NCBI RefSeq assembly: GCF_002531755.2 | Contig: NZ_CP034998.1 | Coordinates: 4,153,501-4,217,500, forward strand | Reading direction: 5' to 3' | From: Rhizobium acidisoli | GTDB lineage: Bacteria; Pseudomonadota; Alphaproteobacteria; Rhizobiales; Rhizobiaceae | Length of the DNA stretch: 64,000 nucleotides | In this document: one piece after another, positions 1 through 64,000 of the stretch | Layout: every line of letters begins with the position of its first letter | Numbering within the stretch: the first letter of the stretch is position 1 | The notes under the pieces: generated by a model | Told to the model about the DNA's origin: nothing | Database searches by the model: none | The model's input: only the letters and a program-made list of their open reading frames with translations | Position numbers and translations under genes: made by a program

Positions 1-1083
1 CGCAACGCTGTTGCCGATCACCTGCCGCAATTCCAACAAGCCGTCACCCGTTGTCGTCGAGATCTGCAGGTCGTAATGACCCGAGACGACATCGACGAGA
101 TCCTTCTTCGTCCCGACAGTAACATGTGGCGAAGCCTGGTCCAAGTCGTCAGGGAGCAGGGGGTTTGTCATGTCGACTAGCAGCAGCACCAGATCGGCAT
201 CACGGAGCGCGACACGTGCGCGCCGCACGCCCTCCATCTCGACCCGGTCATCCGCCTCGCGAAGACCCGCCGTGTCATAAAGCTTGATCAGGTAGCCATC
301 AATATCGAAATCGACCTGCAGGACATCGCGGGTGGTTCCGGCGATATCCGTGACAATCGCCACGTCGCGTCGCGCGAGAGCGTTCAGCAGGCTGGATTTC
401 CCCGCGTTCGGCGCCCCGGCGATGACCACCTTGAAGCCGTCCCGGATAATCTCTCCCGCCGAGGCTGCCGACAGGTGCTGCCCGATATCATGGTGTAGCC
501 TTTCCATCTCAGCCCAGACCATGTCGGATACTGAGCCCGGAACATCATCCTCGTCGGGAAAATCAAGTTCCGCCTCGATCAGCGCGCGGGCGCGCGTTAA
601 TCGTTTCGCCCACGAATCGTAAATCAGGGAAAGCCCGCCGGCACTCTGTTCGACCGCAAGACGCCGCTGCATCTCGGTCTCGGCGCCGATAAGATCGGCC
701 AGGCCTTCGGCTTCGACGAGATCGAGCTTACCGTTTTCAAAAGCGCGGCGGGAGAACTCGCCCTCACCCGCCATCCGAACGCCTGGCATTTCACCAAGGG
801 CCTCAAACAGCGCCGCCAGCACGGCTTTGCTGCCGTGCAGCTGAAGTTCGGCGACGTCTTCGCCGGTAAACGAGTGTGGCCCAGGAAAAAACAATACGAG
901 GCCGCTGTCGATCGGCTGGTTGTTACGAGTCCGAATCGTTCGCCGTACGGCATATCGGGCTGTCGGCACTGATCCGACGAGCCTCGCCAATATGTCTTTG
1001 GTCAACGGGCCGCTGATTCGAACGACCGACACACCTGAGGGTGTGGCACCGCTCGATAGCGCATAGATCGTATCATGCAACAT
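1..1083 (-). CDS. mnmE: tRNA modification GTPase MnmE (3' end lies outside the window)
   Basis: MnmE, with MnmG, makes the cmnm5 modification on U34 of certain tRNAs. The first 361 codons are present, starting [20 protein letters not shown] at ATG 1083. The N-terminal formyl-THF-binding fold and the start of the helical domain precede an inserted G domain. That domain has G1 GAPNAGKS (residues 223-230), DTAG (270-273) and TKKD (325-328, a variant of NKxD). The family is about 440 residues, so roughly 80 C-terminal residues, including the conserved Cys motif, lie left of the window. It follows rho on the same strand with a 108-bp gap, the usual alphaproteobacterial arrangement. The reading frame is unbroken in the window. 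Confidence 0.96.
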
Positions 1084-1191
1084 GGCCATATCGCCTGTTT
1101 CGGTTCGAGCCCGAATCGATCCTGCCAAACAGAAAAGCTGGCGACATCGTTCGGATGCCTCCAGCTTCTATAGGATGAATCCGGCTAAGGA

Positions 1192-2457
1192 TTATGTATT
1201 CATCGAGTCGAAGAAGTCGGAATTGTTCTTCGTCTGCTTCAGCTTGTCGATCAGGAATTCGATCGCATCGGTCGTGCCCATCGGGGCCAGAATGCGGCGG
1301 AGGACGAAGATCTTCTGCAGATCCTGGCGCGGAACGAGCAGGTCTTCCTTACGCGTGCCGGACTTCAGAATGTCCATCGCCGGGAAGATACGCTTGTCGG
1401 CGACCTTGCGATCGAGGACGATTTCCGAGTTGCCGGTACCCTTGAACTCTTCGAAGATGACTTCGTCCATGCGGCTGCCGGTATCGATCAGCGCGGTGGC
1501 GATAATCGTCAGCGAACCGCCTTCCTCGATGTTGCGGGCAGCACCGAAGAAACGCTTCGGCCGCTGCAGGGCGTTGGCGTCGACACCGCCGGTCAGGACC
1601 TTGCCTGAGGAGGGAACGACGGTGTTGTAGGCACGACCGAGACGGGTGATCGAATCGAGCAGGATAACGACGTCGCGGCCATGCTCGACAAGGCGCTTCG
1701 CCTTTTCGATGACCATCTCCGCCACCTGGACGTGGCGCACGGCCGGTTCATCGAAGGTCGAGGAGATGACCTCGCCGCGGACGGAACGCTGCATGTCGGT
1801 CACTTCCTCGGGGCGTTCATCGATCAGAAGAACGATGAGATAGCATTCCGGATGGTTTGCCGTGATCGAATGGGCGATATTCTGCAGCAGCACGGTCTTA
1901 CCGGTGCGCGGCGGCGCGACGATCAGTCCGCGCTGGCCCTTGCCGAGCGGCGCCACCAGGTCGATGACGCGCGGCGACAGATCCTTGGAAGTGGGGATCT
2001 CGAGTTCCATCTTGAAACGCTCGTTCGGATAGAGCGGCGTCAGATTGTCGAAATGAACCTTGTGACGGATCTTTTCCGGATCGTCGAAATTGATGGTGTT
2101 GACTTTCAGCAGCGCGAAATAGCGCTCGCCTTCTTTGGGTCCCCGGATCGGCCCTTCGACCGTATCGCCTGTTTTGAGCGAGAACCGGCGAATCTGCGAG
2201 GGGGAGATATAGATATCGTCCGGACCCGGCAGGTAGTTTGCATTGGCCGAACGCAGAAAACCGAAACCATCCTGCAGAACCTCGACGACCCCTTCGCCGA
2301 TAATTTCGACATCCTGGCTGGCAAGCATTTTGAGGATCGCAAACATCAGCTCCTGCTTGCGCATCGTGCTGGCATTCTCGACCTCGAGCGATTCGGCGAA
2401 AGCCAGAAGATCCGTCGGGGATTTGCTTTTAAGTTCCTGAAGCTTCATTTCAGCCAT
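1192..2457 (-). CDS. rho: transcription termination factor Rho
   Basis: Hexameric RNA-dependent ATPase that ends transcription at Rho-dependent sites. The 421-residue length is normal for the family. The N-terminal Rho domain comes first, then the cold-shock-like RNA-binding fold with GFGFLRS (residues 64-70). The ATPase core has P-loop APPRTGKTV (181-189) and a Walker B-type segment [16 protein letters not shown]. The C-terminal [17 protein letters not shown] block is also typical. ATG 2457 is used; an internal ATG three codons later is possible. It lies between mnmE and hemJ, transcribed away from the putative origin. The 199 bp between it and hemJ holds its promoter and a possible hemJ terminator, nothing else that I recognise. 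Confidence 0.98.
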
Positions 2458-2638
2458 GAAGTGACCAATACTCTTTTCAATTTTGAAGGGGAAAGGCGAT
2501 GTTGGGTCGTATTCGGTACCGCGAAAGGGCTCGCAGACGACTGAACTCTACACACATGCCACGTAGATGAGTTGCGCGGAAAATAGCGACTCGCAATCGC
2601 CGCCGCAAGAGGGCTGCTTAAAATGAAGCAAATTTAAC

Positions 2639-2660
2639 CTGAGGGCGATTTTCGCCTCAG
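2639..2660 (-). terminator. possible hemJ terminator hairpin
   Basis: A hairpin with arms CTGAGGGCGA / TCGCCTCAG (one bulged G) overlaps the hemJ stop codon. On the minus strand it is followed by a short T/A-rich stretch. It is weak compared with the other terminators in the window, and hemJ could instead read on towards rho. Confidence 0.35.
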
Positions 2661-3199
2661 AACGGCTTCACCACGACAAGGATCACGATCACGATCATCA
2701 GCAAGGTCGGCGCTTCGTTCATGAAGCGCCAATAGCGCGCGGAGCGGCGATTTTCATCTTGCTCGAAGGCGCGGACCGCGCGGCTGAAAAACATATGAAC
2801 ACCGGTCAGCAGCACGACGAGGCCGATCTTGGCATGCAGCCAGCCGCCCTGGAATCCATAGACGGACCAGGCGAGATAGAGGCCGAAAATCCACGTCAGC
2901 ATCATCGCCGGCGTCATGATGATCCGAAGCAGCCGGCGCTCCATCACCTTGAAGGTTTCCGATTGCACCGAGCCCGGTTCGGCATCGGTGTGGTAGATGA
3001 ACAGCCGCGGCATATAGAACAACCCGGCCATCCAGGAAATCACCGCGATGATGTGCAGCGCCTTGATCCAGAGATAGAGATTATCAGGGTTCCAGGCGAA
3101 AAGCCCGACCGCCATCAGCGCGAAGAAAACCAGCGCAAAATGGGCGCGCCGGCGGGCATAGGCGCCGGGTCTGCGATCGGTCTGCCTTTCCATCGTCAC
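2657..3199 (-). CDS. hemJ: protoporphyrinogen oxidase HemJ
   Basis: Integral-membrane enzyme of the HemJ (UPF0093) family, which oxidises protoporphyrinogen IX to protoporphyrin IX in many alphaproteobacteria. The product is 180 residues with about four hydrophobic helices. It contains the conserved [22 protein letters not shown] region, whose histidines are thought to bind heme. The start is either GTG 3199 or ATG 3193. The GTG overlaps the hemE stop codon by 4 nt (GTGA), so it is probably translationally coupled to hemE, the gene two steps earlier in heme synthesis. That context agrees with a heme role. Confidence 0.93.
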
Positions 3200-4242
3200 T
3201 TCCCGCCTCGCATCTGGCCGCCCCGCACGCGATCGACCAGCAGGCGCACATGCTCGGGGTCGGCCTGCGGCGTGATGCCGTGGCCGAGATTGAAAATCAG
3301 CGGGCCATGGCCGAGATGCTGCAGAATATCGTCAATACCCTCTTCGAGCGCCCGCCCGCCGGCAACGACGCGCATCGGATCGAGATTGCCCTGCACCGGT
3401 CCGTCCTTCTGAAGTTCGGCGGCAAAGGCCAAAGGCACCGACCAGTCGAGGCCGATCGCATCGGCGCCCGTCTTCTGACGATAGTTCTTCAGCTGGTAAC
3501 CGGCGCCCTTGGCAAAGGCGATGATGCGCGCCTGCGGCCGCTGCGATTTGACCGAAGCGATCATTCGCGCAACCGGCCGGATCGCGAACGCCTCGAACTC
3601 CCTCTCGCCGAGAACGCCAGCCCAGGAATCGAAGATCTGCACGGCATCGGCGCCGGCATCGATCTGGGCGACGAGATAATCGGCCGACACATCCGCAAGC
3701 AGCATCAGCAGCTGTTCGAAGGCGCGGGGATGTTTGTAGGCGAAGAGACGGGCAGGGGCCTGATCCGGCGTGCCGTGACCGGCGATCATATAGGTCGCAA
3801 CCGTCCAGGGCGCCCCGCAGAAGCCGAGCAGCGTCGTCTCATCAGGCAACTCCTGGCGCAGCCGCCGCACCGTTTCCAGAACCGGTCTGAGATAATCGAC
3901 GACCTCTTCCCCGTTCAATCGCCCGATACCGGCTTCATCGATTGGATCCATCTCAGGGCCATGACCCTCGGTGAACCGGACGTTCCGCTTCATTGCATCG
4001 GGAATAACCAGGATATCGGAAAACAGAATGGCGGCGTCAAAGCCATAACGGCGGATCGGCTGCAATGTCACTTCGACGGCATGATCGGGCGTATAACAGA
4101 GATCGAGGAAACTTCCGGCCTTTGCCCGTGTCTGCCGATATTCCGGGAGATAACGTCCCGCCTGTCTCATCAGCCAGAGAGGAGGAGGGGAGAGGCTTTC
4201 ACCTTCGAGAACCCTCATGATCTTTCGGCGCGTGTCGCTCAA
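3196..4242 (-). CDS. hemE: uroporphyrinogen decarboxylase
   Basis: Converts uroporphyrinogen III to coproporphyrinogen III in the cytoplasm. The 348 residues match family length. The substrate-binding [11 protein letters not shown] signature lies at residues 26-36, and the [11 protein letters not shown] segment carries the conserved Asp of the active site. I favour TTG 4242 as start because GGGAAG lies 6 nt upstream and the [15 protein letters not shown]-terminus is typical; ATG 4218 would give a protein eight residues shorter. It overlaps hemJ by 4 nt. It is divergent from ppsR across the putative replication origin. Confidence 0.97.
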
Positions 4243-4459
4243 GCGCTTCTTCCCTATAAAAAATCAAAGATATTTTAAAAGGTTTCTATTTCTTAGAGTC
4301 GGTGTCTATCAAGGATTAAAATCCATCCACTGCCGATGCCATTTGTCGCGTGCTCGCAAAAAATATCGGAAGGATTTCGCCATTTCATCGAAAGTTCGGG
4401 GAGAAACCGAATCTGAAAATGATTCCAAATCCTTCCGGATCAATGATTTTTCTCGTGGC

Positions 4460-4468
4460 TGTGGATAA
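4460..4468 (-). promoter_or_regulatory. DnaA box 1 (perfect consensus)
   Basis: TGTGGATAA on the plus strand is the exact complement of the DnaA consensus TTATCCACA. It lies in the hemE-ppsR gap, and a degenerate TGTGGA half-site follows at 4471. Confidence 0.8.
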
Positions 4469-4548
4469 GCTGTGGACCTCATCTCGACAATTCAACCTCT
4501 TCCACATCGTCCACAGGGCCTGCCGAAACCGATCTGCAAAATTCGAAA

Positions 4549-4557
4549 TGTGGATAA
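4549..4557 (-). promoter_or_regulatory. DnaA box 2 (perfect consensus)
   Basis: A second exact TGTGGATAA in the same orientation as box 1, with starts 89 bp apart. Two degenerate TCCACA sites in the opposite orientation lie between them. Confidence 0.8.
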
Positions 4558-4642
4558 GGGGGCATGTTTTCCCTTGCCGGGAGATGCCTCGCCGCCTTAG
4601 CTCTGTTTCATCCAGTCTTTTCAACAGGCAGTGGAAAATAGC

Positions 4643-5464
4643 GTGGAGAACAGAACGAACTTCTTTCATCTGCATCTGATTTCTGACTCAACCGGGGAGA
4701 CTCTGATCTCCGCCGGGCGCGCCGCATCGGCGCAGTTCAGATCCGCGCAGCCGATCGAACATGTCTATCCGCTGATCCGTAACCGCAAGCAGCTGCTGCC
4801 GGTTCTGCAGGCGATCGATGATGCCCCCGGCATCGTGCTCTATACGATCGTCGACCGGGAGCTTGCGAGCCTGATCGATGAACGCTGCGTCGAGATGGGT
4901 GTCGCCTCGGTGAATGTGCTGGAGCCGGTCATGAATGCGTTTCAGATCTATCTCGGTGCGCCGTCGCGCCGTCGGGTCGGTGCCCAGCATGTGATGAATG
5001 CCGGATACTTCGCGCGCATCGAAGCGTTGAATTTCACCATGGATCATGACGATGGCCAGATGCCGGACGATTATAATGACGCCGATGTCGTCATCATCGG
5101 CATCAGCCGCACGTCGAAAACACCGACCAGCATCTACCTTGCCAACCGCGGCATCAAGACGGCGAACATTCCGATCGTTTATGGCGTGCCGTTGCCGGAG
5201 AGCCTGTTCACGACGACCAAGCCGCTGATCGTCTGCCTGATCGCCACCACCGACCGTATCTCCCAGGTGCGGGAAAATCGCATCCTCGGCGCGACGCATG
5301 GCTTCGATCGTGAACACTACACCGATCGCGCCGCAATATCCGAGGAGCTGAAATATGCCCGCTCGCTCTGCGCTCGCCACAACTGGCCGCTGATCGACGT
5401 CACTCGCCGCTCCATCGAGGAAACCGCCGCGGCAATCGTTGCCCTGCGCCCAAAGCTGCGCTAA
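4643..5464 (+). CDS. ppsR: PEP synthase / pyruvate phosphate dikinase regulatory kinase-phosphorylase
   Basis: DUF299-family bifunctional enzyme that phosphorylates (with ADP) and dephosphorylates (by phosphorolysis) a Thr of pyruvate phosphate dikinase or PEP synthase, turning it off or on. The family P-loop-like motif GISRTSKT is at residues 153-160 counted from this start. The N-terminus [20 protein letters not shown] is typical. I chose GTG 4643 because homologues begin there; GTG 4631, four codons upstream in frame, is equally possible. It is the first gene to the right of the putative origin and leads the run of overlapping genes maf-aroE-coaE-dnaQ. Confidence 0.93.
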
Positions 5465-5497
5465 GCGCTGACCGGCAGCCGGTACGTCGAGGAGCCT

Positions 5498-6097
5498 ATG
5501 ACAACAAAACTCATCCTTGCATCGTCGAGCCCGTTTCGACGGATGCTGATGGAAAATGCCGGCCTATCCTTCGAGGCGCATGCCGCGCAGATCGATGAAC
5601 GGGCGGTCGAAGCCCCGTTGGAAAAAGCTGGCGCTCAACCAGATGCCGTTGCTCTCGTTCTCGCCAGGGCCAAGGCCGAAGAGGTCAGCAGCCGTTTCCC
5701 CGATGGCCTGGTCATCGGTTCGGATCAGACGATGTCGCTCGGCGATCGCGTCTTCCATAAGCCCACGGATATGGTAGAGGCGGCCAATCACCTTCAGACT
5801 CTTTCGGGAGCAACCCACCGGTTGAACAGCGCTGTGGCAATCGTCCGCAACGGTGTTGTGGTGTGGGAACATCTCGCCCATGCCGATCTGACCATGCGGC
5901 CGCTGACGGCGGATTTCATTGGCCGGCACCTGGCCCGGGTCGGCAACAAGGCGCTCTCCAGCGTCGGCGCCTATCAATTGGAGGGGGAGGGCATCCAGCT
6001 GTTCGAGAAAATCGAAGGTGATTATTTCACCATTCTCGGCCTGCCGATGCTGCCGCTTCTGGAAAAATTACGAGACCTCGGAGCGATCGATGGGTGA
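5498..6097 (+). CDS. maf: Maf-family nucleotide pyrophosphatase
   Basis: Maf/YhdE/YceF-type enzyme that hydrolyses non-canonical or modified nucleoside triphosphates to monophosphates (house-cleaning), possibly also affecting septation. The 199 residues fit the family. Visible signatures are the N-terminal [12 protein letters not shown], the RAKAEEV segment and GSDQTMS. A GAGG motif a few bases before ATG 5498 supports the start. It overlaps aroE by 8 nt. The exact substrate cannot be read from sequence. Confidence 0.92.
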
Positions 6098-6947
6098 TTC
6101 ACGTGAAACATTCGGGCCGAAAGCGTTTGTCACGGGCTTTCCGGTCAAGCATTCGCGCTCGCCGTTGATCCACGGATATTGGCTGAAGACGCTCGGCCTG
6201 CCAGGCAGCTATCGCGCCCATGAAGTGGCGCCCGAGGCCTTTGCCGATTTCATCGCTTCGCTGAAGGATGGCAGTTCCGGCTTTACCGGCGGCAATGTCA
6301 CCATTCCCCACAAGGAACTGGCTTTCCGTCTCGCCGACAAGCCGGACGAACTATCGCACGAGCTCGGCGCCTCGAACACGCTTTGGCTGGACGATGGCCT
6401 GCTGCATGCGACGAACACCGACGGCCGCGGCTTCACCGCCAATCTCGACGAACGCCATCCGGGCTGGGACCGCCAGGACACGGCGGTCGTCTTTGGCGCC
6501 GGCGGCGCCAGCCGGGCGATCATCCAGGCGGTTCGTGATCGTGGTTTCAAGACGATTCACGTCGTCAACCGCACCGTCGAACGCGCCCGTGAACTGGCCG
6601 ATCGCTTTGGTCCGAAGGTTGAGGCCCATCCGGCGGGTGCGCTTGTCGAGGTCATGAAAGGCGCCGGCCTCTTCATCAATACCACCTCGCTCGGCATGGA
6701 CGGCGAAGCCGCACCCCAACTCGACTTCACCCCTCTTGCGGCTGGAGCCGTCGTCACCGATATCGTCTATATCCCCCTGAAGACGCCGATCCTGGCGCAG
6801 GCGCAAGAGCAGGGATTTCCGATCGTCGATGGTCTCGGCATGCTGTTGCATCAGGCCGTGCCGGGATTCGAAAAATGGTTCGGCAAGCGTCCTGTCGTCG
6901 ACGCAGCACTGCGCGCGCTGATTATCGCCGATATGGAAGCACACTGA
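6090..6947 (+). CDS. aroE: shikimate dehydrogenase
   Basis: NADPH-dependent reduction of 3-dehydroshikimate to shikimate in chorismate synthesis. The 285-residue protein starts [13 protein letters not shown] at ATG 6090. It contains the shikimate-binding [12 protein letters not shown], the NVTIPHKE motif with catalytic Lys, NTDGRGF, and the dinucleotide-binding GAGGASRAI. An in-frame extension upstream to 5919 lies wholly inside maf and is not conserved protein. ATG 6090 overlaps the maf stop by 8 nt (ATGGGTGA) and its own stop overlaps the coaE start, so the genes are translationally coupled. Confidence 0.97.
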
Positions 6948-7558
6948 TGCTGAAGATCGGACTGACCGGCTCCATCGGTATGGGAAAATCGACGGCGGGC
7001 AAGCTCTTTGCCGAGGCCGGGATCCCGCTGAACGATTCGGATGCCGTGGTCCACGATCTCTATGCCGGCGAGGCCGCACCCCTGGTGGATGCCGCCTTTC
7101 CCGGCACGATGAAGGATGGCGCCGTCGACCGGCACGAACTCGGCCGTCAGCTGGCGCTTGATCCCGGTGGCTTCAAACGCCTGGAAGCGATCGTCCATCC
7201 GCTGGTGCGCAAACGCGAGACGGAATTTTTAAAGCGGCAGCGCCGCGCCGGCACTGAGATGGTCGTGCTCGATATTCCGCTGCTCTTCGAAACCAACGCC
7301 TGGGAAAGAGTGGATGTCGTTGTCGTCGTCAGCGCCGGTCCACAGATTCAACGCGACAGGGTGCTTGCGCGCGAAGGCATGACCGAGGAAAAATTCGAAA
7401 TGATTCTCTCACGCCAGACGCCGGACGCGGAAAAACGGCGCCGGGCGGATTATCTGATCGACAGCAGCGGCAGTATCGCGGAGACGAAGGAACGGGTGCT
7501 GGAGATTATCGCCGACCTGAAAACGCGGATTGACAAGGGAGATTTCCGGAATGCGTGA
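6947..7558 (+). CDS. coaE: dephospho-CoA kinase
   Basis: Catalyses the last step of CoA synthesis, ATP-dependent phosphorylation of dephospho-CoA. The 203-residue product starts [16 protein letters not shown], which contains the P-loop at about residues 8-15. The LDIPLLFETN segment and the DYLIDSSG motif near the C-terminus are typical of CoaE. The start ATG 6947 shares one base with the aroE stop (TGATG), and the 3' end overlaps dnaQ by 8 nt. The pantothenate kinase gene of the same pathway is at 46060-47055. Confidence 0.97.
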   Translation: MLKIGLTGSIGMGKSTAGKLFAEAGIPLNDSDAVVHDLYAGEAAPLVDAAFPGTMKDGAVDRHELGRQLALDPGGFKRLEAIVHPLVRKRETEFLKRQRRAGTEMVVLDIPLLFETNAWERVDVVVVVSAGPQIQRDRVLAREGMTEEKFEMILSRQTPDAEKRRRADYLIDSSGSIAETKERVLEIIADLKTRIDKGDFRNA

Positions 7559-8273
7559 GATCATCTTCGATACGGAAACCACCGGCCTCGACAACCGCGC
7601 CGACCGCATCATCGAAATCGGCGGCATCGAGCTCTTCAATCATTTCCCGACCGGCAATGTGATCCATATCTACATCAATCCAGGCGATCAGAAGGTTCAT
7701 CCGGATGCGCTCGCCGTGCACGGCATCACCGACGAATTCCTGAAGGACAAGAAACCCTTCGCCGAGGTCGCCGAGGAAATCCTGACCTTCTTCGGCGACG
7801 CCAAGTGGATTGCCCACAACGCCACCTTCGATATGGGCTTCATCAACGCCGAATTGGCGCGGATCGGTTTGCCGCCGATCCTGCCGGAGCGGGTGCTTGA
7901 CACCCTGTCGATGGCGCGGCGCAAACATCCGATGGGGCCGAATTCGCTCGACGCGCTCTGCCGGCGTTACGGCATCGACAATTCGCACCGCACCAAACAC
8001 GGCGCGCTGCTCGACTCCGAACTGCTCGCCGAAGTCTATATCGAGATGATCGGCGGCAGGCAGGCAGCTTTCGGCCTGAGCATGACCGCTACATCAGGGC
8101 AGAACGGTCGCGGCGATGCGACTGAGCAAGACGATGTGGTGATTGCATCCGTGCTCGAGCGGCCCCGCCCGCTTGCCCCCCGCCTCAGCCAGTCCGAGGC
8201 GCAGGCGCATGAGGCGCTCGTCGCCAAGCTCGGTGAAAAAGGCATCTGGGCGAAATATGCCAGCCTGAACTAA
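7551..8273 (+). CDS. dnaQ: DNA polymerase III epsilon subunit (proofreading exonuclease)
   Basis: 3'-5' exonuclease that proofreads for the replicative polymerase. The 240 residues fit DnaQ. DEDDh motifs are visible: FDTETTGLD near the N-terminus, HNATFDMGF in the middle, and HGALLDSELLAEVY with the catalytic His. ATG 7551 is preceded by AAGGGAG. It overlaps the coaE stop by 8 nt (ATGCGTGA) and ends the rightward origin-proximal operon. The C-terminal region (about 175-240) is the less conserved polymerase-binding part. Confidence 0.96.
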   Translation: MREIIFDTETTGLDNRADRIIEIGGIELFNHFPTGNVIHIYINPGDQKVHPDALAVHGITDEFLKDKKPFAEVAEEILTFFGDAKWIAHNATFDMGFINAELARIGLPPILPERVLDTLSMARRKHPMGPNSLDALCRRYGIDNSHRTKHGALLDSELLAEVYIEMIGGRQAAFGLSMTATSGQNGRGDATEQDDVVIASVLERPRPLAPRLSQSEAQAHEALVAKLGEKGIWAKYASLN

Positions 8274-8290
8274 ACCGGCCTCAATTGAAA

Positions 8291-8313
8291 ATGCCCGGGA
8301 CTTGCCCGGGCAT
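8291..8313. terminator. terminator between convergent dnaQ and secB
   Basis: A perfect 9-bp stem, ATGCCCGGG (8291-8299) and CCCGGGCAT (8305-8313), with a 5-nt loop lies 17 bp after the dnaQ stop. The T-run (TTTTC) follows on the minus strand, so it looks best as the secB terminator, but it sits where it could also serve dnaQ. Confidence 0.8.
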
Positions 8314-8339
8314 CCGCATCTCAAAACCGAAAAATCCGA

Positions 8340-8822
8340 TCAGTTCGGAACGGCTTCAACCTTGGCGCGGGCCTGTTCTTCGGCAACGCGCTGGGCGAAC
8401 ATCTGCGTGAAGTCGATCGGGTCGATCATCAGCGGCGGGAAACCGCCGTTGCGGGTGACGTCGGCGATGATCTGACGGGCGAAGGGGAAGAGCATGCGCG
8501 GGCACTCGATGAAGAGAACCGGCAGCATATGTTCCTGCGGGAAACCGGCAACGCGGAAGACGCCGCCATAAGCGAGTTCCGTATGGAACACCGTCTTGTC
8601 GCCGTCCTTGGCTTCCGCATTCAGCGACAGCACGACATCGAAATCCGTATCCGAAAGCGGGTTGGCGTTGACGTTCACATTGATGTTGATCGTCGGCGCC
8701 TTGTCGCGGGCCTGCAGCGAACGCGGCGCACCCGGATTTTCGAAGGATAGGTCCTTGGTATACTGCGCAAGGATCGAAAGGGTGGGGCTGGCCGCACCGT
8801 TGCTGTTGTTATCGTCTGCCAT
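8340..8822 (-). CDS. secB: protein-export chaperone SecB
   Basis: Tetrameric cytoplasmic chaperone that keeps preproteins unfolded and hands them to SecA. The 160 residues from ATG 8822 ([20 protein letters not shown]) match the alphaproteobacterial form. The conserved block [19 protein letters not shown] is present, as is the acidic/hydrophobic groove region. In-frame sequence upstream to 8951 lacks similarity and overlaps the region before fxsA; I reject it as coding. The gene converges on dnaQ across a terminator. Confidence 0.97.
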
Positions 8823-8923
8823 TGGCTTTTCCTCGAGGGGCATGGGAATGGTGCCGCCATCTAACATTTCAGGGAAGGGCTTACAACCCTGAGCGCTTGC
8901 CGCCGTTGATCGGTCGAAGCGCC

Positions 8924-9430
8924 TCAATCTCCGAGATGTTTGCCCGACCATGGCGAGTTACGGTCCGGCTCCCTATGATAGTCCTCGTCGTCGAGATCGA
9001 CCACCTTCGAATTCTGGTTGCGGTCGCGGAAATCCGGTTTCGGCCCAGCGGAAAAGCCGCTCCTGGCGTTGACGGTGACGAAGCGTTTGGCGACCCACCG
9101 CCAGACGAAAACACGCACCGGCGGAATGAGGATCAGGATTGCGATGACATCCGTGATGAAACCGGGAATGATGAGCAGCAGCGAGGCGATGACGTTCATC
9201 GCCGGCCGCAGCAACTCGCGGCCCGGCATCACCCCGTTTCGTCCTTCGCTCGACATGCGGCGCAAAATACCGATGCCCTGCCGGCGCAGCAGAACCATCC
9301 CGAGAACGAAGCCCAGCATGACGAGCGCCAGCGTCAGCCACAATCCGATTGCGCGGCCGACGACGACGAAACCGGCAATTTCGGCGAGCGGCAGCAGCAG
9401 AATGAAAGCTGGCAGGATGGAAAAACGCAT
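8924..9430 (-). CDS. fxsA: FxsA-family membrane protein
   Basis: Small inner-membrane protein of 168 residues. The N-terminal 50 residues and the segment at about 76-110 are strongly hydrophobic (three to four helices). [10 protein letters not shown] and the PGFITDVIA motif between them are typical of FxsA, and a hydrophilic, charged C-terminal tail follows. In E. coli FxsA overproduction relieves phage T7 exclusion, but its normal role is unclear. It lies upstream of secB on the same strand, 101 bp apart, and is divergent from the Tim44-like gene. Confidence 0.9.
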
Positions 9431-9561
9431 GGTCGTGATGTCCCGGACTTGCCGGTCTCCTCTTGGCGCCGGCGAAGATGCCAGCCATCATTTGAATCAT
9501 CTGTATAGGCAGACTATATGGGAGTACAAATCAGAGATGTTAACGGCGGCTGCGATACGAT

Positions 9562-10266
9562 ATGAGTTCGAACGACTTCATCACATTATTCTTCCTGGTG
9601 GCGGCAGTGCTGATTTTCTTTCAGCTCCGCTCCGTGCTCGGGCGCCGCACAGGAAATGAGAAGCCGCCGCGCGATCTCTATACGCCGCGCGATGCGGCTC
9701 CGGCCGAAGCCGCCGATGCCGGCAAAGTCGTGACGCTGCCGCGCCGCGATGCGACGACGGAGGATGAGGATCGTTTCGCCGCCATCGACGCCTTCGCCGC
9801 ACCCGGAACGCCGCTCAACGAATCGCTGCGCGCGCTGAACAAGGCCGATCCGGCCTTCAGCCCGAAGGAATTTTTGAACGGCGCCCGCATGGCTTACGAG
9901 ATGATCGTCATGGCTTATGCCGATGGTGACCGGAAAACCCTGAAGAACCTGCTGTCGCGCGAGGTCTATGATGGCTTCGATGCTGCGATCGGCGAGCGCG
10001 AAACCCGGGGCGAGAAAGTGAAGTCCACTTTCGTCGGCATCGACAAGGCCGAAATCACCCATGCGGAGACGAAGGGCAGCGAAGCGCAGATCACCGTTCG
10101 CATCATCAGCCAGCTGATATCGGCGACTTACGACAAAGCGGATGTGCTGATCGAAGGCGATGCCGAAAACGTCGCCGAGGTCAACGACCTCTGGACCTTC
10201 GCCCGCGACACCCGCTCGCGCGATCCGAACTGGAAACTCGTGGCGACCGAATCGGAACATGAGTGA
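9562..10266 (+). CDS. Tim44/TimA-domain membrane-anchored protein
   Basis: 234-residue protein with one N-terminal membrane helix (FITLFFLVAAVLIFFQL), a low-complexity linker, and a C-terminal Tim44-like domain (about 90-234). That domain resembles the mitochondrial import motor subunit Tim44. Bacterial relatives in alphaproteobacteria are found at the inner membrane, but their job is not firmly known; one idea is membrane-protein complex assembly. The stop overlaps the mltA start by 8 nt (ATGAGTGA), so it heads a coupled run with mltA, the Smr gene and the XRE gene. The 131-bp divergent gap to fxsA contains a GANTC site (GAATC near 9493). Confidence 0.88.
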   Translation: MSSNDFITLFFLVAAVLIFFQLRSVLGRRTGNEKPPRDLYTPRDAAPAEAADAGKVVTLPRRDATTEDEDRFAAIDAFAAPGTPLNESLRALNKADPAFSPKEFLNGARMAYEMIVMAYADGDRKTLKNLLSREVYDGFDAAIGERETRGEKVKSTFVGIDKAEITHAETKGSEAQITVRIISQLISATYDKADVLIEGDAENVAEVNDLWTFARDTRSRDPNWKLVATESEHE

Positions 10267-11377
10267 CCACGCATCGGACTTCGTCCTGCAGGCCATAAGC
10301 TTCGACACCCTGGAAGGCTGGAAGGATGACGATCCCTCCGGCCTTTTTGAAGTCATGCGACGCTGCCGCCGCCAGATCAGCGATGTCAAAGCCTACCGCA
10401 CCGGATCGCTTGGCCTGAGTTCGGAAGACCTGCTGCCGCTTCTGCACGCCGCCGAAGATTTCACGCCGTCATCGCCATCAGCGGCGCGCGCCTTTTTCGA
10501 GACGCATTGTCGGCCCTTCCTGATTCGCCGCAAGGATGGCAATCCCGGTTTCGTCACCGCCTTTTACGAACCTGATATCGAGGTGTCGGAGCAGCCGGAC
10601 GAGGTTTTCCGTTTTCCTTTCTACCGGCGCCCGGACGATCTGATCGATCTCGACGATGCCAATCGCCCCGCCGAGCTCGACAGTTCCTATGCTTTCGGCC
10701 GCCTGCATGACGGCCATATCGCTGCCTATCCGGATCGCCGCGCCATCGACCAGGGTTTTCTCGAAGGCCGAGGTCTCGAAATCGCCTGGGCGAAGTCGAA
10801 GGTCGATGTCTTCTTCGTGCATGTGCAGGGTGCGGCCCGTTTGCGTTACAGCGACGGCCGCATCGGCCGCATCACCTATGCGGCGAAGGCCGGCCATCCT
10901 TTCTCGGCGGTCGGCAAGCTGCTGATCGACCGAGGCGAGATCGCTCGCGCCGACATCTCGATGCAGTCGATCCGCGCCTGGCTGGCGCGGAATCCCGAGC
11001 ACGTCGACGAGGTGCTGTGGCATAATCGCTCCTATATCTTCTTTCGTGAGGCGCTGGTGGCCGATCCCGAGGCCGGTCCGATCGCCGCCGCTAAGGTGCC
11101 GCTTCTTGCCGGACGCTCGCTTGCCGTCGACCGGGTGATCCATAACTTCGGCTTTCCCTTTTTCATCCGCTCCGAAAGCCTCACCCATCTCGATCACGGC
11201 CGGCCCTTCCGCCGGCTGATGCTGGCGCTCGATACCGGCTCGGCGATCGTCGGACCGTCGCGCGGCGATATCTTCACCGGCTCGGGGGATCTGGCGGGAG
11301 AAAGGGCCGGCACCGTTCGCAACGACGCCGATTTCGCCATCCTTATTCCCCAGGGCGCCGCCGGACGGTTCGCCTGA
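10259..11377 (+). CDS. mltA: membrane-bound lytic murein transglycosylase A
   Basis: Cleaves peptidoglycan glycan strands with formation of 1,6-anhydro-MurNAc. The 372-residue protein has the MltA beta-barrel domain (GNPGFVTAFYEPDIEVS, QGAARLRYSDG) and the C-terminal 3D domain. That 3D domain includes LALDTGSAIVGPSRGDIFTG with the aspartates that give the domain its name. No clear signal peptide or lipobox is visible from ATG 10259, which is unusual for a periplasmic enzyme. The start is fixed by the 8-nt overlap with the upstream gene. A 1-nt overlap (TGATG) couples it to the Smr gene. Confidence 0.93.
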   Translation: MSDHASDFVLQAISFDTLEGWKDDDPSGLFEVMRRCRRQISDVKAYRTGSLGLSSEDLLPLLHAAEDFTPSSPSAARAFFETHCRPFLIRRKDGNPGFVTAFYEPDIEVSEQPDEVFRFPFYRRPDDLIDLDDANRPAELDSSYAFGRLHDGHIAAYPDRRAIDQGFLEGRGLEIAWAKSKVDVFFVHVQGAARLRYSDGRIGRITYAAKAGHPFSAVGKLLIDRGEIARADISMQSIRAWLARNPEHVDEVLWHNRSYIFFREALVADPEAGPIAAAKVPLLAGRSLAVDRVIHNFGFPFFIRSESLTHLDHGRPFRRLMLALDTGSAIVGPSRGDIFTGSGDLAGERAGTVRNDADFAILIPQGAAGRFA

Positions 11378-11946
11378 TGGCCAGGGATCGAAAACTCAGC
11401 GCGGACGAGAGGATCCTCTGGGGCAAGGTTGCCCGCAGCACGCGGCCGATGCCCGGTAAGGCGGGTGCGTTGACCGAACTCGATGCTTTTCTTGTCGAAG
11501 CCGAAGCGGCGGCCGAACAGGAGAAGGCAGGAAAGCAGACATCCGCCGCGCCTCTGCCGCCTCAGCCGGCAGCACCCTCGGCGCCGAAACCGCCGGCTGG
11601 CGTGCATCATCCACTGGAAAAGCCGGTCAAGCGCAAGATCGCCAAGGGCCGGCTGGCGCTCGAAGCGCGCATCGACCTGCATGGGCTGGTGCAGAGCGAG
11701 GCTCATGTCATCCTGCTCGATTTCCTGATGCGCGCCCACGAGCGCGGCATGCGCCACGTCCTGGTCATCACCGGCAAAGGCAGCTCGATGGGCAGCGACG
11801 GCGCGCTGAAGCGGGCCGTGCCGCTCTGGTTCTCGAAGCCGGAATTCCGCTACCTGATCTCGTCTTATGAGTCGGCCGCACAGCATCACGGCGGGGAGGG
11901 CGCTCTCTACATTCGCCTCTCGCGGCGGCATGGGGAAAAGCCATGA
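11377..11946 (+). CDS. Smr (MutS2-type) domain protein
   Basis: 189-residue protein. Residues 1-90 are low-complexity and rich in Ala, Pro and Lys; residues 100-189 form the Smr domain. The hallmark IDLHG motif, the VLVITGKG segment and the C-terminal HHGGEGALYIRL are visible. Smr domains have nuclease or nucleic-acid-binding activity. The stand-alone proteobacterial form (YdaL-like) is poorly studied, so the target is unknown. It overlaps mltA by 1 nt and the XRE regulator by 4 nt. Confidence 0.92.
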   Translation: MARDRKLSADERILWGKVARSTRPMPGKAGALTELDAFLVEAEAAAEQEKAGKQTSAAPLPPQPAAPSAPKPPAGVHHPLEKPVKRKIAKGRLALEARIDLHGLVQSEAHVILLDFLMRAHERGMRHVLVITGKGSSMGSDGALKRAVPLWFSKPEFRYLISSYESAAQHHGGEGALYIRLSRRHGEKP

Positions 11947-12320
11947 CCCCTTTCGGAGAGGCGGTTCGCAAGCTGAGAGCGCGTAAGGGTGTCTCGCAGA
12001 AGGAAATGGCGGAAGCGCTGAATGTCTCTCCCGCCTATCTCTCGGCGCTGGAACATGGCAAGCGCGGTTTGCCGACATTCGATCTGCTGCAGCGCATCGC
12101 CGGCTATTTCAACATCATCTGGGATGAGGCCGAGGAACTGTTTCTGCTCGCCCGCTCCTCCGACCCGCGCGTCGTCATCGACACATCAGGCCTGCCGCCG
12201 GAATATACCGAATTTGCCAACCGATTGGCGCGGCGGATCCGCAGCCTTGACAGTGCAGAGATAGGCCGGCTATCCGCTCTTCTCGAAAATGGCGTCAAAG
12301 GCGACGGAAAAGCGTCATAA
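11943..12320 (+). CDS. XRE-family helix-turn-helix regulator
   Basis: 125-residue protein with an N-terminal HTH of the Cro/XRE type (residues about 4-60). Signature positions include VSQKEMAEALNVSPAYLSALEHG and the trailing GLPTFDLLQRIAGYF. The C-terminal half has no known effector domain. It is coupled to the Smr gene by an ATGA overlap. Its target is unknown; the 7-bp inverted repeat just after its stop, in front of gyrB, is one candidate. Confidence 0.9.
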   Translation: MTPFGEAVRKLRARKGVSQKEMAEALNVSPAYLSALEHGKRGLPTFDLLQRIAGYFNIIWDEAEELFLLARSSDPRVVIDTSGLPPEYTEFANRLARRIRSLDSAEIGRLSALLENGVKGDGKAS

Positions 12321-14891
<2,571 letters not shown>

Positions 14892-14905
14892 TTGTCATTT
14901 TTACA

Positions 14906-14945
14906 AGCAAAAGCCCCGCTGTCCCCAGACGGCGGGGCTTTTGCT
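14906..14945. terminator. strong bidirectional terminator gyrB / nitroreductase
   Basis: A perfect 14-bp inverted repeat, AGCAAAAGCCCCGC (14906-14919) and its complement (14932-14945), has a 12-nt loop. The A- and T-rich outer arms let it work on both strands. It sits between two convergent genes. Confidence 0.9.
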
Positions 14946-14957
14946 CGTGTCGGGCGC

Positions 14958-15557
14958 TTAATCCGCGACGAAACGGCCGTTGAACGCGACCTCGGCGAGC
15001 GGTTTGCGCTGACTGGGGAATTCGCGCGCCTGGTTGCGTTCGGAAAGAACGCTCTTGTCGGCCAGACGGCCGACCGCGACGCCGGCTTCCACCCGGTAAC
15101 CTTCGGGAATGCCGAAGCTCTTCATGATTTCCGGGTGTTTGATGCCGCCCATGCCATGGGCGTAGAAACCGGAGAGGCGCGCCTGCAGCGACAGGTGGCC
15201 CCATGCCGCGCCGGCATCGAAGGAATGGGTGTAGCTGGGCTTCTCCTCGCCGGAACCGGCAGCCCCGGTGAAGCTGCGCGATACGACAAAGATCAGCGCC
15301 GATGCATTCCTGGCCCACTCCTGATTGGCATCGACGAGCAATGCGACGAATTTCTCCCAATGTTCCGACCCCTTGAGCGCATAGATAAAACGCCAGGGCT
15401 GCTGATTGGACGAAGATGGCGCCCAATGGGCGGCATCGAGCAGGCTGAGCAGTTGGGCTTCCTCGATAATTTCGCCGGTGAAGGCGCGGGGCGACCAGCG
15501 GTCGAGAAACATCGGATCGATCGGATATTGGGATTCGCGGCTATTGCTCTTGGTCAT
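14958..15557 (-). CDS. nitroreductase-family FMN oxidoreductase
   Basis: 199-residue flavoprotein of the nitroreductase fold. DRWSPRAFTGE at the N-terminus and APSSSNQQPWRFIYA (phosphate/FMN contacts) are typical, as is the C-terminal GVAVGRLADK region. Members reduce nitro compounds, quinones or other acceptors with NAD(P)H; the natural substrate cannot be inferred here. It converges on gyrB. A DUF2218 gene lies 39 bp upstream on the same strand, so the two may be co-transcribed. Confidence 0.9.
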   Translation of the reverse strand: MTKSNSRESQYPIDPMFLDRWSPRAFTGEIIEEAQLLSLLDAAHWAPSSSNQQPWRFIYALKGSEHWEKFVALLVDANQEWARNASALIFVVSRSFTGAAGSGEEKPSYTHSFDAGAAWGHLSLQARLSGFYAHGMGGIKHPEIMKSFGIPEGYRVEAGVAVGRLADKSVLSERNQAREFPSQRKPLAEVAFNGRFVAD

Positions 15558-15596
15558 GCTTATTCCTGAGGGCAGAAATTTGGATCGGGGTTCGGG

Positions 15597-15899
15597 TCAG
15601 TCGGTCCAGACGATGTCGAGTTCCTCGCGAAAGGCGAAGCGCTTCAGATGATCGTCGATGACGCCCTGCATCCTTGCCTGCTGCTCGGGGTCGGCGACGG
15701 AAAGCACCATGGTCAGCGCCGCATCGTCGGCGGTAAATGTCACCTCGGCCGTCTCGCTGAACGGCACGCGGCCCTTGTGCGGATCGAAATCGACGCTGAA
15801 TTTATGGCTCCAGTGTTTGCAAAGCTGCTGCAGATAGCGGCTTGCATGTTCCGTGCGCACGACAGCCTGGGAGAGATGCATATTCGAACTCCACGTCAT
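15597..15899 (-). CDS. DUF2218 family protein
   Basis: 100-residue protein with the conserved HASRYLQQLCKHWSHKF and FDPHKGRVPF motifs that mark DUF2218. The biochemical function is unknown; in other bacteria such genes often sit with siderophore or iron-uptake genes, which is not seen here. The start could be ATG 15899 or ATG 15881 (MHLSQAVVRTEHASRYL); the shorter form matches the usual N-terminus length better. It lies just upstream of the nitroreductase. Confidence 0.8.
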   Translation of the reverse strand: MTWSSNMHLSQAVVRTEHASRYLQQLCKHWSHKFSVDFDPHKGRVPFSETAEVTFTADDAALTMVLSVADPEQQARMQGVIDDHLKRFAFREELDIVWTD

Positions 15900-16137
15900 C
15901 TTTAGATCGGTTGGGAGTCATATTTCCTGCTTCATCCGCTTGGCAAGCGCAGCATCGTCGCAATTCGGGTGCACAGACCGTTGTCATAAAAGCGGCTTAC
16001 GACATGCAAAACATCGCCGAAATCCGACTGAATTCTAGGAAAGCCGTACCGCTTCGCGCCAAAGCCGTAATGACACCGGTGAATAATTCGTTCATAGGTG
16101 GCTGCAAATCCGTTTTTTTCGATGAGGAGGAAATTCC

Positions 16138-16980
16138 ATGAAGCTGATGCGTGTTGGCCAAGCAGGCAATGAAAAACCCGCGCTTCTCGACGCCGATGGC
16201 AAGATCCGCGATCTCTCCGGCCATGTCGCCGATATCGGCGGCGAGGTGATCACGCCGGCCGGTCTGGCAAAGATAGCGGCGATCGATCCGAAGAGCCTTC
16301 CGGAACTTATGCCTGGCCGCATCGGCGCCTGTGTCGCCGGCACCGGCAAATTCATCTGCATCGGCTTGAATTATTCGGATCATGCTGCCGAAACCGGCGC
16401 CACCGTTCCGCCCGAGCCGATCATCTTCATGAAAGCAACATCGGCAATCGTCGGGCCGAACGACGATGTCATCATTCCCCGCGGTTCGGAAAAGACCGAT
16501 TGGGAAGTCGAACTCGGCGTCGTCATCGGCAAGACTGCCAAATATGTAACGGAAGCCGAAGCGCTGGATTATGTCGCCGGTTATTGCGTCTCCAACGACG
16601 TTTCCGAGCGCGCCTTCCAGACCGAGCGGTCCGGGCAATGGACGAAGGGCAAATCCTGCGACACCTTTGGCCCGATCGGCCCATGGCTCGTGACCAAGGA
16701 CGAGGTTCCGGAACCGCAGAACCTCGGCATGTGGCTGACGGTCAACGGCCAGAAGATGCAGAACGGCTCGTCGAAGACCATGGTTTACGGCGTGGCTTTC
16801 CTGGTCTCCTACCTCAGCCAGTTCATGTCGCTGCATCCCGGCGACGTGATCTCAACCGGCACGCCTCCGGGCGTCGGCATGGGCCTCAAGCCGCCGCGTT
16901 ATCTCAAGGCCGGCGATGTGGTCGAACTTGGTATCGAAGGTCTCGGCACACAGAAGCAGACCTTCGTAGCGGACCGTTAA
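16138..16980 (+). CDS. fumarylacetoacetate hydrolase (FAH) family protein, ureidoglycolate-lyase-like
   Basis: 280-residue enzyme with a GAGGAGG ribosome-binding site before ATG 16138. The FAH fold is clear: FICIGLNYSDHAAETG, PIIFMKATSAIVGPND, the metal-binding WEVELGVVIG with paired Glu residues, SNDVSERAFQ, and the C-terminal VISTGTPPGVGMGLKPPRYL. FAH-family members split C-C bonds of acyl-pyruvate-type substrates or release glyoxylate from ureidoglycolate. Close rhizobial homologues are often named ureidoglycolate lyase, but no purine genes lie nearby, so the substrate is open. Confidence 0.9.
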   Translation: MKLMRVGQAGNEKPALLDADGKIRDLSGHVADIGGEVITPAGLAKIAAIDPKSLPELMPGRIGACVAGTGKFICIGLNYSDHAAETGATVPPEPIIFMKATSAIVGPNDDVIIPRGSEKTDWEVELGVVIGKTAKYVTEAEALDYVAGYCVSNDVSERAFQTERSGQWTKGKSCDTFGPIGPWLVTKDEVPEPQNLGMWLTVNGQKMQNGSSKTMVYGVAFLVSYLSQFMSLHPGDVISTGTPPGVGMGLKPPRYLKAGDVVELGIEGLGTQKQTFVADR

Positions 16981-17023
16981 CGACGCTTCCTGCTGAGAAA
17001 CTTAAGTTTTCAGGGCGATTATG

Positions 17024-17050
17024 ATGCCGGGGATCAAATCTCCGGCATTT
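17024..17050 (+). terminator. terminator after the FAH-family gene
   Basis: Hairpin with arms ATGCCGGGGAT / ATCTCCGGCAT (one mismatch) around a short loop, followed by TTTCTTG, 43 bp past the stop codon. Confidence 0.65.
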
Positions 17051-17073
17051 CTTGTGCGGGTCTGGTTCGTCCA

Positions 17074-17088
17074 TGTTGCTGTGCAACA
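17074..17088. promoter_or_regulatory. palindrome upstream of phaZ, PhaR/AniA-like operator
   Basis: TGTTGC-TGT-GCAACA is a perfect inverted repeat about 95-110 bp before the phaZ start. TGC/GCA-type palindromes are bound by the PHB-sensing repressor PhaR (AniA in rhizobia) in front of phasin and PHB genes in other proteobacteria. Its place in front of a PHB depolymerase gene suggests the same control here. This is inference from the motif and context. Confidence 0.5.
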
Positions 17089-17181
17089 AAAAACTGTTAG
17101 TCTGCATTACGTGCCCGCGTAACGAAAAGAGTCGATGCCGCTCAATCGGTGTCATCTTTTCGATAGAGAAAGGTGGCGCTT

Positions 17182-18459
17182 TTGTTTTATCAGCTTTATG
17201 AATTGAACCATGCCGCCATGGCGCCGTTTCGCGCCGCGGCCGATATCATGCGATTTGCCTATGCCAATCCGCTGAACCCGTTTTCTCATACGCCGCTCGG
17301 CCGGACGATGGCGGCCAGCCTTGAAATGTTCGAACGCACGACGCGCCGTTACGGCAAGCCGGAATTCGGACTGAAGCAGACGGCGATCGGCGATCGGATG
17401 GTTTCCGTCCGCGAAGAGATCGTCTGGTCGCGGCCCTTCTGCAATCTCCTGCATTTCGCCCGCAGTGTTCCAGCCGCCCGCGGCAACGATCCGCGCATTC
17501 TGATTGTCGCGCCGATGTCCGGCCATTATGCGACGCTGCTGCGAGGCACGGTGGAGGCGCTGCTGCCGAGCGCCGATGTCTACATCACCGACTGGATCGA
17601 CGCCCGCATGGTGCCGATGACGGAAGGCACCTTCGATTTCGACGATTATGTCGATTACGTCATCGAGATGCTGCATTTCCTCGGTCACGACACCCATGTC
17701 ATCGCCGTCTGTCAGCCTTCCGTTCCGGTACTGGCTGCGGCTGCGGTGATGGAGGAAGCCAATGATCCGCTGTCGCCGGCGTCGATGACGCTGATGGGCG
17801 GCCCGATCGACACGCGCATCAACCCGACGGCGGTCAACAAACTCGCCCAGGAGCGGTCGCTGCAGTGGTTCTCCGACAATGTCATCATGAACGTGCCCTG
17901 GCCGCAGCCGGGCTTCATGCGCCCGGTCTATCCGGGATTCCTGCAGCTTTCGGGATTCATGTCGATGAATCTCGACCGGCATCTCGTCGCCCACAAGGAA
18001 TTCTTCATGCATCTCGTGAAGAACGACGGCGAACCGGAAAAACATCGCGATTTCTATGACGAATATCTCGCCGTCATGGATCTGACCGCTGAATTCTACC
18101 TGCAGACGGTCGAGCAGGTCTTCATCAGGCATTCGCTGCCGAAGGGCGAACTGATGCATCGCGGCAAACGTGTCGATCCGGCAGCGATCCGCAAGGTGGC
18201 GCTTCTGACCGTCGAAGGTGAGAATGACGATATCTCGGGGGTCGGCCAGACCAAGGCGGCGCAGACGATCTGCGTCAACATTCCCGAAGATATGCGCATG
18301 CATTACCTGCAGCCGGATGTCGGCCATTATGGTGTATTCAACGGCTCGCGGTTCCGCCGCGAGATCGCGCCGCGCATCCTCGATTTCGTCCGTCAGCATT
18401 CCCGTTCTGCCGTCAAGCCTCCGGTCCCGCGTGTCATCAAGGGCGGGCGGACAGCCTAA
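17182..18459 (+). CDS. phaZ: intracellular polyhydroxybutyrate depolymerase PhaZ
   Basis: Breaks down stored PHB granules. The 425-residue protein has the lipase-like pentapeptide with Cys as nucleophile, AVCQPSV (Cys177), as in Ralstonia-type intracellular PhaZ. An Asp lies in VEGENDDISG and a His in DVGHYGVFNG, completing the triad. I chose TTG 17182 because AGGTGG at 17171-17176 is well placed for it and the resulting MFYQLYELNH start matches rhizobial homologues. GTG 17173, three codons earlier in frame, lies inside that ribosome-binding site. A PhaR-like palindrome lies upstream. Confidence 0.94.
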   Translation: MFYQLYELNHAAMAPFRAAADIMRFAYANPLNPFSHTPLGRTMAASLEMFERTTRRYGKPEFGLKQTAIGDRMVSVREEIVWSRPFCNLLHFARSVPAARGNDPRILIVAPMSGHYATLLRGTVEALLPSADVYITDWIDARMVPMTEGTFDFDDYVDYVIEMLHFLGHDTHVIAVCQPSVPVLAAAAVMEEANDPLSPASMTLMGGPIDTRINPTAVNKLAQERSLQWFSDNVIMNVPWPQPGFMRPVYPGFLQLSGFMSMNLDRHLVAHKEFFMHLVKNDGEPEKHRDFYDEYLAVMDLTAEFYLQTVEQVFIRHSLPKGELMHRGKRVDPAAIRKVALLTVEGENDDISGVGQTKAAQTICVNIPEDMRMHYLQPDVGHYGVFNGSRFRREIAPRILDFVRQHSRSAVKPPVPRVIKGGRTA

Positions 18460-18604
18460 ATCAGGCATAGCTGAATTAGCAAAACGGATTCAAGGCCTTG
18501 TCCGATTTTATGGGCAATCGTCTTGAAGGTCGTTATTGCGGTAACCACATCGATTTCAGCGTTCGGTATCCTGCCGGGCGTGGAAAGCGAGGGATACCCG
18601 CACG

Positions 18605-19039
18605 ATGAACCAGTCAGCATTGCTTCGACCGGATTGGACTCCGGCTACCATTGCCCTGATGATTATCGGCTTCATGGTTTTCTGGCCTCTGGGTCTTGCC
18701 ATGCTTGCCTACATCATCTTCGGCGACCGCCTGCGCGGCTTCAAGCGTGACGTCAACCAGGCGACCGATGGCTTCTTTGCCTCCTGCCGCCGCTCGAACG
18801 GCCGTCACCGCCCGCATTTCTCGACCGGCAACGTCGCCTTCGACGACTGGCGCAAGGCCGAGATCGACCGGATCGAGGAAGAGCGCCGCAAGCTCGATGA
18901 AATGCGCGAGGAATTCGACGCCTATATGCGCGAACTTCGCCGCGCCAAGGACCAGGAAGAGTTCGATCGCTTCATGCGTGACCGCAAGAACGCCAAGCGT
19001 GACGACAATGGCCCGGTCGCCGAATACCAGACGCCTTGA
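18605..19039 (+). CDS. DUF2852 membrane protein
   Basis: 144-residue protein with one or two N-terminal membrane helices (about residues 13-42) and a highly charged C-terminal half (about 75-130), rich in Glu, Arg and Lys, that is probably a coiled coil. FFASCRRSNGRHRPHFSTGNVAFDDWRKAE is the conserved DUF2852 core. No function is known. It lies between phaZ and the zinc peptidase gene and ends at a clear terminator. The 145 bp upstream, after phaZ, shows no feature I recognise beyond a possible promoter. Confidence 0.85.
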   Translation: MNQSALLRPDWTPATIALMIIGFMVFWPLGLAMLAYIIFGDRLRGFKRDVNQATDGFFASCRRSNGRHRPHFSTGNVAFDDWRKAEIDRIEEERRKLDEMREEFDAYMRELRRAKDQEEFDRFMRDRKNAKRDDNGPVAEYQTP

Positions 19040-19061
19040 AGGCCTGAACGCTGAATTGATG

Positions 19062-19087
19062 ACCGGCATCTTCCGATGCCGGTTTTT
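19062..19087 (+). terminator. rho-independent terminator after the DUF2852 gene
   Basis: Perfect 9-bp stem ACCGGCATC / GATGCCGGT with a 4-nt loop TTCC, followed by T4. It ends 39 bp before the next gene starts. Confidence 0.85.
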
Positions 19088-19126
19088 CTATGTCCGTTCC
19101 CCCGGCGAATCGGATAGAAAACACCC

Positions 19127-19885
19127 ATGTTCTCGCTTCTGAAGACAAGGCCGAAAGCGCGGAAACCGGCGCCGCCCGAAACCCGGACGCTTGAGGTGGC
19201 CGGCCGGCTGATGCCGTTGACCATCAAGCAGCATGACCGGGCGACGCGCATCACCTTGCGCATCGAGCCGGGCGGCCGGGCCTTGAAGATGACGGTGCCG
19301 AAAGGTCTTGCTGCACGCGAGGTCAATGCCTTTCTCGATCGGCACCAGGGTTGGCTGCTGACCAAACTTGCCAAGTTTTCGACCGATGCCGGCTTGCGCG
19401 ACGGCGGCGAAATTCTCTTTCGCGGCGTTTCCCATCGCATTCAGCATACCGGCAGCTTGCGTGGGCTGACGGAGGCGGTTTTGGTGGACGGCAGACCGGT
19501 GCTGCGGGTCAGCGGAATGGAGGAACATGTCGGACGGCGCATCGCATCCTTTCTCAAGAAGGAGGCGCGCGCCGAACTGGTGAAGTTGGCGACCATGCAC
19601 GCCGCAACGATCCGGGCGCCGATCCGCTCGATCTCGATGAAGGATACGCGCAGCCGCTGGGGCTCCTGCTCGTCGGAAGGAAATCTGAGCTTTTCCTGGC
19701 GCATCGTCATGGCGCCGCCCTCGGTGATCGACTATCTCGCCGCCCACGAAGTTGCCCATCTCAAGGAGATGAACCACGGGCCTCACTTCTGGGCGCTTTG
19801 CAAGAAGCTTTGCCCCGGCATGGAGGAAGCGAAATCCTGGCTGAAGCGGCACGGAAGCCAGCTGCACGCCATTGATTTCGACTGA
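19127..19885 (+). CDS. SprT-like / YgjP-type zinc metallopeptidase
   Basis: 252-residue protein of the M48-related YgjP (DUF45) family. The zinc site HEVAH is at residues 207-211 with a third ligand at His220 (NHGPHFW). The conserved DTRSRWGSCSS motif lies just before it at about 173-183. Homologues are cytoplasmic, often near restriction or repair genes, and mostly uncharacterised. ATG 19127 follows a terminator, so it probably has its own promoter. Confidence 0.88.
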   Translation: MFSLLKTRPKARKPAPPETRTLEVAGRLMPLTIKQHDRATRITLRIEPGGRALKMTVPKGLAAREVNAFLDRHQGWLLTKLAKFSTDAGLRDGGEILFRGVSHRIQHTGSLRGLTEAVLVDGRPVLRVSGMEEHVGRRIASFLKKEARAELVKLATMHAATIRAPIRSISMKDTRSRWGSCSSEGNLSFSWRIVMAPPSVIDYLAAHEVAHLKEMNHGPHFWALCKKLCPGMEEAKSWLKRHGSQLHAIDFD

Positions 19886-19899
19886 TCGACGTTGGCGCT

Positions 19900-19943
19900 A
19901 AATGCAGCCTAGCACGCAAATTGGCTCGACTCTTGCTGCATTT
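19900..19943. promoter_or_regulatory. inverted repeat in front of trpF
   Basis: AAATGCAGC (19900-19908) and GCTGCATTT (19935-19943) form perfect 9-nt arms separated by 26 nt, in the 75-bp gap before trpF. There is no T-run after it, so it is not a classic terminator. It might be an operator pair or a leader structure. Nothing ties it to a known regulator. Confidence 0.35.
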
Positions 19944-19960
19944 CGTGTCACTTCGCTGCC

Positions 19961-20629
19961 ATGAAACCCGATATCAAGATCTGTGGCTTGAAGACGCCAG
20001 AAGCGATCGATCGTGCGCTGAAACGCGGCGCGACCCATATCGGTTTTATCTTCTTCGAAAAGAGCCCTCGTTACATCGAGCCGGACCTGGCGGGTAAACT
20101 GGCCGAGCCCGCGCGTGGCAAGGCGAAGATCGTCGCCGTCGTCGTCGATCCCAGCAACGACGAGCTTGATGAGATCGTCTCGCTGTTGAAGCCGGATATT
20201 CTGCAGCTGCACGGCAATGAGAGCCCCGAACATGTGCTGACGATCAAGGCGCTCTATGGCCTGCCGGTCATGAAAGTCTTTTCCGTGCGCACGGCCGACG
20301 ATCTGAAGCGCGTCGAAGCCTATATCGGCATCGCCGACCGTTTCCTGTTCGACGCGAAAGCGCCGAAGGGTTCGGAACTGCCGGGTGGCAACGGCATTTC
20401 CTTCGACTGGAGCCTTTTGAGCTGGCTCGACGGCAGCATCGACTACATGCTGTCCGGCGGGCTGAACAAGGACAATGTCGCGGATGCGCTTGTGAAGACC
20501 AAGGCACGTGGTATCGACGTCTCCTCGGGCGTCGAAACTGCGCCTGGCGTGAAGAGCGTCACAATGATCGATGAATTTTTCGATGCGGTCGAAGAGGCGG
20601 ATGCGCCTGTCATGGCCTCAGGGAGTTGA
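19961..20629 (+). CDS. trpF: phosphoribosylanthranilate isomerase
   Basis: Amadori rearrangement of phosphoribosylanthranilate to CdRP in tryptophan synthesis. The 222-residue (beta/alpha)8 barrel begins [17 protein letters not shown], with the catalytic Cys in KICGLK. It has the [24 protein letters not shown] and [10 protein letters not shown] segments typical of TrpF and the phosphate loop [13 protein letters not shown]. It is the first gene of trpF-trpB-trpA; the stop is 2 nt before the trpB GTG start. Confidence 0.97.
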
Positions 20630-20631
20630 GA

Positions 20632-21852
20632 GTGAACGAAACGCCTAAACCGAATTCCTTCCGTTCCGGGCCTGATGAAGACGGCCGCTTCGGCATTTAT
20701 GGCGGTCGTTTCGTTGCCGAAACATTGATGCCTTTGATCCTCGATCTGCAGGACGAGTGGAACAAGGCGAAGAACGATCCGGCATTCCAGGCCGAATTGA
20801 AGCATCTCGGCGCCCATTATATCGGCCGCCCGAGCCCGCTCTATTTCGCCGAGCGGCTGACGGCCGAACTCGGCGGCGCCAAGATCTATTTCAAGCGCGA
20901 GGAGCTGAACCACACCGGCTCGCACAAGATCAACAACTGCATCGGCCAGATCCTGCTCGCCAAGCGCATGGGCAAGACCCGCATCATCGCCGAAACCGGC
21001 GCCGGCCAGCACGGCGTCGCCTCGGCCACCGTTGCCGCCCGCTTCGGCCTTCCCTGCGTCGTCTATATGGGCGCGACCGACGTCGAGCGTCAGGCGCCGA
21101 ACGTTTTCCGCATGAAGCTACTCGGCGCGGAAGTGAAGCCGGTGACGGCCGGCAGCGGCACGCTGAAGGACGCCATGAACGAGGCGCTCCGCGATTGGGT
21201 CACCAATGTCGAGGATACCTACTATCTGATCGGAACGGCGGCCGGTCCGCATCCCTATCCGGAGATGGTCCGCGATTTCCAGTCGGTGATCGGCACGGAA
21301 GCGAAAGAGCAGATGCTGGCAGCCGAAGGCCGCCTGCCGGATCTCGTCATCGCTGCCGTCGGCGGCGGGTCGAATGCGATCGGCATTTTCCATCCTTTCC
21401 TCGATGATCCCACCGTGAAGATCGTCGGCGTCGAAGCCGGCGGCAAGGGTCTGCAGGGCGACGAACATTGCGCGTCGATCACCGCCGGTTCGCCGGGTGT
21501 GCTGCACGGCAACCGCACCTATCTGTTGCAGGATGGCGACGGCCAGATCAAGGAAGGCCATTCGATTTCGGCCGGTCTCGATTATCCCGGCATCGGCCCC
21601 GAACATTCCTGGCTGAACGATACCGGCCGCGTCGACTATGTGCCGATCATGGATCACGAAGCGCTGGAGGCTTTCCAGACGCTGACCCGCCTCGAGGGCA
21701 TCATCCCGGCGCTCGAGCCCTCGCACGCGATTGCCGAGGTGATCAAGCGCGCGCCGAAGATGGGCAAGGACGAGATCATCCTGATGAACCTCTCCGGCCG
21801 CGGCGACAAGGATATCTTCACCGTCGGCAAGATTCTGGGAATGGGACTGTAA
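20632..21852 (+). CDS. trpB: tryptophan synthase beta subunit
   Basis: PLP enzyme joining indole and serine. The 406 residues begin [10 protein letters not shown]. Lys99 in [11 protein letters not shown] binds PLP, and the phosphate-binding loop GGGSNAIG is present. I place the start at GTG 20632, with GGGAG at 20621-20625 a proper distance upstream; TTG 20626 is in frame but touches that site. It is followed 3 nt later by trpA, as expected for a stoichiometric complex. Confidence 0.98.
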
Positions 21853-21855
21853 GAC

Positions 21856-22695
21856 ATGACCGCACGCATGGACAAACGCTTTGCCGAGCTGAAGGCCGAG
21901 GGCCGTCCGGCGCTTGTGACCTATTTCATGGGCGGCGATCCTGATTACGATACCTCTCTCGGCATCATGAAAGCGCTGCCGGAGGCCGGCTCCGACATTA
22001 TCGAGCTCGGCATGCCCTTTTCCGATCCGATGGCCGACGGCCCGGCGATCCAGCTCGCCGGCCAGCGTGCGCTGAAAGGCGGCCAGACGCTGAAGAAGAC
22101 GTTGCAGCTGGCGGCGGATTTCCGCAAATCCGATGACGCGACGCCGATCGTGATGATGGGCTACTACAATCCGATCTATATTTACGGCGTCGAGACATTC
22201 CTCGACGATGCGATTGCTGCCGGCATCGACGGCCTGATCGTCGTCGATCTGCCGCCTGAGATGGACGACGAGCTCTGCATTCCGGCGATCCGCAAAGGCA
22301 TCAATTTCATCCGCCTGGCGACGCCGACGACGGATGAGAAACGCCTGCCGAAGGTTTTGAAGAACACCTCCGGCTTCGTCTATTATGTCTCGATGAACGG
22401 CATCACCGGTTCGGCGCTGCCGGATCCGTCGTTGGTTTCGGGCGCGGTCGAACGCATCAAGCAGCACACGCAACTGCCCGTCTGCGTCGGCTTCGGCGTC
22501 AAGACGGCGGAACATGCAAAGGTCATCGGCGCTTCGGCCGATGGCGTCGTCGTCGGCACCGCCATCGTCAATCAGGTCGCGACGAGCCTGACGAGTGACG
22601 GCAAGGCGACGGCGGACACGGTTCAGGCCGTTGCCACGCTGGTGCGCGGCCTTTCCACGGGAACACGTTCGGCGCGCCTTGTTGCTGCCGAATAG
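21856..22695 (+). CDS. trpA: tryptophan synthase alpha subunit
   Basis: Cleaves indole-3-glycerol phosphate and channels indole to TrpB. The 279 residues carry the catalytic Glu in [16 protein letters not shown] and the catalytic Asp in [10 protein letters not shown]. The phosphate-binding loop [10 protein letters not shown] and the GTAIVNQ motif are also present. It starts at ATG 21856, 3 nt after trpB. The 129 bp between it and accD contains a palindromic repeat. Confidence 0.98.
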
Positions 22696-22712
22696 TTTGC
22701 CCACATTGGTGT

Positions 22713-22805
22713 CAAAGCATGTCGCGCAAAACTGTGCAGCGGTTTAGCGGGAACACAAAGATCCAAAGCTGGCAAGCGATCTTGAAAGATCGTGACGCGC
22801 TTTAG
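22713..22805. repeat. palindromic intergenic repeat between trpA and accD
   Basis: The ends are imperfect inverted repeats: AAAGCATGTCGCGC on the left, and the right end reads CTAAAGCGCGTCAC on the minus strand. Inside are a core TGTGCAGCGGTT (22733-22744) and a perfect palindrome CGATCTT-GA-AAGATCG (22777-22792). The same core and an AAAGCATG end recur upstream of ahcY. I recognise this as a dispersed rhizobial intergenic element of the small palindromic (RIME-like) kind, not a transposon. It would be transcribed into the accD leader. Confidence 0.5.
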
Positions 22806-22824
22806 TCAATCAGGAGTATTCGAG

Positions 22825-23730
22825 TTGAACTGGATCACCAACTACGTTCGCCCGCGGATCAATTCCATGCTGGGCCGTCGCGAAGTGCCGGAGAACCTCT
22901 GGATCAAGTGCCCGGAAACCGGCGAGATGGTCTTCCACAAGGATCTTGAAGGCAACAAATGGGTTATTCCGGCCTCCGGCTATCACATGAAGATGCCGGC
23001 TAAGGCCCGCCTGGCCGATCTGTTCGACAATGGTGACTATGAATCGCTGCCGCAGCCGAAGGTCGCCCAGGACCCGCTGAAATTCCGCGATTCGAAGAAA
23101 TACAGCGATCGCCTGCGCGACAGCCGCCTGAAGACCGAACAGGAGGATACCATCCTCGCCGGCCTCGGGAAGGTGCAAGGCCTGAAGCTCGTCGCGGTCG
23201 TGCACGAATTCAACTTCATCGGCGGTTCGCTCGGCATGGCTGCCGGCGAGGCCATCGTCAAGGCGTTCGAGCGTGCGACGTCTGAAAAGTGCCCGCTGGT
23301 AATGTTCCCCGCTTCCGGCGGCGCGCGCATGCAGGAAGGCATCTTGTCGCTGATGCAGCTGCCGCGCACGACGGTTGCCGTCGACCTGCTGAAGGAATCC
23401 GGTCAGCCCTATATCGTCGTCCTGACCAATCCGACCACAGGCGGCGTCACGGCCTCCTATGCTATGCTCGGCGATATTCATCTGGCTGAGCCGGGCGCCG
23501 AAATCGGCTTTGCCGGCAAGCGCGTCATCGAGCAGACCTTGCGCGAAAAACTGCCCGAAGGCTTCCAGACCTCCGAATACCTGCTGGAGCATGGTATGGT
23601 CGATATGGTCGTCAAACGTCACGATATCCCGGAAACGCTGGCGCGCGTCCTGAAGATCCTGACGAAGAAGCCGGTGTCAGTGGCGAACAACATGAATAGC
23701 GGCGCGATCGCCCTGGCGGCGAGCGCCTGA
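22825..23730 (+). CDS. accD: acetyl-CoA carboxylase carboxyltransferase beta subunit
   Basis: Carboxyltransferase subunit making malonyl-CoA with AccA. The 301 residues start [20 protein letters not shown] at TTG 22825, with CAGGAG about 9 nt upstream. The crotonase-like domain has [11 protein letters not shown] and [16 protein letters not shown]. The N-terminal zinc-ribbon position keeps only one of the four Cys ligands of E. coli AccD (KCPETG, then [10 protein letters not shown] where E. coli has CPKCDHHMRM), so zinc binding looks lost. GTG 22792 is in frame but lies in the repeat. Confidence 0.96.
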
Positions 23731-23757
23731 TAACCGATAAGCAGGCGGGGTGCCGAA

Positions 23758-25110
23758 ATGATACCCAGGGGCCAAACCGCGGTGAGTGAGGCAGCACAGG
23801 AGATCGACAAGCTCATGGGATTGCATCCCAAGGGTTTTGATCTGTCTCTCGATCGCATCACCCGTCTTCTCGATCAACTCGGCAATCCGCACCGGAAACT
23901 GCCGCCGGTGATCCATGTCGCCGGCACCAACGGCAAGGGGTCGGTCACCGCCTTCTGCCGCGCTTTGCTCGAAGCCGGCGGCTACAGCGCTCATGTTCAC
24001 ACCTCGCCGCATCTCGTCAATTGGCACGAGCGTTATCGCATCGGCGTTAAGGGCGGCCGCGGGCAGCTTGTCGATGACGCCGTCTTTGCCGATGCCTTGC
24101 GCCGTGTGGCCGATGCCAATGCCGGACAGCACATCACTGTCTTCGAAATCCTGACGGCGGTCACCTTCATCCTGTTTTCCGAACAGCCGGCCGATGCCGC
24201 GATCATCGAAGTCGGCCTCGGCGGCCGGTTCGATGCCACCAATGTCATTTCCGACCCGGCCGTCTCGGTGATCATGCCGATCTCGCTGGATCACCAGCCC
24301 TATCTCGGCGACAGGGTCGAGCTGATCGCCGCCGAAAAGGCCGGCATCATGAAGCCGGGACTTCCCGTCGTCATCGGCCACCAGGAATATGACGCCGCAC
24401 TCGACGTGCTGATGTCGACGGCCGAACGGCTGCATTGCCCGAGTGCCGTCTTCGGGCAGGATTTCATGGCGCATGAGGAATATGGCCGGCTCGTCTATCA
24501 GGACGAATTCGGTCTGGCCGACCTGCCGCTGCCGCGCCTTCCCGGCCGCCATCAATATGCCAATGCCGCCGCCGCCATCCGCGCCGTCAAGGCGGCGGGT
24601 TTCACCGTCACCGAGACGATGATGGAAAAGGCGATGAATTCGGTGGAATGGCCGGGCCGGCTGCAGCGCCTCGGCGAAGGCCGGCTGCTGCAACATGCGC
24701 CCGCCGGCGCCGAGATCTGGATCGATGGCGGGCACAATCCCGGTGCCGGCGAGGTGATCGCCGAAGCCATGGCCAATTTCGAAGAGCGCCAGTCCCGGCC
24801 GCTTTTCCTGATCATCGGCATGATCAACACCAAGGACCCGGTCGGCTATTTCAAGGCCTTTGCCGGCTTGGTCGAGAAGGTTTTCTGCGTACCGATCCGC
24901 AACAGCGATGCGATGATCGACCCGGTGATCTTGTCGAACGCCGCCTACGATGCCGGCCTGGTTGCCGAACCGATGTCGACTGTCGGCGATGCGTTGGAAG
25001 CCATAAAAGCCGTCCTTGATCCGGAGGGTCTACCCCCGCGTATCCTCGTCGGCGGCTCTCTCTATCTCGTCGGCGATGTGCTTTCCGACAACGGCACGCC
25101 TCCGAAGTGA
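23758..25110 (+). CDS. folC: folylpolyglutamate / dihydrofolate synthase
   Basis: Mur-ligase-fold enzyme adding Glu to dihydropteroate or folates. The 450-residue protein has the ATP loop HVAGTNGKGSVTAF, the HTSPHLVNWHERYRI motif, and the C-terminal domain GHNPGAGE. ATG 23758 is used here; GTG 23782 (MSEAAQEIDKLMG) is a good alternative that drops eight residues. It follows accD by 27 bp, the frequent trpFBA-accD-folC order, and ends at a bidirectional terminator. Confidence 0.96.
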   Translation: MIPRGQTAVSEAAQEIDKLMGLHPKGFDLSLDRITRLLDQLGNPHRKLPPVIHVAGTNGKGSVTAFCRALLEAGGYSAHVHTSPHLVNWHERYRIGVKGGRGQLVDDAVFADALRRVADANAGQHITVFEILTAVTFILFSEQPADAAIIEVGLGGRFDATNVISDPAVSVIMPISLDHQPYLGDRVELIAAEKAGIMKPGLPVVIGHQEYDAALDVLMSTAERLHCPSAVFGQDFMAHEEYGRLVYQDEFGLADLPLPRLPGRHQYANAAAAIRAVKAAGFTVTETMMEKAMNSVEWPGRLQRLGEGRLLQHAPAGAEIWIDGGHNPGAGEVIAEAMANFEERQSRPLFLIIGMINTKDPVGYFKAFAGLVEKVFCVPIRNSDAMIDPVILSNAAYDAGLVAEPMSTVGDALEAIKAVLDPEGLPPRILVGGSLYLVGDVLSDNGTPPK

Positions 25111-25136
25111 TCGGTGAAATGAAGAATACGAAATGA

Positions 25137-25164
25137 AAAAAGCCCGGTCGAAGCCGGGCTTTTT
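25137..25164. terminator. bidirectional terminator folC / trxA
   Basis: Perfect stem AAAAAGCCCGG / CCGGGCTTTTT with a 6-nt loop between convergent genes. A- and T-runs on both sides make it active in both directions. Confidence 0.9.
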
Positions 25165-25186
25165 CGTCAATGTGAATCGGGCGATA

Positions 25187-25507
25187 TCAGGCGGCGCTGG
25201 AAATCCAGTTCGAAAGCGCGGTCTTCGCCTTGGCGCCGACAGAAATATCGGCGACTTCGCCGCCCTTGAAAATTGCCAGCGTCGGAATGGAGCGCACACC
25301 GAACTGTGCGGCGAGTTCCGGGTTCTCATCGATATTCAGCTTGGCGACCTTGACCTTGCCTTCCATCTCGACGGAGATTTCTTCAAGGCTCGGCGCAATC
25401 ATCTTGCACGGGCCGCACCATTCAGCCCAGAAATCGACGACGACGGGCTCTGCGGATTCCAGAACTTCCGACTGGAAATTGTTGATATCGACTTTCACGG
25501 TAGCCAT
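25187..25507 (-). CDS. trxA: thioredoxin
   Basis: 106-residue cytoplasmic thioredoxin with the redox motif WCGPCK and the cis-Pro loop [12 protein letters not shown] 25507 has AAAGGAG 7 nt upstream; in-frame sequence further upstream (to 25669) runs into the addA 3' end and is not thioredoxin. It is the last gene of the leftward array addB-addA-trxA, 71 bp after addA. Confidence 0.97.
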
Positions 25508-25578
25508 GGGCTGCTCCTTTACCTCGGGTGTTGAACCACATGTGATGGTGCGGTGCCGAATTTTCAATGTCCGGTATT

Positions 25579-28500
25579 TCACTTTGTCTTGACCGCTGCA
25601 AGCGCCAAACCAAGCGCCTTTTCGCTCAGCGTGTAGAGCGAGGCGTTCTCGGTATAGACGAGCATGCACTCGATAGGCTTGCCGGGATAGAGCGGCGCCA
25701 GGATCTCGCGATAGATGGCCAGCTGCGCCCGGTGCGCGAAGGGAATAGCTGCCTCTGTCGCCGGCGGCACCCGATTGGTCTTGTAATCGAGGATGACGAC
25801 ACGATCGGCAAGGACGGCAAGCCGGTCGATGCGGCCGGAGACGGCATAGCGCCTGTCCTCAAGCGTCAATGTTCCCATGATCGAGACTTCGGGCTGGGCC
25901 TCGTCACCGAGGACGGCCTGCAGACCCTCTTCGTCCAATAGTTTCAGAACCGAATCGACCAGCTTGCGGCGTTCGGCTTCCGGCCAGAACCGCGCCGCCC
26001 GTTCGGCATAGCGACTTGCGGCATCAGCCCGTTCGGCAGGCGAAATTTCGGGAAGCGCCTGCAGCATGCGATGGATCAGCCGGCCCTTCTCCAGCGACCG
26101 ATCGCTGCGCTCCTTCTCGCCGAACAGCGGCGAAACGACAAGCAAGCCGCCCTCGTCTTCGTCGATGATCGTCCCGGCGCCGGACGGGCTGAGCGGCCGC
26201 GGCAGCTCGGCCTGCGGCGGCAATGGCCGCAACAGGCCGTCCGGCAGCCTCTCCTCGCTGTCGCGCTCTTGGCTGCGGTCGATGCGCTCGAAGCTTCGCT
26301 CCACCCGCGGCACACGCCATTTGATACCCGGCCATTCGCCATCGGGACTGGAGAATGTCGTCGCCTCGACATGCGGATGGTCGTCGCGCAGTGCCGTTGA
26401 AATCATCATATGCCAGGTGTCGTTGTTGAGACGCACGCCGCGATAGCCGCAGACGACCAGCCGGTCGGCGGCACGCGTCATGGCGACGTAGAGCAATCGG
26501 CGATATTCTTCCTCCGCCAGCATCTGGATACGAACGGCGTCGTTCTGAGTCAGCGAGTTGGCGAGATCGGAGACGGGAACCCAGACGGGCATCGGCGGTT
26601 CGTCGGCATCGGTCTCGATCAGGCGAAGTTTCGGCAGATGGGTATGGGTGAAGGCCTTGGAACCGCCGTCGACCAGGAAAACGATCGGTGCCTCGAGACC
26701 CTTGGAGGCATGCACCGTCATGATCCGCACTTCGTTGCGCCCCTTGTCCTGCTCGCGCTTGACCACCGGAGCTTCGAGTTCCAGCGTCGAGATGAAGGAT
26801 TGCAGCCCGGGAAGGCCGGAGCTCTCGTGGTCGAGGGTAAAGGTCAGGAATTCGTCGAGGATATCGCTGACCTCGGTGCCGAGCCTGGCAAGGAATTGCC
26901 GCCGCCCGCCATGGCTGCCCAGCACACGCGCATAGAAATCATGAACCGACAGGCTTCTGGATTGGCGAAGGAACAGCTCCAGCCTCTCCACGGCCGCGCG
27001 GAAGCGCTCGGTGCCGTCGGCGGCGAAGCGTCTGAGATGGTTCCAGACGCTCTCATTGTCGCCGCGTAGCGCGGCAATCGCAAATATGTCGTCCTCGGAA
27101 AGATCGAAAAGCGGGCTCTTGAGCACGGCGGCGAGCGAAAGATCGTCTTCCGGCAGCAGCAGGAAGCGGCCGAGCGCCAGCAGATCCTGCACGGCGATAT
27201 GGCTGGTCAGCACCAGCCTGTCGGCGCCGGCGACCGGAATGTCGCCGCGGCGTTTCAAGGCACGCGTCAAGGCATTGACGAAGGCGTCGCGCTTGCGCAC
27301 CAGCACCAGGATGTCGCCGGCTTCGATCAAGCGCTCTTTGCCTTTGTCGACGATCGTCTCGCGGCCGACAAGCGCGCCGATCGAATGGGCGATCCGCCGG
27401 GCCAGGATTGCGGCCGGCGCGCTTTCCGGCGTTGCATCGAAGGGCGCCGTCCAGTCCTCTTCCTTGACCACCGCTTCCGGCGCGACCATCTCCCAGAGAT
27501 CGACGGCGCCGGGATGTCCGATGCGGCTGGAGCGATGCACGACCGGTTCGCCGAGCGCGCTGAGGCCGCGCGAATTGTCGGGTTCCCTGAAAATATGGTC
27601 GACGGCCTCAAGCACATCGGCGGTCGAGCGGAAGGAGAGTGGCAGCCGCACGGAGGAAAAGTTTTGCCCGCTATCTGAGACGCGCCGCCGCGTCCGGTCG
27701 CTCTCCTCGGAAAAACGCTCGGGCCGCGCTCCTTGAAAGGAATAGATCGACTGTTTCTCGTCGCCGACGGCAAAGAGCGTGCGCACCACCGGCCGGGCGC
27801 TTTCGCCGGAGAAGAAATCCTCGGCGAGCGACTGGATGACGCTCCACTGGATCGGGCTGGTATCCTGCGCTTCGTCGACGAGGATATGATCGATGCCGCG
27901 ATCGAGCTTGTAGTGGATCCAGGGGCCGACGCCGCTTTTCGTCAGCAGGTCGGCGGTGCGGGTGATCAGATCCTCGAAATCGAGTTGGCTGCGCTGCTTC
28001 TTCAGCTCCTCATAGTCGTGATTGAGCCGCTCTGCCAGCACCAGCGCGGCATAGGTCGCCCCATACATCCGCATCAGTTTCAGCCGGTCGCGGCTTGCAG
28101 CGACATGGGCGCGGGCAGCGGCGATGGCGCCCGCCAGCAGCGGCGCTTCGGCAAGCATCGCCTTGACCGTGAATTGTGAATCCGCCTTCGGCTCGCCCTT
28201 CACCGTCAGAAAGATTTTCTCGAGAAACTCGGCGCGTTTTGCGTCATCGCGTTCCCGCCCGGCAAGCCTGAGACCGTAGGCAACTTCCTGCGCCTTCGCG
28301 CCGCCCTTCTGATCGGCAAGCGACAGATAAAGCTCCAGCATACCGCCGGAAAGCTCCGGCAACGGCCAATATTGCGCCGCGATCCGGCTCTCCGTGTCAT
28401 CCGGGGCAAGGCCCAATCTTTCGCGCAGAACCATCTCGATGCCGCCCTGCCGTTCGGCCGTTGCCGTAAAACGACGGATGGCGTTGCGGTTGGCGACGAT

Positions 28501-29130
28501 GTCGCCGAGCAGATTTTCCAGGCCGGATTCGTCGCCGAGATCGAGCACATAGGCGAATGCCTCGGCAAGGCCGGCGTCTCCCTCCGGCGCGGTCGCCGTC
28601 AGCAGTGCCCGGCGCGCATCGGACAGCAGTGCCTCCGCCGCGCGATCGTCGAGAACCGAGAAATGTCCGGCGACATTGGCCTCCAGCGGGAACTGATGCA
28701 GCAGCGCCTCGCAAAAGGCATGGATCGTCTGGATCTTCAGGCCACCCGGTGTCTCCAGCGCCTTCGCAAACAGCCGGCGGGCCTCGGCAAGCTTTATTCC
28801 GTCGGGTGCCGTCCCCTCGATCTGGGTGATCCGCCGGCCAAGGTCTTCATCGTCAAGCACCACCCAGTCCGCCAGCCGTTCGAAGACGCGGTTCGACATT
28901 TCGGAGGCGGCGGCCTTGGTATAGGTGAGGCATAAAATGGCGGAAGGCCGCGCACCCGCAAGCAGAAGACGGATGACGCGCTGGGTCAGCACATGCGTCT
29001 TGCCGGAGCCGGCATTGGCCGAGACCCACGCGGAACGCTCGGGATCGGATGCGATCGCCTGCTGGATCGTCGTCCAGCCGATCCAGGCGCCCGGATCATC
29101 GTCATTGGGAAGCGCGGTCACGTCACTCAT
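25579..29130 (-). CDS. addA: double-strand break repair helicase-nuclease AddA
   Basis: AddAB resects double-strand ends to load RecA, replacing RecBCD in this group. The 1183-residue UvrD-type helicase has Walker [10 protein letters not shown] (residues 38-46), DEAQDTSP (Walker B) and [17 protein letters not shown] (motif V). The C-terminal RecB-like nuclease motif LDYKTN has its Asp near residue 1115. ATG 29130 ([11 protein letters not shown]) overlaps the addB stop by 8 nt (ATGAGTGA); an in-frame extension to 29190 lies wholly within addB and is rejected. Confidence 0.96.
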
Positions 29131-32100
29131 CGCCGCCGCCTTCTTCGGTTTCTGCCGTCGACCATTCGGAGACGCGGGCGAGGTGATCATAATCGCCGCC
29201 GAAATCGAATTGCTGTGCCGGGATCAGCCGCGAGGTGAAGCCCTTCTCGCCGGATTGCAGCAAGCTCACGAACTTGACCAGCTGATCGATCGATTCTTCG
29301 GCGAGATCCATCGCCGATTTCGCCTTGTCGCTGCGCGCCGAACTCTCATTGTTGACGGTGTCGACCTGAAAGCGGCGTCCCGGACGTAGGCGTACATAGA
29401 GCAGGTCCTGCGGAATGAGGCTGCCGACATCGCGGAAGGCGCCGTCGCGCAAGGCTGCCGCTTCGAGCGCTAGCTGCGGATCGAGAAGCACCCGTGCCTG
29501 CGCCGGCGAGGGATTGTAGCCTGTCTTGTAGTCGATGATATCGGCGGCATGCGGTCCGGTGACGTCGATCCGGTCGGCAACACCGTTGAGCCGGATATTG
29601 ATCGTTTCCAGTTCGACGCCGCCCCGCACCTCCGTCAGCGTCTTGCGGATGCCGGGCCGCCGTCCGGCCTCCCAGTCGAGGAAGGCGCCGGCCACAGCAC
29701 GAAAGCGCGGCCGCCACACTGCATCGATATGCGGCGGCAGCTGCTCCATGTCGAAGAGCTCGGAAAGAATGCGCTCCATCGCCGCTGCCGCATCCGGCGT
29801 GCCGGCGACATGGGCTTCGCGAATGAACCGGTCGATGATCGTGTGGTAGAGCGTGCCGCGCTCGGCGGCTCCCGGATCGCGGTTGAACGCATCGACAGGA
29901 TCGAGCCGCAGAATGCGGCGGGCATAGATGGCATAGGGGTCCCGGCGCAGCCGTCCGACTTCGCTGAAAGAGTAGGATGTCGGCTGCAGCGTCAGCGGCG
30001 GTTTCGGCGAGGGCCGCTGCGCCGGGGCCTGGGCCTCGCCCCGGTCGATCAGGCCGGCCCATTGGAGGAAGCGGTTGCCGCGTCCCTTCAATTCCGCTTC
30101 GAAGGTCTCTCCGGCAAGCGCCAGCAGCCGCTGCAGCCAGCGCGAGGCGACCGTCGGCGTCGAGCCCTGGCGCAGCGCGCGCGAATAGATCAGATGGCGC
30201 GTGCCGTTCGCCATCTCGAAGTCATGCGCCAGCTGACCGATACGCCGTTCCGGCGGCTCGAGGCCGATCTCCGTCTTCATCATGCGCGGAATGAAGGGAT
30301 TGTTGGCGGTCTGCCCCGGCCAGGTGCCCTCGTTCAGGCCGCCGAGGATCATCGTATCGACGCTCTGCAGGCGGGCTTCCAGCGTGCCGAAGATGAAGAG
30401 GCGGGGATGGCTGAGCGCCCGCGGCTTCACCGCATGACCGGCGGCAAGGGCTGCCATGATGTCGATCCATTGCGGCCCGTCGGCCTCCATCTGGCCGTTG
30501 GTGTCGATCACTTCGCCGAGCAGCGCGGCAAGCGCATCGCCGGCTTCGCCCGACCAGAGATCGGCGAGATTGCCGTGCGGATCGGCCGCCACCGCTTCAA
30601 GCGAACGGCCGGTGCGTTCCGCCCATTCGGACAAGGTAAAACTTGTCGTCCTCCCGCGATCTTCCGGCCGGTGCCGCATCAGGGCCGAAGCCAGCGGCTC
30701 GGTCGCTTTTGTGACCCGGCGGGCAAGGTCGTAAGCGGCCTCGGCAGCGTCGGGCGCAAGTGCCTTTCGCCATTGCGGCGCGTGCCTGTCCCCAGCCTGT
30801 TCGGCAAGCTGATGGGTGAGCAGCGGTTCGAGCCTACTGATATCCACCTCCGCCACACCGCCGCGCAGCGCCAGCAGCTCGAGCGTCTCGGTGGCGGAAA
30901 TCAATGCGGCGCGGTCGAGGCCGAAGCGGGCCAGCGGATGTTTGAGCAGCGAGACGATCGCTACCGGATCGCCCGGGCGCAGCGCTGCCTCCAGCAGCAA
31001 TTGCAGAAGCGTGCCCTGCGGCGCGGCCGCAAGCGGAGTACCGGCCGAATCGTCGGCGAGGATGCCGAAGCGGGAAAGCTCGGCCATCACCCGGCGGGCG
31101 AGATTGCGGTCCGGCGTGATGAGCGCCGCCCGGCTTTCGCCGTCCTGCCCCGGTCTTTCCAACGCCAGCCGGAGCGCGATGGCAATCGCGGTTGCTTCTT
31201 CGCGCTCGTTGGCGGCTTCGATCAGCGAAACATCGGCGAAAGCTGAAGAAAACGCGCCCTCCGGCAGCTCGCTCTTCCAGGCGCCCCAATCGCTGGTCGC
31301 CTCTGCCGGCACGAGTGCGCGGGACAGGATTTCGGCGCGCCGGTCAAGATCGGCTTCCGGCCTGTCGAGGAGGGTGACGTCGGCACGCGTGAGCTTCAGC
31401 CGCTTGAGCAGCGATGACAGGCCATATTGCGGGTGGCTTCGGCTTGCGGGATTGGCATGTTGGCCGGGGGAAAGCTCCGGCGCCACCATCTGCCAGTGCC
31501 TTTCAGGCATGGCAAGATCGAGGCCCGGAAGCACGATCACGCCCTCGGGCAGATTGGTGACGGCAGCGATCAGATCGGCGGTGGCAGGAACGGAACCCGT
31601 CGAACCGGCAATGATGATCGGCCCGGTGGGCTTCGTCGCCGAAAGCCTAGAAGCTTCGGCCCGCAGAATGGCGTTTCGGTGCCGCGCCGGCGAGGATTTG
31701 CCGAGTTCGGAAAGCCGCTCGGGCCAGAAGGCACTGGCGATCTGCAGGAATTCCGCAGTCAGCTGCCACCAGGCGGCGTAATCGCCGGTGTCGAGTTTCG
31801 ACAGTTCCGACCAGTCGAGGTCTTCGGTTTCGATGGAATCGATCAGTTCCGCGAGGTTGCGGGCGAGCCAGATCGCATCCGCCGGGCTTGCCGGCGCGAC
31901 AAGCGGTGAGTCCGAATGAATGTGGCGGACGATCTCCGGCAGCTTGTTTCGCCAGGCGAGAATGAGGCGCGCAAGCTCCAGCAGGCGGGCGGTATTCGAC
32001 AGCGGCTGGGCGAGATCGATCGTTGCCGGCAGCGCCTCGTCGAAATAGCCGCTGTCGTCGTCGGTTTCGCCGAGGGGACGAATAACCGGCAGGATCGCCG

Positions 32101-32317
32101 AGCGGCCGCCGAGCAGGTCGACGAATTCCGAACGCAGCACGCGCACGGCGCGCCGGGTCGGCAGATAGATCGTTACCCTCGAAAGCGACAGCGGATCATC
32201 GGCCTCATGCCGGAAGAGCGGCGTCAGCCGGCCGTCGCAAAGCGTCGTCGCCAGCGTTTTCAGGAAGGAGAGGCCCGCCGGGATCGTCAGAATGCGTGGC
32301 TGGTGCCGCTCCGCCAT
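29123..32317 (-). CDS. addB: double-strand break repair protein AddB
   Basis: 1064-residue partner of AddA. The N-terminal half resembles an inactivated helicase: the P-loop position reads IPAGLSFLKTLA without the GKT. The C-terminal nuclease has LYHTIIDRF and DIIDYKTGY (Asp929). Only one Cys occurs in the whole protein, so the four-Cys iron-sulphur cluster of Bacillus AddB is absent, as in the alphaproteobacterial type. It starts 3 nt after the MurU-like gene and overlaps addA by 8 nt. Confidence 0.95.
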   Translation of the reverse strand: MAERHQPRILTIPAGLSFLKTLATTLCDGRLTPLFRHEADDPLSLSRVTIYLPTRRAVRVLRSEFVDLLGGRSAILPVIRPLGETDDDSGYFDEALPATIDLAQPLSNTARLLELARLILAWRNKLPEIVRHIHSDSPLVAPASPADAIWLARNLAELIDSIETEDLDWSELSKLDTGDYAAWWQLTAEFLQIASAFWPERLSELGKSSPARHRNAILRAEASRLSATKPTGPIIIAGSTGSVPATADLIAAVTNLPEGVIVLPGLDLAMPERHWQMVAPELSPGQHANPASRSHPQYGLSSLLKRLKLTRADVTLLDRPEADLDRRAEILSRALVPAEATSDWGAWKSELPEGAFSSAFADVSLIEAANEREEATAIAIALRLALERPGQDGESRAALITPDRNLARRVMAELSRFGILADDSAGTPLAAAPQGTLLQLLLEAALRPGDPVAIVSLLKHPLARFGLDRAALISATETLELLALRGGVAEVDISRLEPLLTHQLAEQAGDRHAPQWRKALAPDAAEAAYDLARRVTKATEPLASALMRHRPEDRGRTTSFTLSEWAERTGRSLEAVAADPHGNLADLWSGEAGDALAALLGEVIDTNGQMEADGPQWIDIMAALAAGHAVKPRALSHPRLFIFGTLEARLQSVDTMILGGLNEGTWPGQTANNPFIPRMMKTEIGLEPPERRIGQLAHDFEMANGTRHLIYSRALRQGSTPTVASRWLQRLLALAGETFEAELKGRGNRFLQWAGLIDRGEAQAPAQRPSPKPPLTLQPTSYSFSEVGRLRRDPYAIYARRILRLDPVDAFNRDPGAAERGTLYHTIIDRFIREAHVAGTPDAAAAMERILSELFDMEQLPPHIDAVWRPRFRAVAGAFLDWEAGRRPGIRKTLTEVRGGVELETINIRLNGVADRIDVTGPHAADIIDYKTGYNPSPAQARVLLDPQLALEAAALRDGAFRDVGSLIPQDLLYVRLRPGRRFQVDTVNNESSARSDKAKSAMDLAEESIDQLVKFVSLLQSGEKGFTSRLIPAQQFDFGGDYDHLARVSEWSTAETEEGGGDE

Positions 32318-32320
32318 ATC

Positions 32321-33052
32321 TCACGCGAACGCCCGCAGCCGCCGGATCGTTTCCTCCGCTTCGCCGATTGCCTCCGGCGTTCCCACCGTCAGCCAGTGGC
32401 CCTCGAGCACCATGCCGAAAAGCCGCCCGCGCGCGATCGCCTTGTCGAAATAGATATTGAGGTTGAAGGCATCCTGCGGCGCATCGTCTAGCAGCGACGG
32501 GTTCATGACGATCGCGCCGGCATAGACGACGGGATTGGATGGATCGTCGCGGTACCGCGTCAGCCGGCCGTCGGCCGCCATGCCGAAATCGTTCTTGCCG
32601 TTGTGACCCGTCGTATCCTCGATCCTCACGCAGAGCAGCGCCATGTCCATACGTTCGGCATCGAAGAATCCGGCTAAGCGCTGCAAGTTCGTCGGTCGTC
32701 CCGGCTGTTCGCCGATCCAAAAGAGATCGGCATTCATGACGAAAACGTTGTCGCGATCGAGCAGGGTCAGACCCTTCGCCAGCCCGCCGCCGGAATTCAT
32801 CAGCGCTTCCCGCTCGTCGGAGATGATGATGTCGAGGCCGTGATAGGCCTCGAGATGATTGAGCATCTGGCCGGCAAAGTGGTGAACATTGACGACGGTC
32901 CGTTCGACGCCGGCCGCAACCAGCATATCCAGCGCATAGTCGATCATCGGCTTGCCGTCGATTTTCACCAGCGGCTTCGGGATCGTGTCGGTGATCGGGC
33001 GCATACGGGTCCCAAGACCCGCGGCCAGTACCATGGCTTGTCTGATGGTCAT
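32321..33052 (-). CDS. nucleotidyltransferase, probable MurNAc-1-phosphate uridylyltransferase (MurU-like)
   Basis: 243-residue NTP_transferase enzyme with the signature VLAAGLGTRMRPIT...PKPLVKIDGKPMIDY at the N-terminus. It closely resembles MurU, which turns MurNAc-alpha-1-P into UDP-MurNAc in the peptidoglycan recycling shunt known from Pseudomonas. The AmgK-like kinase that would make its substrate lies directly upstream (13-bp gap), which supports this. Databases often label it mannose-1-phosphate guanylyltransferase; the substrate is not settled by sequence alone. Confidence 0.85.
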   Translation of the reverse strand: MTIRQAMVLAAGLGTRMRPITDTIPKPLVKIDGKPMIDYALDMLVAAGVERTVVNVHHFAGQMLNHLEAYHGLDIIISDEREALMNSGGGLAKGLTLLDRDNVFVMNADLFWIGEQPGRPTNLQRLAGFFDAERMDMALLCVRIEDTTGHNGKNDFGMAADGRLTRYRDDPSNPVVYAGAIVMNPSLLDDAPQDAFNLNIYFDKAIARGRLFGMVLEGHWLTVGTPEAIGEAEETIRRLRAFA

Positions 33053-33065
33053 CCTGATCCGGAAC

Positions 33066-34577
33066 TTATGATTCGCTTTGGCCTATTCCAGCCCTTGCGC
33101 ACCAATCGCGCAAGGGGGCAAGCGCTTCGTGCTCGAATGCGACCTGGAGATAGGCAAGCGTTCGCGGCATATGTTTGAGATAGCCGGGCTTGCCGTCGCG
33201 CTGCAACAGCCGCACCCAGAGACCGGCAAGCTTGCAATTGCGCTGCGCCGACATGATCGCCCAGGCCTTCATGAATTCGGCTTCGTCAAAGCCGCCCTGG
33301 GCGCGGCGAAGGCTGAGATAATCATCCATCAGCTGCCGGAAGAGCGCCGGTTCGATCGTGACCCGCGCATCCTGGACGATGGAGGCGAGGTCATAGGCGG
33401 TCGGGCCGATCATCGCATCCTGGAAGTCGATGATGCCGATTTTGCCAATACCACTTCTCTCGTCGCGCCAGATGATATTAGGCGAATGGAAGTCGCGCAG
33501 CAGCAGGTTCTTCTCGGCGGTCGTGAGCTCGTCGATGAGCGCGTCCCAGATCGCCAGATACTCCGCCCGTTCGATATCGGTGGGAGGTGTGCCGCGTTTC
33601 CAGGCAATATGCCAATCGAGCACAAGCTGCACTTCCATCCTCATTGCCGTGCGGTCGAAGTCCGGAATGTGATGCGTGTGCGTCGCAGACACCGGGATAT
33701 CCTGCGGGATCTGCATGGAATGAAGATGGGCAAGGCAGGCGACGCTTTGCCGGTAACGTTCGGCGATGGGCCTTCCGTCCTCATCGAGCATGCCTTCGCT
33801 GCCGAGATCCTCGATCAGCAGGATGCCCTGCTCATAATCGACCTTATAAATCTCCGGCGCCGCAAAACCCCGCTCGCGCAAGGCATCGGCAATCGCAACG
33901 AAAGGATAGGCGTTTTGTGCCAGATGCGCGACCTTGGGATAGGGCTTGCCGTCATAGACCGGCGGTCCCTCGGGATGCGGGCGCCAATCCATCAGTATTT
34001 TTCGCGGGCCACCGTCCGGATAGATCGCCTCATAGGCGCGCAGCGAAGCATCGCCGGTCAGGAAGCGGCGTTTGACATCGGGATAGCCGGCTTCGTCGAG
34101 GAAGGCGCGGATCGCCAGGACCCTGCGGATGCGTGAAGCCTGCGGCTCTGCGGCTTTGATCGTTGCCCGGCGGCCGGCGCCTTCATGGTCCAGCCTCAGT
34201 GCGATACGATCGGCCGGCAGTTCGCCCTCAGCCATCTCGGGCCATTCGACGAGGCAGATGCCGTTCTCCAGGGCCTCGTCGAATCCGAGTTCCGTCAGTT
34301 CGGCCGGATCGCCGAGCCGGTAGAGATCGAAGTGCGAAACGGGAATACGTAGATCATAGGATTGCACCAGCGTGAAGGTCGGGCTCGGGACCTCGAGCCC
34401 CTCGTCATCGGCCATGGCGCGCAGGATCGCCCGGGCGAGCGAGGATTTGCCGGCGCCGAGATCGCCGGAAAGGGCAAGGCAATCGCCGGCTTTCAAGGCG
34501 AGCGCCAGGTCTTCGCCGAAGCGGATGGTCGCGGCTTCGTCCTTCAGGAAAAGCGAGATCGTGTCGCCGGTCGTCAT
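33066..34577 (-). CDS. fusion of TsaE (tRNA t6A ATPase) and AmgK-like sugar kinase
   Basis: 503-residue two-domain protein. Residues 1-150 are TsaE, the ATPase that assists t6A37 tRNA modification, with P-loop GDLGAGKSS and the PSPTFTLVQSY and FDLYRLGDP motifs. Residues about 165-503 are an aminoglycoside-phosphotransferase-fold kinase like AmgK (MurNAc/GlcNAc anomeric kinase), with LLRDFHSPNIIW and GIIDFQDAMIGP. No frameshift or stop separates the two. ATG 34577 overlaps the DivL-like stop by 4 nt. An adjacent MurU-like gene fits an AmgK role. Confidence 0.92.
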   Translation of the reverse strand: MTTGDTISLFLKDEAATIRFGEDLALALKAGDCLALSGDLGAGKSSLARAILRAMADDEGLEVPSPTFTLVQSYDLRIPVSHFDLYRLGDPAELTELGFDEALENGICLVEWPEMAEGELPADRIALRLDHEGAGRRATIKAAEPQASRIRRVLAIRAFLDEAGYPDVKRRFLTGDASLRAYEAIYPDGGPRKILMDWRPHPEGPPVYDGKPYPKVAHLAQNAYPFVAIADALRERGFAAPEIYKVDYEQGILLIEDLGSEGMLDEDGRPIAERYRQSVACLAHLHSMQIPQDIPVSATHTHHIPDFDRTAMRMEVQLVLDWHIAWKRGTPPTDIERAEYLAIWDALIDELTTAEKNLLLRDFHSPNIIWRDERSGIGKIGIIDFQDAMIGPTAYDLASIVQDARVTIEPALFRQLMDDYLSLRRAQGGFDEAEFMKAWAIMSAQRNCKLAGLWVRLLQRDGKPGYLKHMPRTLAYLQVAFEHEALAPLRDWCARAGIGQSES

Positions 34578-37159
34578 TCGGCGGCAGCGGAATGCGGGAT
34601 ATCGACCGAGGGAATGCGGCAGACGACGGTCGTGCCCTTGCCCGGCTCGCTGTCGATCGTCACGTCGCCATGATGCAGGCTGACGAAGCTGTCGACGATC
34701 GACAGTCCGAGGCCGGCACCGCCGCGTTTGCCGCTTTTCGCTCCCGTCGCAAAACGGTCGAAGACGGTGGCGATCATATCGGGGGAAATGCCGGGGCCGC
34801 GATCGCTGACGGAGAAGACGAAATCCGTGCCTTCGCGATGGCATTCCAGCGAGATCGAGGTGCCCTCGGGCGAGAAATTCGCCGCATTGGAAAGCAGCTT
34901 CAGCAGGATCTGCTTTAGCCGCTGCGGGTCGGCAACGATCGAGCCGAGATAGGCCGGCGCGGTGATTTCGAGCGCGACGCCGCTTTCATGCAGGCGATCG
35001 GCGATCTGCATCGAGACGTCGTCGAGCAGGTCGTTGAGATCGATATCCGCATAGTTCAGCCGCATGATGCCGGCATCGACGGTCGCAAGGTCGAGAATGT
35101 CGTTGACGAGCGTCAAGAGAACCGAGGACGAGGTCGAGATATGGTCGATATATTCGGCCTGGCGTTCGTTCAGCGGCCCGACGCCCTGGGTGCGCAGCAG
35201 GTCGGTGAAGCCGATGATATTCGTCAGCGGCGAGCGCAGCTCGTAGGAGACGTGCTGGACGAAGTCGTTCTTCAGCTCGTCGGCCTTGCGCAGCGCTTCG
35301 TTCTTCTCGGTCAGCGCCCGCTCGGCCCGCACGCTGTCCGTCATGTTGACGAAGGTCAGCATGGTTTGCGCATTCGGCAGCGGGATGACCGCATAGTCGA
35401 GCACGAGGCCGGAGAAAAGTTCCAGCGTTCCCTGGCCCGAGCGGCGTTCGTCGTCGAAGCTGGTGATCAGTTCCGCGAACGCCTTCCAGCCGTCCGGCCG
35501 GTCATAGGATGGCGCGCAGGCCTCGCCAAGCGCGCGGATATGGGTGCCGGGCTTGGCTTCGGTTTCGGTAATCCCCCAGAGCGCGCGGAAGGCCGGGTTC
35601 GACAGACGGATGCGTCCATCCGGGCCGAACACCGCCACACCTTCGGAAAGATGATCGATCGTTTCGCCCTGCACCTTGACCAGCGTGTTGTAGCGCGTTT
35701 CGAGATCGACCTGCTCGGTCAGGTTTTCGAACACCCAGGTGGCGCCGCCCTGCGGATGGGCGGTCGCAAAGACGCGCAATGTCTGCCCGTTCGGCAGGTG
35801 CCAGAGATCGGATTGCGTGTCGAGCGCGCGGTAGACGGAAAGGGCCGCTTCCTTCCAGCTCTTCCAGTTGAGCTGGTCTGGCAGCTTCTTGGCTGCCCGC
35901 AGCCGCTCGAGCAGCTCGCTATTGTCCGGCCGGCCTTCGAGAAAGGCGATATCCAGCTCCCAGAGGGCGACGAAGGCCTGGTTGTAGAATTGCAGCCGGC
36001 GGTCGCCGTCGAAGATCGCGACCGGCGTGGCCAGATGGTCTAGCGTTTCGGCATGGCTCTTCAGCGTCCGTTCCAGCTCGGCGCGCACCGCCTCGATGTC
36101 GGACACATCGATTGCGATGCCGGCCGAGCCGCCGGGAAGCCTGACGTCGACGACGTCAAAGAAGGTGCGGTTGCCGTGCACGACCGTCGAGATCGTGTCG
36201 TGGAAGGGCGATTCCGGCGTCACCGTCGCGCGAATGCGTTCGCGCGCCACGGTGGTCAGCATCTCGCGGCCTTCATTGATCGCCTGTTGCGGCGAGCGCG
36301 CTTCGACGGCCTCGCCATAAGCCTGGTTGACCCAGGTGAGGCGGCCGGCCGGATCGCGCTGCCAGGCCGGCATGTCGATCGCGTCGAGCATGGTCTGGAA
36401 GGCCGAGATCGAGGTCATCAGCCGGTCGCGCTCGATCCTGAGTTCCGCAAGCTCGGCGCGCAGATTGTTGAGCGCCACGAAACGGACGAAGGCGCGGCCG
36501 CCGGAAACCCGGCCCTGCGCCTCGAGGATTTCATCGCGGATGGTTTCGACCACCATGTCGAAGCTCTGTGCCCCGTCGCGCAGCCGGTCGATGGCCTTTT
36601 CCAGATCGGCGGCCGAGCGTGACTTCAGCCAGAGGCCGAAGGCCAGGAACTCGCCGTCCTGCGGCGCGCCGGTCTCGGGCGGAAGCTGGCCGAGCAGTTC
36701 GGGGCGGGCATTGCCGTCCCAGATGACGATCCGCCGGTTCTTGTCGGCGATCAGCGCCTGGTATTGCGAAATGCGCTGTTGGGCATCGGAGAGCGCCGAG
36801 CGGATTTCCCGGCTCTCGCTTTCCAGATTGCCGCGCTGGCGCACCAGCCACAATGTCGAAAGCAGTGCTGCCGATATCACGCCGATGACGACGGAAACGC
36901 CGACGACCTGCGAGGATGTGAAGAGGTGAGCCGCTGCCGCTGCTTGCTGCTCCGTCTGTGCCAGAACCGGCCGCGCCAGCGCGGCAAGCGCCGTGCCGGC
37001 TGCGCAGGCTTTCAGAAAGCGCGCCAATGATCCATGCTCTTGCTTTGCGGCCTCGTGTGCCGTTGCAGATTGATGTTCTTGGCCTGCCATCAGCGGGCGG
37101 CGACCGGCGCGAGCGCCATCATCCGCCTGACCGGGCAGGCTGTGTTTCAGTTCCGACAT
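34574..37159 (-). CDS. divL: DivL-type sensor with Tyr in place of the phospho-acceptor His
   Basis: 861-residue protein: an N-terminal hydrophobic segment, a membrane helix (SQVVGVSVVIGVISAALLSTLWL), several PAS-type domains (about 250-600), then a histidine-kinase core. The H-box reads HVSYELRSPL, with Tyr639 (codon 35243-35245) where kinases have His. N-box LLSNAANF, DRGPG and GAGLGLS are intact. This is the hallmark of DivL, which works through the CckA-ChpT-CtrA relay in Caulobacter. I chose ATG 37159; an in-frame TTG 37183 has no good ribosome-binding site. It heads the array tsaE/amgK-murU-addB-addA-trxA. Confidence 0.9.
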   Translation of the reverse strand: MSELKHSLPGQADDGARAGRRPLMAGQEHQSATAHEAAKQEHGSLARFLKACAAGTALAALARPVLAQTEQQAAAAAHLFTSSQVVGVSVVIGVISAALLSTLWLVRQRGNLESESREIRSALSDAQQRISQYQALIADKNRRIVIWDGNARPELLGQLPPETGAPQDGEFLAFGLWLKSRSAADLEKAIDRLRDGAQSFDMVVETIRDEILEAQGRVSGGRAFVRFVALNNLRAELAELRIERDRLMTSISAFQTMLDAIDMPAWQRDPAGRLTWVNQAYGEAVEARSPQQAINEGREMLTTVARERIRATVTPESPFHDTISTVVHGNRTFFDVVDVRLPGGSAGIAIDVSDIEAVRAELERTLKSHAETLDHLATPVAIFDGDRRLQFYNQAFVALWELDIAFLEGRPDNSELLERLRAAKKLPDQLNWKSWKEAALSVYRALDTQSDLWHLPNGQTLRVFATAHPQGGATWVFENLTEQVDLETRYNTLVKVQGETIDHLSEGVAVFGPDGRIRLSNPAFRALWGITETEAKPGTHIRALGEACAPSYDRPDGWKAFAELITSFDDERRSGQGTLELFSGLVLDYAVIPLPNAQTMLTFVNMTDSVRAERALTEKNEALRKADELKNDFVQHVSYELRSPLTNIIGFTDLLRTQGVGPLNERQAEYIDHISTSSSVLLTLVNDILDLATVDAGIMRLNYADIDLNDLLDDVSMQIADRLHESGVALEITAPAYLGSIVADPQRLKQILLKLLSNAANFSPEGTSISLECHREGTDFVFSVSDRGPGISPDMIATVFDRFATGAKSGKRGGAGLGLSIVDSFVSLHHGDVTIDSEPGKGTTVVCRIPSVDIPHSAAAE

Positions 37160-37304
37160 CCGCGGTATGTCTCCGTCCTTCAATGTGCCGCATTACGACA
37201 AGACATCCCATTTCCGGAGCGGCCGGACAGGGTCCGACGCCACGAATCAAGTCTTAAAACAATACTTCGGATGGGAATCGGCGGGAAGGGAGCGCCCAAA
37301 AAAT

Positions 37305-37334
37305 AAGCCGCGGCATTTGTCAATGCCGCGGCTT
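37305..37334 (-). terminator. strong ahcY terminator
   Basis: Perfect 13-bp stem AAGCCGCGGCATT / AATGCCGCGGCTT with a 4-nt loop. On the minus strand it is followed by TATTTTTTGG, a good U-run, 28 bp beyond the ahcY stop. It separates ahcY from the divL array. Confidence 0.92.
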
Positions 37335-37362
37335 CTACATCTTGTGGATATTAACGATCAGA

Positions 37363-38763
37363 TCAATATCTGTAGTGGTCTGACTTGAAAGGGCCCTTCG
37401 GCGAGACGCCGATATAGGCAGCCTGCTCTTCGGAAAGCTGCGTCAGCTTCACGCCGAGCTTGTCGAGATGCAGGCGCGCGACCTTTTCATCGAGGTGCTT
37501 CGGCAGGATATAGACCTGGTTGGAATATTGATCGGGCTTGGTGAAGAGTTCGATCTGCGCCAGCGTCTGGTTGGTGAAGGAGGCCGACATCACGAAGGAC
37601 GGATGGCCGGTGGCGTTGCCGAGATTGAGCAGGCGGCCTTCGGAAAGAAGGATAATGCGGTTGCCCTTGGGGAATTCGATCAGGTCGACCTGCGGCTTGA
37701 CGTTGGTCCACTTGAGATTGCGAAGTGCGGCGACTTCGATTTCATTGTCGAAGTGGCCGATATTGCCGACGATCGCCATGTCCTTCATCTGACGCATGTG
37801 GTCGATGCGGATGACGTCCTTGTTGCCGGTGGTGGTGATGAAGATATCTGCCGAGGAAACGACGTCCTCAAGCAGCACGACTTCATAACCGTCCATGGCG
37901 GCCTGCAGGGCGCAGATCGGATCGGCTTCGGTTACCTTGACGCGGGCGCCGGCGCCGGAGAGCGAAGCGGCAGAACCCTTGCCGACATCGCCGTAGCCGC
38001 AGACGACGGCAACCTTGCCGGCCATCATCACATCGGTGCCGCGGCGGATGCCGTCGACCAGCGATTCCTTGCAGCCGTACTTATTGTCGAACTTCGACTT
38101 GGTGACGGAATCGTTGACGTTGATCGCAGGGAAAGGCAGCAGGCCCTTCTGGCTGAGCTGGTAGAGGCGGTTGACGCCGGTCGTCGTTTCCTCGGTGACG
38201 CCCTTGATCGCGTCGCGCTGCTTGGTGAACCAGCCAGGCGAAGCGGCGAGGCGCTTCTTGATCTGCGCGAAGAGGATTTCCTCTTCCTCGGAATGCGGAT
38301 GCGACAGCACGTCTTCGCCGGCTTCGGCGCGGGCGCCGAGCAGGATGTACATGGTGGCGTCGCCGCCGTCATCGAGGATCATGTTGGAAAGGCCGCCATC
38401 GGCCCACTGGAAGATCTTGTCGGTATAGACCCAGTAATCTTCGAGCGACTCGCCCTTGATGGCGAAAACAGGAACGCCGGCGGCGGCGATCGCGGCAGCG
38501 GCGTGATCCTGCGTCGAGAAGATGTTGCACGAGGCCCAGCGAACTTCGGCGCCGAGAGCAACCAGCGTTTCGATGAGCACGGCCGTCTGGATGGTCATAT
38601 GCAGCGAGCCGGTAATGCGCGCGCCCTTCAGCGGCTTTGCCTGGCCGAATTCGGTGCGGCAGGACATCAGCCCCGGCATTTCGGTTTCGGCGATCGTAAT
38701 TTCCTTGCGGCCGAAATCCGCAAGCCCGATATCGGCGACGACATAATCTTTTTCAGTGCTCAT
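37363..38763 (-). CDS. ahcY: S-adenosyl-L-homocysteine hydrolase
   Basis: Splits SAH into adenosine and homocysteine, clearing the product of methylation reactions. The 466-residue protein starts [20 protein letters not shown] at ATG 38763. It has the substrate motif [13 protein letters not shown] and the NAD-binding GYGDVGKG, and ends in KSDHYRY as the family does. In-frame sequence upstream to 38955 covers a repeat and is rejected as coding. The 273-bp leader has a 20-bp palindrome and a dispersed repeat. Confidence 0.98.
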
Positions 38764-38856
38764 AGAGGCCTCCAGGCTGAAAAACGTCTCAAAATTGGCG
38801 CAGGCGCGAAAATGACCGCGCGATGGATGGGCCGCGTCCTGATGCAGGTCGCCCGG

Positions 38857-38946
38857 ATGTGTGCAGCGGTTCCGGGATGACGACATGCACAAAAAAGAGA
38901 GCTGAAGCGTGTCGCATGAAGCAAGTTCGATGCAACATGCTTTAGC
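38857..38946. repeat. second copy of the dispersed palindromic repeat, in the ahcY leader
   Basis: Shares the core TGTGCAGCGGTT (38860-38871) with the trpA-accD element, followed by GACGACATGCAC and AAGCGTGTCGCATG. Its right end carries CATGCTTTA, the complement of the AAAGCATG end of the first copy. The copies differ by many substitutions between these blocks. It lies between the ahcY start codon and the likely operator. Confidence 0.45.
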
Positions 38947-38995
38947 GCACGGCATATCCGCCGTTTAGCAGGCTTCGGGTGGGAAGGCAATAAGG

Positions 38996-39015
38996 ATATA
39001 AAGAAGTCTTTATAT
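38996..39015. promoter_or_regulatory. 20-bp perfect palindrome upstream of ahcY (SahR-like operator)
   Basis: ATATAAAGA and TCTTTATAT form 9-nt perfect arms around AG, about 230-250 bp before the ahcY start and just past the HPr stop. The SAM-cycle genes of many proteobacteria are controlled by the ArsR-family regulator SahR, whose reported site is an A/T palindrome of this shape as far as I recall. The assignment is inference. A second repeat GAGCTC-GGA-GAGCTC lies next to it (about 39024-39038). Confidence 0.55.
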
Positions 39016-39036
39016 GTTTATATGAGCTCGGAGAGC

Positions 39037-39312
39037 TCACATCTCTTCGCCGAACCGGTTCTGGATCAGCTGGTCCAGGGCCTCGAGCGCTTCGGCGGCC
39101 TGGCTGCCGCTTGCCGAGACGACGACGCTCGATCCGGGGCTTGCCGCCAGCATCATCAGGCCCATGATGGAGGTGCCGCCGACCGTCATTCCGTCCTTGG
39201 AAACGGTAATGGCGGCATCGAAAGTCTCGACCATCTGCACGAATTTTGCGGAGGCGCGTGCGTGAAGGCCGCGCTTGTTGATGATGAGGAGTTCCCGGGA
39301 GAGCGATGTCAT
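39037..39312 (-). CDS. HPr-type phosphocarrier of the PTS-Ntr
   Basis: 91-residue HPr/NPr protein. His17 in NKRGLHARASAKF takes phosphate from EI-Ntr. Ser48 in GGTSIMGLMML matches the serine phosphorylated by HprK. It lies in the cluster hprK - EIIA-Man - HPr, with no sugar permease nearby, typical of the regulatory PTS of alphaproteobacteria. ATG 39312 follows the EIIA gene by 9 bp. Confidence 0.95.
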   Translation of the reverse strand: MTSLSRELLIINKRGLHARASAKFVQMVETFDAAITVSKDGMTVGGTSIMGLMMLAASPGSSVVVSASGSQAAEALEALDQLIQNRFGEEM

Positions 39313-39321
39313 GAAGGGCCG

Positions 39322-39723
39322 TTATTTTCCGCTGAGCACGCGGCTCGCGACATTGATATATTTCCGCCCGGCTTCGGAAGCCTCCACCAGCGCCTTCTCC
39401 ATGTTGTTCTCGCCACGCACGCCGGCGAGCTTGATCAGCATCGGCAGGTTGACGCCGGCAATGACTTCGGTATGGCCGCTGCTCATGACTGATATGGCAA
39501 GATTGGACGGCGTTCCGCCGAACATGTCGGTCAGAATGACGACGCCATGGCCGTCATCGGCACCGGATACAGCTTCCAGAATGTCCTGCCGTCTTTGATC
39601 CATGTCGTCTTCGGGGCCAATACAGACCGTCTCGATGAATTTTTGAGGACCGACGACGTGCTCGACAGCATGACGAAACTCTTCAGCCAGCTTGCCATGA
39701 GTGACAAGCACAAGTCCGATCAT
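39322..39723 (-). CDS. PTS EIIA component, mannose family
   Basis: 133-residue EIIA-Man domain with phospho-acceptor His9 in VLVTHGKLAEEF and the GGTPSNLA motif. No IIB, IIC or IID domain or gene is present, so it is likely a regulatory end point of the PTS-Ntr and not part of a transporter. ATG 39723 gives the conserved N-terminus; the in-frame codons upstream to 39777 are not conserved. It lies between hprK (150-bp gap) and the HPr gene. Confidence 0.93.
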   Translation of the reverse strand: MIGLVLVTHGKLAEEFRHAVEHVVGPQKFIETVCIGPEDDMDQRRQDILEAVSGADDGHGVVILTDMFGGTPSNLAISVMSSGHTEVIAGVNLPMLIKLAGVRGENNMEKALVEASEAGRKYINVASRVLSGK

Positions 39724-39873
39724 GATATTACTGCTCCCATATACGCCAACGGTGGCCCCAATATCGCAATGCAGCAATTACGTCCACCGGTGGGGGCACA
39801 TCTTGGCCATGAAAAGCCGAAGTGCAAGATAAAAATGCGAATATATAAGGCAGATTGATCAATCCGGAAGGCC

Positions 39874-40323
39874 TCAATGTCCGATATCGGGCGCTTTCGC
39901 CATCAGCATTGCCAGCGGTGAAGCGACGCCTGTGAGCAGCCGCAATGCGGGAAGCGAAAGACCGGGCGCGAGGCTGACGATTTCACCCTCCGGCGGCACG
40001 CGGTTTTCACCGGACGCACTGCCCGGAAGCACGGCATAATGCATCGCCGCCTGGGGCACATGCTCCTGTCGGACGATGCCGGTGCCGCGAAGCTCGATCA
40101 GTCCGGCGATCGACGGCGGGCATGTGGCCACCACGGCGCCGGTCTCTTCGGAGAGAAGAACCTGGTCGTCGGCGACCAGTGCCGTAAACAGCCCGAGCCG
40201 GCGCGCCTCGGTCATGCAGGTGAAGGCGAGCATCGATTTTCCCCAGCCGGAGGGACCGCTGAACAGGAGCCCCGTCCTGCCGACGACGATCGCCGTCGCA
40301 TGGATGTTCTGGGCCGCCGTCAT
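39874..40323 (-). CDS. hprK: HPr kinase/phosphorylase, short form
   Basis: 149-residue protein with the P-loop GPSGWGKS, equivalent to the C-terminal catalytic half of Gram-positive HprK; the N-terminal domain is missing, as usual in alphaproteobacteria. It would phosphorylate Ser48 of the neighbouring HPr and reverse this by phosphorolysis. Its start overlaps the chvG stop by 4 nt (ATGA), tying the PTS-Ntr to the ChvGI envelope/acid system at the level of expression. Confidence 0.93.
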   Translation of the reverse strand: MTAAQNIHATAIVVGRTGLLFSGPSGWGKSMLAFTCMTEARRLGLFTALVADDQVLLSEETGAVVATCPPSIAGLIELRGTGIVRQEHVPQAAMHYAVLPGSASGENRVPPEGEIVSLAPGLSLPALRLLTGVASPLAMLMAKAPDIGH

Positions 40324-42110
40324 GCGGCGGCATCGACTGGTAAAGCGAGGATAAAGCGGGCACCGAGCACCTGCCCGCCTTCGGCGTCGGTGATGTTCTC
40401 CGCTCGCAGCGAGCCGCCATGAGCCTCAGCGATCTGGCGGCTGATCGACAGGCCGAGGCCCGAATTCTGGCCGAAGCCTTCCGATTCCGGCCGGTCGGTA
40501 TAGAAGCGCTCGAAGATGCGGTCGATATTTTCCGCCTGGATGCCGGGGCCGTTGTCTTCGATCGTGGTGACGCAGCGCGACCGTGTCCGAACCAGCCGCA
40601 CGGTAATCTTGCCACCCTTCTCCGGCACGAAGGAGCGGGCGTTCTCGATCAGGTTGGCGATGATCTGGCCGATGCGCAGGTCGTGGCCGGTAACGACGAA
40701 GCGGGTCTTGACGTTCGGCTTGCGGTCGATCGCATATTCGATCTCCACCTGCTTCTTGGTGCTCCTGACCTGGCGCGAAACCTCGATGAGGTCGCGCAAC
40801 AGCACCTCCATGTCGACGGAACCGGCATCGACGCGAGCAAGCTCGGCATCGAGGCGCGAGGCGTCGGAGATATCGCTGATCAGCCGGTCGAGGCGGCGGA
40901 CATCGTGCTGGATGACGTCCATCAGCCGTTTCTTGGAATCGTCGGATCGGGCAAGCGGCAGCGTTTCGACGGCGCTACGCAGCGACGTCAGCGGATTCTT
41001 GAGTTCGTGGCTGACATCGGCGGCGAAACTCTCGATCGCATCGATGCGGTCGTAGAGCGCCGTCGTCATTTCGCGCAATGCAATGGAAAGATTGCCGATT
41101 TCATCCTGGCGGGCGGAGAAGTCAGGAATCTGCTCACGTGTCTTGGCTCCGCGGCGCACCCGGATGGCGGCGGCCGAAAGGCGGCGCAGCGGATTGGCGA
41201 TCGTCGACGAGAGCACCAGCGAAAGCAGCACGTTGACGAGCGTCGCGACGCCGAAGACGCGCATGATCGCAAGCCGCTCGGCATGAACGATATTGTCGAT
41301 GTCTCCAGCCTGTGTCGACAGCAGCAGCACCCCGAGCACGGCGCGGAAACGCTGGATCGGCACGGCGACCGAAACGATGAGTTCGCCTTTTTCGGTCGTG
41401 CGCACGACGGCGCCGCGCACGCCGGTAAGCGCGTTCATCACTTCCGGATAGATCGAGCCGTCGCCGCCCGGCGCTTCCTTGTAGAGCGGCAGGTTGCCCG
41501 GCTGCAGCGCCTTGTTGAACAGGGTGGCGAACCATTCGCTCCAGGTCTGCTTCTCCTCCTCGACCGGCGGCAGGTCGAAACGCAGCACCTGGCCGCGCGA
41601 ATAAAGATGACGGGAATCCAGCAGCAGATTGGCATCGGCATCGAAGATGCGGGCGCGCGTGCGCGTCGGAGAGATCAGCCGGCGCAGCACCGGCGCGACC
41701 TTCTCGGGATCGATCGGGAATTCGAGGTCTTCGTCGTTCGGTACCGGGGTGATGCTCTGGCCGGCCTGCAGCTCGAGCAGCTTCTGCGGATCGATGGTGA
41801 TCGAGTTCGTATCGACCGATGCGGAAGCCGAAATGGCGCCGGCGATGATCTCGCCTTGCGTCAAAAGGCTCTCGGCGCGGGCGTCGATCAGCCCCTCGCG
41901 AAACTGGTTGAGGTAGAGGATACCGCCGACGAGCACCAGCAGTGCGACGAGATTGAAGAAGACGATGCGTCGCGTCAGGCTCGAAAACACGGCATTGCCG
42001 AAGATGCGGCGGATCAGCGTGAAGGGATGCGACCAACGGCGGCCTCGGACGCGACGGGTGCTCACGCCCTCCGCATCGTCGAGATCCCTTTCCTGCACCA
42101 ACTGTGCCAA
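40320..42110 (-). CDS. chvG: sensor histidine kinase ChvG (ExoS)
   Basis: 596-residue inner-membrane kinase. Transmembrane helices are at about 49-67 and 283-302, with a large periplasmic domain between, then HAMP (302-355). The kinase core has phospho-acceptor His368 in DVSHELKNPL, N-box NLIENARSF, DNGPGI and GLGLSI. In Agrobacterium and Sinorhizobium ChvG/ExoS with ChvI controls acid response, succinoglycan, motility and host infection. It lies 79 bp after chvI and overlaps hprK by 4 nt. Confidence 0.96.
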   Translation of the reverse strand: MAQLVQERDLDDAEGVSTRRVRGRRWSHPFTLIRRIFGNAVFSSLTRRIVFFNLVALLVLVGGILYLNQFREGLIDARAESLLTQGEIIAGAISASASVDTNSITIDPQKLLELQAGQSITPVPNDEDLEFPIDPEKVAPVLRRLISPTRTRARIFDADANLLLDSRHLYSRGQVLRFDLPPVEEEKQTWSEWFATLFNKALQPGNLPLYKEAPGGDGSIYPEVMNALTGVRGAVVRTTEKGELIVSVAVPIQRFRAVLGVLLLSTQAGDIDNIVHAERLAIMRVFGVATLVNVLLSLVLSSTIANPLRRLSAAAIRVRRGAKTREQIPDFSARQDEIGNLSIALREMTTALYDRIDAIESFAADVSHELKNPLTSLRSAVETLPLARSDDSKKRLMDVIQHDVRRLDRLISDISDASRLDAELARVDAGSVDMEVLLRDLIEVSRQVRSTKKQVEIEYAIDRKPNVKTRFVVTGHDLRIGQIIANLIENARSFVPEKGGKITVRLVRTRSRCVTTIEDNGPGIQAENIDRIFERFYTDRPESEGFGQNSGLGLSISRQIAEAHGGSLRAENITDAEGGQVLGARFILALPVDAAA

Positions 42111-42189
42111 CGACTGGCCCTTTCGAAGGGCGGGGCCGGATAAACCGGCCCGCAGCCCTCAACAATGTCTCGCGCTGCGCCGTTTGGGC

Positions 42190-42942
42190 TCAGGCTGCTT
42201 CGCGGAAGCGGTATCCCACTCCGTAGAGTGTTTCAATCATATCAAAGTCGGTGTCGACCATCTTGAATTTCTTGCGCAGCCGCTTGATGTGGCTGTCGAT
42301 GGTCCGGTCGTCGACATAGACCTGTTCGTCATAGGCTGCGTCCATCAGCGCGTCGCGGCTTTTGACGACGCCGGGGCGCTGCGCCAGCGAATGCAGGATC
42401 AGGAATTCGGTGACCGTCAGCGTCACGGCCTCACCCTTCCAGGTGCAGGTATGGCGTTCCTGATCCATGACCAGCTGCCCGCGTTCCAGCGAGCGGGCCT
42501 GCTGCACGGCGCCGTTCTTCGGCGCGCCGACGGGGCTGGTGCCGGCGGCGGCGGCTTCACGGCTCGAGGCACGGCGCAGCACGGCGCGGACACGCTCGAC
42601 CAGCAGGCGCTGCGAAAAAGGCTTGGTGATAAAATCGTCGGCGCCCATCTTCAGGCCGAACAGCTCATCGATCTCCTCATCCTTGGAGGTGAGGAAGATG
42701 ACGGGAATATCCGACTTCTGCCGCAGACGGCGCAGCAATTCCATGCCGTCCATGCGCGGCATCTTGATGTCGAAGATCGCCAGCTGCGGCGGGCGCGCCA
42801 GCAGGCCGTCGAGGGCCGAAGCACCGTCCGTATAGGTCTCGACCTTATATCCTTCGGCCTCCAGTGCGATCGACACCGAGGTGAGGATGTTGCGGTCGTC
42901 ATCAACGAGCGCGATTGTCGGCATGGTGTTCGTCTCCGTCAT
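42190..42942 (-). CDS. chvI: response regulator ChvI
   Basis: OmpR-type regulator: receiver domain with VDDD and phospho-acceptor Asp in [10 protein letters not shown] (Asp58, or Asp52 from the second start), Lys in ITKPFSQ, and a C-terminal winged helix ending YGVGYRF. The start is ATG 42942 (250 residues) or ATG 42924 ([12 protein letters not shown], 244 residues); both have a GGAG-like site upstream. It is transcribed before chvG and hprK and is divergent from pckA. Confidence 0.97.
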
Positions 42943-43105
42943 CAGTGCGCAATCTCCCGGATTTGCTTTCCCCAGGCGGTCTCAGTGACCGGATGCGCTT
43001 ATGGAGGATAAAGGTGGAACAAATTGTGGCAAAGATAAAGGGAAAGATTGTCGTCGAATTCGAAGGCAATCCTGAGTGGTGCGGTAAAATGTTTCAACGC
43101 GCCCA

Positions 43106-43122
43106 TTTAAAACGATTTAAAA
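43106..43122. promoter_or_regulatory. LacI-like palindrome 1 upstream of pckA
   Basis: TTTAAAACGATTTAAA with a central CG (43113-43114) is a near-perfect palindrome, the shape of LacI/GalR-family operators. In Sinorhizobium a LacI-type regulator, PckR, controls pckA; the link to this site is inference. Confidence 0.4.
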
Positions 43123-43135
43123 TTATGGCGTTAAA

Positions 43136-43150
43136 TTTAAATCGATTAAA
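43136..43150. promoter_or_regulatory. LacI-like palindrome 2 upstream of pckA
   Basis: TTTAAATCGATTAAA with a central CG (43143-43144), exactly 30 bp (about three helical turns) from the centre of the first site, so two dimers could bind on one DNA face. Confidence 0.4.
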
Positions 43151-43261
43151 TAATTGATATTACTATATTTTTTCAAGTTTCGTCTCTTGCGTTTTAAAAT
43201 TTCTCCCCGTATTTTCGCGATTAGTTTTAACGGCAACGAGCCTGAGCGAAGGGAACTAGCC

Positions 43262-44872
<1,611 letters not shown>

Positions 44873-44896
44873 AACGAATAATCTTTGACTCACGTG

Positions 44897-44927
44897 AAAC
44901 CCGGCATCGCAGGATTGCCGGGTTTTT
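44897..44927 (+). terminator. pckA terminator
   Basis: Perfect 10-bp stem AAACCCGGCA / TGCCGGGTTT, 9-nt loop, T-run after. It lies 25 bp past the pckA stop. Confidence 0.9.
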
Positions 44928-44979
44928 CGGTTGACGGCCGATATTTTCAACGGGCTGCCGATGTGAGATAGAACGGCGC

Positions 44980-45420
44980 ATGGCCAGCGACGCACTCTAT
45001 ATCAACGACAGGATCACCATCGCCGGATGGGAGCTGACGGAACAGTTCGTTCTGGCGGGCGGCCCCGGCGGGCAGAATGTCAACAAGGTCTCGACTGCGG
45101 TCCAGCTGTTCTTCAACATTCCGAATTCACCGTCGCTGAATGACCGTGTCAAAACCAATGCGGTCAAGCTCGCCGGCCGGCGAATGTCGAAGGACGGCGT
45201 GCTGATGATCGAGGCGAGCCGGTTTCGCAGCCAGGACCGCAACCGCGAGGATGCGCGCGAGCGGTTGAAGGAATTGATATTGGAGGCTGCCAAGCCGCCG
45301 CCGCCGCCGCGCAAGAAGACCAAGCCGACCAAGGGTTCGGTCGAGCGCCGCCTGAAGGAAAAATCCGGCCGCTCGGAAGTCAAGAAGATGCGGGGCCGCC
45401 CTGGTGGCGGCAGTGAATGA
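44980..45420 (+). CDS. arfB: alternative ribosome-rescue factor ArfB (YaeJ)
   Basis: 146-residue peptidyl-tRNA hydrolase that frees ribosomes stalled at mRNA ends. The catalytic GGQ is at residues 30-32 (GGPGGQNVNKV), and the C-terminal 40 residues are a Lys/Arg/Pro-rich tail that enters the mRNA channel. No anticodon-recognition domain is present, which separates it from RF1/RF2. The alkB gene overlaps its 3' end. Confidence 0.95.
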   Translation: MASDALYINDRITIAGWELTEQFVLAGGPGGQNVNKVSTAVQLFFNIPNSPSLNDRVKTNAVKLAGRRMSKDGVLMIEASRFRSQDRNREDARERLKELILEAAKPPPPPRKKTKPTKGSVERRLKEKSGRSEVKKMRGRPGGGSE

Positions 45421-46039
45421 CATGCCGGAGCTCTTGAGCGGCATTCGCCATCTCCCCGGCTATCTCGACCGGGCGCGTCAGGAGGCCCTAGTCGAGGTGA
45501 TCCGCACGATTGTCGCCGAGGCGCCGCTTTATGTGCCCGTCATGCCCGGGACCGGCAAACCGATGTCGGTGCGGATGACCAATTGCGGGCCGCTCGGCTG
45601 GGTGACCGACAAGGAGCGCGGCTATCGCTACCAGCCGACGCATCCGGCGACCGGCAGGCCTTGGCCCTATATGCCGCAGGAATTGCTCGAAATCTGGAAT
45701 GACGTTGCCGGCTACGACAAGCCGCCGGAAGCCTGCCTGATCAATTTCTACTCCGACGACGCCCGCATGGGCCTGCATCAGGACAAGGACGAGAGAGATT
45801 TGCAGGCGCCTGTCGTCTCGATCTCGCTCGGCAACAGCTGCCTCTTCCGCGTCGGCGGCCTCAGCCGCAATGATCGCACGCTATCCTTCAAGCTTTCGAG
45901 CGGCGATCTGGTCGTGCTGGGCGGCGAGGGGAGACTGTGTTTCCACGGCGTCGACCGCATTCATCCGGCGACGTCGACGCTCTTGAAGAATGGTGGCCGC
46001 ATCAATCTGACGCTGCGCCGCGTCAATCCTCCAGGCTGA
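45404..46039 (+). CDS. alkB: alkylated DNA repair dioxygenase AlkB
   Basis: Fe(II)/2-oxoglutarate dioxygenase that demethylates 1-methyladenine and 3-methylcytosine in DNA. The 211-residue protein carries HxD in GLHQDKDE, the distal His in VDRIHPATS and the 2-oxoglutarate-binding Arg in RINLTLRRV. GTG 45404 overlaps arfB by 17 nt; ATG 45422 (MPELLSGIRHLPG) is a plausible start two bases past the arfB stop. It converges on coaA. Confidence 0.95.
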   Translation: MAAVNDMPELLSGIRHLPGYLDRARQEALVEVIRTIVAEAPLYVPVMPGTGKPMSVRMTNCGPLGWVTDKERGYRYQPTHPATGRPWPYMPQELLEIWNDVAGYDKPPEACLINFYSDDARMGLHQDKDERDLQAPVVSISLGNSCLFRVGGLSRNDRTLSFKLSSGDLVVLGGEGRLCFHGVDRIHPATSTLLKNGGRINLTLRRVNPPG

Positions 46040-46059
46040 TGGGCAGCAAGAATCGCCTG

Positions 46060-47055
46060 CTATAGTTTCCGCAGCGCGACCTGCTCGATCAGATGGTCCT
46101 TGCCCTTTTTCAGGATGAGATCGGCACGCGGGCGCGTCGGCAGGATGTTCTGCCGCAGGTTTTTCAAGTTGATGTTCGCCCAGAGATCCCCGGCGATTTC
46201 GAGCGCTTCCGCGTCGCTGATCGAAGCGTAGCGATGGAAATAGGAATTCGGATCGCGGAAGGCGGTTTCGCGCAGCCGCATGAAACGTGCGACGTACCAG
46301 TTGTGAATCAGATCTTCCGCGGCATCGATATAGATCGAGAAGTCGAAGAAGTCGGAGACCATCGGCACGATCTTGCCGCCGGCCGGCAGGTCGCGCGATT
46401 GCAGCACGTTGATGCCCTCGAAGATCAGGATGTCCGGCCGGTCGACGATCTTGTATTCGTCGGGCAGCACGTCATAGACGAGGTGCGAATAGCTGGGCGC
46501 CTTGACATCCGGCTGCCCGGCCTTGATCGCCGAGAGAAAGCGCAGGATCGCAGCCGTGTCGTAACTCTCCGGAAAACCCTTGCGCTGCATCAGCTTTTCC
46601 CGCTGCAGCACGGCATTCGGATGAAGGAAACCGTCGGTGGTGACAAGATCGACCTTCGGGCTGGAAGGCCAGCGCCCCAGTAGTTCCTTGAGAACGCGGG
46701 CCGTGGTCGATTTTCCGACGGCGACCGAGCCGGCGATGCCGATGACGAAAGGCGTCTTGGTCACATCGGAGAGGCTGAGGAAGCGGTTTCGCTGTTCGAA
46801 CAGCATCTGCGAGGATTCGACATGCGCCGACAGCAGCCGCGACAGCGACAGATAGATGCGCCTGACCTCGTCGAGATCGATCGGGTCGCCCATCGAACGC
46901 AGCCGCTTGACCTCGTCGCTGGTCAGCGTCAGCGGCGTGTCGGCGCGGAACTTCGCCCATTGTTCGGAAGAGAAGAAGTGGTAGGGCGAATAGGAGTCCG
47001 ACTGAAAGTGATCCAACGTTTCCGGCACCCCGATAATCTCAGTCGCGATACTCAT
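46060..47055 (-). CDS. coaA: pantothenate kinase (type I)
   Basis: First enzyme of CoA synthesis. The 331-residue P-loop kinase has [12 protein letters not shown] and the conserved TTDGFLHPN and [13 protein letters not shown] segments. It ends a leftward his cluster: ATG 47055 overlaps the hisE stop by 4 nt (ATGA). The pairing of hisE with coaA is the common rhizobial order. Confidence 0.97.
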
Positions 47056-47375
47056 GAACTCTGCCGGCCGGCCTTTTCCTTGAGGCCGGACTGCGCGGTT
47101 CTGCGCTCGAGCTCGGCCATGACATTCTCTAACGGTATTTCAGCAATCTTCAATACGACCAATAGGTGATAGAGCACATCGGCGGCTTCATAAGTCAGAT
47201 TGTCGCGGTCGCCGGTCACTGCCGCCATCACCGCTTCAATCGCCTCTTCACCGAGCTTCTTGGCCGCTTTCGGCTGGCCGGCGGCGACAAGCTTCGCTGT
47301 CCAGGATTGCTCCGGCGAGGCTGTCGAGCGCTCTGCGACGATGCTTTCGAGATCGGAAAGGGAAAATCCGCTCAT
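47052..47375 (-). CDS. hisE: phosphoribosyl-ATP diphosphatase
   Basis: Removes pyrophosphate from PR-ATP, the second histidine step. It is a stand-alone 107-residue HisE (MazG-like fold) with [18 protein letters not shown] and [14 protein letters not shown]; no HisI domain is fused. ATG 47375 gives the normal N-terminus [13 protein letters not shown]; in-frame sequence above it belongs to the hisF 3' region. Confidence 0.97.
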
Positions 47376-47392
47376 ATGTCCGCTTTCAAGGT

Positions 47393-48181
47393 TCAGTCGA
47401 GACGCATGTCGATGCCGCACTTCGACATATAGTGCTTCGCTTCTCCGACGGAATAGGTGCCGAAGTGGAAGATCGATGCGGCGAGAACGGCGTTGGCATG
47501 GCCCTCTTTCACTCCGGCGACGAGATCGTCGAGGTGGCCGACGCCGCCTGAGGCGATGACGGGCACACGCACCGCATCGGCAATCGCCCGCGTCAGCTCC
47601 AGGTCGTAGCCGACCTTGGTGCCGTCGCGGTCCATCGAGGTCACCAGCAGCTCGCCGGCGCCGCGTTCCACCATCTTCTGGGCGAATTCGACGGCGTCGA
47701 TGCCGGTCGCATTGCGGCCGCCATGCGTATAGATTTCCCAGGCGCTGAGATTGTCGCCGCCGACCGCCTGCGTGCGTCTGCGCTTGGCGTCGATCGAGAC
47801 GACGATGCACTGGTCGCCGAACTTGTCGGCCGCCTCAGTGACGAAGTCGGGATTGCTGACCGCCGCCGAATTGATCGAGACCTTGTCGGCGCCGCACAGC
47901 AGGAGCTTGCGGATATCGGCGATGGTGCGCACCCCGCCGCCGACCGTCAGCGGCATGAAGCATTGGTCGGCCGTGCGCGACACGACATCGAAGATCGTCT
48001 CGCGATTGTCCGAGGAAGCGGTGATGTCGAGGAAGCAGAGTTCGTCGGCGCCGGCCGCATCATAGGCCTTCGCCGCCTCGACGGGATCGCCGGCATCAAC
48101 GAGATTGAGAAAGTTGACGCCCTTGACGACGCGGCCGTCCTTGACGTCGAGGCAGGGGATGACACGGGCCTTGAGGGTCAT
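47393..48181 (-). CDS. hisF: imidazole glycerol phosphate synthase, cyclase subunit
   Basis: (Beta/alpha)8 barrel that forms IGP and AICAR with ammonia from HisH. The 262 residues carry the first catalytic Asp in [14 protein letters not shown] and the second in [15 protein letters not shown]. It lies 17 bp before hisE and its start shares one base with the hisA stop. Confidence 0.98.
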
Positions 48182-48927
48182 TACGCAGTCTCCTTTGCCC
48201 TGCTGGCCTTGATCAGCGCCAGTGCTTCCGCGGGGTCGATGCGGCCGTCGTAAAGCGCGCGGCCTGAAATTGCCCCTTCGAGCTTCTGCGCATCCGGCTC
48301 CAGCATGCGCCTGACGTCATCGAGAGAGGCAAGGCCGCCGGAGGCGATGACCGGAATGGAAACGGCCTCGGCAAGTTCCAGCGTCGAGGTCCAGTTGATG
48401 CCGGCAAGGATGCCGTCACGGTCGATATCGGTGTAGATGATCGCGGCAACGCCGGCGCCTTCGAATTTCCGGGCGAGCTCGATGACACCGAGCTCGGAAG
48501 CTTCAGCCCAGCCCTCGACGGCCACCTTGCCGCCCTTGGCATCGATGCCGACGGCGACGTGACCAGGAAACTTCCGGCAGGCTTCGATGACCAGATCAGG
48601 ATTTCTGACCGCGACGGTGCCGAGAATGACGCGCCGCAGCCCGCGCGACAGCCATGCTTCGATATGATCGAGCGTACGAATGCCGCCGCCGAGCTGCACC
48701 GGATTTTTCGTTGCCTTGAGGATCGCTTCCACGGCATCGCCATTGGCCGAATGTCCCGCAAAGGCACCGTCGAGATCGACCACATGCAGCCATTCGAAAC
48801 CCTGGTCTTCGAAGGATTTCGCCTGGGCGGCCGGATCGGTGTTGTAGACCGTCGCCTGTTGCATGTCGCCGAGCTTCAGGCGGACGCATTGGCCGCCCTT
48901 CAGATCGATCGCGGGAAAAAGGATCAT
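48181..48927 (-). CDS. hisA: ProFAR isomerase
   Basis: Amadori isomerase, fourth step of histidine synthesis. The 248-residue barrel starts [17 protein letters not shown] with catalytic Asp8; the second Asp is in [14 protein letters not shown]. It is homologous to HisF next door, as always. A membrane-protein gene with no his function lies 6 bp upstream. Confidence 0.98.
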
Positions 48928-48933
48928 GTCGTC

Positions 48934-49491
48934 TTACGTCCGTAGAGTGGTCGGTACCATCAGCGCATTCCACGCATCTACGATATCCGAGTGAAAAAAG
49001 ACAGCGGCAATGGTGGCCGCGCCGAAAAGCAGAAGAAGGAGCAGGGTGACGGTGAAGCCGGCCCGAACCTGGCGCCAGAAGCCGAGACGCCGCTTCATCG
49101 ATTTCTCGATGTCGCGCACCTCTCGCAGCGCCTGGCTGTTGACGGCGGCGAGGCGGATTTCCGGCTCCATCGCCTCCACATAGGTTTCGGCATAACTCGA
49201 AAGGATCTGCGAGGCGCGGTCGCGCAGCGTATTGCGCAGATCGGTGGAGAGGTAGTTGCCGGCGACCGCGGCAAGCTCGGCCTCGTTGGGAGAACGGCCG
49301 GCATTGCGCTTGCGGTAGCTGAGGACGAAATCGCGCTTCTGCCGCTCGTAAAGGGCATAGGCCAGCAGGCCGATCAGATCGTCCTCGCCTTCGATATAAA
49401 ATTCCAGCACGGCCTCAGCGATATCGTCGGCGTTGATGCCGTTGGCGCGCAGCTGCGAATTCTCGTTGCCGGCAAGAAATTCGTGGATCAT
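48934..49491 (-). CDS. uncharacterised tail-anchored membrane protein in the his cluster
   Basis: 185 residues with no family that I recognise. Residues 1-135 are soluble, mostly helical and rich in Glu, Arg and Ala. One membrane helix (about 144-166, VTLLLLLLFGAATIAAVFF) lies near the C-terminus, preceded by basic residues (SMKRRLGFWRQVR). It has no signal peptide, so a tail-anchored topology is likely. It overlaps the 60-residue gene upstream by 4 nt (ATGA) and is followed 6 bp later by hisA. Confidence 0.8.
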   Translation of the reverse strand: MIHEFLAGNENSQLRANGINADDIAEAVLEFYIEGEDDLIGLLAYALYERQKRDFVLSYRKRNAGRSPNEAELAAVAGNYLSTDLRNTLRDRASQILSSYAETYVEAMEPEIRLAAVNSQALREVRDIEKSMKRRLGFWRQVRAGFTVTLLLLLLFGAATIAAVFFHSDIVDAWNALMVPTTLRT

Positions 49492-49670
49492 CGGTCCAGC
49501 CTTTCTTTCAACGCCTTGGCTGCATTGGAAAGCGCTCTTTTGTGAATGGCCTCATCGACACGGCGGATGATTGTTCCGCCGGGAAGCCGGATATCCGAGA
49601 AGGGCGGCAGACCTTCTCTGGAGGGACTCAGCATATAGAACACCTTGCCTGATTTCCGCGAAGCCGGCAT
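49488..49670 (-). CDS. small conserved protein of unknown function, 60 residues
   Basis: The sequence starts MPASRKSGKVFYMLSPSREG and ends with a helical, basic segment AIHKRALSNAAKALKERLDR. ATG 49670 has AGGAG 9 nt upstream; the frame is open up to 49751 but the longer form would overlap the 3' end of hisH. The 4-nt overlap with the next gene (185 residues) suggests that the pair is made together. I cannot assign a function. Confidence 0.65.
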   Translation of the reverse strand: MPASRKSGKVFYMLSPSREGLPPFSDIRLPGGTIIRRVDEAIHKRALSNAAKALKERLDR

Positions 49671-49722
49671 CGAGCGCACTCCTGTTCCGCCGTTTCCATA
49701 AAGGGGAAATAAGGCGGCGGTA

Positions 49723-50373
49723 TTACGGGTTCCAGCGCAGGAAATTGGCAATCAGCGCCAGGCCGAGCTTCTGGCTCTTCTCCGGGTGAAACTGGGCGCC
49801 GACCATGTTGTCGCACCCGACCAGAGCCGTCATCGCACCGCCATAATCGACGGTCGCAATGACATCCTCGGCGTTCTCGGCGGCAAGATGATAAGAATGC
49901 ACGAAATAGGCATGCAGCCCCTCGGACCCCGTCGGAATGCCGTCGAGGAGCGGATGTTCGCGCGTCAGGTCGAGCGTGTTCCAGCCGATCTGCGGGATCT
50001 TCAGCGCCGGATCACCGGGCGTCATCTCGACGACGTCGCCGGGAATCCAGCCGAAGCCGTGGGTCACGGTCTTTTCCAGTCCGCGCGAGGACATCAGCTG
50101 CATGCCGACGCAGATGCCGAGGAAGGGCCGCGCCTTTTTCTCGACAGCTTCGATCAGCACCTCGGCCATACCGGGCACGGCATCGAGCCCGCGCCGGCAA
50201 TCGGCATAGGCGCCGACGCCGGGAAGCACGATACGATCGGCGGCGGCAACATTTTCGGCCTTGTCGGTGAGGTCGATATGCGCATCGATGCCCGCTTCAC
50301 GGGCGGCCCGTTCGAAAGCCTTGGTCGCCGAGCGCAGATTGCCGGAACCATAATCGATAATCGCGACGCGCAT
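49723..50373 (-). CDS. hisH: imidazole glycerol phosphate synthase, glutaminase subunit
   Basis: Class I glutamine amidotransferase that supplies ammonia to HisF. The 216-residue protein has the nucleophile Cys in [11 protein letters not shown] and the His/Glu pair in [11 protein letters not shown]. It is separated from hisA and hisF by two unrelated small genes and lies 2 bp from the DUF2628 gene upstream. Confidence 0.98.
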
Positions 50374-50375
50374 CG

Positions 50376-50861
50376 TCAGCGTCCTCCCTCAAAACCAAAG
50401 AGACCAAGCGAGGTGGCCTGGCCAGGCGGATTGTTCGGACGGGTCTTGTTCTCCCAGTCCGGTGTGGTGTCCTTGTTGCTGTCGGCAACAGCCGCCTTGT
50501 CCGAGAAATAGACGTCCTCAGCAATGCCGATCGTATCGGCTGCAACGAGCCCATCTTCGGTCCAGCCCTTGGCGGCGAGGCTGCGGATGCGGAAATTCTG
50601 GCCCTCGAGGCCGACCAGCACATTCACACCCAGCATGAGCGCCGCTCCCGCCAGCCCGAGACCCCGCTCCTCCATCAGCGCACCGCCGATTGCCTGCAGC
50701 AGAAAGGCTGCGGCCGCATGCAGCCATAGCCGATGTGCGAGCAGCCAAACCCATGGAAACAGAAAGCCGAGCAGCGTGAAACCGTCACGGATGGTCCGAG
50801 TCTCTTCGACCGTAGCGCGCGTGCCGCTGGGCGGCGTCAGGAAAATATAGCTGGATGTCAT
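50376..50861 (-). CDS. DUF2628 membrane protein
   Basis: 161-residue protein starting [20 protein letters not shown]. It has two to three membrane helices (about 29-60 and 68-85) and a hydrophilic C-terminal tail. This layout and the [22 protein letters not shown] motif match DUF2628. No function is known. The gene is a constant neighbour of hisB and hisH in rhizobia. Confidence 0.85.
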
Positions 50862-50883
50862 TGTCGCCGCTCCCTTGAGGGGC

Positions 50884-51492
50884 TCAGACGAGCGTGCCCT
50901 TCGTCGAAGGTACACGGCCGGCCTGTCTCGGATCGATCTCTGTCGCCGTGCGCAATGCGCGGGCAACGGCCTTGAAGCATGTCTCGGCAATATGGTGATT
51001 GTTGGCGCCATAATGGTTGAGAATATGCAAGGTGATGCCGGCATTCTGGGCGAGTGCCTGGAAGAATTCGCGAACGAGTTCGGTATCGAACGTGCCGATC
51101 TTCGGCGCGCTGAAGGCGACGTTCCAGACGAGGAACGGCCGGCCGGAAAGATCGACCGCGGCCTTGGTCATCGTCTCGTCCATGGCGAGATCGATCGAGG
51201 CGTAACGCGTGATGCCGCGCCGGTCGCCGAGCGCCTTGGAGATCGCCTGGCCGATGGCGATGCCCGTATCCTCGACCGTGTGGTGGTCGTCGATGTGCAG
51301 GTCGCCCTGGGATTCGATTTCCATGTCGATCAGGGAATGCCGCGAAAGCTGGTCGAGCATATGATCGAAGAAGCCGACGCCGGTCGAAATCTTCGATTTG
51401 CCGGTGCCGTCGAGATTGACGGAGACGGAAATCGAGGTTTCGTTGGTCTTGCGGGAAACGCTGCCCGTGCGGCTTGCTGCGGTCTCGGCCAT
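50884..51492 (-). CDS. hisB: imidazoleglycerol-phosphate dehydratase
   Basis: Mn-dependent dehydration of IGP. The 202-residue monofunctional form has no phosphatase domain. Metal-binding motifs [17 protein letters not shown] ([16 protein letters not shown]) and [14 protein letters not shown] are present. ATG 51492 gives the normal N-terminus [19 protein letters not shown]. It heads the leftward his cluster and is divergent from hslV. Confidence 0.98.
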
Positions 51493-51668
51493 ATGGCCCT
51501 CCATCGGAATAAGGCCGTTCCTTATCAGGCGGATCGGCAAATATCCAGAAGCCGGGCAAGAGAAAAGCCCGCCCATTTGCAAACGGCGCCGGCCCACTTA
51601 CATAGGGCTCAACAGGGCCGGTGTGCGGCCCAGCATAGTAGCCCGCGTCGTGGGCAGACAGGTGTTTT

Positions 51669-52196
51669 ATGACAACGATCATTACAGTTCGAAAAGGCGG
51701 CAAGGTGGTAATGGCCGGCGACGGCCAGGTGAGCCTCGGCCAGACCGTCATGAAGGGCAATGCCCGCAAGGTGCGCCGCATCGGCAAGGGCGAGGTGATC
51801 GCCGGTTTCGCCGGCGCCACGGCCGATGCCTTCACCCTGCTCGAAAGGCTTGAAAAGAAGCTGGAGCAATATCCCGGCCAGCTGATGCGCGCCGCCGTCG
51901 AGCTCGCCAAGGACTGGCGCACCGACAAATACCTGCGTAATCTCGAAGCCATGATGCTCGTCGCCGACAAGTCGATCACGCTGGCGATCACCGGCAATGG
52001 CGACGTCCTGGAGCCCGAGCATGGCACGACGGCGATCGGTTCGGGCGGCAATTTTGCCTTCGCCGCCGCCCGCGCGCTTATGGATACCGACAAATCGGCC
52101 GAAGAGATCGCGCGCCGCGCCCTCGAAATCGCCGCCGACATCTGCGTCTACACGAACCACAATATCGTGGTTGAATCGCTGGATGTCGAAGGCTGA
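51669..52196 (+). CDS. hslV: ATP-dependent protease peptidase subunit HslV
   Basis: Proteasome-like threonine protease. The 175-residue product begins [20 protein letters not shown]; after Met removal Thr is the N-terminal nucleophile. [14 protein letters not shown] and the C-terminal [11 protein letters not shown] are typical. It is divergent from hisB (176-bp gap) and followed 90 bp later by hslU; that spacer holds no ORF that I trust. Confidence 0.98.
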
Positions 52197-52286
52197 ATCT
52201 CAGGCCTTCCGGCCGCTGCCGCGGCGAACAAAGACGAATTGCGGCCGGGCGCTGATGGCCCTGGACCGCCAGGAGAATGACACGCA

Positions 52287-53594
52287 ATGACGACCTTTTC
52301 CCCCCGCGAAATCGTTTCCGAACTCGATCGCTACATTATCGGCCAGCATGATGCCAAACGCGCCGTTGCGATCGCCTTGCGCAACCGCTGGCGTCGGCAG
52401 CAGCTCGACCCGAGCTTGCGCGATGAAGTCATGCCAAAAAACATCCTGATGATCGGTCCGACCGGTGTCGGCAAGACCGAGATTTCCCGCCGCCTGGCCA
52501 AACTCGCCGGCGCGCCGTTCATCAAGGTTGAGGCCACCAAATTCACCGAAGTCGGTTATGTCGGCCGCGATGTCGAGCAGATCATCCGCGATCTGGTCGA
52601 GGTCGGCATCGGTCTGGTGCGTGAGAAGAAGCGGACCGAGGTCCAGGCCAAGGCGCATGTCAGCGCCGAGGAGCGTGTTCTCGATGCGCTGGTCGGCACC
52701 ACCGCATCGCCCGCCACCCGTGAGAGCTTCCGCAAGAAGCTGCGGGACGGTGAGCTCGACGACAAGGAAATCGATATCGAGGTGGCCGATGCCGGTTCCG
52801 GCATGGGAGGATTCGAAATACCCGGCATGCCGGGCGCCAATATCGGCGTGCTCAATCTGTCTGAGATGTTCGGCAAGGCGATGGGCGGACGCACCAAGAA
52901 GGTCCGCACGACCGTCAAGGCCTCCTATACCGACCTGATCCGTGATGAATCCGACAAGCTGATCGACAATGAGGTGATCCAGCGCGAGGCCGTTCGCTCC
53001 ACCGAGAATGACGGGATCGTCTTCCTCGACGAAATCGACAAGATCGCCGCCCGCGACGGCGGCATGGGCGCCGGCGTTTCGCGTGAAGGCGTCCAGCGCG
53101 ACCTTCTGCCGCTCGTCGAAGGCACGACGGTTTCGACCAAATACGGGCCGGTGAAGACGGATCATATCCTCTTCATCGCCTCAGGCGCCTTCCATGTCTC
53201 CAAACCCTCCGATCTTCTCCCGGAGCTGCAAGGCCGCTTGCCGATCCGCGTCGAATTGCGCCCGCTGAACAAGGAGGACTTCCGCCGGATCCTGACCGAG
53301 ACGGAAGCAAGCCTCATCCGCCAGTATCGCGCGCTGATGGAGACCGAAAGCCTGAACCTCGAATTCACCGACGACGCGATCGATGCGCTGGCCGATGTCG
53401 CCGTCCATCTGAACTCCTCCGTCGAGAATATCGGCGCCCGCAGGCTGCAGACGGTAATGGAGCGGGTCCTGGACGACATTTCCTATAACGCCCCCGATCG
53501 GGGCGGGACGGCCGTCACCATCGATGCCGCCTATGTGCGCGAACATGTCGGCGATCTCGCGCAGAATACCGATCTCTCGCGCTTCATTTTGTGA
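52287..53594 (+). CDS. hslU: ATP-dependent protease ATPase subunit HslU
   Basis: Hexameric AAA+ unfoldase feeding HslV. The 435-residue protein has the P-loop [10 protein letters not shown], the inserted I-domain (about 110-240), Walker [15 protein letters not shown], and the C-terminal NTDLSRFIL that docks in HslV. It starts at ATG 52287 and ends at a hairpin terminator. Confidence 0.98.
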
Positions 53595-53661
53595 TATCGG
53601 CGCACCGGTCCATGTCTTTCCCGATGTGAATGCCGGATTGTGACGAACTCTCTCTCGACAG

Positions 53662-53694
53662 CGGGCCTTTTACTTTTTAGTGAAGGCCCGTTTT
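53662..53694 (+). terminator. hslU terminator
   Basis: Stem CGGGCCTT ... AAGGCCCG, extended inward by ACT/AGT, followed by TTTTGTTT, about 70 bp beyond hslU. Confidence 0.85.
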
Positions 53695-53782
53695 GTTTCC
53701 GCTCCGGCTTTATTCGGCCAAGATTCTGGTCCAGTCAGCCGCATCGCAAACAGGACGATGGAACGGGACGGGATAGCGGATC

Positions 53783-54730
53783 GTGCGACGCCTTTTGACA
53801 AGCCTTTTGATTGCCGCTGCCCTGGTGAATTCGGCGCCTGCCTTCGCCATGCAGACGGTGCCGGCCGGCAATCGTCATGCCGAGCAGCCCGATATTCCGG
53901 GCGCTTCCGTCAGGCGCACAAAGGGAACCAAGAGCAGCTTCGATCTGAAGTATGAAAAGGTCCGCGAGCTGCTGGCGACCGATCACGAGCTGATGGCCAA
54001 GATCCGCAAGGTCTCCAGCGCTTACGGCATCAATCCCATCCATGTCGTCGGCGCAATCGTCGGCGAACACACCTATAATGTCGACGCTTACGACCGGCTG
54101 CAATCCTACTATGTCAAGGCTGCTTCCTACGCCGGAGAAAGCTTCCGCTTCGCCTATGACGGCGAAAACGTCGATGAATTCGTGGCGCGGCCGCAATTTG
54201 CCGAATGCAAAGGCAAGAGTGATTCCTACACGCTGTGGTCCTGCCGCGAGGATGTCTGGGAAAGTGATTTCCGAGGCAAGACCGTGGGTGGCAAGAGCTT
54301 CCCCAACAACCGCTTCAGCGCGGTCTTCTTTCAGCCCTTCTACGCCGGACAAACCTTCGGCCTCGGCCAGGTCAATCCGCTGACGGCGCTGATGCTCTCC
54401 GATCTCGTGGCCCGCGTCTCCGGTTATCCGAAATTGAACGAGAAGAATGCCGGCGCCGTCTACAAGTCGATCATGGATCCCGATGTCTCGCTCGCCTTCG
54501 TCGCCGCCTCGATCCGCCGGTCGATCGACGATTACAAGGAGATTGCCGGCATGGATATCTCCGGCAACCCCGGCCTGACGGCAACGCTTTATAATGTCGG
54601 CAACTCGCGTCAGCGCGCCGCCGCACTCGCTGCGAAGAACCGCTCTTCGGGTGCGACCGTCTGGCCGGAGGAGAATTATTACGGCTGGCTGATCAACGAC
54701 AAGCTGGACGAACTGAAGGGCCTGCTCTAG
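53783..54730 (+). CDS. DUF1402 exported protein
   Basis: 315 residues with a Sec signal peptide (MRRLLTSLLIAAALVNSAPAFA, cleavage near residue 22). The mature protein has a lysozyme-like feel: IVGEHTYNVDAYD with Glu, and TFGLGQVNPLTALML, which resembles the GxGQ region of transglycosylases. That resemblance is my inference; the family (DUF1402) is uncharacterised. The start is GTG 53783. It is followed 48 bp later by the P450 gene. Confidence 0.82.
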   Translation: MRRLLTSLLIAAALVNSAPAFAMQTVPAGNRHAEQPDIPGASVRRTKGTKSSFDLKYEKVRELLATDHELMAKIRKVSSAYGINPIHVVGAIVGEHTYNVDAYDRLQSYYVKAASYAGESFRFAYDGENVDEFVARPQFAECKGKSDSYTLWSCREDVWESDFRGKTVGGKSFPNNRFSAVFFQPFYAGQTFGLGQVNPLTALMLSDLVARVSGYPKLNEKNAGAVYKSIMDPDVSLAFVAASIRRSIDDYKEIAGMDISGNPGLTATLYNVGNSRQRAAALAAKNRSSGATVWPEENYYGWLINDKLDELKGLL

Positions 54731-54778
54731 CTTCAGAGCCTGACGGGAAGCGTTGATCTTCCCCAAAAGGCTTTTCCG

Positions 54779-56185
54779 ATGGACATGCGTCCTGAACCCT
54801 TCGTTCCGCCGGCACCATTGCCGCGCACCGTGCCGCCGAGCCGGCTGGAAATCATCCGCACCATCCTGCGCAATCCGCTCGAACTCTGGGGTGAGCCGTC
54901 CTATACGCTGCCCTGGATCAAGACGAGCTTCTTCGGTCAGCACACGCTGATCGTCAACGATCCCGGCTTGATCAAGCATGTGCTGGTCGACATTGCTGGC
55001 AATTACCGCATGTCCGATATACGCCAGCTGGTGCTGCGCCCGATCTTGCGGGACGGCCTGCTGACGGCAGAAGGCTCCGTCTGGAAAAGATCACGCAAGG
55101 CGGTGGCGCCTGTTTTCACGCCCCGCCATGCCCAAGGATTCGCCGGGCAGATGCTGCGCCAGTCGGAAGACTATGCCGGCAAATATCAGAGCGCGGGCGA
55201 GACGGGGGCAATTTTCGATATCAGCACGGACATGACGGAGCTGACATTCGCGATTCTCGCCGACACGTTATTTTCGGGTGAAATCGTCACCTCGAGCGGC
55301 CATTTCGCCGATGACGTCAATGCTCTCCTGCATCGTATGGGCCGCGTCGACCCGATGGATCTGATGCGCGCTCCCTCCTGGGTTCCACGTGTGACACGCA
55401 TCGGCGGTCAGAAAGTGCTGGAGAAATTCCGTGCCATCGTGCGCGACACGATGGATATGCGAACCGCAAAGATGAAGGCCGATCGCGCCACGGCCCCCGA
55501 AGATTTCCTCACCCTGCTGCTGGAACAGGCCGGCCCCGACGGGCTGACGAAGGAAGAAATCGAAGACAATATTCTGACCTTTATCGGCGCGGGGCATGAG
55601 ACCACGGCACGGGCATTGGCTTGGACGCTCTATTGCGTCTCGAACAGCCCGCATATCCGCGATGCGATGGAAACAGAAATCGATGCGGTGCTCGCCACCG
55701 GGGCCGAACCGGTGGAATGGCTGGATATGATGCCGCAGACGCGCGCCGCCTTCGAAGAGACCTTACGCCTCTATCCGCCGGCGCCATCGATCAATCGCGC
55801 CGCCATCTCGGATGATTCCTGGACAAGCCCCAAGGGCGAGCGGGTCGAGCTCGAGGCCGGGATCACGGTGCTCATCATGCCCTGGACGCTGCATCGCCAT
55901 GAACTTTATTGGGACAGGCCGCGCGCCTACATGCCCGAGCGCTTCCTGCCGGAAAATCGCGGCTCTATCGGCCGCTTCCAGTTCCTGCCTTTCGGCGCCG
56001 GCCCGCGCGTCTGCATCGGCGCAACCTTTGCGCTTCAGGAGGCGGTGATCGCGCTTGCCGTGCTGATGCATCGCTATCGCTTCGATTCCACCGATAAGAC
56101 CAATCCCTGGCCGGTGCAGAAGCTGACGACGCAGCCGCAGAACGGCCTGCCGATGCGGGTAACACCGCGCATAATTTCCCGATAA
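54779..56185 (+). CDS. cytochrome P450 monooxygenase
   Basis: 468-residue soluble P450. The I-helix motif GAGHETTARAL, the K-helix ExxR in EETLR, and the heme-binding FGAGPRVCIG with Cys412 are all present. It resembles bacterial CYPs of the CYP102/CYP4-like soluble type more than the short CYP101 type. The substrate is unknown and no ferredoxin or reductase gene lies nearby. ATG 54779 or 54785 are both possible starts. Confidence 0.93.
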   Translation: MDMRPEPFVPPAPLPRTVPPSRLEIIRTILRNPLELWGEPSYTLPWIKTSFFGQHTLIVNDPGLIKHVLVDIAGNYRMSDIRQLVLRPILRDGLLTAEGSVWKRSRKAVAPVFTPRHAQGFAGQMLRQSEDYAGKYQSAGETGAIFDISTDMTELTFAILADTLFSGEIVTSSGHFADDVNALLHRMGRVDPMDLMRAPSWVPRVTRIGGQKVLEKFRAIVRDTMDMRTAKMKADRATAPEDFLTLLLEQAGPDGLTKEEIEDNILTFIGAGHETTARALAWTLYCVSNSPHIRDAMETEIDAVLATGAEPVEWLDMMPQTRAAFEETLRLYPPAPSINRAAISDDSWTSPKGERVELEAGITVLIMPWTLHRHELYWDRPRAYMPERFLPENRGSIGRFQFLPFGAGPRVCIGATFALQEAVIALAVLMHRYRFDSTDKTNPWPVQKLTTQPQNGLPMRVTPRIISR

Positions 56186-56276
56186 GCATAAATCTTTCGA
56201 ATTATTGCGGAATTGACTGTGAATGAAAGCCGGGCAAAGTGGCAGCAATCAAAGTCGTTGCCAGGGAGTATGTCGC

Positions 56277-58448
56277 ATGAGCCGCATTGATAAGAACGGT
56301 CTTGCCATCGAAGCCGTCCTTCATGATTTCCTCGTCCAGGAGGTTCTGCCGGGTCTGGCGATCGATGTGGACAAGTTCTTTGCCGACTTTTCGGCGATCG
56401 TCCACGATCTCGCCCCGAGGAATCGCGCCCTGCTGGCAAGACGCGACGAGCTGCAGGTCAAGATCGACGACTGGTATCGCCAGCACGGCGCGCCTGCGGA
56501 TATGGACGACTACCAATCCTTCCTGCGCGGGATCGGTTATCTCCTGCCGGAAGGATCGGACTTCCAGGTTTCGACCCAAAATGTCGACCCCGAGATCGCC
56601 TCGATCGCCGGCCCGCAGCTCGTCGTTCCCGTCATGAATGCCCGTTATGCACTCAACGCCGCCAACGCCCGCTGGGGCTCGCTCTATGATGCGCTCTATG
56701 GCACGGACGCCATTCCGGAGAGCGACGGCGCGGAAAGGGACAAAGGGTACAATCCGAAGCGCGGCGAGAAGGTCATCGCCTGGGTACGCGATTTCCTCGA
56801 TATGTCGGTGGCCTTGCAGGACAGCAGCTGGAAGAACGTCGCAAGCTTCGCCGTCAAGGATGGGGTGCTTGCCATCAGATCAATCGATGGCGAGCAGGCC
56901 ATGCTTGTCGATGGCGGGCATTTTGCCGGCTATCGCGGCGATGCTGCCGCCCCGACGCATCTTCTCCTGAAGAACAACGGCATCCATATCGAGATCGTCA
57001 TCGATGCGACAACGGCGATCGGCAAGACCGATCCGGCCCATATTTCCGATGTCTGGCTGGAATCGGCGATCACCACCATCATGGACTGCGAGGATTCGAT
57101 TGCCGCCGTCGATGCCGAGGACAAGACGGTCGTCTACAGCAACTGGCTCGGCCTGATGAAGGGCGACCTGCAGGAAGAGGTTGTAAAGGGCGGAACGAGC
57201 TTCGTCCGTAAGCTCAACCCGGATCTGGACTATACCGGTCCTGATGGCGCTGCCTTCGAACTGCATCGCCGTTCGCTGATGCTGGTGCGCAATGTCGGCC
57301 ACCTCATGACCAACCCGGCGATCCTTGACCGCGACGGTGCCGAAGTGCCGGAGGGCATCATGGATGCCGTCATCACCGGCCTGATCGCGCTTTACGATAT
57401 CGGCCCGGCCGGCCGGAGGAAGAATTCCCGCACCGGTTCCATGTATGTGGTCAAGCCGAAGATGCATGGACCGGAAGAGGTGGCCTTCGCCGTCGAGATC
57501 TTTTCGCGGGTCGAAGATGCGCTTGGCATGGCGCGCAACACCATCAAGATGGGCCTCATGGATGAGGAGCGCCGCACGACGGTCAATCTCAAGGAATGCA
57601 TCCGTGCTGCCCGCGAGCGGGTCGTCTTCATCAATACCGGCTTCCTCGACCGCACCGGCGACGAGATCCACACCTCGATGGAAGCAGGCCCGATGATTCG
57701 CAAGGGCGACATGCGCCAGGCAGCCTGGATATCGGCCTATGAGAACTGGAACGTCGACATCGGCCTGGAATGCGGCCTCGCCGGCCACGCCCAGATCGGC
57801 AAGGGCATGTGGGCAATGCCGGATCTGATGGCGGCGATGCTGGAGCAGAAGATCGCCCATCCGAAGGCCGGCGCCAACACCGCCTGGGTCCCGTCGCCGA
57901 CCGCCGCGACCCTGCACGCCACCCATTATCACCGGGTCAATGTCGCCAGGGTTCAGCAGGGGCTGAAGGACCGCGCCCGCGCCAAGCTCTCCGACATTCT
58001 CTCCGTGCCGGTCGCGGTACGGCCGAACTGGACGCCGGAGGAAATCCAGCGCGAGCTTGACAATAATGCCCAGGGCATCCTCGGCTACGTCGTACGCTGG
58101 GTCGATCAGGGCGTCGGCTGCTCGAAGGTGCCCGATATCAACAATGTCGGCCTGATGGAGGATCGCGCCACATTGCGCATCTCGGCCCAGCACATGGCGA
58201 ACTGGCTGCATCACCAGGTCGTCACCGAGGCTCAGATCGTCGAAACCATGAAGCGCATGGCCGCCGTCGTCGACCGGCAGAACGAGGCGGATCCCCTCTA
58301 CCAGCCGATGGCCGGTAATTTCGACGGCTCGATCGCCTTCCAGGCCGCCCTCGACCTCGTGCTGAAGGGCAGGGAACAGCCGAACGGCTATACCGAGCCG
58401 GTGCTTCATCGTCGCCGCCTCGAGCTGAAGGCGAAGCAGGCCGGTTGA
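56277..58448 (+). CDS. glcB: malate synthase G
   Basis: Condenses glyoxylate with acetyl-CoA to malate. The 723 residues match the G form, much longer than malate synthase A. It has the [18 protein letters not shown] segment, the [22 protein letters not shown] barrel motif and the [19 protein letters not shown] region. ATG 56277 with AGGGAG upstream begins [16 protein letters not shown]. It ends at a bidirectional terminator. Confidence 0.97.
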
Positions 58449-58467
58449 GAGTATAGTTTTGAATATG

Positions 58468-58504
58468 AAAAGGCCGCCGAGACGACAGTCCGGCGGCCTT
58501 TTTT
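58468..58504. terminator. bidirectional terminator glcB / L,D-transpeptidase
   Basis: Perfect 12-bp stem AAAAGGCCGCCG / CGGCGGCCTTTT with an 11-nt loop between convergent genes; a T-run follows on both strands. Confidence 0.9.
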
Positions 58505-58525
58505 ATACCGAATTCGCTATTTAGC

Positions 58526-59209
58526 TTACTGGATGACGACGACCTTGGACGTGCCCTTGCCGGGACGGACGCGGCTATAAAGATCGATCACGTCCTGGTT
58601 CATCAGGCGAATGCAGCCAGAGGAAGCGGCGGTGCCGATCGAGGCCCATTCCGGCGTGCCGTGCAGGCGGAACAGCGTGTCCTTGCCATCCTCGTTGAAG
58701 AGATACATGGCGCGCGCGCCGAGCGGATTGCTGAGGCCCGGGCCCATGCCGTCCTCGACATATTTGGCGACGTCAGGGCGGCGAACGGCCATTTCCTTCG
58801 GCGGGTGCCAGGTCGGCCATTCCTGCTTCCAGGCGACGTAGGCGGTGCCGGCCCATGCGAAGCCCTGCTTGCCGACGCCGATGCCGTAACGCATCGCCTT
58901 GCCGTTGGCGAGGATGTAATAGAGGAAGCGCTCGCGCGTGTTGACGATGATCGTACCCGGGCGCTCGGTGGTCTGGTAGCTGACGACCTGGCGGCGGAAC
59001 TGCGGCTTGACCCGGTCGATCGGGATCGCCGGCAGAGAGTACCCGGCATCCTTCGTCACGCCATAGGCGTCGTTGAAAATCTGGGCTGTCTGTACGGTCG
59101 GGCCTGCGCCCTTGTCGTCGACGGATGCGCTGTCTGAATTTGTGGAGCAACCGGCCAGTGCGAGCGTCGTCAGCAGGCCAAATACCGGGAATGCATTGCG
59201 GATGCGCAT
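58526..59209 (-). CDS. L,D-transpeptidase (ErfK/YbiS type), lipoprotein
   Basis: 227-residue YkuD-domain enzyme that makes 3-3 peptidoglycan crosslinks or attaches proteins to the wall. A lipoprotein signal with lipobox LAGC (Cys21) anchors it. The active site reads HGTPEW...ASSGCIRLMN with catalytic Cys199. ATG 59209 fits the signal peptide; the in-frame TTG-region upstream does not. It is divergent from mmcB and converges on glcB. Confidence 0.94.
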   Translation of the reverse strand: MRIRNAFPVFGLLTTLALAGCSTNSDSASVDDKGAGPTVQTAQIFNDAYGVTKDAGYSLPAIPIDRVKPQFRRQVVSYQTTERPGTIIVNTRERFLYYILANGKAMRYGIGVGKQGFAWAGTAYVAWKQEWPTWHPPKEMAVRRPDVAKYVEDGMGPGLSNPLGARAMYLFNEDGKDTLFRLHGTPEWASIGTAASSGCIRLMNQDVIDLYSRVRPGKGTSKVVVIQ

Positions 59210-59389
59210 AGATGACTCTTGAAGTTTTAGGGCAAGGGAGAACAGTCTTTCGACCATCGTTGATTATGGTTTATTTTCGATTAACTTGCGCATTGCAAGG
59301 CTACTGCAGCGCGACAAATCCGTCTGCGGCGCAAATTAGAAGCGCATGGTTTTTTTGCAACAACACGCCAGCCCCCACTATGGTTATCC

Positions 59390-59884
59390 ATGACGATTTT
59401 GAGTGTTTACAATAACAATCCGTTAATCGATGGCCGGCAATCGGACAGAGCCATGATGGTGCGGCGCGGAACGCAGATTTTGCTGCATGAAATGCGCCAT
59501 GCCGTGCTGCCCGAACTGCCGCTGGCCAGCGGCCGCCGTGCCGATTTGATCACCGTTTCGGAAAAGGGCGAGGTCTGGATCATCGAAATCAAGACGTCGA
59601 TCGAGGATTTCAGAGTAGATCGCAAATGGCCGGAATACCGGCTGCACTGCGACCGGCTGTTCTTTGCGACTCACGAAGGTGTGCCGCTCGACATCTTTCC
59701 CGAGGAGTGCGGGCTTTTCCTCTCGGACGGTTATGGCGCCCATATGATTCGCGAAGCGCCGGAACACCGTTTGGCTCCGGCCACACGCAAATCCGTCACG
59801 CTCAATTTCTCGCGCGCCGCCGCGCAACGGCTGATGATGGCCGAATGGGCGAACGGAAAGCCCTTCACCGTCGATGATGTCTGA
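59390..59884 (+). CDS. mmcB: MmcB-family DNA repair protein
   Basis: 164-residue protein with a PD-(D/E)xK-like core: RADLITVSEKGEVWIIEIKTS has the Asp and the ExK of the motif. The Caulobacter homologue MmcB is needed for resistance to mitomycin C and is regulated with the cell cycle. ATG 59390 starts MTILSVYNNN; later in-frame ATGs exist but the conserved part begins near residue 20. The 180-bp divergent gap to the L,D-transpeptidase has one GACTC site. Confidence 0.9.
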   Translation: MTILSVYNNNPLIDGRQSDRAMMVRRGTQILLHEMRHAVLPELPLASGRRADLITVSEKGEVWIIEIKTSIEDFRVDRKWPEYRLHCDRLFFATHEGVPLDIFPEECGLFLSDGYGAHMIREAPEHRLAPATRKSVTLNFSRAAAQRLMMAEWANGKPFTVDDV

Positions 59885-59896
59885 CGGATGTCTTGG

Positions 59897-60475
59897 CTAT
59901 TTCGGCGCGCGTTTGGCGAGGATGCGCTGCAGCGTGCGCCGGTGCATGTTGAGCCGGCGCGCCGTTTCCGAGACGTTGCGCTCGCACATTTCATAGACCC
60001 GCTGGATATGTTCCCAGCGCACCCGGTCGGCCGACATCGGGTTCTCGGGAAGCTCGGCCTTTTCGCCCGGCCTCTGCGTCAGCGCCGAAAAGACGTCGTC
60101 GGCATCCGCGGGCTTTGCCAGGTAATCGACGGCGCCGAGTTTTACGGCGGTCACTGCGGTTGCGATATTGCCGTAGCCGGTCAGCACGATGATCCTGGTG
60201 TCGTCGCGCCGCTGGCGGATCGCTTCGATGACATCGAGCCCATTGCCGTCGCCGAGCCGGAGGTCGACAACCGCATATTTCGGCGGCCTGCCTTTCGATT
60301 TCGCCACGCCCTCCGCCACTGATTCGGCCGTTTCCACCTGGAAACCGCGTGTCTCCATCGCCCGGGCCAGCCGGCGCAGGAACGGCCCGTCGTCGTCGAC
60401 GATCAGCAGGCTGGCGTCGGGACCGATATGGTCTTCATCCCCAGCGGCGAAATTTTCGTGAGTTTGTTCTGTCAT
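59897..60475 (-). CDS. actR: redox-responsive response regulator ActR (RegA/PrrA type)
   Basis: 192-residue regulator with Asp71 in AVVDLRLGDGNG as phospho-acceptor, Lys in DYLAKP, and a Fis-like HTH at the C-terminus (VSETARRLNMHRRTLQRIL). In rhizobia ActR/ActS controls acid tolerance, CO2 fixation and nitrogen genes. ATG 60475 starts MTEQTHENFAAGDED; the longer frame up to 60514 is not conserved. It lies 68 bp after actS. Confidence 0.95.
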   Translation of the reverse strand: MTEQTHENFAAGDEDHIGPDASLLIVDDDGPFLRRLARAMETRGFQVETAESVAEGVAKSKGRPPKYAVVDLRLGDGNGLDVIEAIRQRRDDTRIIVLTGYGNIATAVTAVKLGAVDYLAKPADADDVFSALTQRPGEKAELPENPMSADRVRWEHIQRVYEMCERNVSETARRLNMHRRTLQRILAKRAPK

Positions 60476-60543
60476 CGTCTTGGCCCTGGCGCTTGAACGC
60501 CCGATCTGCGTCAACCGCTTATATCCTACTTATGCCGACAAAG

Positions 60544-61854
60544 TCACTTTGTCGAATTTGCGTCGATCAGCATGCGCGGCCATTCGATCCGGATGCGCGC
60601 GCCCGCACTTTCCGGGTCGCGATTCTCGAAAATCAGCGATGCGCCTGAGCGCTCCAGCAGCGTCTTGGCGATGAAAAGCCCGAGCCCAAGGCCGCCCGCC
60701 GTATCCTCTTTCTGCCGTTTGGTCATGTAAGGTTCGCCGATCCGCGTCAGAATATCGGGGGCGTAACCGTTGCCGTCGTCCTCGATGACTATCAGCACTT
60801 TATCGTGATCATGCTCGACGGTGATCCTCACTTTCTCCCGGGCATAGTCGACGGCGTTTTCGATCAGATTGCCGAGCCCGTACATGATGCCGGCGTTGCG
60901 GTCGGTCACAGGCTCGTCCTTGCGCGGGCTCTTTTCGATCAGCTCCAGCGTGATGCCGAATTCCCGGTGGGGCGCTACGATCTCCTCGATCATCGAGGAA
61001 AGCGGCAGGCGGCGCATATGCGCTTCGCCTTCCGAAGACAACGTGGTCAGCCGCCGCAGGATGTCGCGGCAGCGCTCGCTCTGGCTGCGCAGCAGCATCA
61101 CGTCCTCGCGGAAACGATCGTCGTCCTTGAGCTCCCGCTCCATTTCCTTGGCGACGACGCTGATCGTCGCAAGCGGCGTGCCGAGCTCGTGGGCGGCGGC
61201 GGCCGCCAGCCCGTCGAGCTGGGAAAGGTGTTTTTCCCGCTGCAGCACCAGTTCGGTCGCAGCCAGCGCATCGGCAAGCTGGCTCGCTTCCAGCGAGACA
61301 CGGTAGGCATAGAAGGCGGCGAAGGCCATCGTCGAGGCGATCGAGCACCAGACGCCGAACTGCATGACGTTATGGACGTTGATCTCGACACCGTCGAACC
61401 ACGGTAGCGGAAAGGGCGAAAAGGCAAGCACCGTGATGCAGACCATCGCAAAGCCGATCAGCGCCGTGCTGTAACGGATCGGCTGCGAGGCAAACGAGAT
61501 GATAACAGGCACGCAGACGAGGGCTGCGAAAGGATTGGCTAGGCCGCCGGTGATGAAGAGTAGCGCGCAGAGCTGCAGAAGATCGAAGCCGAGCAGCGCA
61601 AAGGCGGCCGGCGGTCCCAGCCGGTGTGTCGGCGGATAGCGGATCGTCAGGTAGAAATTCACCCAGGCAAGGGCGGCGATCAAAGAGGAGCTGGCAATCA
61701 GCGGCAAGGGAAATTTCAGCCAGAAGGCCACGATGAACACCGTCAGCGCCTGTCCGCAGACCGCAAGCCAGCGCAGCCGCACCAGCGTCTGCAGGCGCAG
61801 CCTGCGGCTGCTGTGCCGGTCTTCCAGCGTATGGCTTTCCGTCTTGTCAATCAT
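60544..61854 (-). CDS. actS: redox sensor histidine kinase ActS (RegB/PrrB type)
   Basis: 436-residue kinase with about six membrane helices (25-190). The quinone-binding-type motif GGLANPF is at 103-109, phospho-acceptor His222 lies in AAHELGTPLA, and the redox-box Cys263 in ERCRDILRRL. N-box NLIENAVDYA, DDGNGY and GLGLFI follow. These features match RegB, whose Cys is oxidised in air and turns the kinase off. It is followed by actR. Confidence 0.95.
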   Translation of the reverse strand: MIDKTESHTLEDRHSSRRLRLQTLVRLRWLAVCGQALTVFIVAFWLKFPLPLIASSSLIAALAWVNFYLTIRYPPTHRLGPPAAFALLGFDLLQLCALLFITGGLANPFAALVCVPVIISFASQPIRYSTALIGFAMVCITVLAFSPFPLPWFDGVEINVHNVMQFGVWCSIASTMAFAAFYAYRVSLEASQLADALAATELVLQREKHLSQLDGLAAAAAHELGTPLATISVVAKEMERELKDDDRFREDVMLLRSQSERCRDILRRLTTLSSEGEAHMRRLPLSSMIEEIVAPHREFGITLELIEKSPRKDEPVTDRNAGIMYGLGNLIENAVDYAREKVRITVEHDHDKVLIVIEDDGNGYAPDILTRIGEPYMTKRQKEDTAGGLGLGLFIAKTLLERSGASLIFENRDPESAGARIRIEWPRMLIDANSTK

Positions 61855-61877
61855 GCCGAGGGCTCCTCAAATGGCCC

Positions 61878-64000
61878 TCATGTACCACGCGGTTTTGCCC
61901 GTGTCGTCGGCAACGCCTCTTCCGGCCGCTCCGGCCAGGGATGCCTAGGATAACGGCCGCGCATATCGGCGCGCACATCCTTCCATGAGCCGGCCCAGAA
62001 GCCCGGCAGGTCGCGGGTCGTCTGGATCGGCCGATGCGCCGGCGAGGTCAGTTCAAGCAGCAGCGGCAGACGGCCTCCGGCTATCGCCGGGTGCTGCTTC
62101 AGCCCGAACAGCTCCTGCACGCGGATCGTCAGCACCGGCTCCTCGCCCTCATACTGGATCGGATGCCTCTGACCGGTCGGCGCTTCGAAATGGGTCGGCG
62201 CAAGTCGGCTAAGGTCGCGCTGCAACGCGTGCGGCACGAGGGACATCAGCCCGTTCGAAAGCCCGGCTGCGGAAATCTCGGAGAGGCCGCGGGCCTCCGT
62301 CTGAAACGGGCCGAACCAGTCGTCCAGCCGGGAAAGCAGGGCATCGTCGCTGACATCGGGCCAGGGATCGCCGATCGTCCGGTGAAGAAATCCGATCCGC
62401 TCGCGAAGTTGCACGACCTCCTTCGAGAAGGCGAGGTGATCGAGCCCGAGTTCACGCACGCCCTCCACCAGCGCCTGGGTGACCGCGGCTCCGGAAGGTC
62501 GTGGCAAGGGCGTCTCTTCGAAGACGATCGCACCCAGCCGGGTTGCCCGCCGCGCCCGTATCTGCCGGCTTTGCCGGTCGAAAAAGATCTGATCGCCGGT
62601 TTTGATCTCGCCGGGCAGCTCGGCTTCAATGTCGCCGCGTGTCACCTCGGCCGCCGCCAGAACCCGCGCCTGCGCCGCCCGCCCGGTGAGATCGGCGATG
62701 ACAAGCATCTGGCTGCCGGCGAGTCTCTCGGTTTCCGGCAGTTCCGCGCCGCGCCCGTTCGCCATCACGAACCGGCCGCGCCCGCCGCGCTGAAGGGCGA
62801 TTCGATCCGGGAATGCATGCAGCAGCAGCTGGCCCGCAAGCGCTGGCGCCGTGGGGGTCACTCTGTCGAGGCCGCTCGCCAGCCGTCCTGCCAGCCGCCG
62901 CGAGGCCTCCGCTCTTTCGCCGCGCTCGGCTTTGAAGCGTCGCAGCCGCTCCTCGATATCGATGTTCGTCCCGCCCAGTCCCTGTTCGGTCAGAAGCACG
63001 GCAATCAATGCCGCATCCCGGGCGTGCCCCGATTCGCCTGCAGAAACGACCATGGCGGCAAGCCGCGGCGGCAAGGCGAGATCGCGCATGACCTTGCCGC
63101 GCGCCGTCAGCGCTCCATCCTTGTCGAGCGCACCGAGCTGGCCGAGCAGCACGCGCGCTTCCCTGAGCGTCGTCTCCGGCGGCTGGTCGACAAAGGCAAG
63201 CGATCCGGGATCCTGAACGCCCCAATGGGCGAGATCGAGCACCAGCCCGGAAAGATCGCTGGAAAGGATTTGCGGCGGTGTGAAGGCCGGCAGGGCCGCC
63301 GTCTGTCCCTGGTGCCACAGCCTGACGGCGATGCCCGGTTCCGTTCGCCCGGCGCGGCCGGCCCGCTGATCGGCCGACGCCCGCGACACGCGCACCGTTT
63401 CCAGCCTCGTGATCCCGGTCGATGCCTCGAATACCGGCAGACGCTGCAGCCCGCTGTCGATCACGATCCTGACGCCGTCGATGGTGATCGAGGTTTCGGC
63501 AATCGACGTCGCCAGCACGATCTTACGCATTCCTTTGGGCACCGGTCGGATCGCCGCGTCCTGCTCCTTCTGGCCAAGATTGCCATAGAGCGGCGCAATC
63601 ACTGTTTCGCTTCCGAATCGTCCCTGCAGCCGTTCCGCGGTTCGGGTAATTTCCGCCTGTCCGGGCAGGAAAGCGAGGATCGAGCCGGTTTCATCGGCAT
63701 GGGCGTCAAGTATCGCCCGCGTGACCGCATCCTCGATACGCTCGCCGCCCGGCCGATCCTGGTAACGCGTATCGATCGGAAAGCTGCGCCCCAGGCTTTC
63801 GATGACAGGCGGATGGGAGAGCAGGGCCGCCACACGTTCGACGTCGAGGGTCGCCGACATGACGAGGATACGCAAATCCTCGCGCAGCGCCGATTGGACG
63901 TCGAGCGCCAGCGCCAGCCCGAAATCGGCATCCAGCGAACGCTCGTGGAATTCGTCGAAGATTACGACCGAGACCCCGGCGAGTTCCGGATCGTCGAGGA
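61878..64000 (-). CDS. hrpB: ATP-dependent helicase HrpB (5' end lies outside the window)
   Basis: DExH-box helicase of the HrpB family. About 707 codons are present. They begin within the DExH region (IFDEFHERSLDADFGLALAL, with DEFH as motif II) and cover motif III (SATLD), motif VI-type QRAGRAGRTEPG, the HA2/OB-like middle and the C-terminal HrpB domain. About 100 N-terminal residues, with the P-loop, lie right of the window. Its stop is 23 bp from actS, both leftward. Its cellular role is not well known. Confidence 0.94.
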   Translation of the reverse strand, partial: LDDPELAGVSVVIFDEFHERSLDADFGLALALDVQSALREDLRILVMSATLDVERVAALLSHPPVIESLGRSFPIDTRYQDRPGGERIEDAVTRAILDAHADETGSILAFLPGQAEITRTAERLQGRFGSETVIAPLYGNLGQKEQDAAIRPVPKGMRKIVLATSIAETSITIDGVRIVIDSGLQRLPVFEASTGITRLETVRVSRASADQRAGRAGRTEPGIAVRLWHQGQTAALPAFTPPQILSSDLSGLVLDLAHWGVQDPGSLAFVDQPPETTLREARVLLGQLGALDKDGALTARGKVMRDLALPPRLAAMVVSAGESGHARDAALIAVLLTEQGLGGTNIDIEERLRRFKAERGERAEASRRLAGRLASGLDRVTPTAPALAGQLLLHAFPDRIALQRGGRGRFVMANGRGAELPETERLAGSQMLVIADLTGRAAQARVLAAAEVTRGDIEAELPGEIKTGDQIFFDRQSRQIRARRATRLGAIVFEETPLPRPSGAAVTQALVEGVRELGLDHLAFSKEVVQLRERIGFLHRTIGDPWPDVSDDALLSRLDDWFGPFQTEARGLSEISAAGLSNGLMSLVPHALQRDLSRLAPTHFEAPTGQRHPIQYEGEEPVLTIRVQELFGLKQHPAIAGGRLPLLLELTSPAHRPIQTTRDLPGFWAGSWKDVRADMRGRYPRHPWPERPEEALPTTRAKPRGT

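Follow-up and report, generated by a model that had tools for sequence, protein, structure and literature searches.

Where does replication of the Rhizobium acidisoli chromosome begin, and which element would open the DNA there? The stretch analyzed here (the window, 64,000 nucleotides; C1:4153501-4217500) contains a gap between hemE and ppsR that a preliminary description took to be the likely chromosomal origin. The genome comprises 7.50 Mb in five contigs, and dnaA lies at the start (C1:1) of contig C1 (4,569,280 bp). The location of the origin, the polarity of the chromosome, conservation among relatives, a three-nucleotide register at the order level, and the change of a DnaA residue are computed here. 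The gap (Table 1) is very probably the DnaA-type origin of the Rhizobium chromosome; an origin at this place was expected, and it is the unwinding element that may be new.

Genomic Setting of the hemE-ppsR Gap

Transcription leaves the gap on both sides, with rho, hemJ, and hemE running leftward and ppsR, maf, coaE, dnaQ, and gyrB rightward, as expected from the earlier claim that the flanking genes are co-directional with forks leaving the gap; the exception to the rightward trend is secB (8340-8951), on the minus strand. Divergent hemE adjoins ppsR in 85 of 89 order-level loci, and many R. etli/leguminosarum-type records carry a ppsR with 97-99% identity to the one in the window. The first base of the R. 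johnstonii 3841 record lies 464 bp before its ppsR, i.e., just inside the hemE start, which suggests that the depositors opened the circle here. An Rfam scan of positions 3000-6000 returned no match. Directly to the right of the window, 5,000 N occur in C1:4217501-4237500 (L021); the GC content of 0.445 obtained for this stretch counts N as bases and is ∼0.59 without them, so it does not represent an A+T-rich island.

Table 1. Features of the hemE-ppsR gap and its surroundings, in window coordinates.
Feature	Position	Strand	Remarks
hemE, left boundary gene	3196..4242	-	transcribed away from the gap; TIGR01464, 407.7 bits (cut-off 302.95)
oriC gap (assignment very probable), 388 bp	4243..4630	.	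between hemE (-) and ppsR (+)
Candidate DUE, least stable 50 bp of the gap	4246..4295	.	nearest-neighbor stability
Candidate T-type trios TTT CTA TTT CTT	4283..4294	+	register from box-anchored order alignment
GANTC (CcrM methylation) site GAGTC	4296..4300	.	overlaps the position that the box-proximal trio occupies in other families
Degenerate R1-like DnaA site	4302..4310	-	aligned with GTGGATTAC of other families; 3-4 mismatches as DnaA box
Second tandem DnaA-like half site AGGATTA	4312..4318	-	aligned with GGGATT at +10 to +15
Inverted half box TCCAC	4326..4330	+	module +24 to +28; column profile
GANTC site GAATC	4409..4413	.	sequence scan
GANTC site GATTC	4421..4425	.	sequence scan
Perfect DnaA box	4460..4468	-	perfect in 21/80 relatives
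Weak DnaA box	4498..4506	+	2 mismatches
Weak DnaA box	4507..4515	+	2 mismatches
Perfect DnaA box	4549..4557	-	perfect in 43/80 relatives
Conserved stretch beside box 4549	4561..4578	.	0.933 identity over 80 loci
Weak DnaA-like site TTTTCAACA before ppsR	4618..4626	+	2 mismatches; mean identity 0.833 at 4600-4630
Weak DnaA box	4630-4638		2 mismatches
ppsR (DUF299/COG1806), right boundary gene	4631..5464	+	NF003742, 332.7 bits (cut-off 225)
parS-like site	6095..6110	.	1 mismatch; C1:4159595-4159610

Chromosome-Scale Evidence for the Origin

A parS cluster, a KOPS flip almost opposite on the chromosome, the best fit of the GC skew, and hemE-ppsR synteny agree on the gap as the origin. Using TGTTTCACGTGAAACA, which we take to be the parS consensus, four parS-like sites (at most two mismatches) were found in the genome, all within 47 kb of the gap (C1:4111478, 4151268, which is perfect, 4153257, and 4159595); a reversed-pattern control gave one match per strand. 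For GGGNAGGG, which we assume to be a KOPS-like motif, 281 sites occur in the 2.07 Mb sampled (45% of C1), and their polarity flips at 1.78-1.816 Mb (all 14 sites at 1.6-1.8 Mb are on the plus strand and all 22 at 1.8-2.0 Mb on the minus strand), the exact antipode of the gap being 1.873 Mb. The KOPS sites by the gap itself are few and mixed, so the origin is not pinpointed by KOPS. In a polarity fit, origins within 6 points of the best one span 3.87-4.155 Mb, with the gap at the right edge, and the strand-polarity switch at the origin is resolved to about 0.3 Mb, with the terminus opposite and parS nearby.

Could the chromosome start elsewhere, e.g., at dnaA or at another DnaA cluster, with hemE-ppsR merely a conserved pair? 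KOPS alone fits slightly better ∼70-78 kb to the left (the leading-minus-lagging score peaks at 213 at 4.080-4.088 Mb and is 205 at the gap), and tandem perfect DnaA boxes occur at C1:1649211-1649230. However, dnaA, 411 kb from the gap, fits the KOPS polarity worse (167), the tandem pair is in the terminus half, with the KOPS flip ∼0.15 Mb away, the parS sites are grouped around the gap, and the DnaA score of the gap is above that of every sampled window (see below), and we regard a start elsewhere as very improbable.

The preliminary description had expected the minimum of the GC skew at the gap. The best two-arm fit does place origin and terminus at 4.16 and 1.84 Mb (80-kb grid), with higher skew on the right arm than on the left (P 4e-7) and, over 88 blocks, an R2 of 0.27 (60 permutations: mean 0.07, maximum 0.175). 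The skew is weak, and the gap is not pinpointed by it, bootstrap origins ranging from 0.72 Mb left of the gap up to the gap (5th-95th percentile).

A dif-like site at C1:1806486-1806507, one of two on C1 with two mismatches, falls in the KOPS flip, a coincidence that is only suggestive, given that at up to three mismatches the pattern gives 53 matches, hardly more than the 40 of its control. This site resembles C3:24832-24853 (CGCATAA-N6-TTATGGAAC, with one more spacer change in the C3 copy), and the two are perhaps the dif sites of two replicons.

DnaA Boxes, the A+T-Rich Segment and Their Conservation

Two perfect DnaA boxes, weaker boxes between them, and an A+T-rich block next to hemE had been described for the gap, and all are present: the perfect TTATCCACA boxes share the minus strand, lie 89 bp apart from start to start, and enclose two boxes of two mismatches each, and the GC content beside hemE is 0.40 at 4200-4299 and 0.35 at 4250-4349. 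With TTATNCACA, the two perfect boxes are the sole matches in the 64-kb window, where chance would give 0.39 on average and 8 of 100 shuffles yield two or more, and the gap holds two of the ten perfect boxes of the 4.57-Mb contig (genome total 15). At up to one mismatch, the window contains four matches vs. 3.7 expected, so it is the clustering alone that stands out. A weighted DnaA-site score reaches 12 in the gap, compared with a maximum of 10 in 39,785 windows (388 bp, step 50 bp) sampled elsewhere on the chromosome, beyond the 64-kb window, and the candidate DUE is less stable than all but 0.001% (a fraction of 0.00001) of the 50-bp windows sampled. Both the box cluster and the A+T-rich segment of the gap thereby exceed the genomic background. 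Elsewhere in the 64-kb window, one place (43104-43187) is at least as unstable as 4246-4295.

To gauge conservation, the window was aligned with 80 ppsR loci from genome records. The block 4281-4320 averages 0.960 identity, compared with 0.737 in the neighboring hemE start and 0.561 at 4335-4455. Exact DnaA boxes were ruled out as the conserved signal, in view of the few relatives in which they are perfect (Table 1), though boxes 4460 and 4549 mostly retain TGTGGA. The perfect boxes being poorly conserved and the DUE/R1-like block strongly so, the earlier suggestion that degenerate sites matter is well founded.

The tandem perfect boxes in the terminus half (C1:1649211-1649230; L285:2211-2230) are 11 bp apart, are accompanied by a third similar site, and sit in the gap before an ORF that resembles an aldo/keto reductase (named by eye). 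They are a possible DnaA-regulated promoter or DnaA-titration site.

A T-Rich Trinucleotide Array Beside a Degenerate DnaA Site

Within the conserved block, all 80 relatives have T at the middle position of each candidate trio (4284, 4287, 4290, and 4293); with the whole block 0.960 identical, conservation does not single out this base. The comparison was widened to the order, taken as Hyphomicrobiales, of which 120 genomes were searched and 103 had ppsR (the window's own included). From the 102 other loci, 89 were used, and removal of four with no hemE in reach (L189, L192, L231, and L249) and of one from the same genus as the window (L176) left 84 gaps. Direct matching to the Rhizobium block mostly failed outside its genus, and a box-anchored comparison was therefore adopted, in which the alignment was anchored on GTGGATTANNGGGATTA alone with at most five mismatches; 52 of the 84 gaps pass and 32 do not.

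In those 52 gaps, TT recurs before GTGGATTAC at -7/-6, -10/-9, -13/-12, -16/-15, and -19/-18 (T 0.50-0.87). The layout consists of TT trios whose intervening base is often G, followed by GGC, GTGGATTAC, and GGGATT, with an inverted TCCACAA at +24. A profile built from these gaps scores 18.1 bits at 4302, the best of the window (next 3.8), a value reached by none of 4,040,660 sampled chromosomal positions outside the window. After thinning (removal of sequences at least 70% alike), 41 gaps remained, and none of 2000 random registers reached their period-3 signal for T or for G; among the 16 best-anchored gaps alone, the T register was reached by 22 of 2000 random registers and the G register by none of 2000.

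A minus-strand DnaA box with at most two mismatches lies within 170 bp of hemE in 43 of the 84 gaps. A T-type run of at least four trios accompanies it in 30 of these 43 (flank shuffles: mean 9.3, maximum 17, 0 of 200 reaching the observed count), and an A-type run in three (shuffled-flank mean 2.8). At the order level, then, a trinucleotide array stands in three-nucleotide register beside a DnaA box, with T as its middle base.

Several explicit trio rules were also applied. The first, T[AT][GTA] in runs of at least four, was weak: among the 84 order gaps such runs occur on the plus strand in 15 and on the minus strand in 9, and among the 26 gaps from other orders in 4 and 1, respectively. It was rejected, having failed in the Rhizobium clade (1 plus and 25 minus of 80). 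At five of five trios, the TTN rule gave 9 plus and 0 minus of 84 and the YTN rule 25 plus and 2 minus of 84, and the TNG rule gave 7 plus and 0 minus of 84; these three were picked after inspection of the data, and the register test and the shuffled-flank count of A-type vs. T-type runs depend less on such a post hoc choice. Read on the minus strand, the same tracts also qualify as WAR trios, in 14 of 84 order gaps and in 77 of 80 loci of the Rhizobium clade; this reading was set aside, the minus strand having the wrong polarity relative to the box for a BUS.

GANTC Sites and Independence From hemE

The GANTC site at 4296-4300 occurs in 80 of 80 relatives (GAGTC in 79, GACTC in 1). Within 130 bp of hemE, the order set contains 139 GANTC sites vs. 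a shuffled mean of 57.5, distributed over 70 of 84 gaps; farther from hemE they are hardly enriched (55 vs. 47.0 and 73 vs. 59.0). The genome encodes GcrA and one RAMA-domain protein, presumably linked with CcrM, and among 14 control genomes the RAMA-domain family is detected only in Caulobacter. CcrM methylates GANTC in nearly all Alphaproteobacteria, and in A. tumefaciens the number of ori1 foci did not change significantly when CcrM was overexpressed (PMC11514494, in part), which argues against a strong direct effect of methylation.

With its position 39-78 bp ahead of the hemE start, the block could be the promoter and leader of hemE, leaders often being purine-rich on the sense strand; the perfect DnaA boxes would then form the origin, and any A+T-rich DNA would suffice for opening. 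The C. crescentus hemE promoter reportedly lies in Cori. Rearranged genomes bear on this directly. In two genomes of one genus (G032 and G103), hemE has been relocated, and its upstream regions (L293, L292, and a second copy, L304) contain no GANTC in 130 bp and no TT[A/G]TT or T-tract (GC 0.57-0.62), whereas the ppsR gaps left behind (L189 and L192) retain GANTC sites together with GTGGATTG and CCGTGGATTG; no clear T-trio run is present in these two retained gaps. In G086 it is ppsR that has been relocated: hemE (L289) retains TTGTTTCTGTTAGGGCCGTGGATAACAGGGATA with the T-tract, box, and GANTC sites, and no such elements occur upstream of ppsR (L231). A match to the box pair (at most five mismatches) is also found in 8 of 14 genomes that lack a ppsR match and have a readable hemE upstream region. 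The rearrangements, from few genomes, argue that the block is not simply a hemE leader. Moreover, ppsR has no matching A-richness upstream, and a consensus scan of 4200-4700 detected no sigma-70-like promoter, which is weak evidence in this group. We consider the leader explanation improbable and retain the reading of the block as part of the origin.

Other Orders of the Class and the DnaA Residue

The class set comprised 96 genomes, 64 of them with ppsR (including the window's own and one order member), and the 30 best-scoring of the 64 were used. Outside the order this left 28 loci, two of which (L309 and L310) are without hemE, giving 26 gaps. Many of these display A-rich DNA, then TGG/TAG/TTG repeats, then CCT-GTGGATAACGGGGAT. 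TNG fills at least four of five consecutive trios in 10 of 26 on the plus strand and in none on the minus strand (0.3 in shuffles), with trio counts of TGG 29, TAG 23, and TTG 20; some anchors in this set are far from hemE and probably wrong, and were retained in the profile and TNG counts. Over the 26 gaps, the register of trios to box was not significant, and T-type runs beside the box were not enriched (7 of 26, a count reached by 25 of 200 shuffles); A-type runs numbered 2 vs. 2.8 in shuffles.

The Rhizobium DnaA segment TAEYFMWRFATAIRDN aligns with SSEKFTNEFINSIRDN of 8btg, so that Asn187 corresponds to Trp253 and Ile190 to Ala; we take 8btg to be the DnaA of B. subtilis and 2z4r that of T. 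maritima. In these alignments, 8btg and 2z4r both have Asn at the residue-187 position, where 1l8q has Gln; 1l8q shares its sequence with 3r8f, called A. aeolicus (PMC10721633, in part). In the B. subtilis BUS structure, Asn187, with Glu183, contacts the trio adenine, Arg202 and Glu228 contact the trio guanine, and none of these residues is universally conserved (PMC10721633, in part). DnaA matches were found in 91 of 96 class and 120 of 120 order genomes, and 58 DnaAs (28 from other orders and 30 from the order) were taken as best-scoring loci rather than as a random draw. The Asn187 equivalent in these 58 is Tyr in 39, Phe in 12, Trp in 3, His in 3, and Val in 1, and Asn in none, which amounts to one comparison across a clade and not to repeated independent events. 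Glu183 is Glu in 58 of 58, and Arg202 is replaced by Lys in 58 of 58.

Read together, the divergence of the trios and the replacement of Asn187 could mean that the cis code and the protein reading it have changed in concert. Tentatively, and at somewhat less than even odds in our estimation, Alphaproteobacterial origins may carry divergent trios (3'-G[T/G/A]T-5' vs. 3'-GAT-5'), T-dominated in the Rhizobium order, matched by an aromatic residue in place of DnaA Asn187 and with a CcrM site built in.

Comparison With Known Origins

A CtrA-controlled origin of the Cori type was rejected, no site having been found in a sequence scan of the gap for TTAA-N7-TTAA, the CtrA consensus. The S. meliloti oriC is reportedly the subject of Sibley et al. 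2006, a study cited in PMC2877005. Without CtrA sites, the Rhizobium gap is like the origin of S. meliloti, reported to be free of CtrA motifs and not bound by CtrA (PMC4433202, in part), and unlike Caulobacter Cori. It shares with both Cori and S. meliloti oriC the boundary genes, DnaA boxes, an A+T-rich part, and nearby parS (PMC1914354 and PMC4468827, in part); the hemE neighborhood had been called a known origin site, and hemE-ppsR origins are indeed known (PMC1914354, in part).

The BUS of B. subtilis and H. pylori offers a second comparison. Like a BUS, the gap combines tandem DnaA sites, a short GC-rich spacer, and a trinucleotide array on the strand reading 5' to 3' into TGTGGATAA, in three-nucleotide register at the order level; for B. 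subtilis, how the boxes are oriented with respect to the trios is partly background. It differs from a BUS in that the middle base is T (G, A, or T in other orders) instead of the conserved adenine, in the replacement of Asn187 in all 58 DnaAs, and in the GANTC site at the module. The BUS geometry used here follows PMC8287927 and PMC10316083 (both in part), and the strict rule demands three or more NAN trios, on the proper strand, no farther than 16 bp from a DnaA box with at most two mismatches (PMC8287927, in part). A canonical BUS was rejected, since the longest NAN run by any box with up to two mismatches in the gap is two and A-type runs are at shuffle level.

With the E. coli DUE-R1-R5M arrangement, the gap shares a T-rich strand 5' of an R1-type box and adenine-methylation sites by the unwinding element; unlike E. 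coli oriC (Dam GATC), it has another methylase motif, a short spacer, and a trinucleotide register.

A Candidate Opening Mechanism

We infer that the gap fires, that T-trios are bound as single strands, and that GANTC has a role in firing. DnaA would occupy both the tandem R1-like sites (4302-4318) and the boxes at 4460, 4498, 4507, and 4549, and an oligomer nucleated at the R1-like sites would run leftward onto the plus strand of 4246-4295. There the T-based trinucleotides would act as deviant DnaA-trios, each protomer engaging three bases, and the oligomer would open the duplex at 4246-4295 for helicase loading. The GANTC at the proximal trio position could let the module sense CcrM methylation. 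Unwinding through T-trios is, in our judgment, the probable mechanism, and the same moderate confidence applies to the origin assignment and the T-trio mechanism taken jointly.

The gap might instead be an origin opened by E. coli-type ssDUE recruitment, in which the T-rich upper strand with its TT[A/G]T(T) motifs is captured, after bending of the DNA, by DnaA oligomerized on the left boxes, with no trio register. The window speaks to this in two ways: the gap contains no exact match on either strand to WATCAA-N4-TTR, the IHF consensus, although by eye 4307-4319 is one mismatch from it, and no TT[A/G]T occurs on the plus strand at 4243-4302, the window's own DUE. In the order set, TT[A/G]TT is strand-biased on the hemE side (107 plus and 34 minus; 45.8 in shuffles) and occurs on the plus strand in 52 of 84 gaps, and the E. 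coli DUE-R1 stretch is likewise T-rich 5' of TGTGGATAAC. The polarity of TT[A/G]TT is as described for E. coli, where opening needs no register (PMC10380432, in part), but the three-nucleotide register and short GC spacer found here resemble a BUS, the E. coli DUE-R1 spacer being longer. On balance, ssDUE recruitment appears unlikely, if the most credible of the alternatives, and we continue with the T-trio mechanism.

In B. subtilis, A-to-T or A-to-G changes in the trios lower origin activity (PMC10721633, in part), so that a T-trio would need a DnaA able to read it. The BUS authors identified no DnaA-trios in 15% of the genomes that they searched and suspect deviant trios without the middle adenine (PMC8287927, in part). 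The module described here is a concrete candidate for these, with a matching change in a base-contacting DnaA residue, and a joint change of trio code and DnaA becomes testable in vitro; the conserved GANTC, in turn, gives Rhizobiaceae a specific candidate site for cell-cycle control of initiation. In the main texts of the open-access literature searched, no description of T-type trios in Alphaproteobacteria was found, and the available passages on hemE-ppsR origins contain no mention of the module (T-trio, R1-like box, second box, and GANTC).

Five NTN triplets are also present at 4443-4468, ending 2 bp before the perfect box 4460, in and beside the poorly conserved stretch 4335-4455; this run is a possible second opening site in this species.
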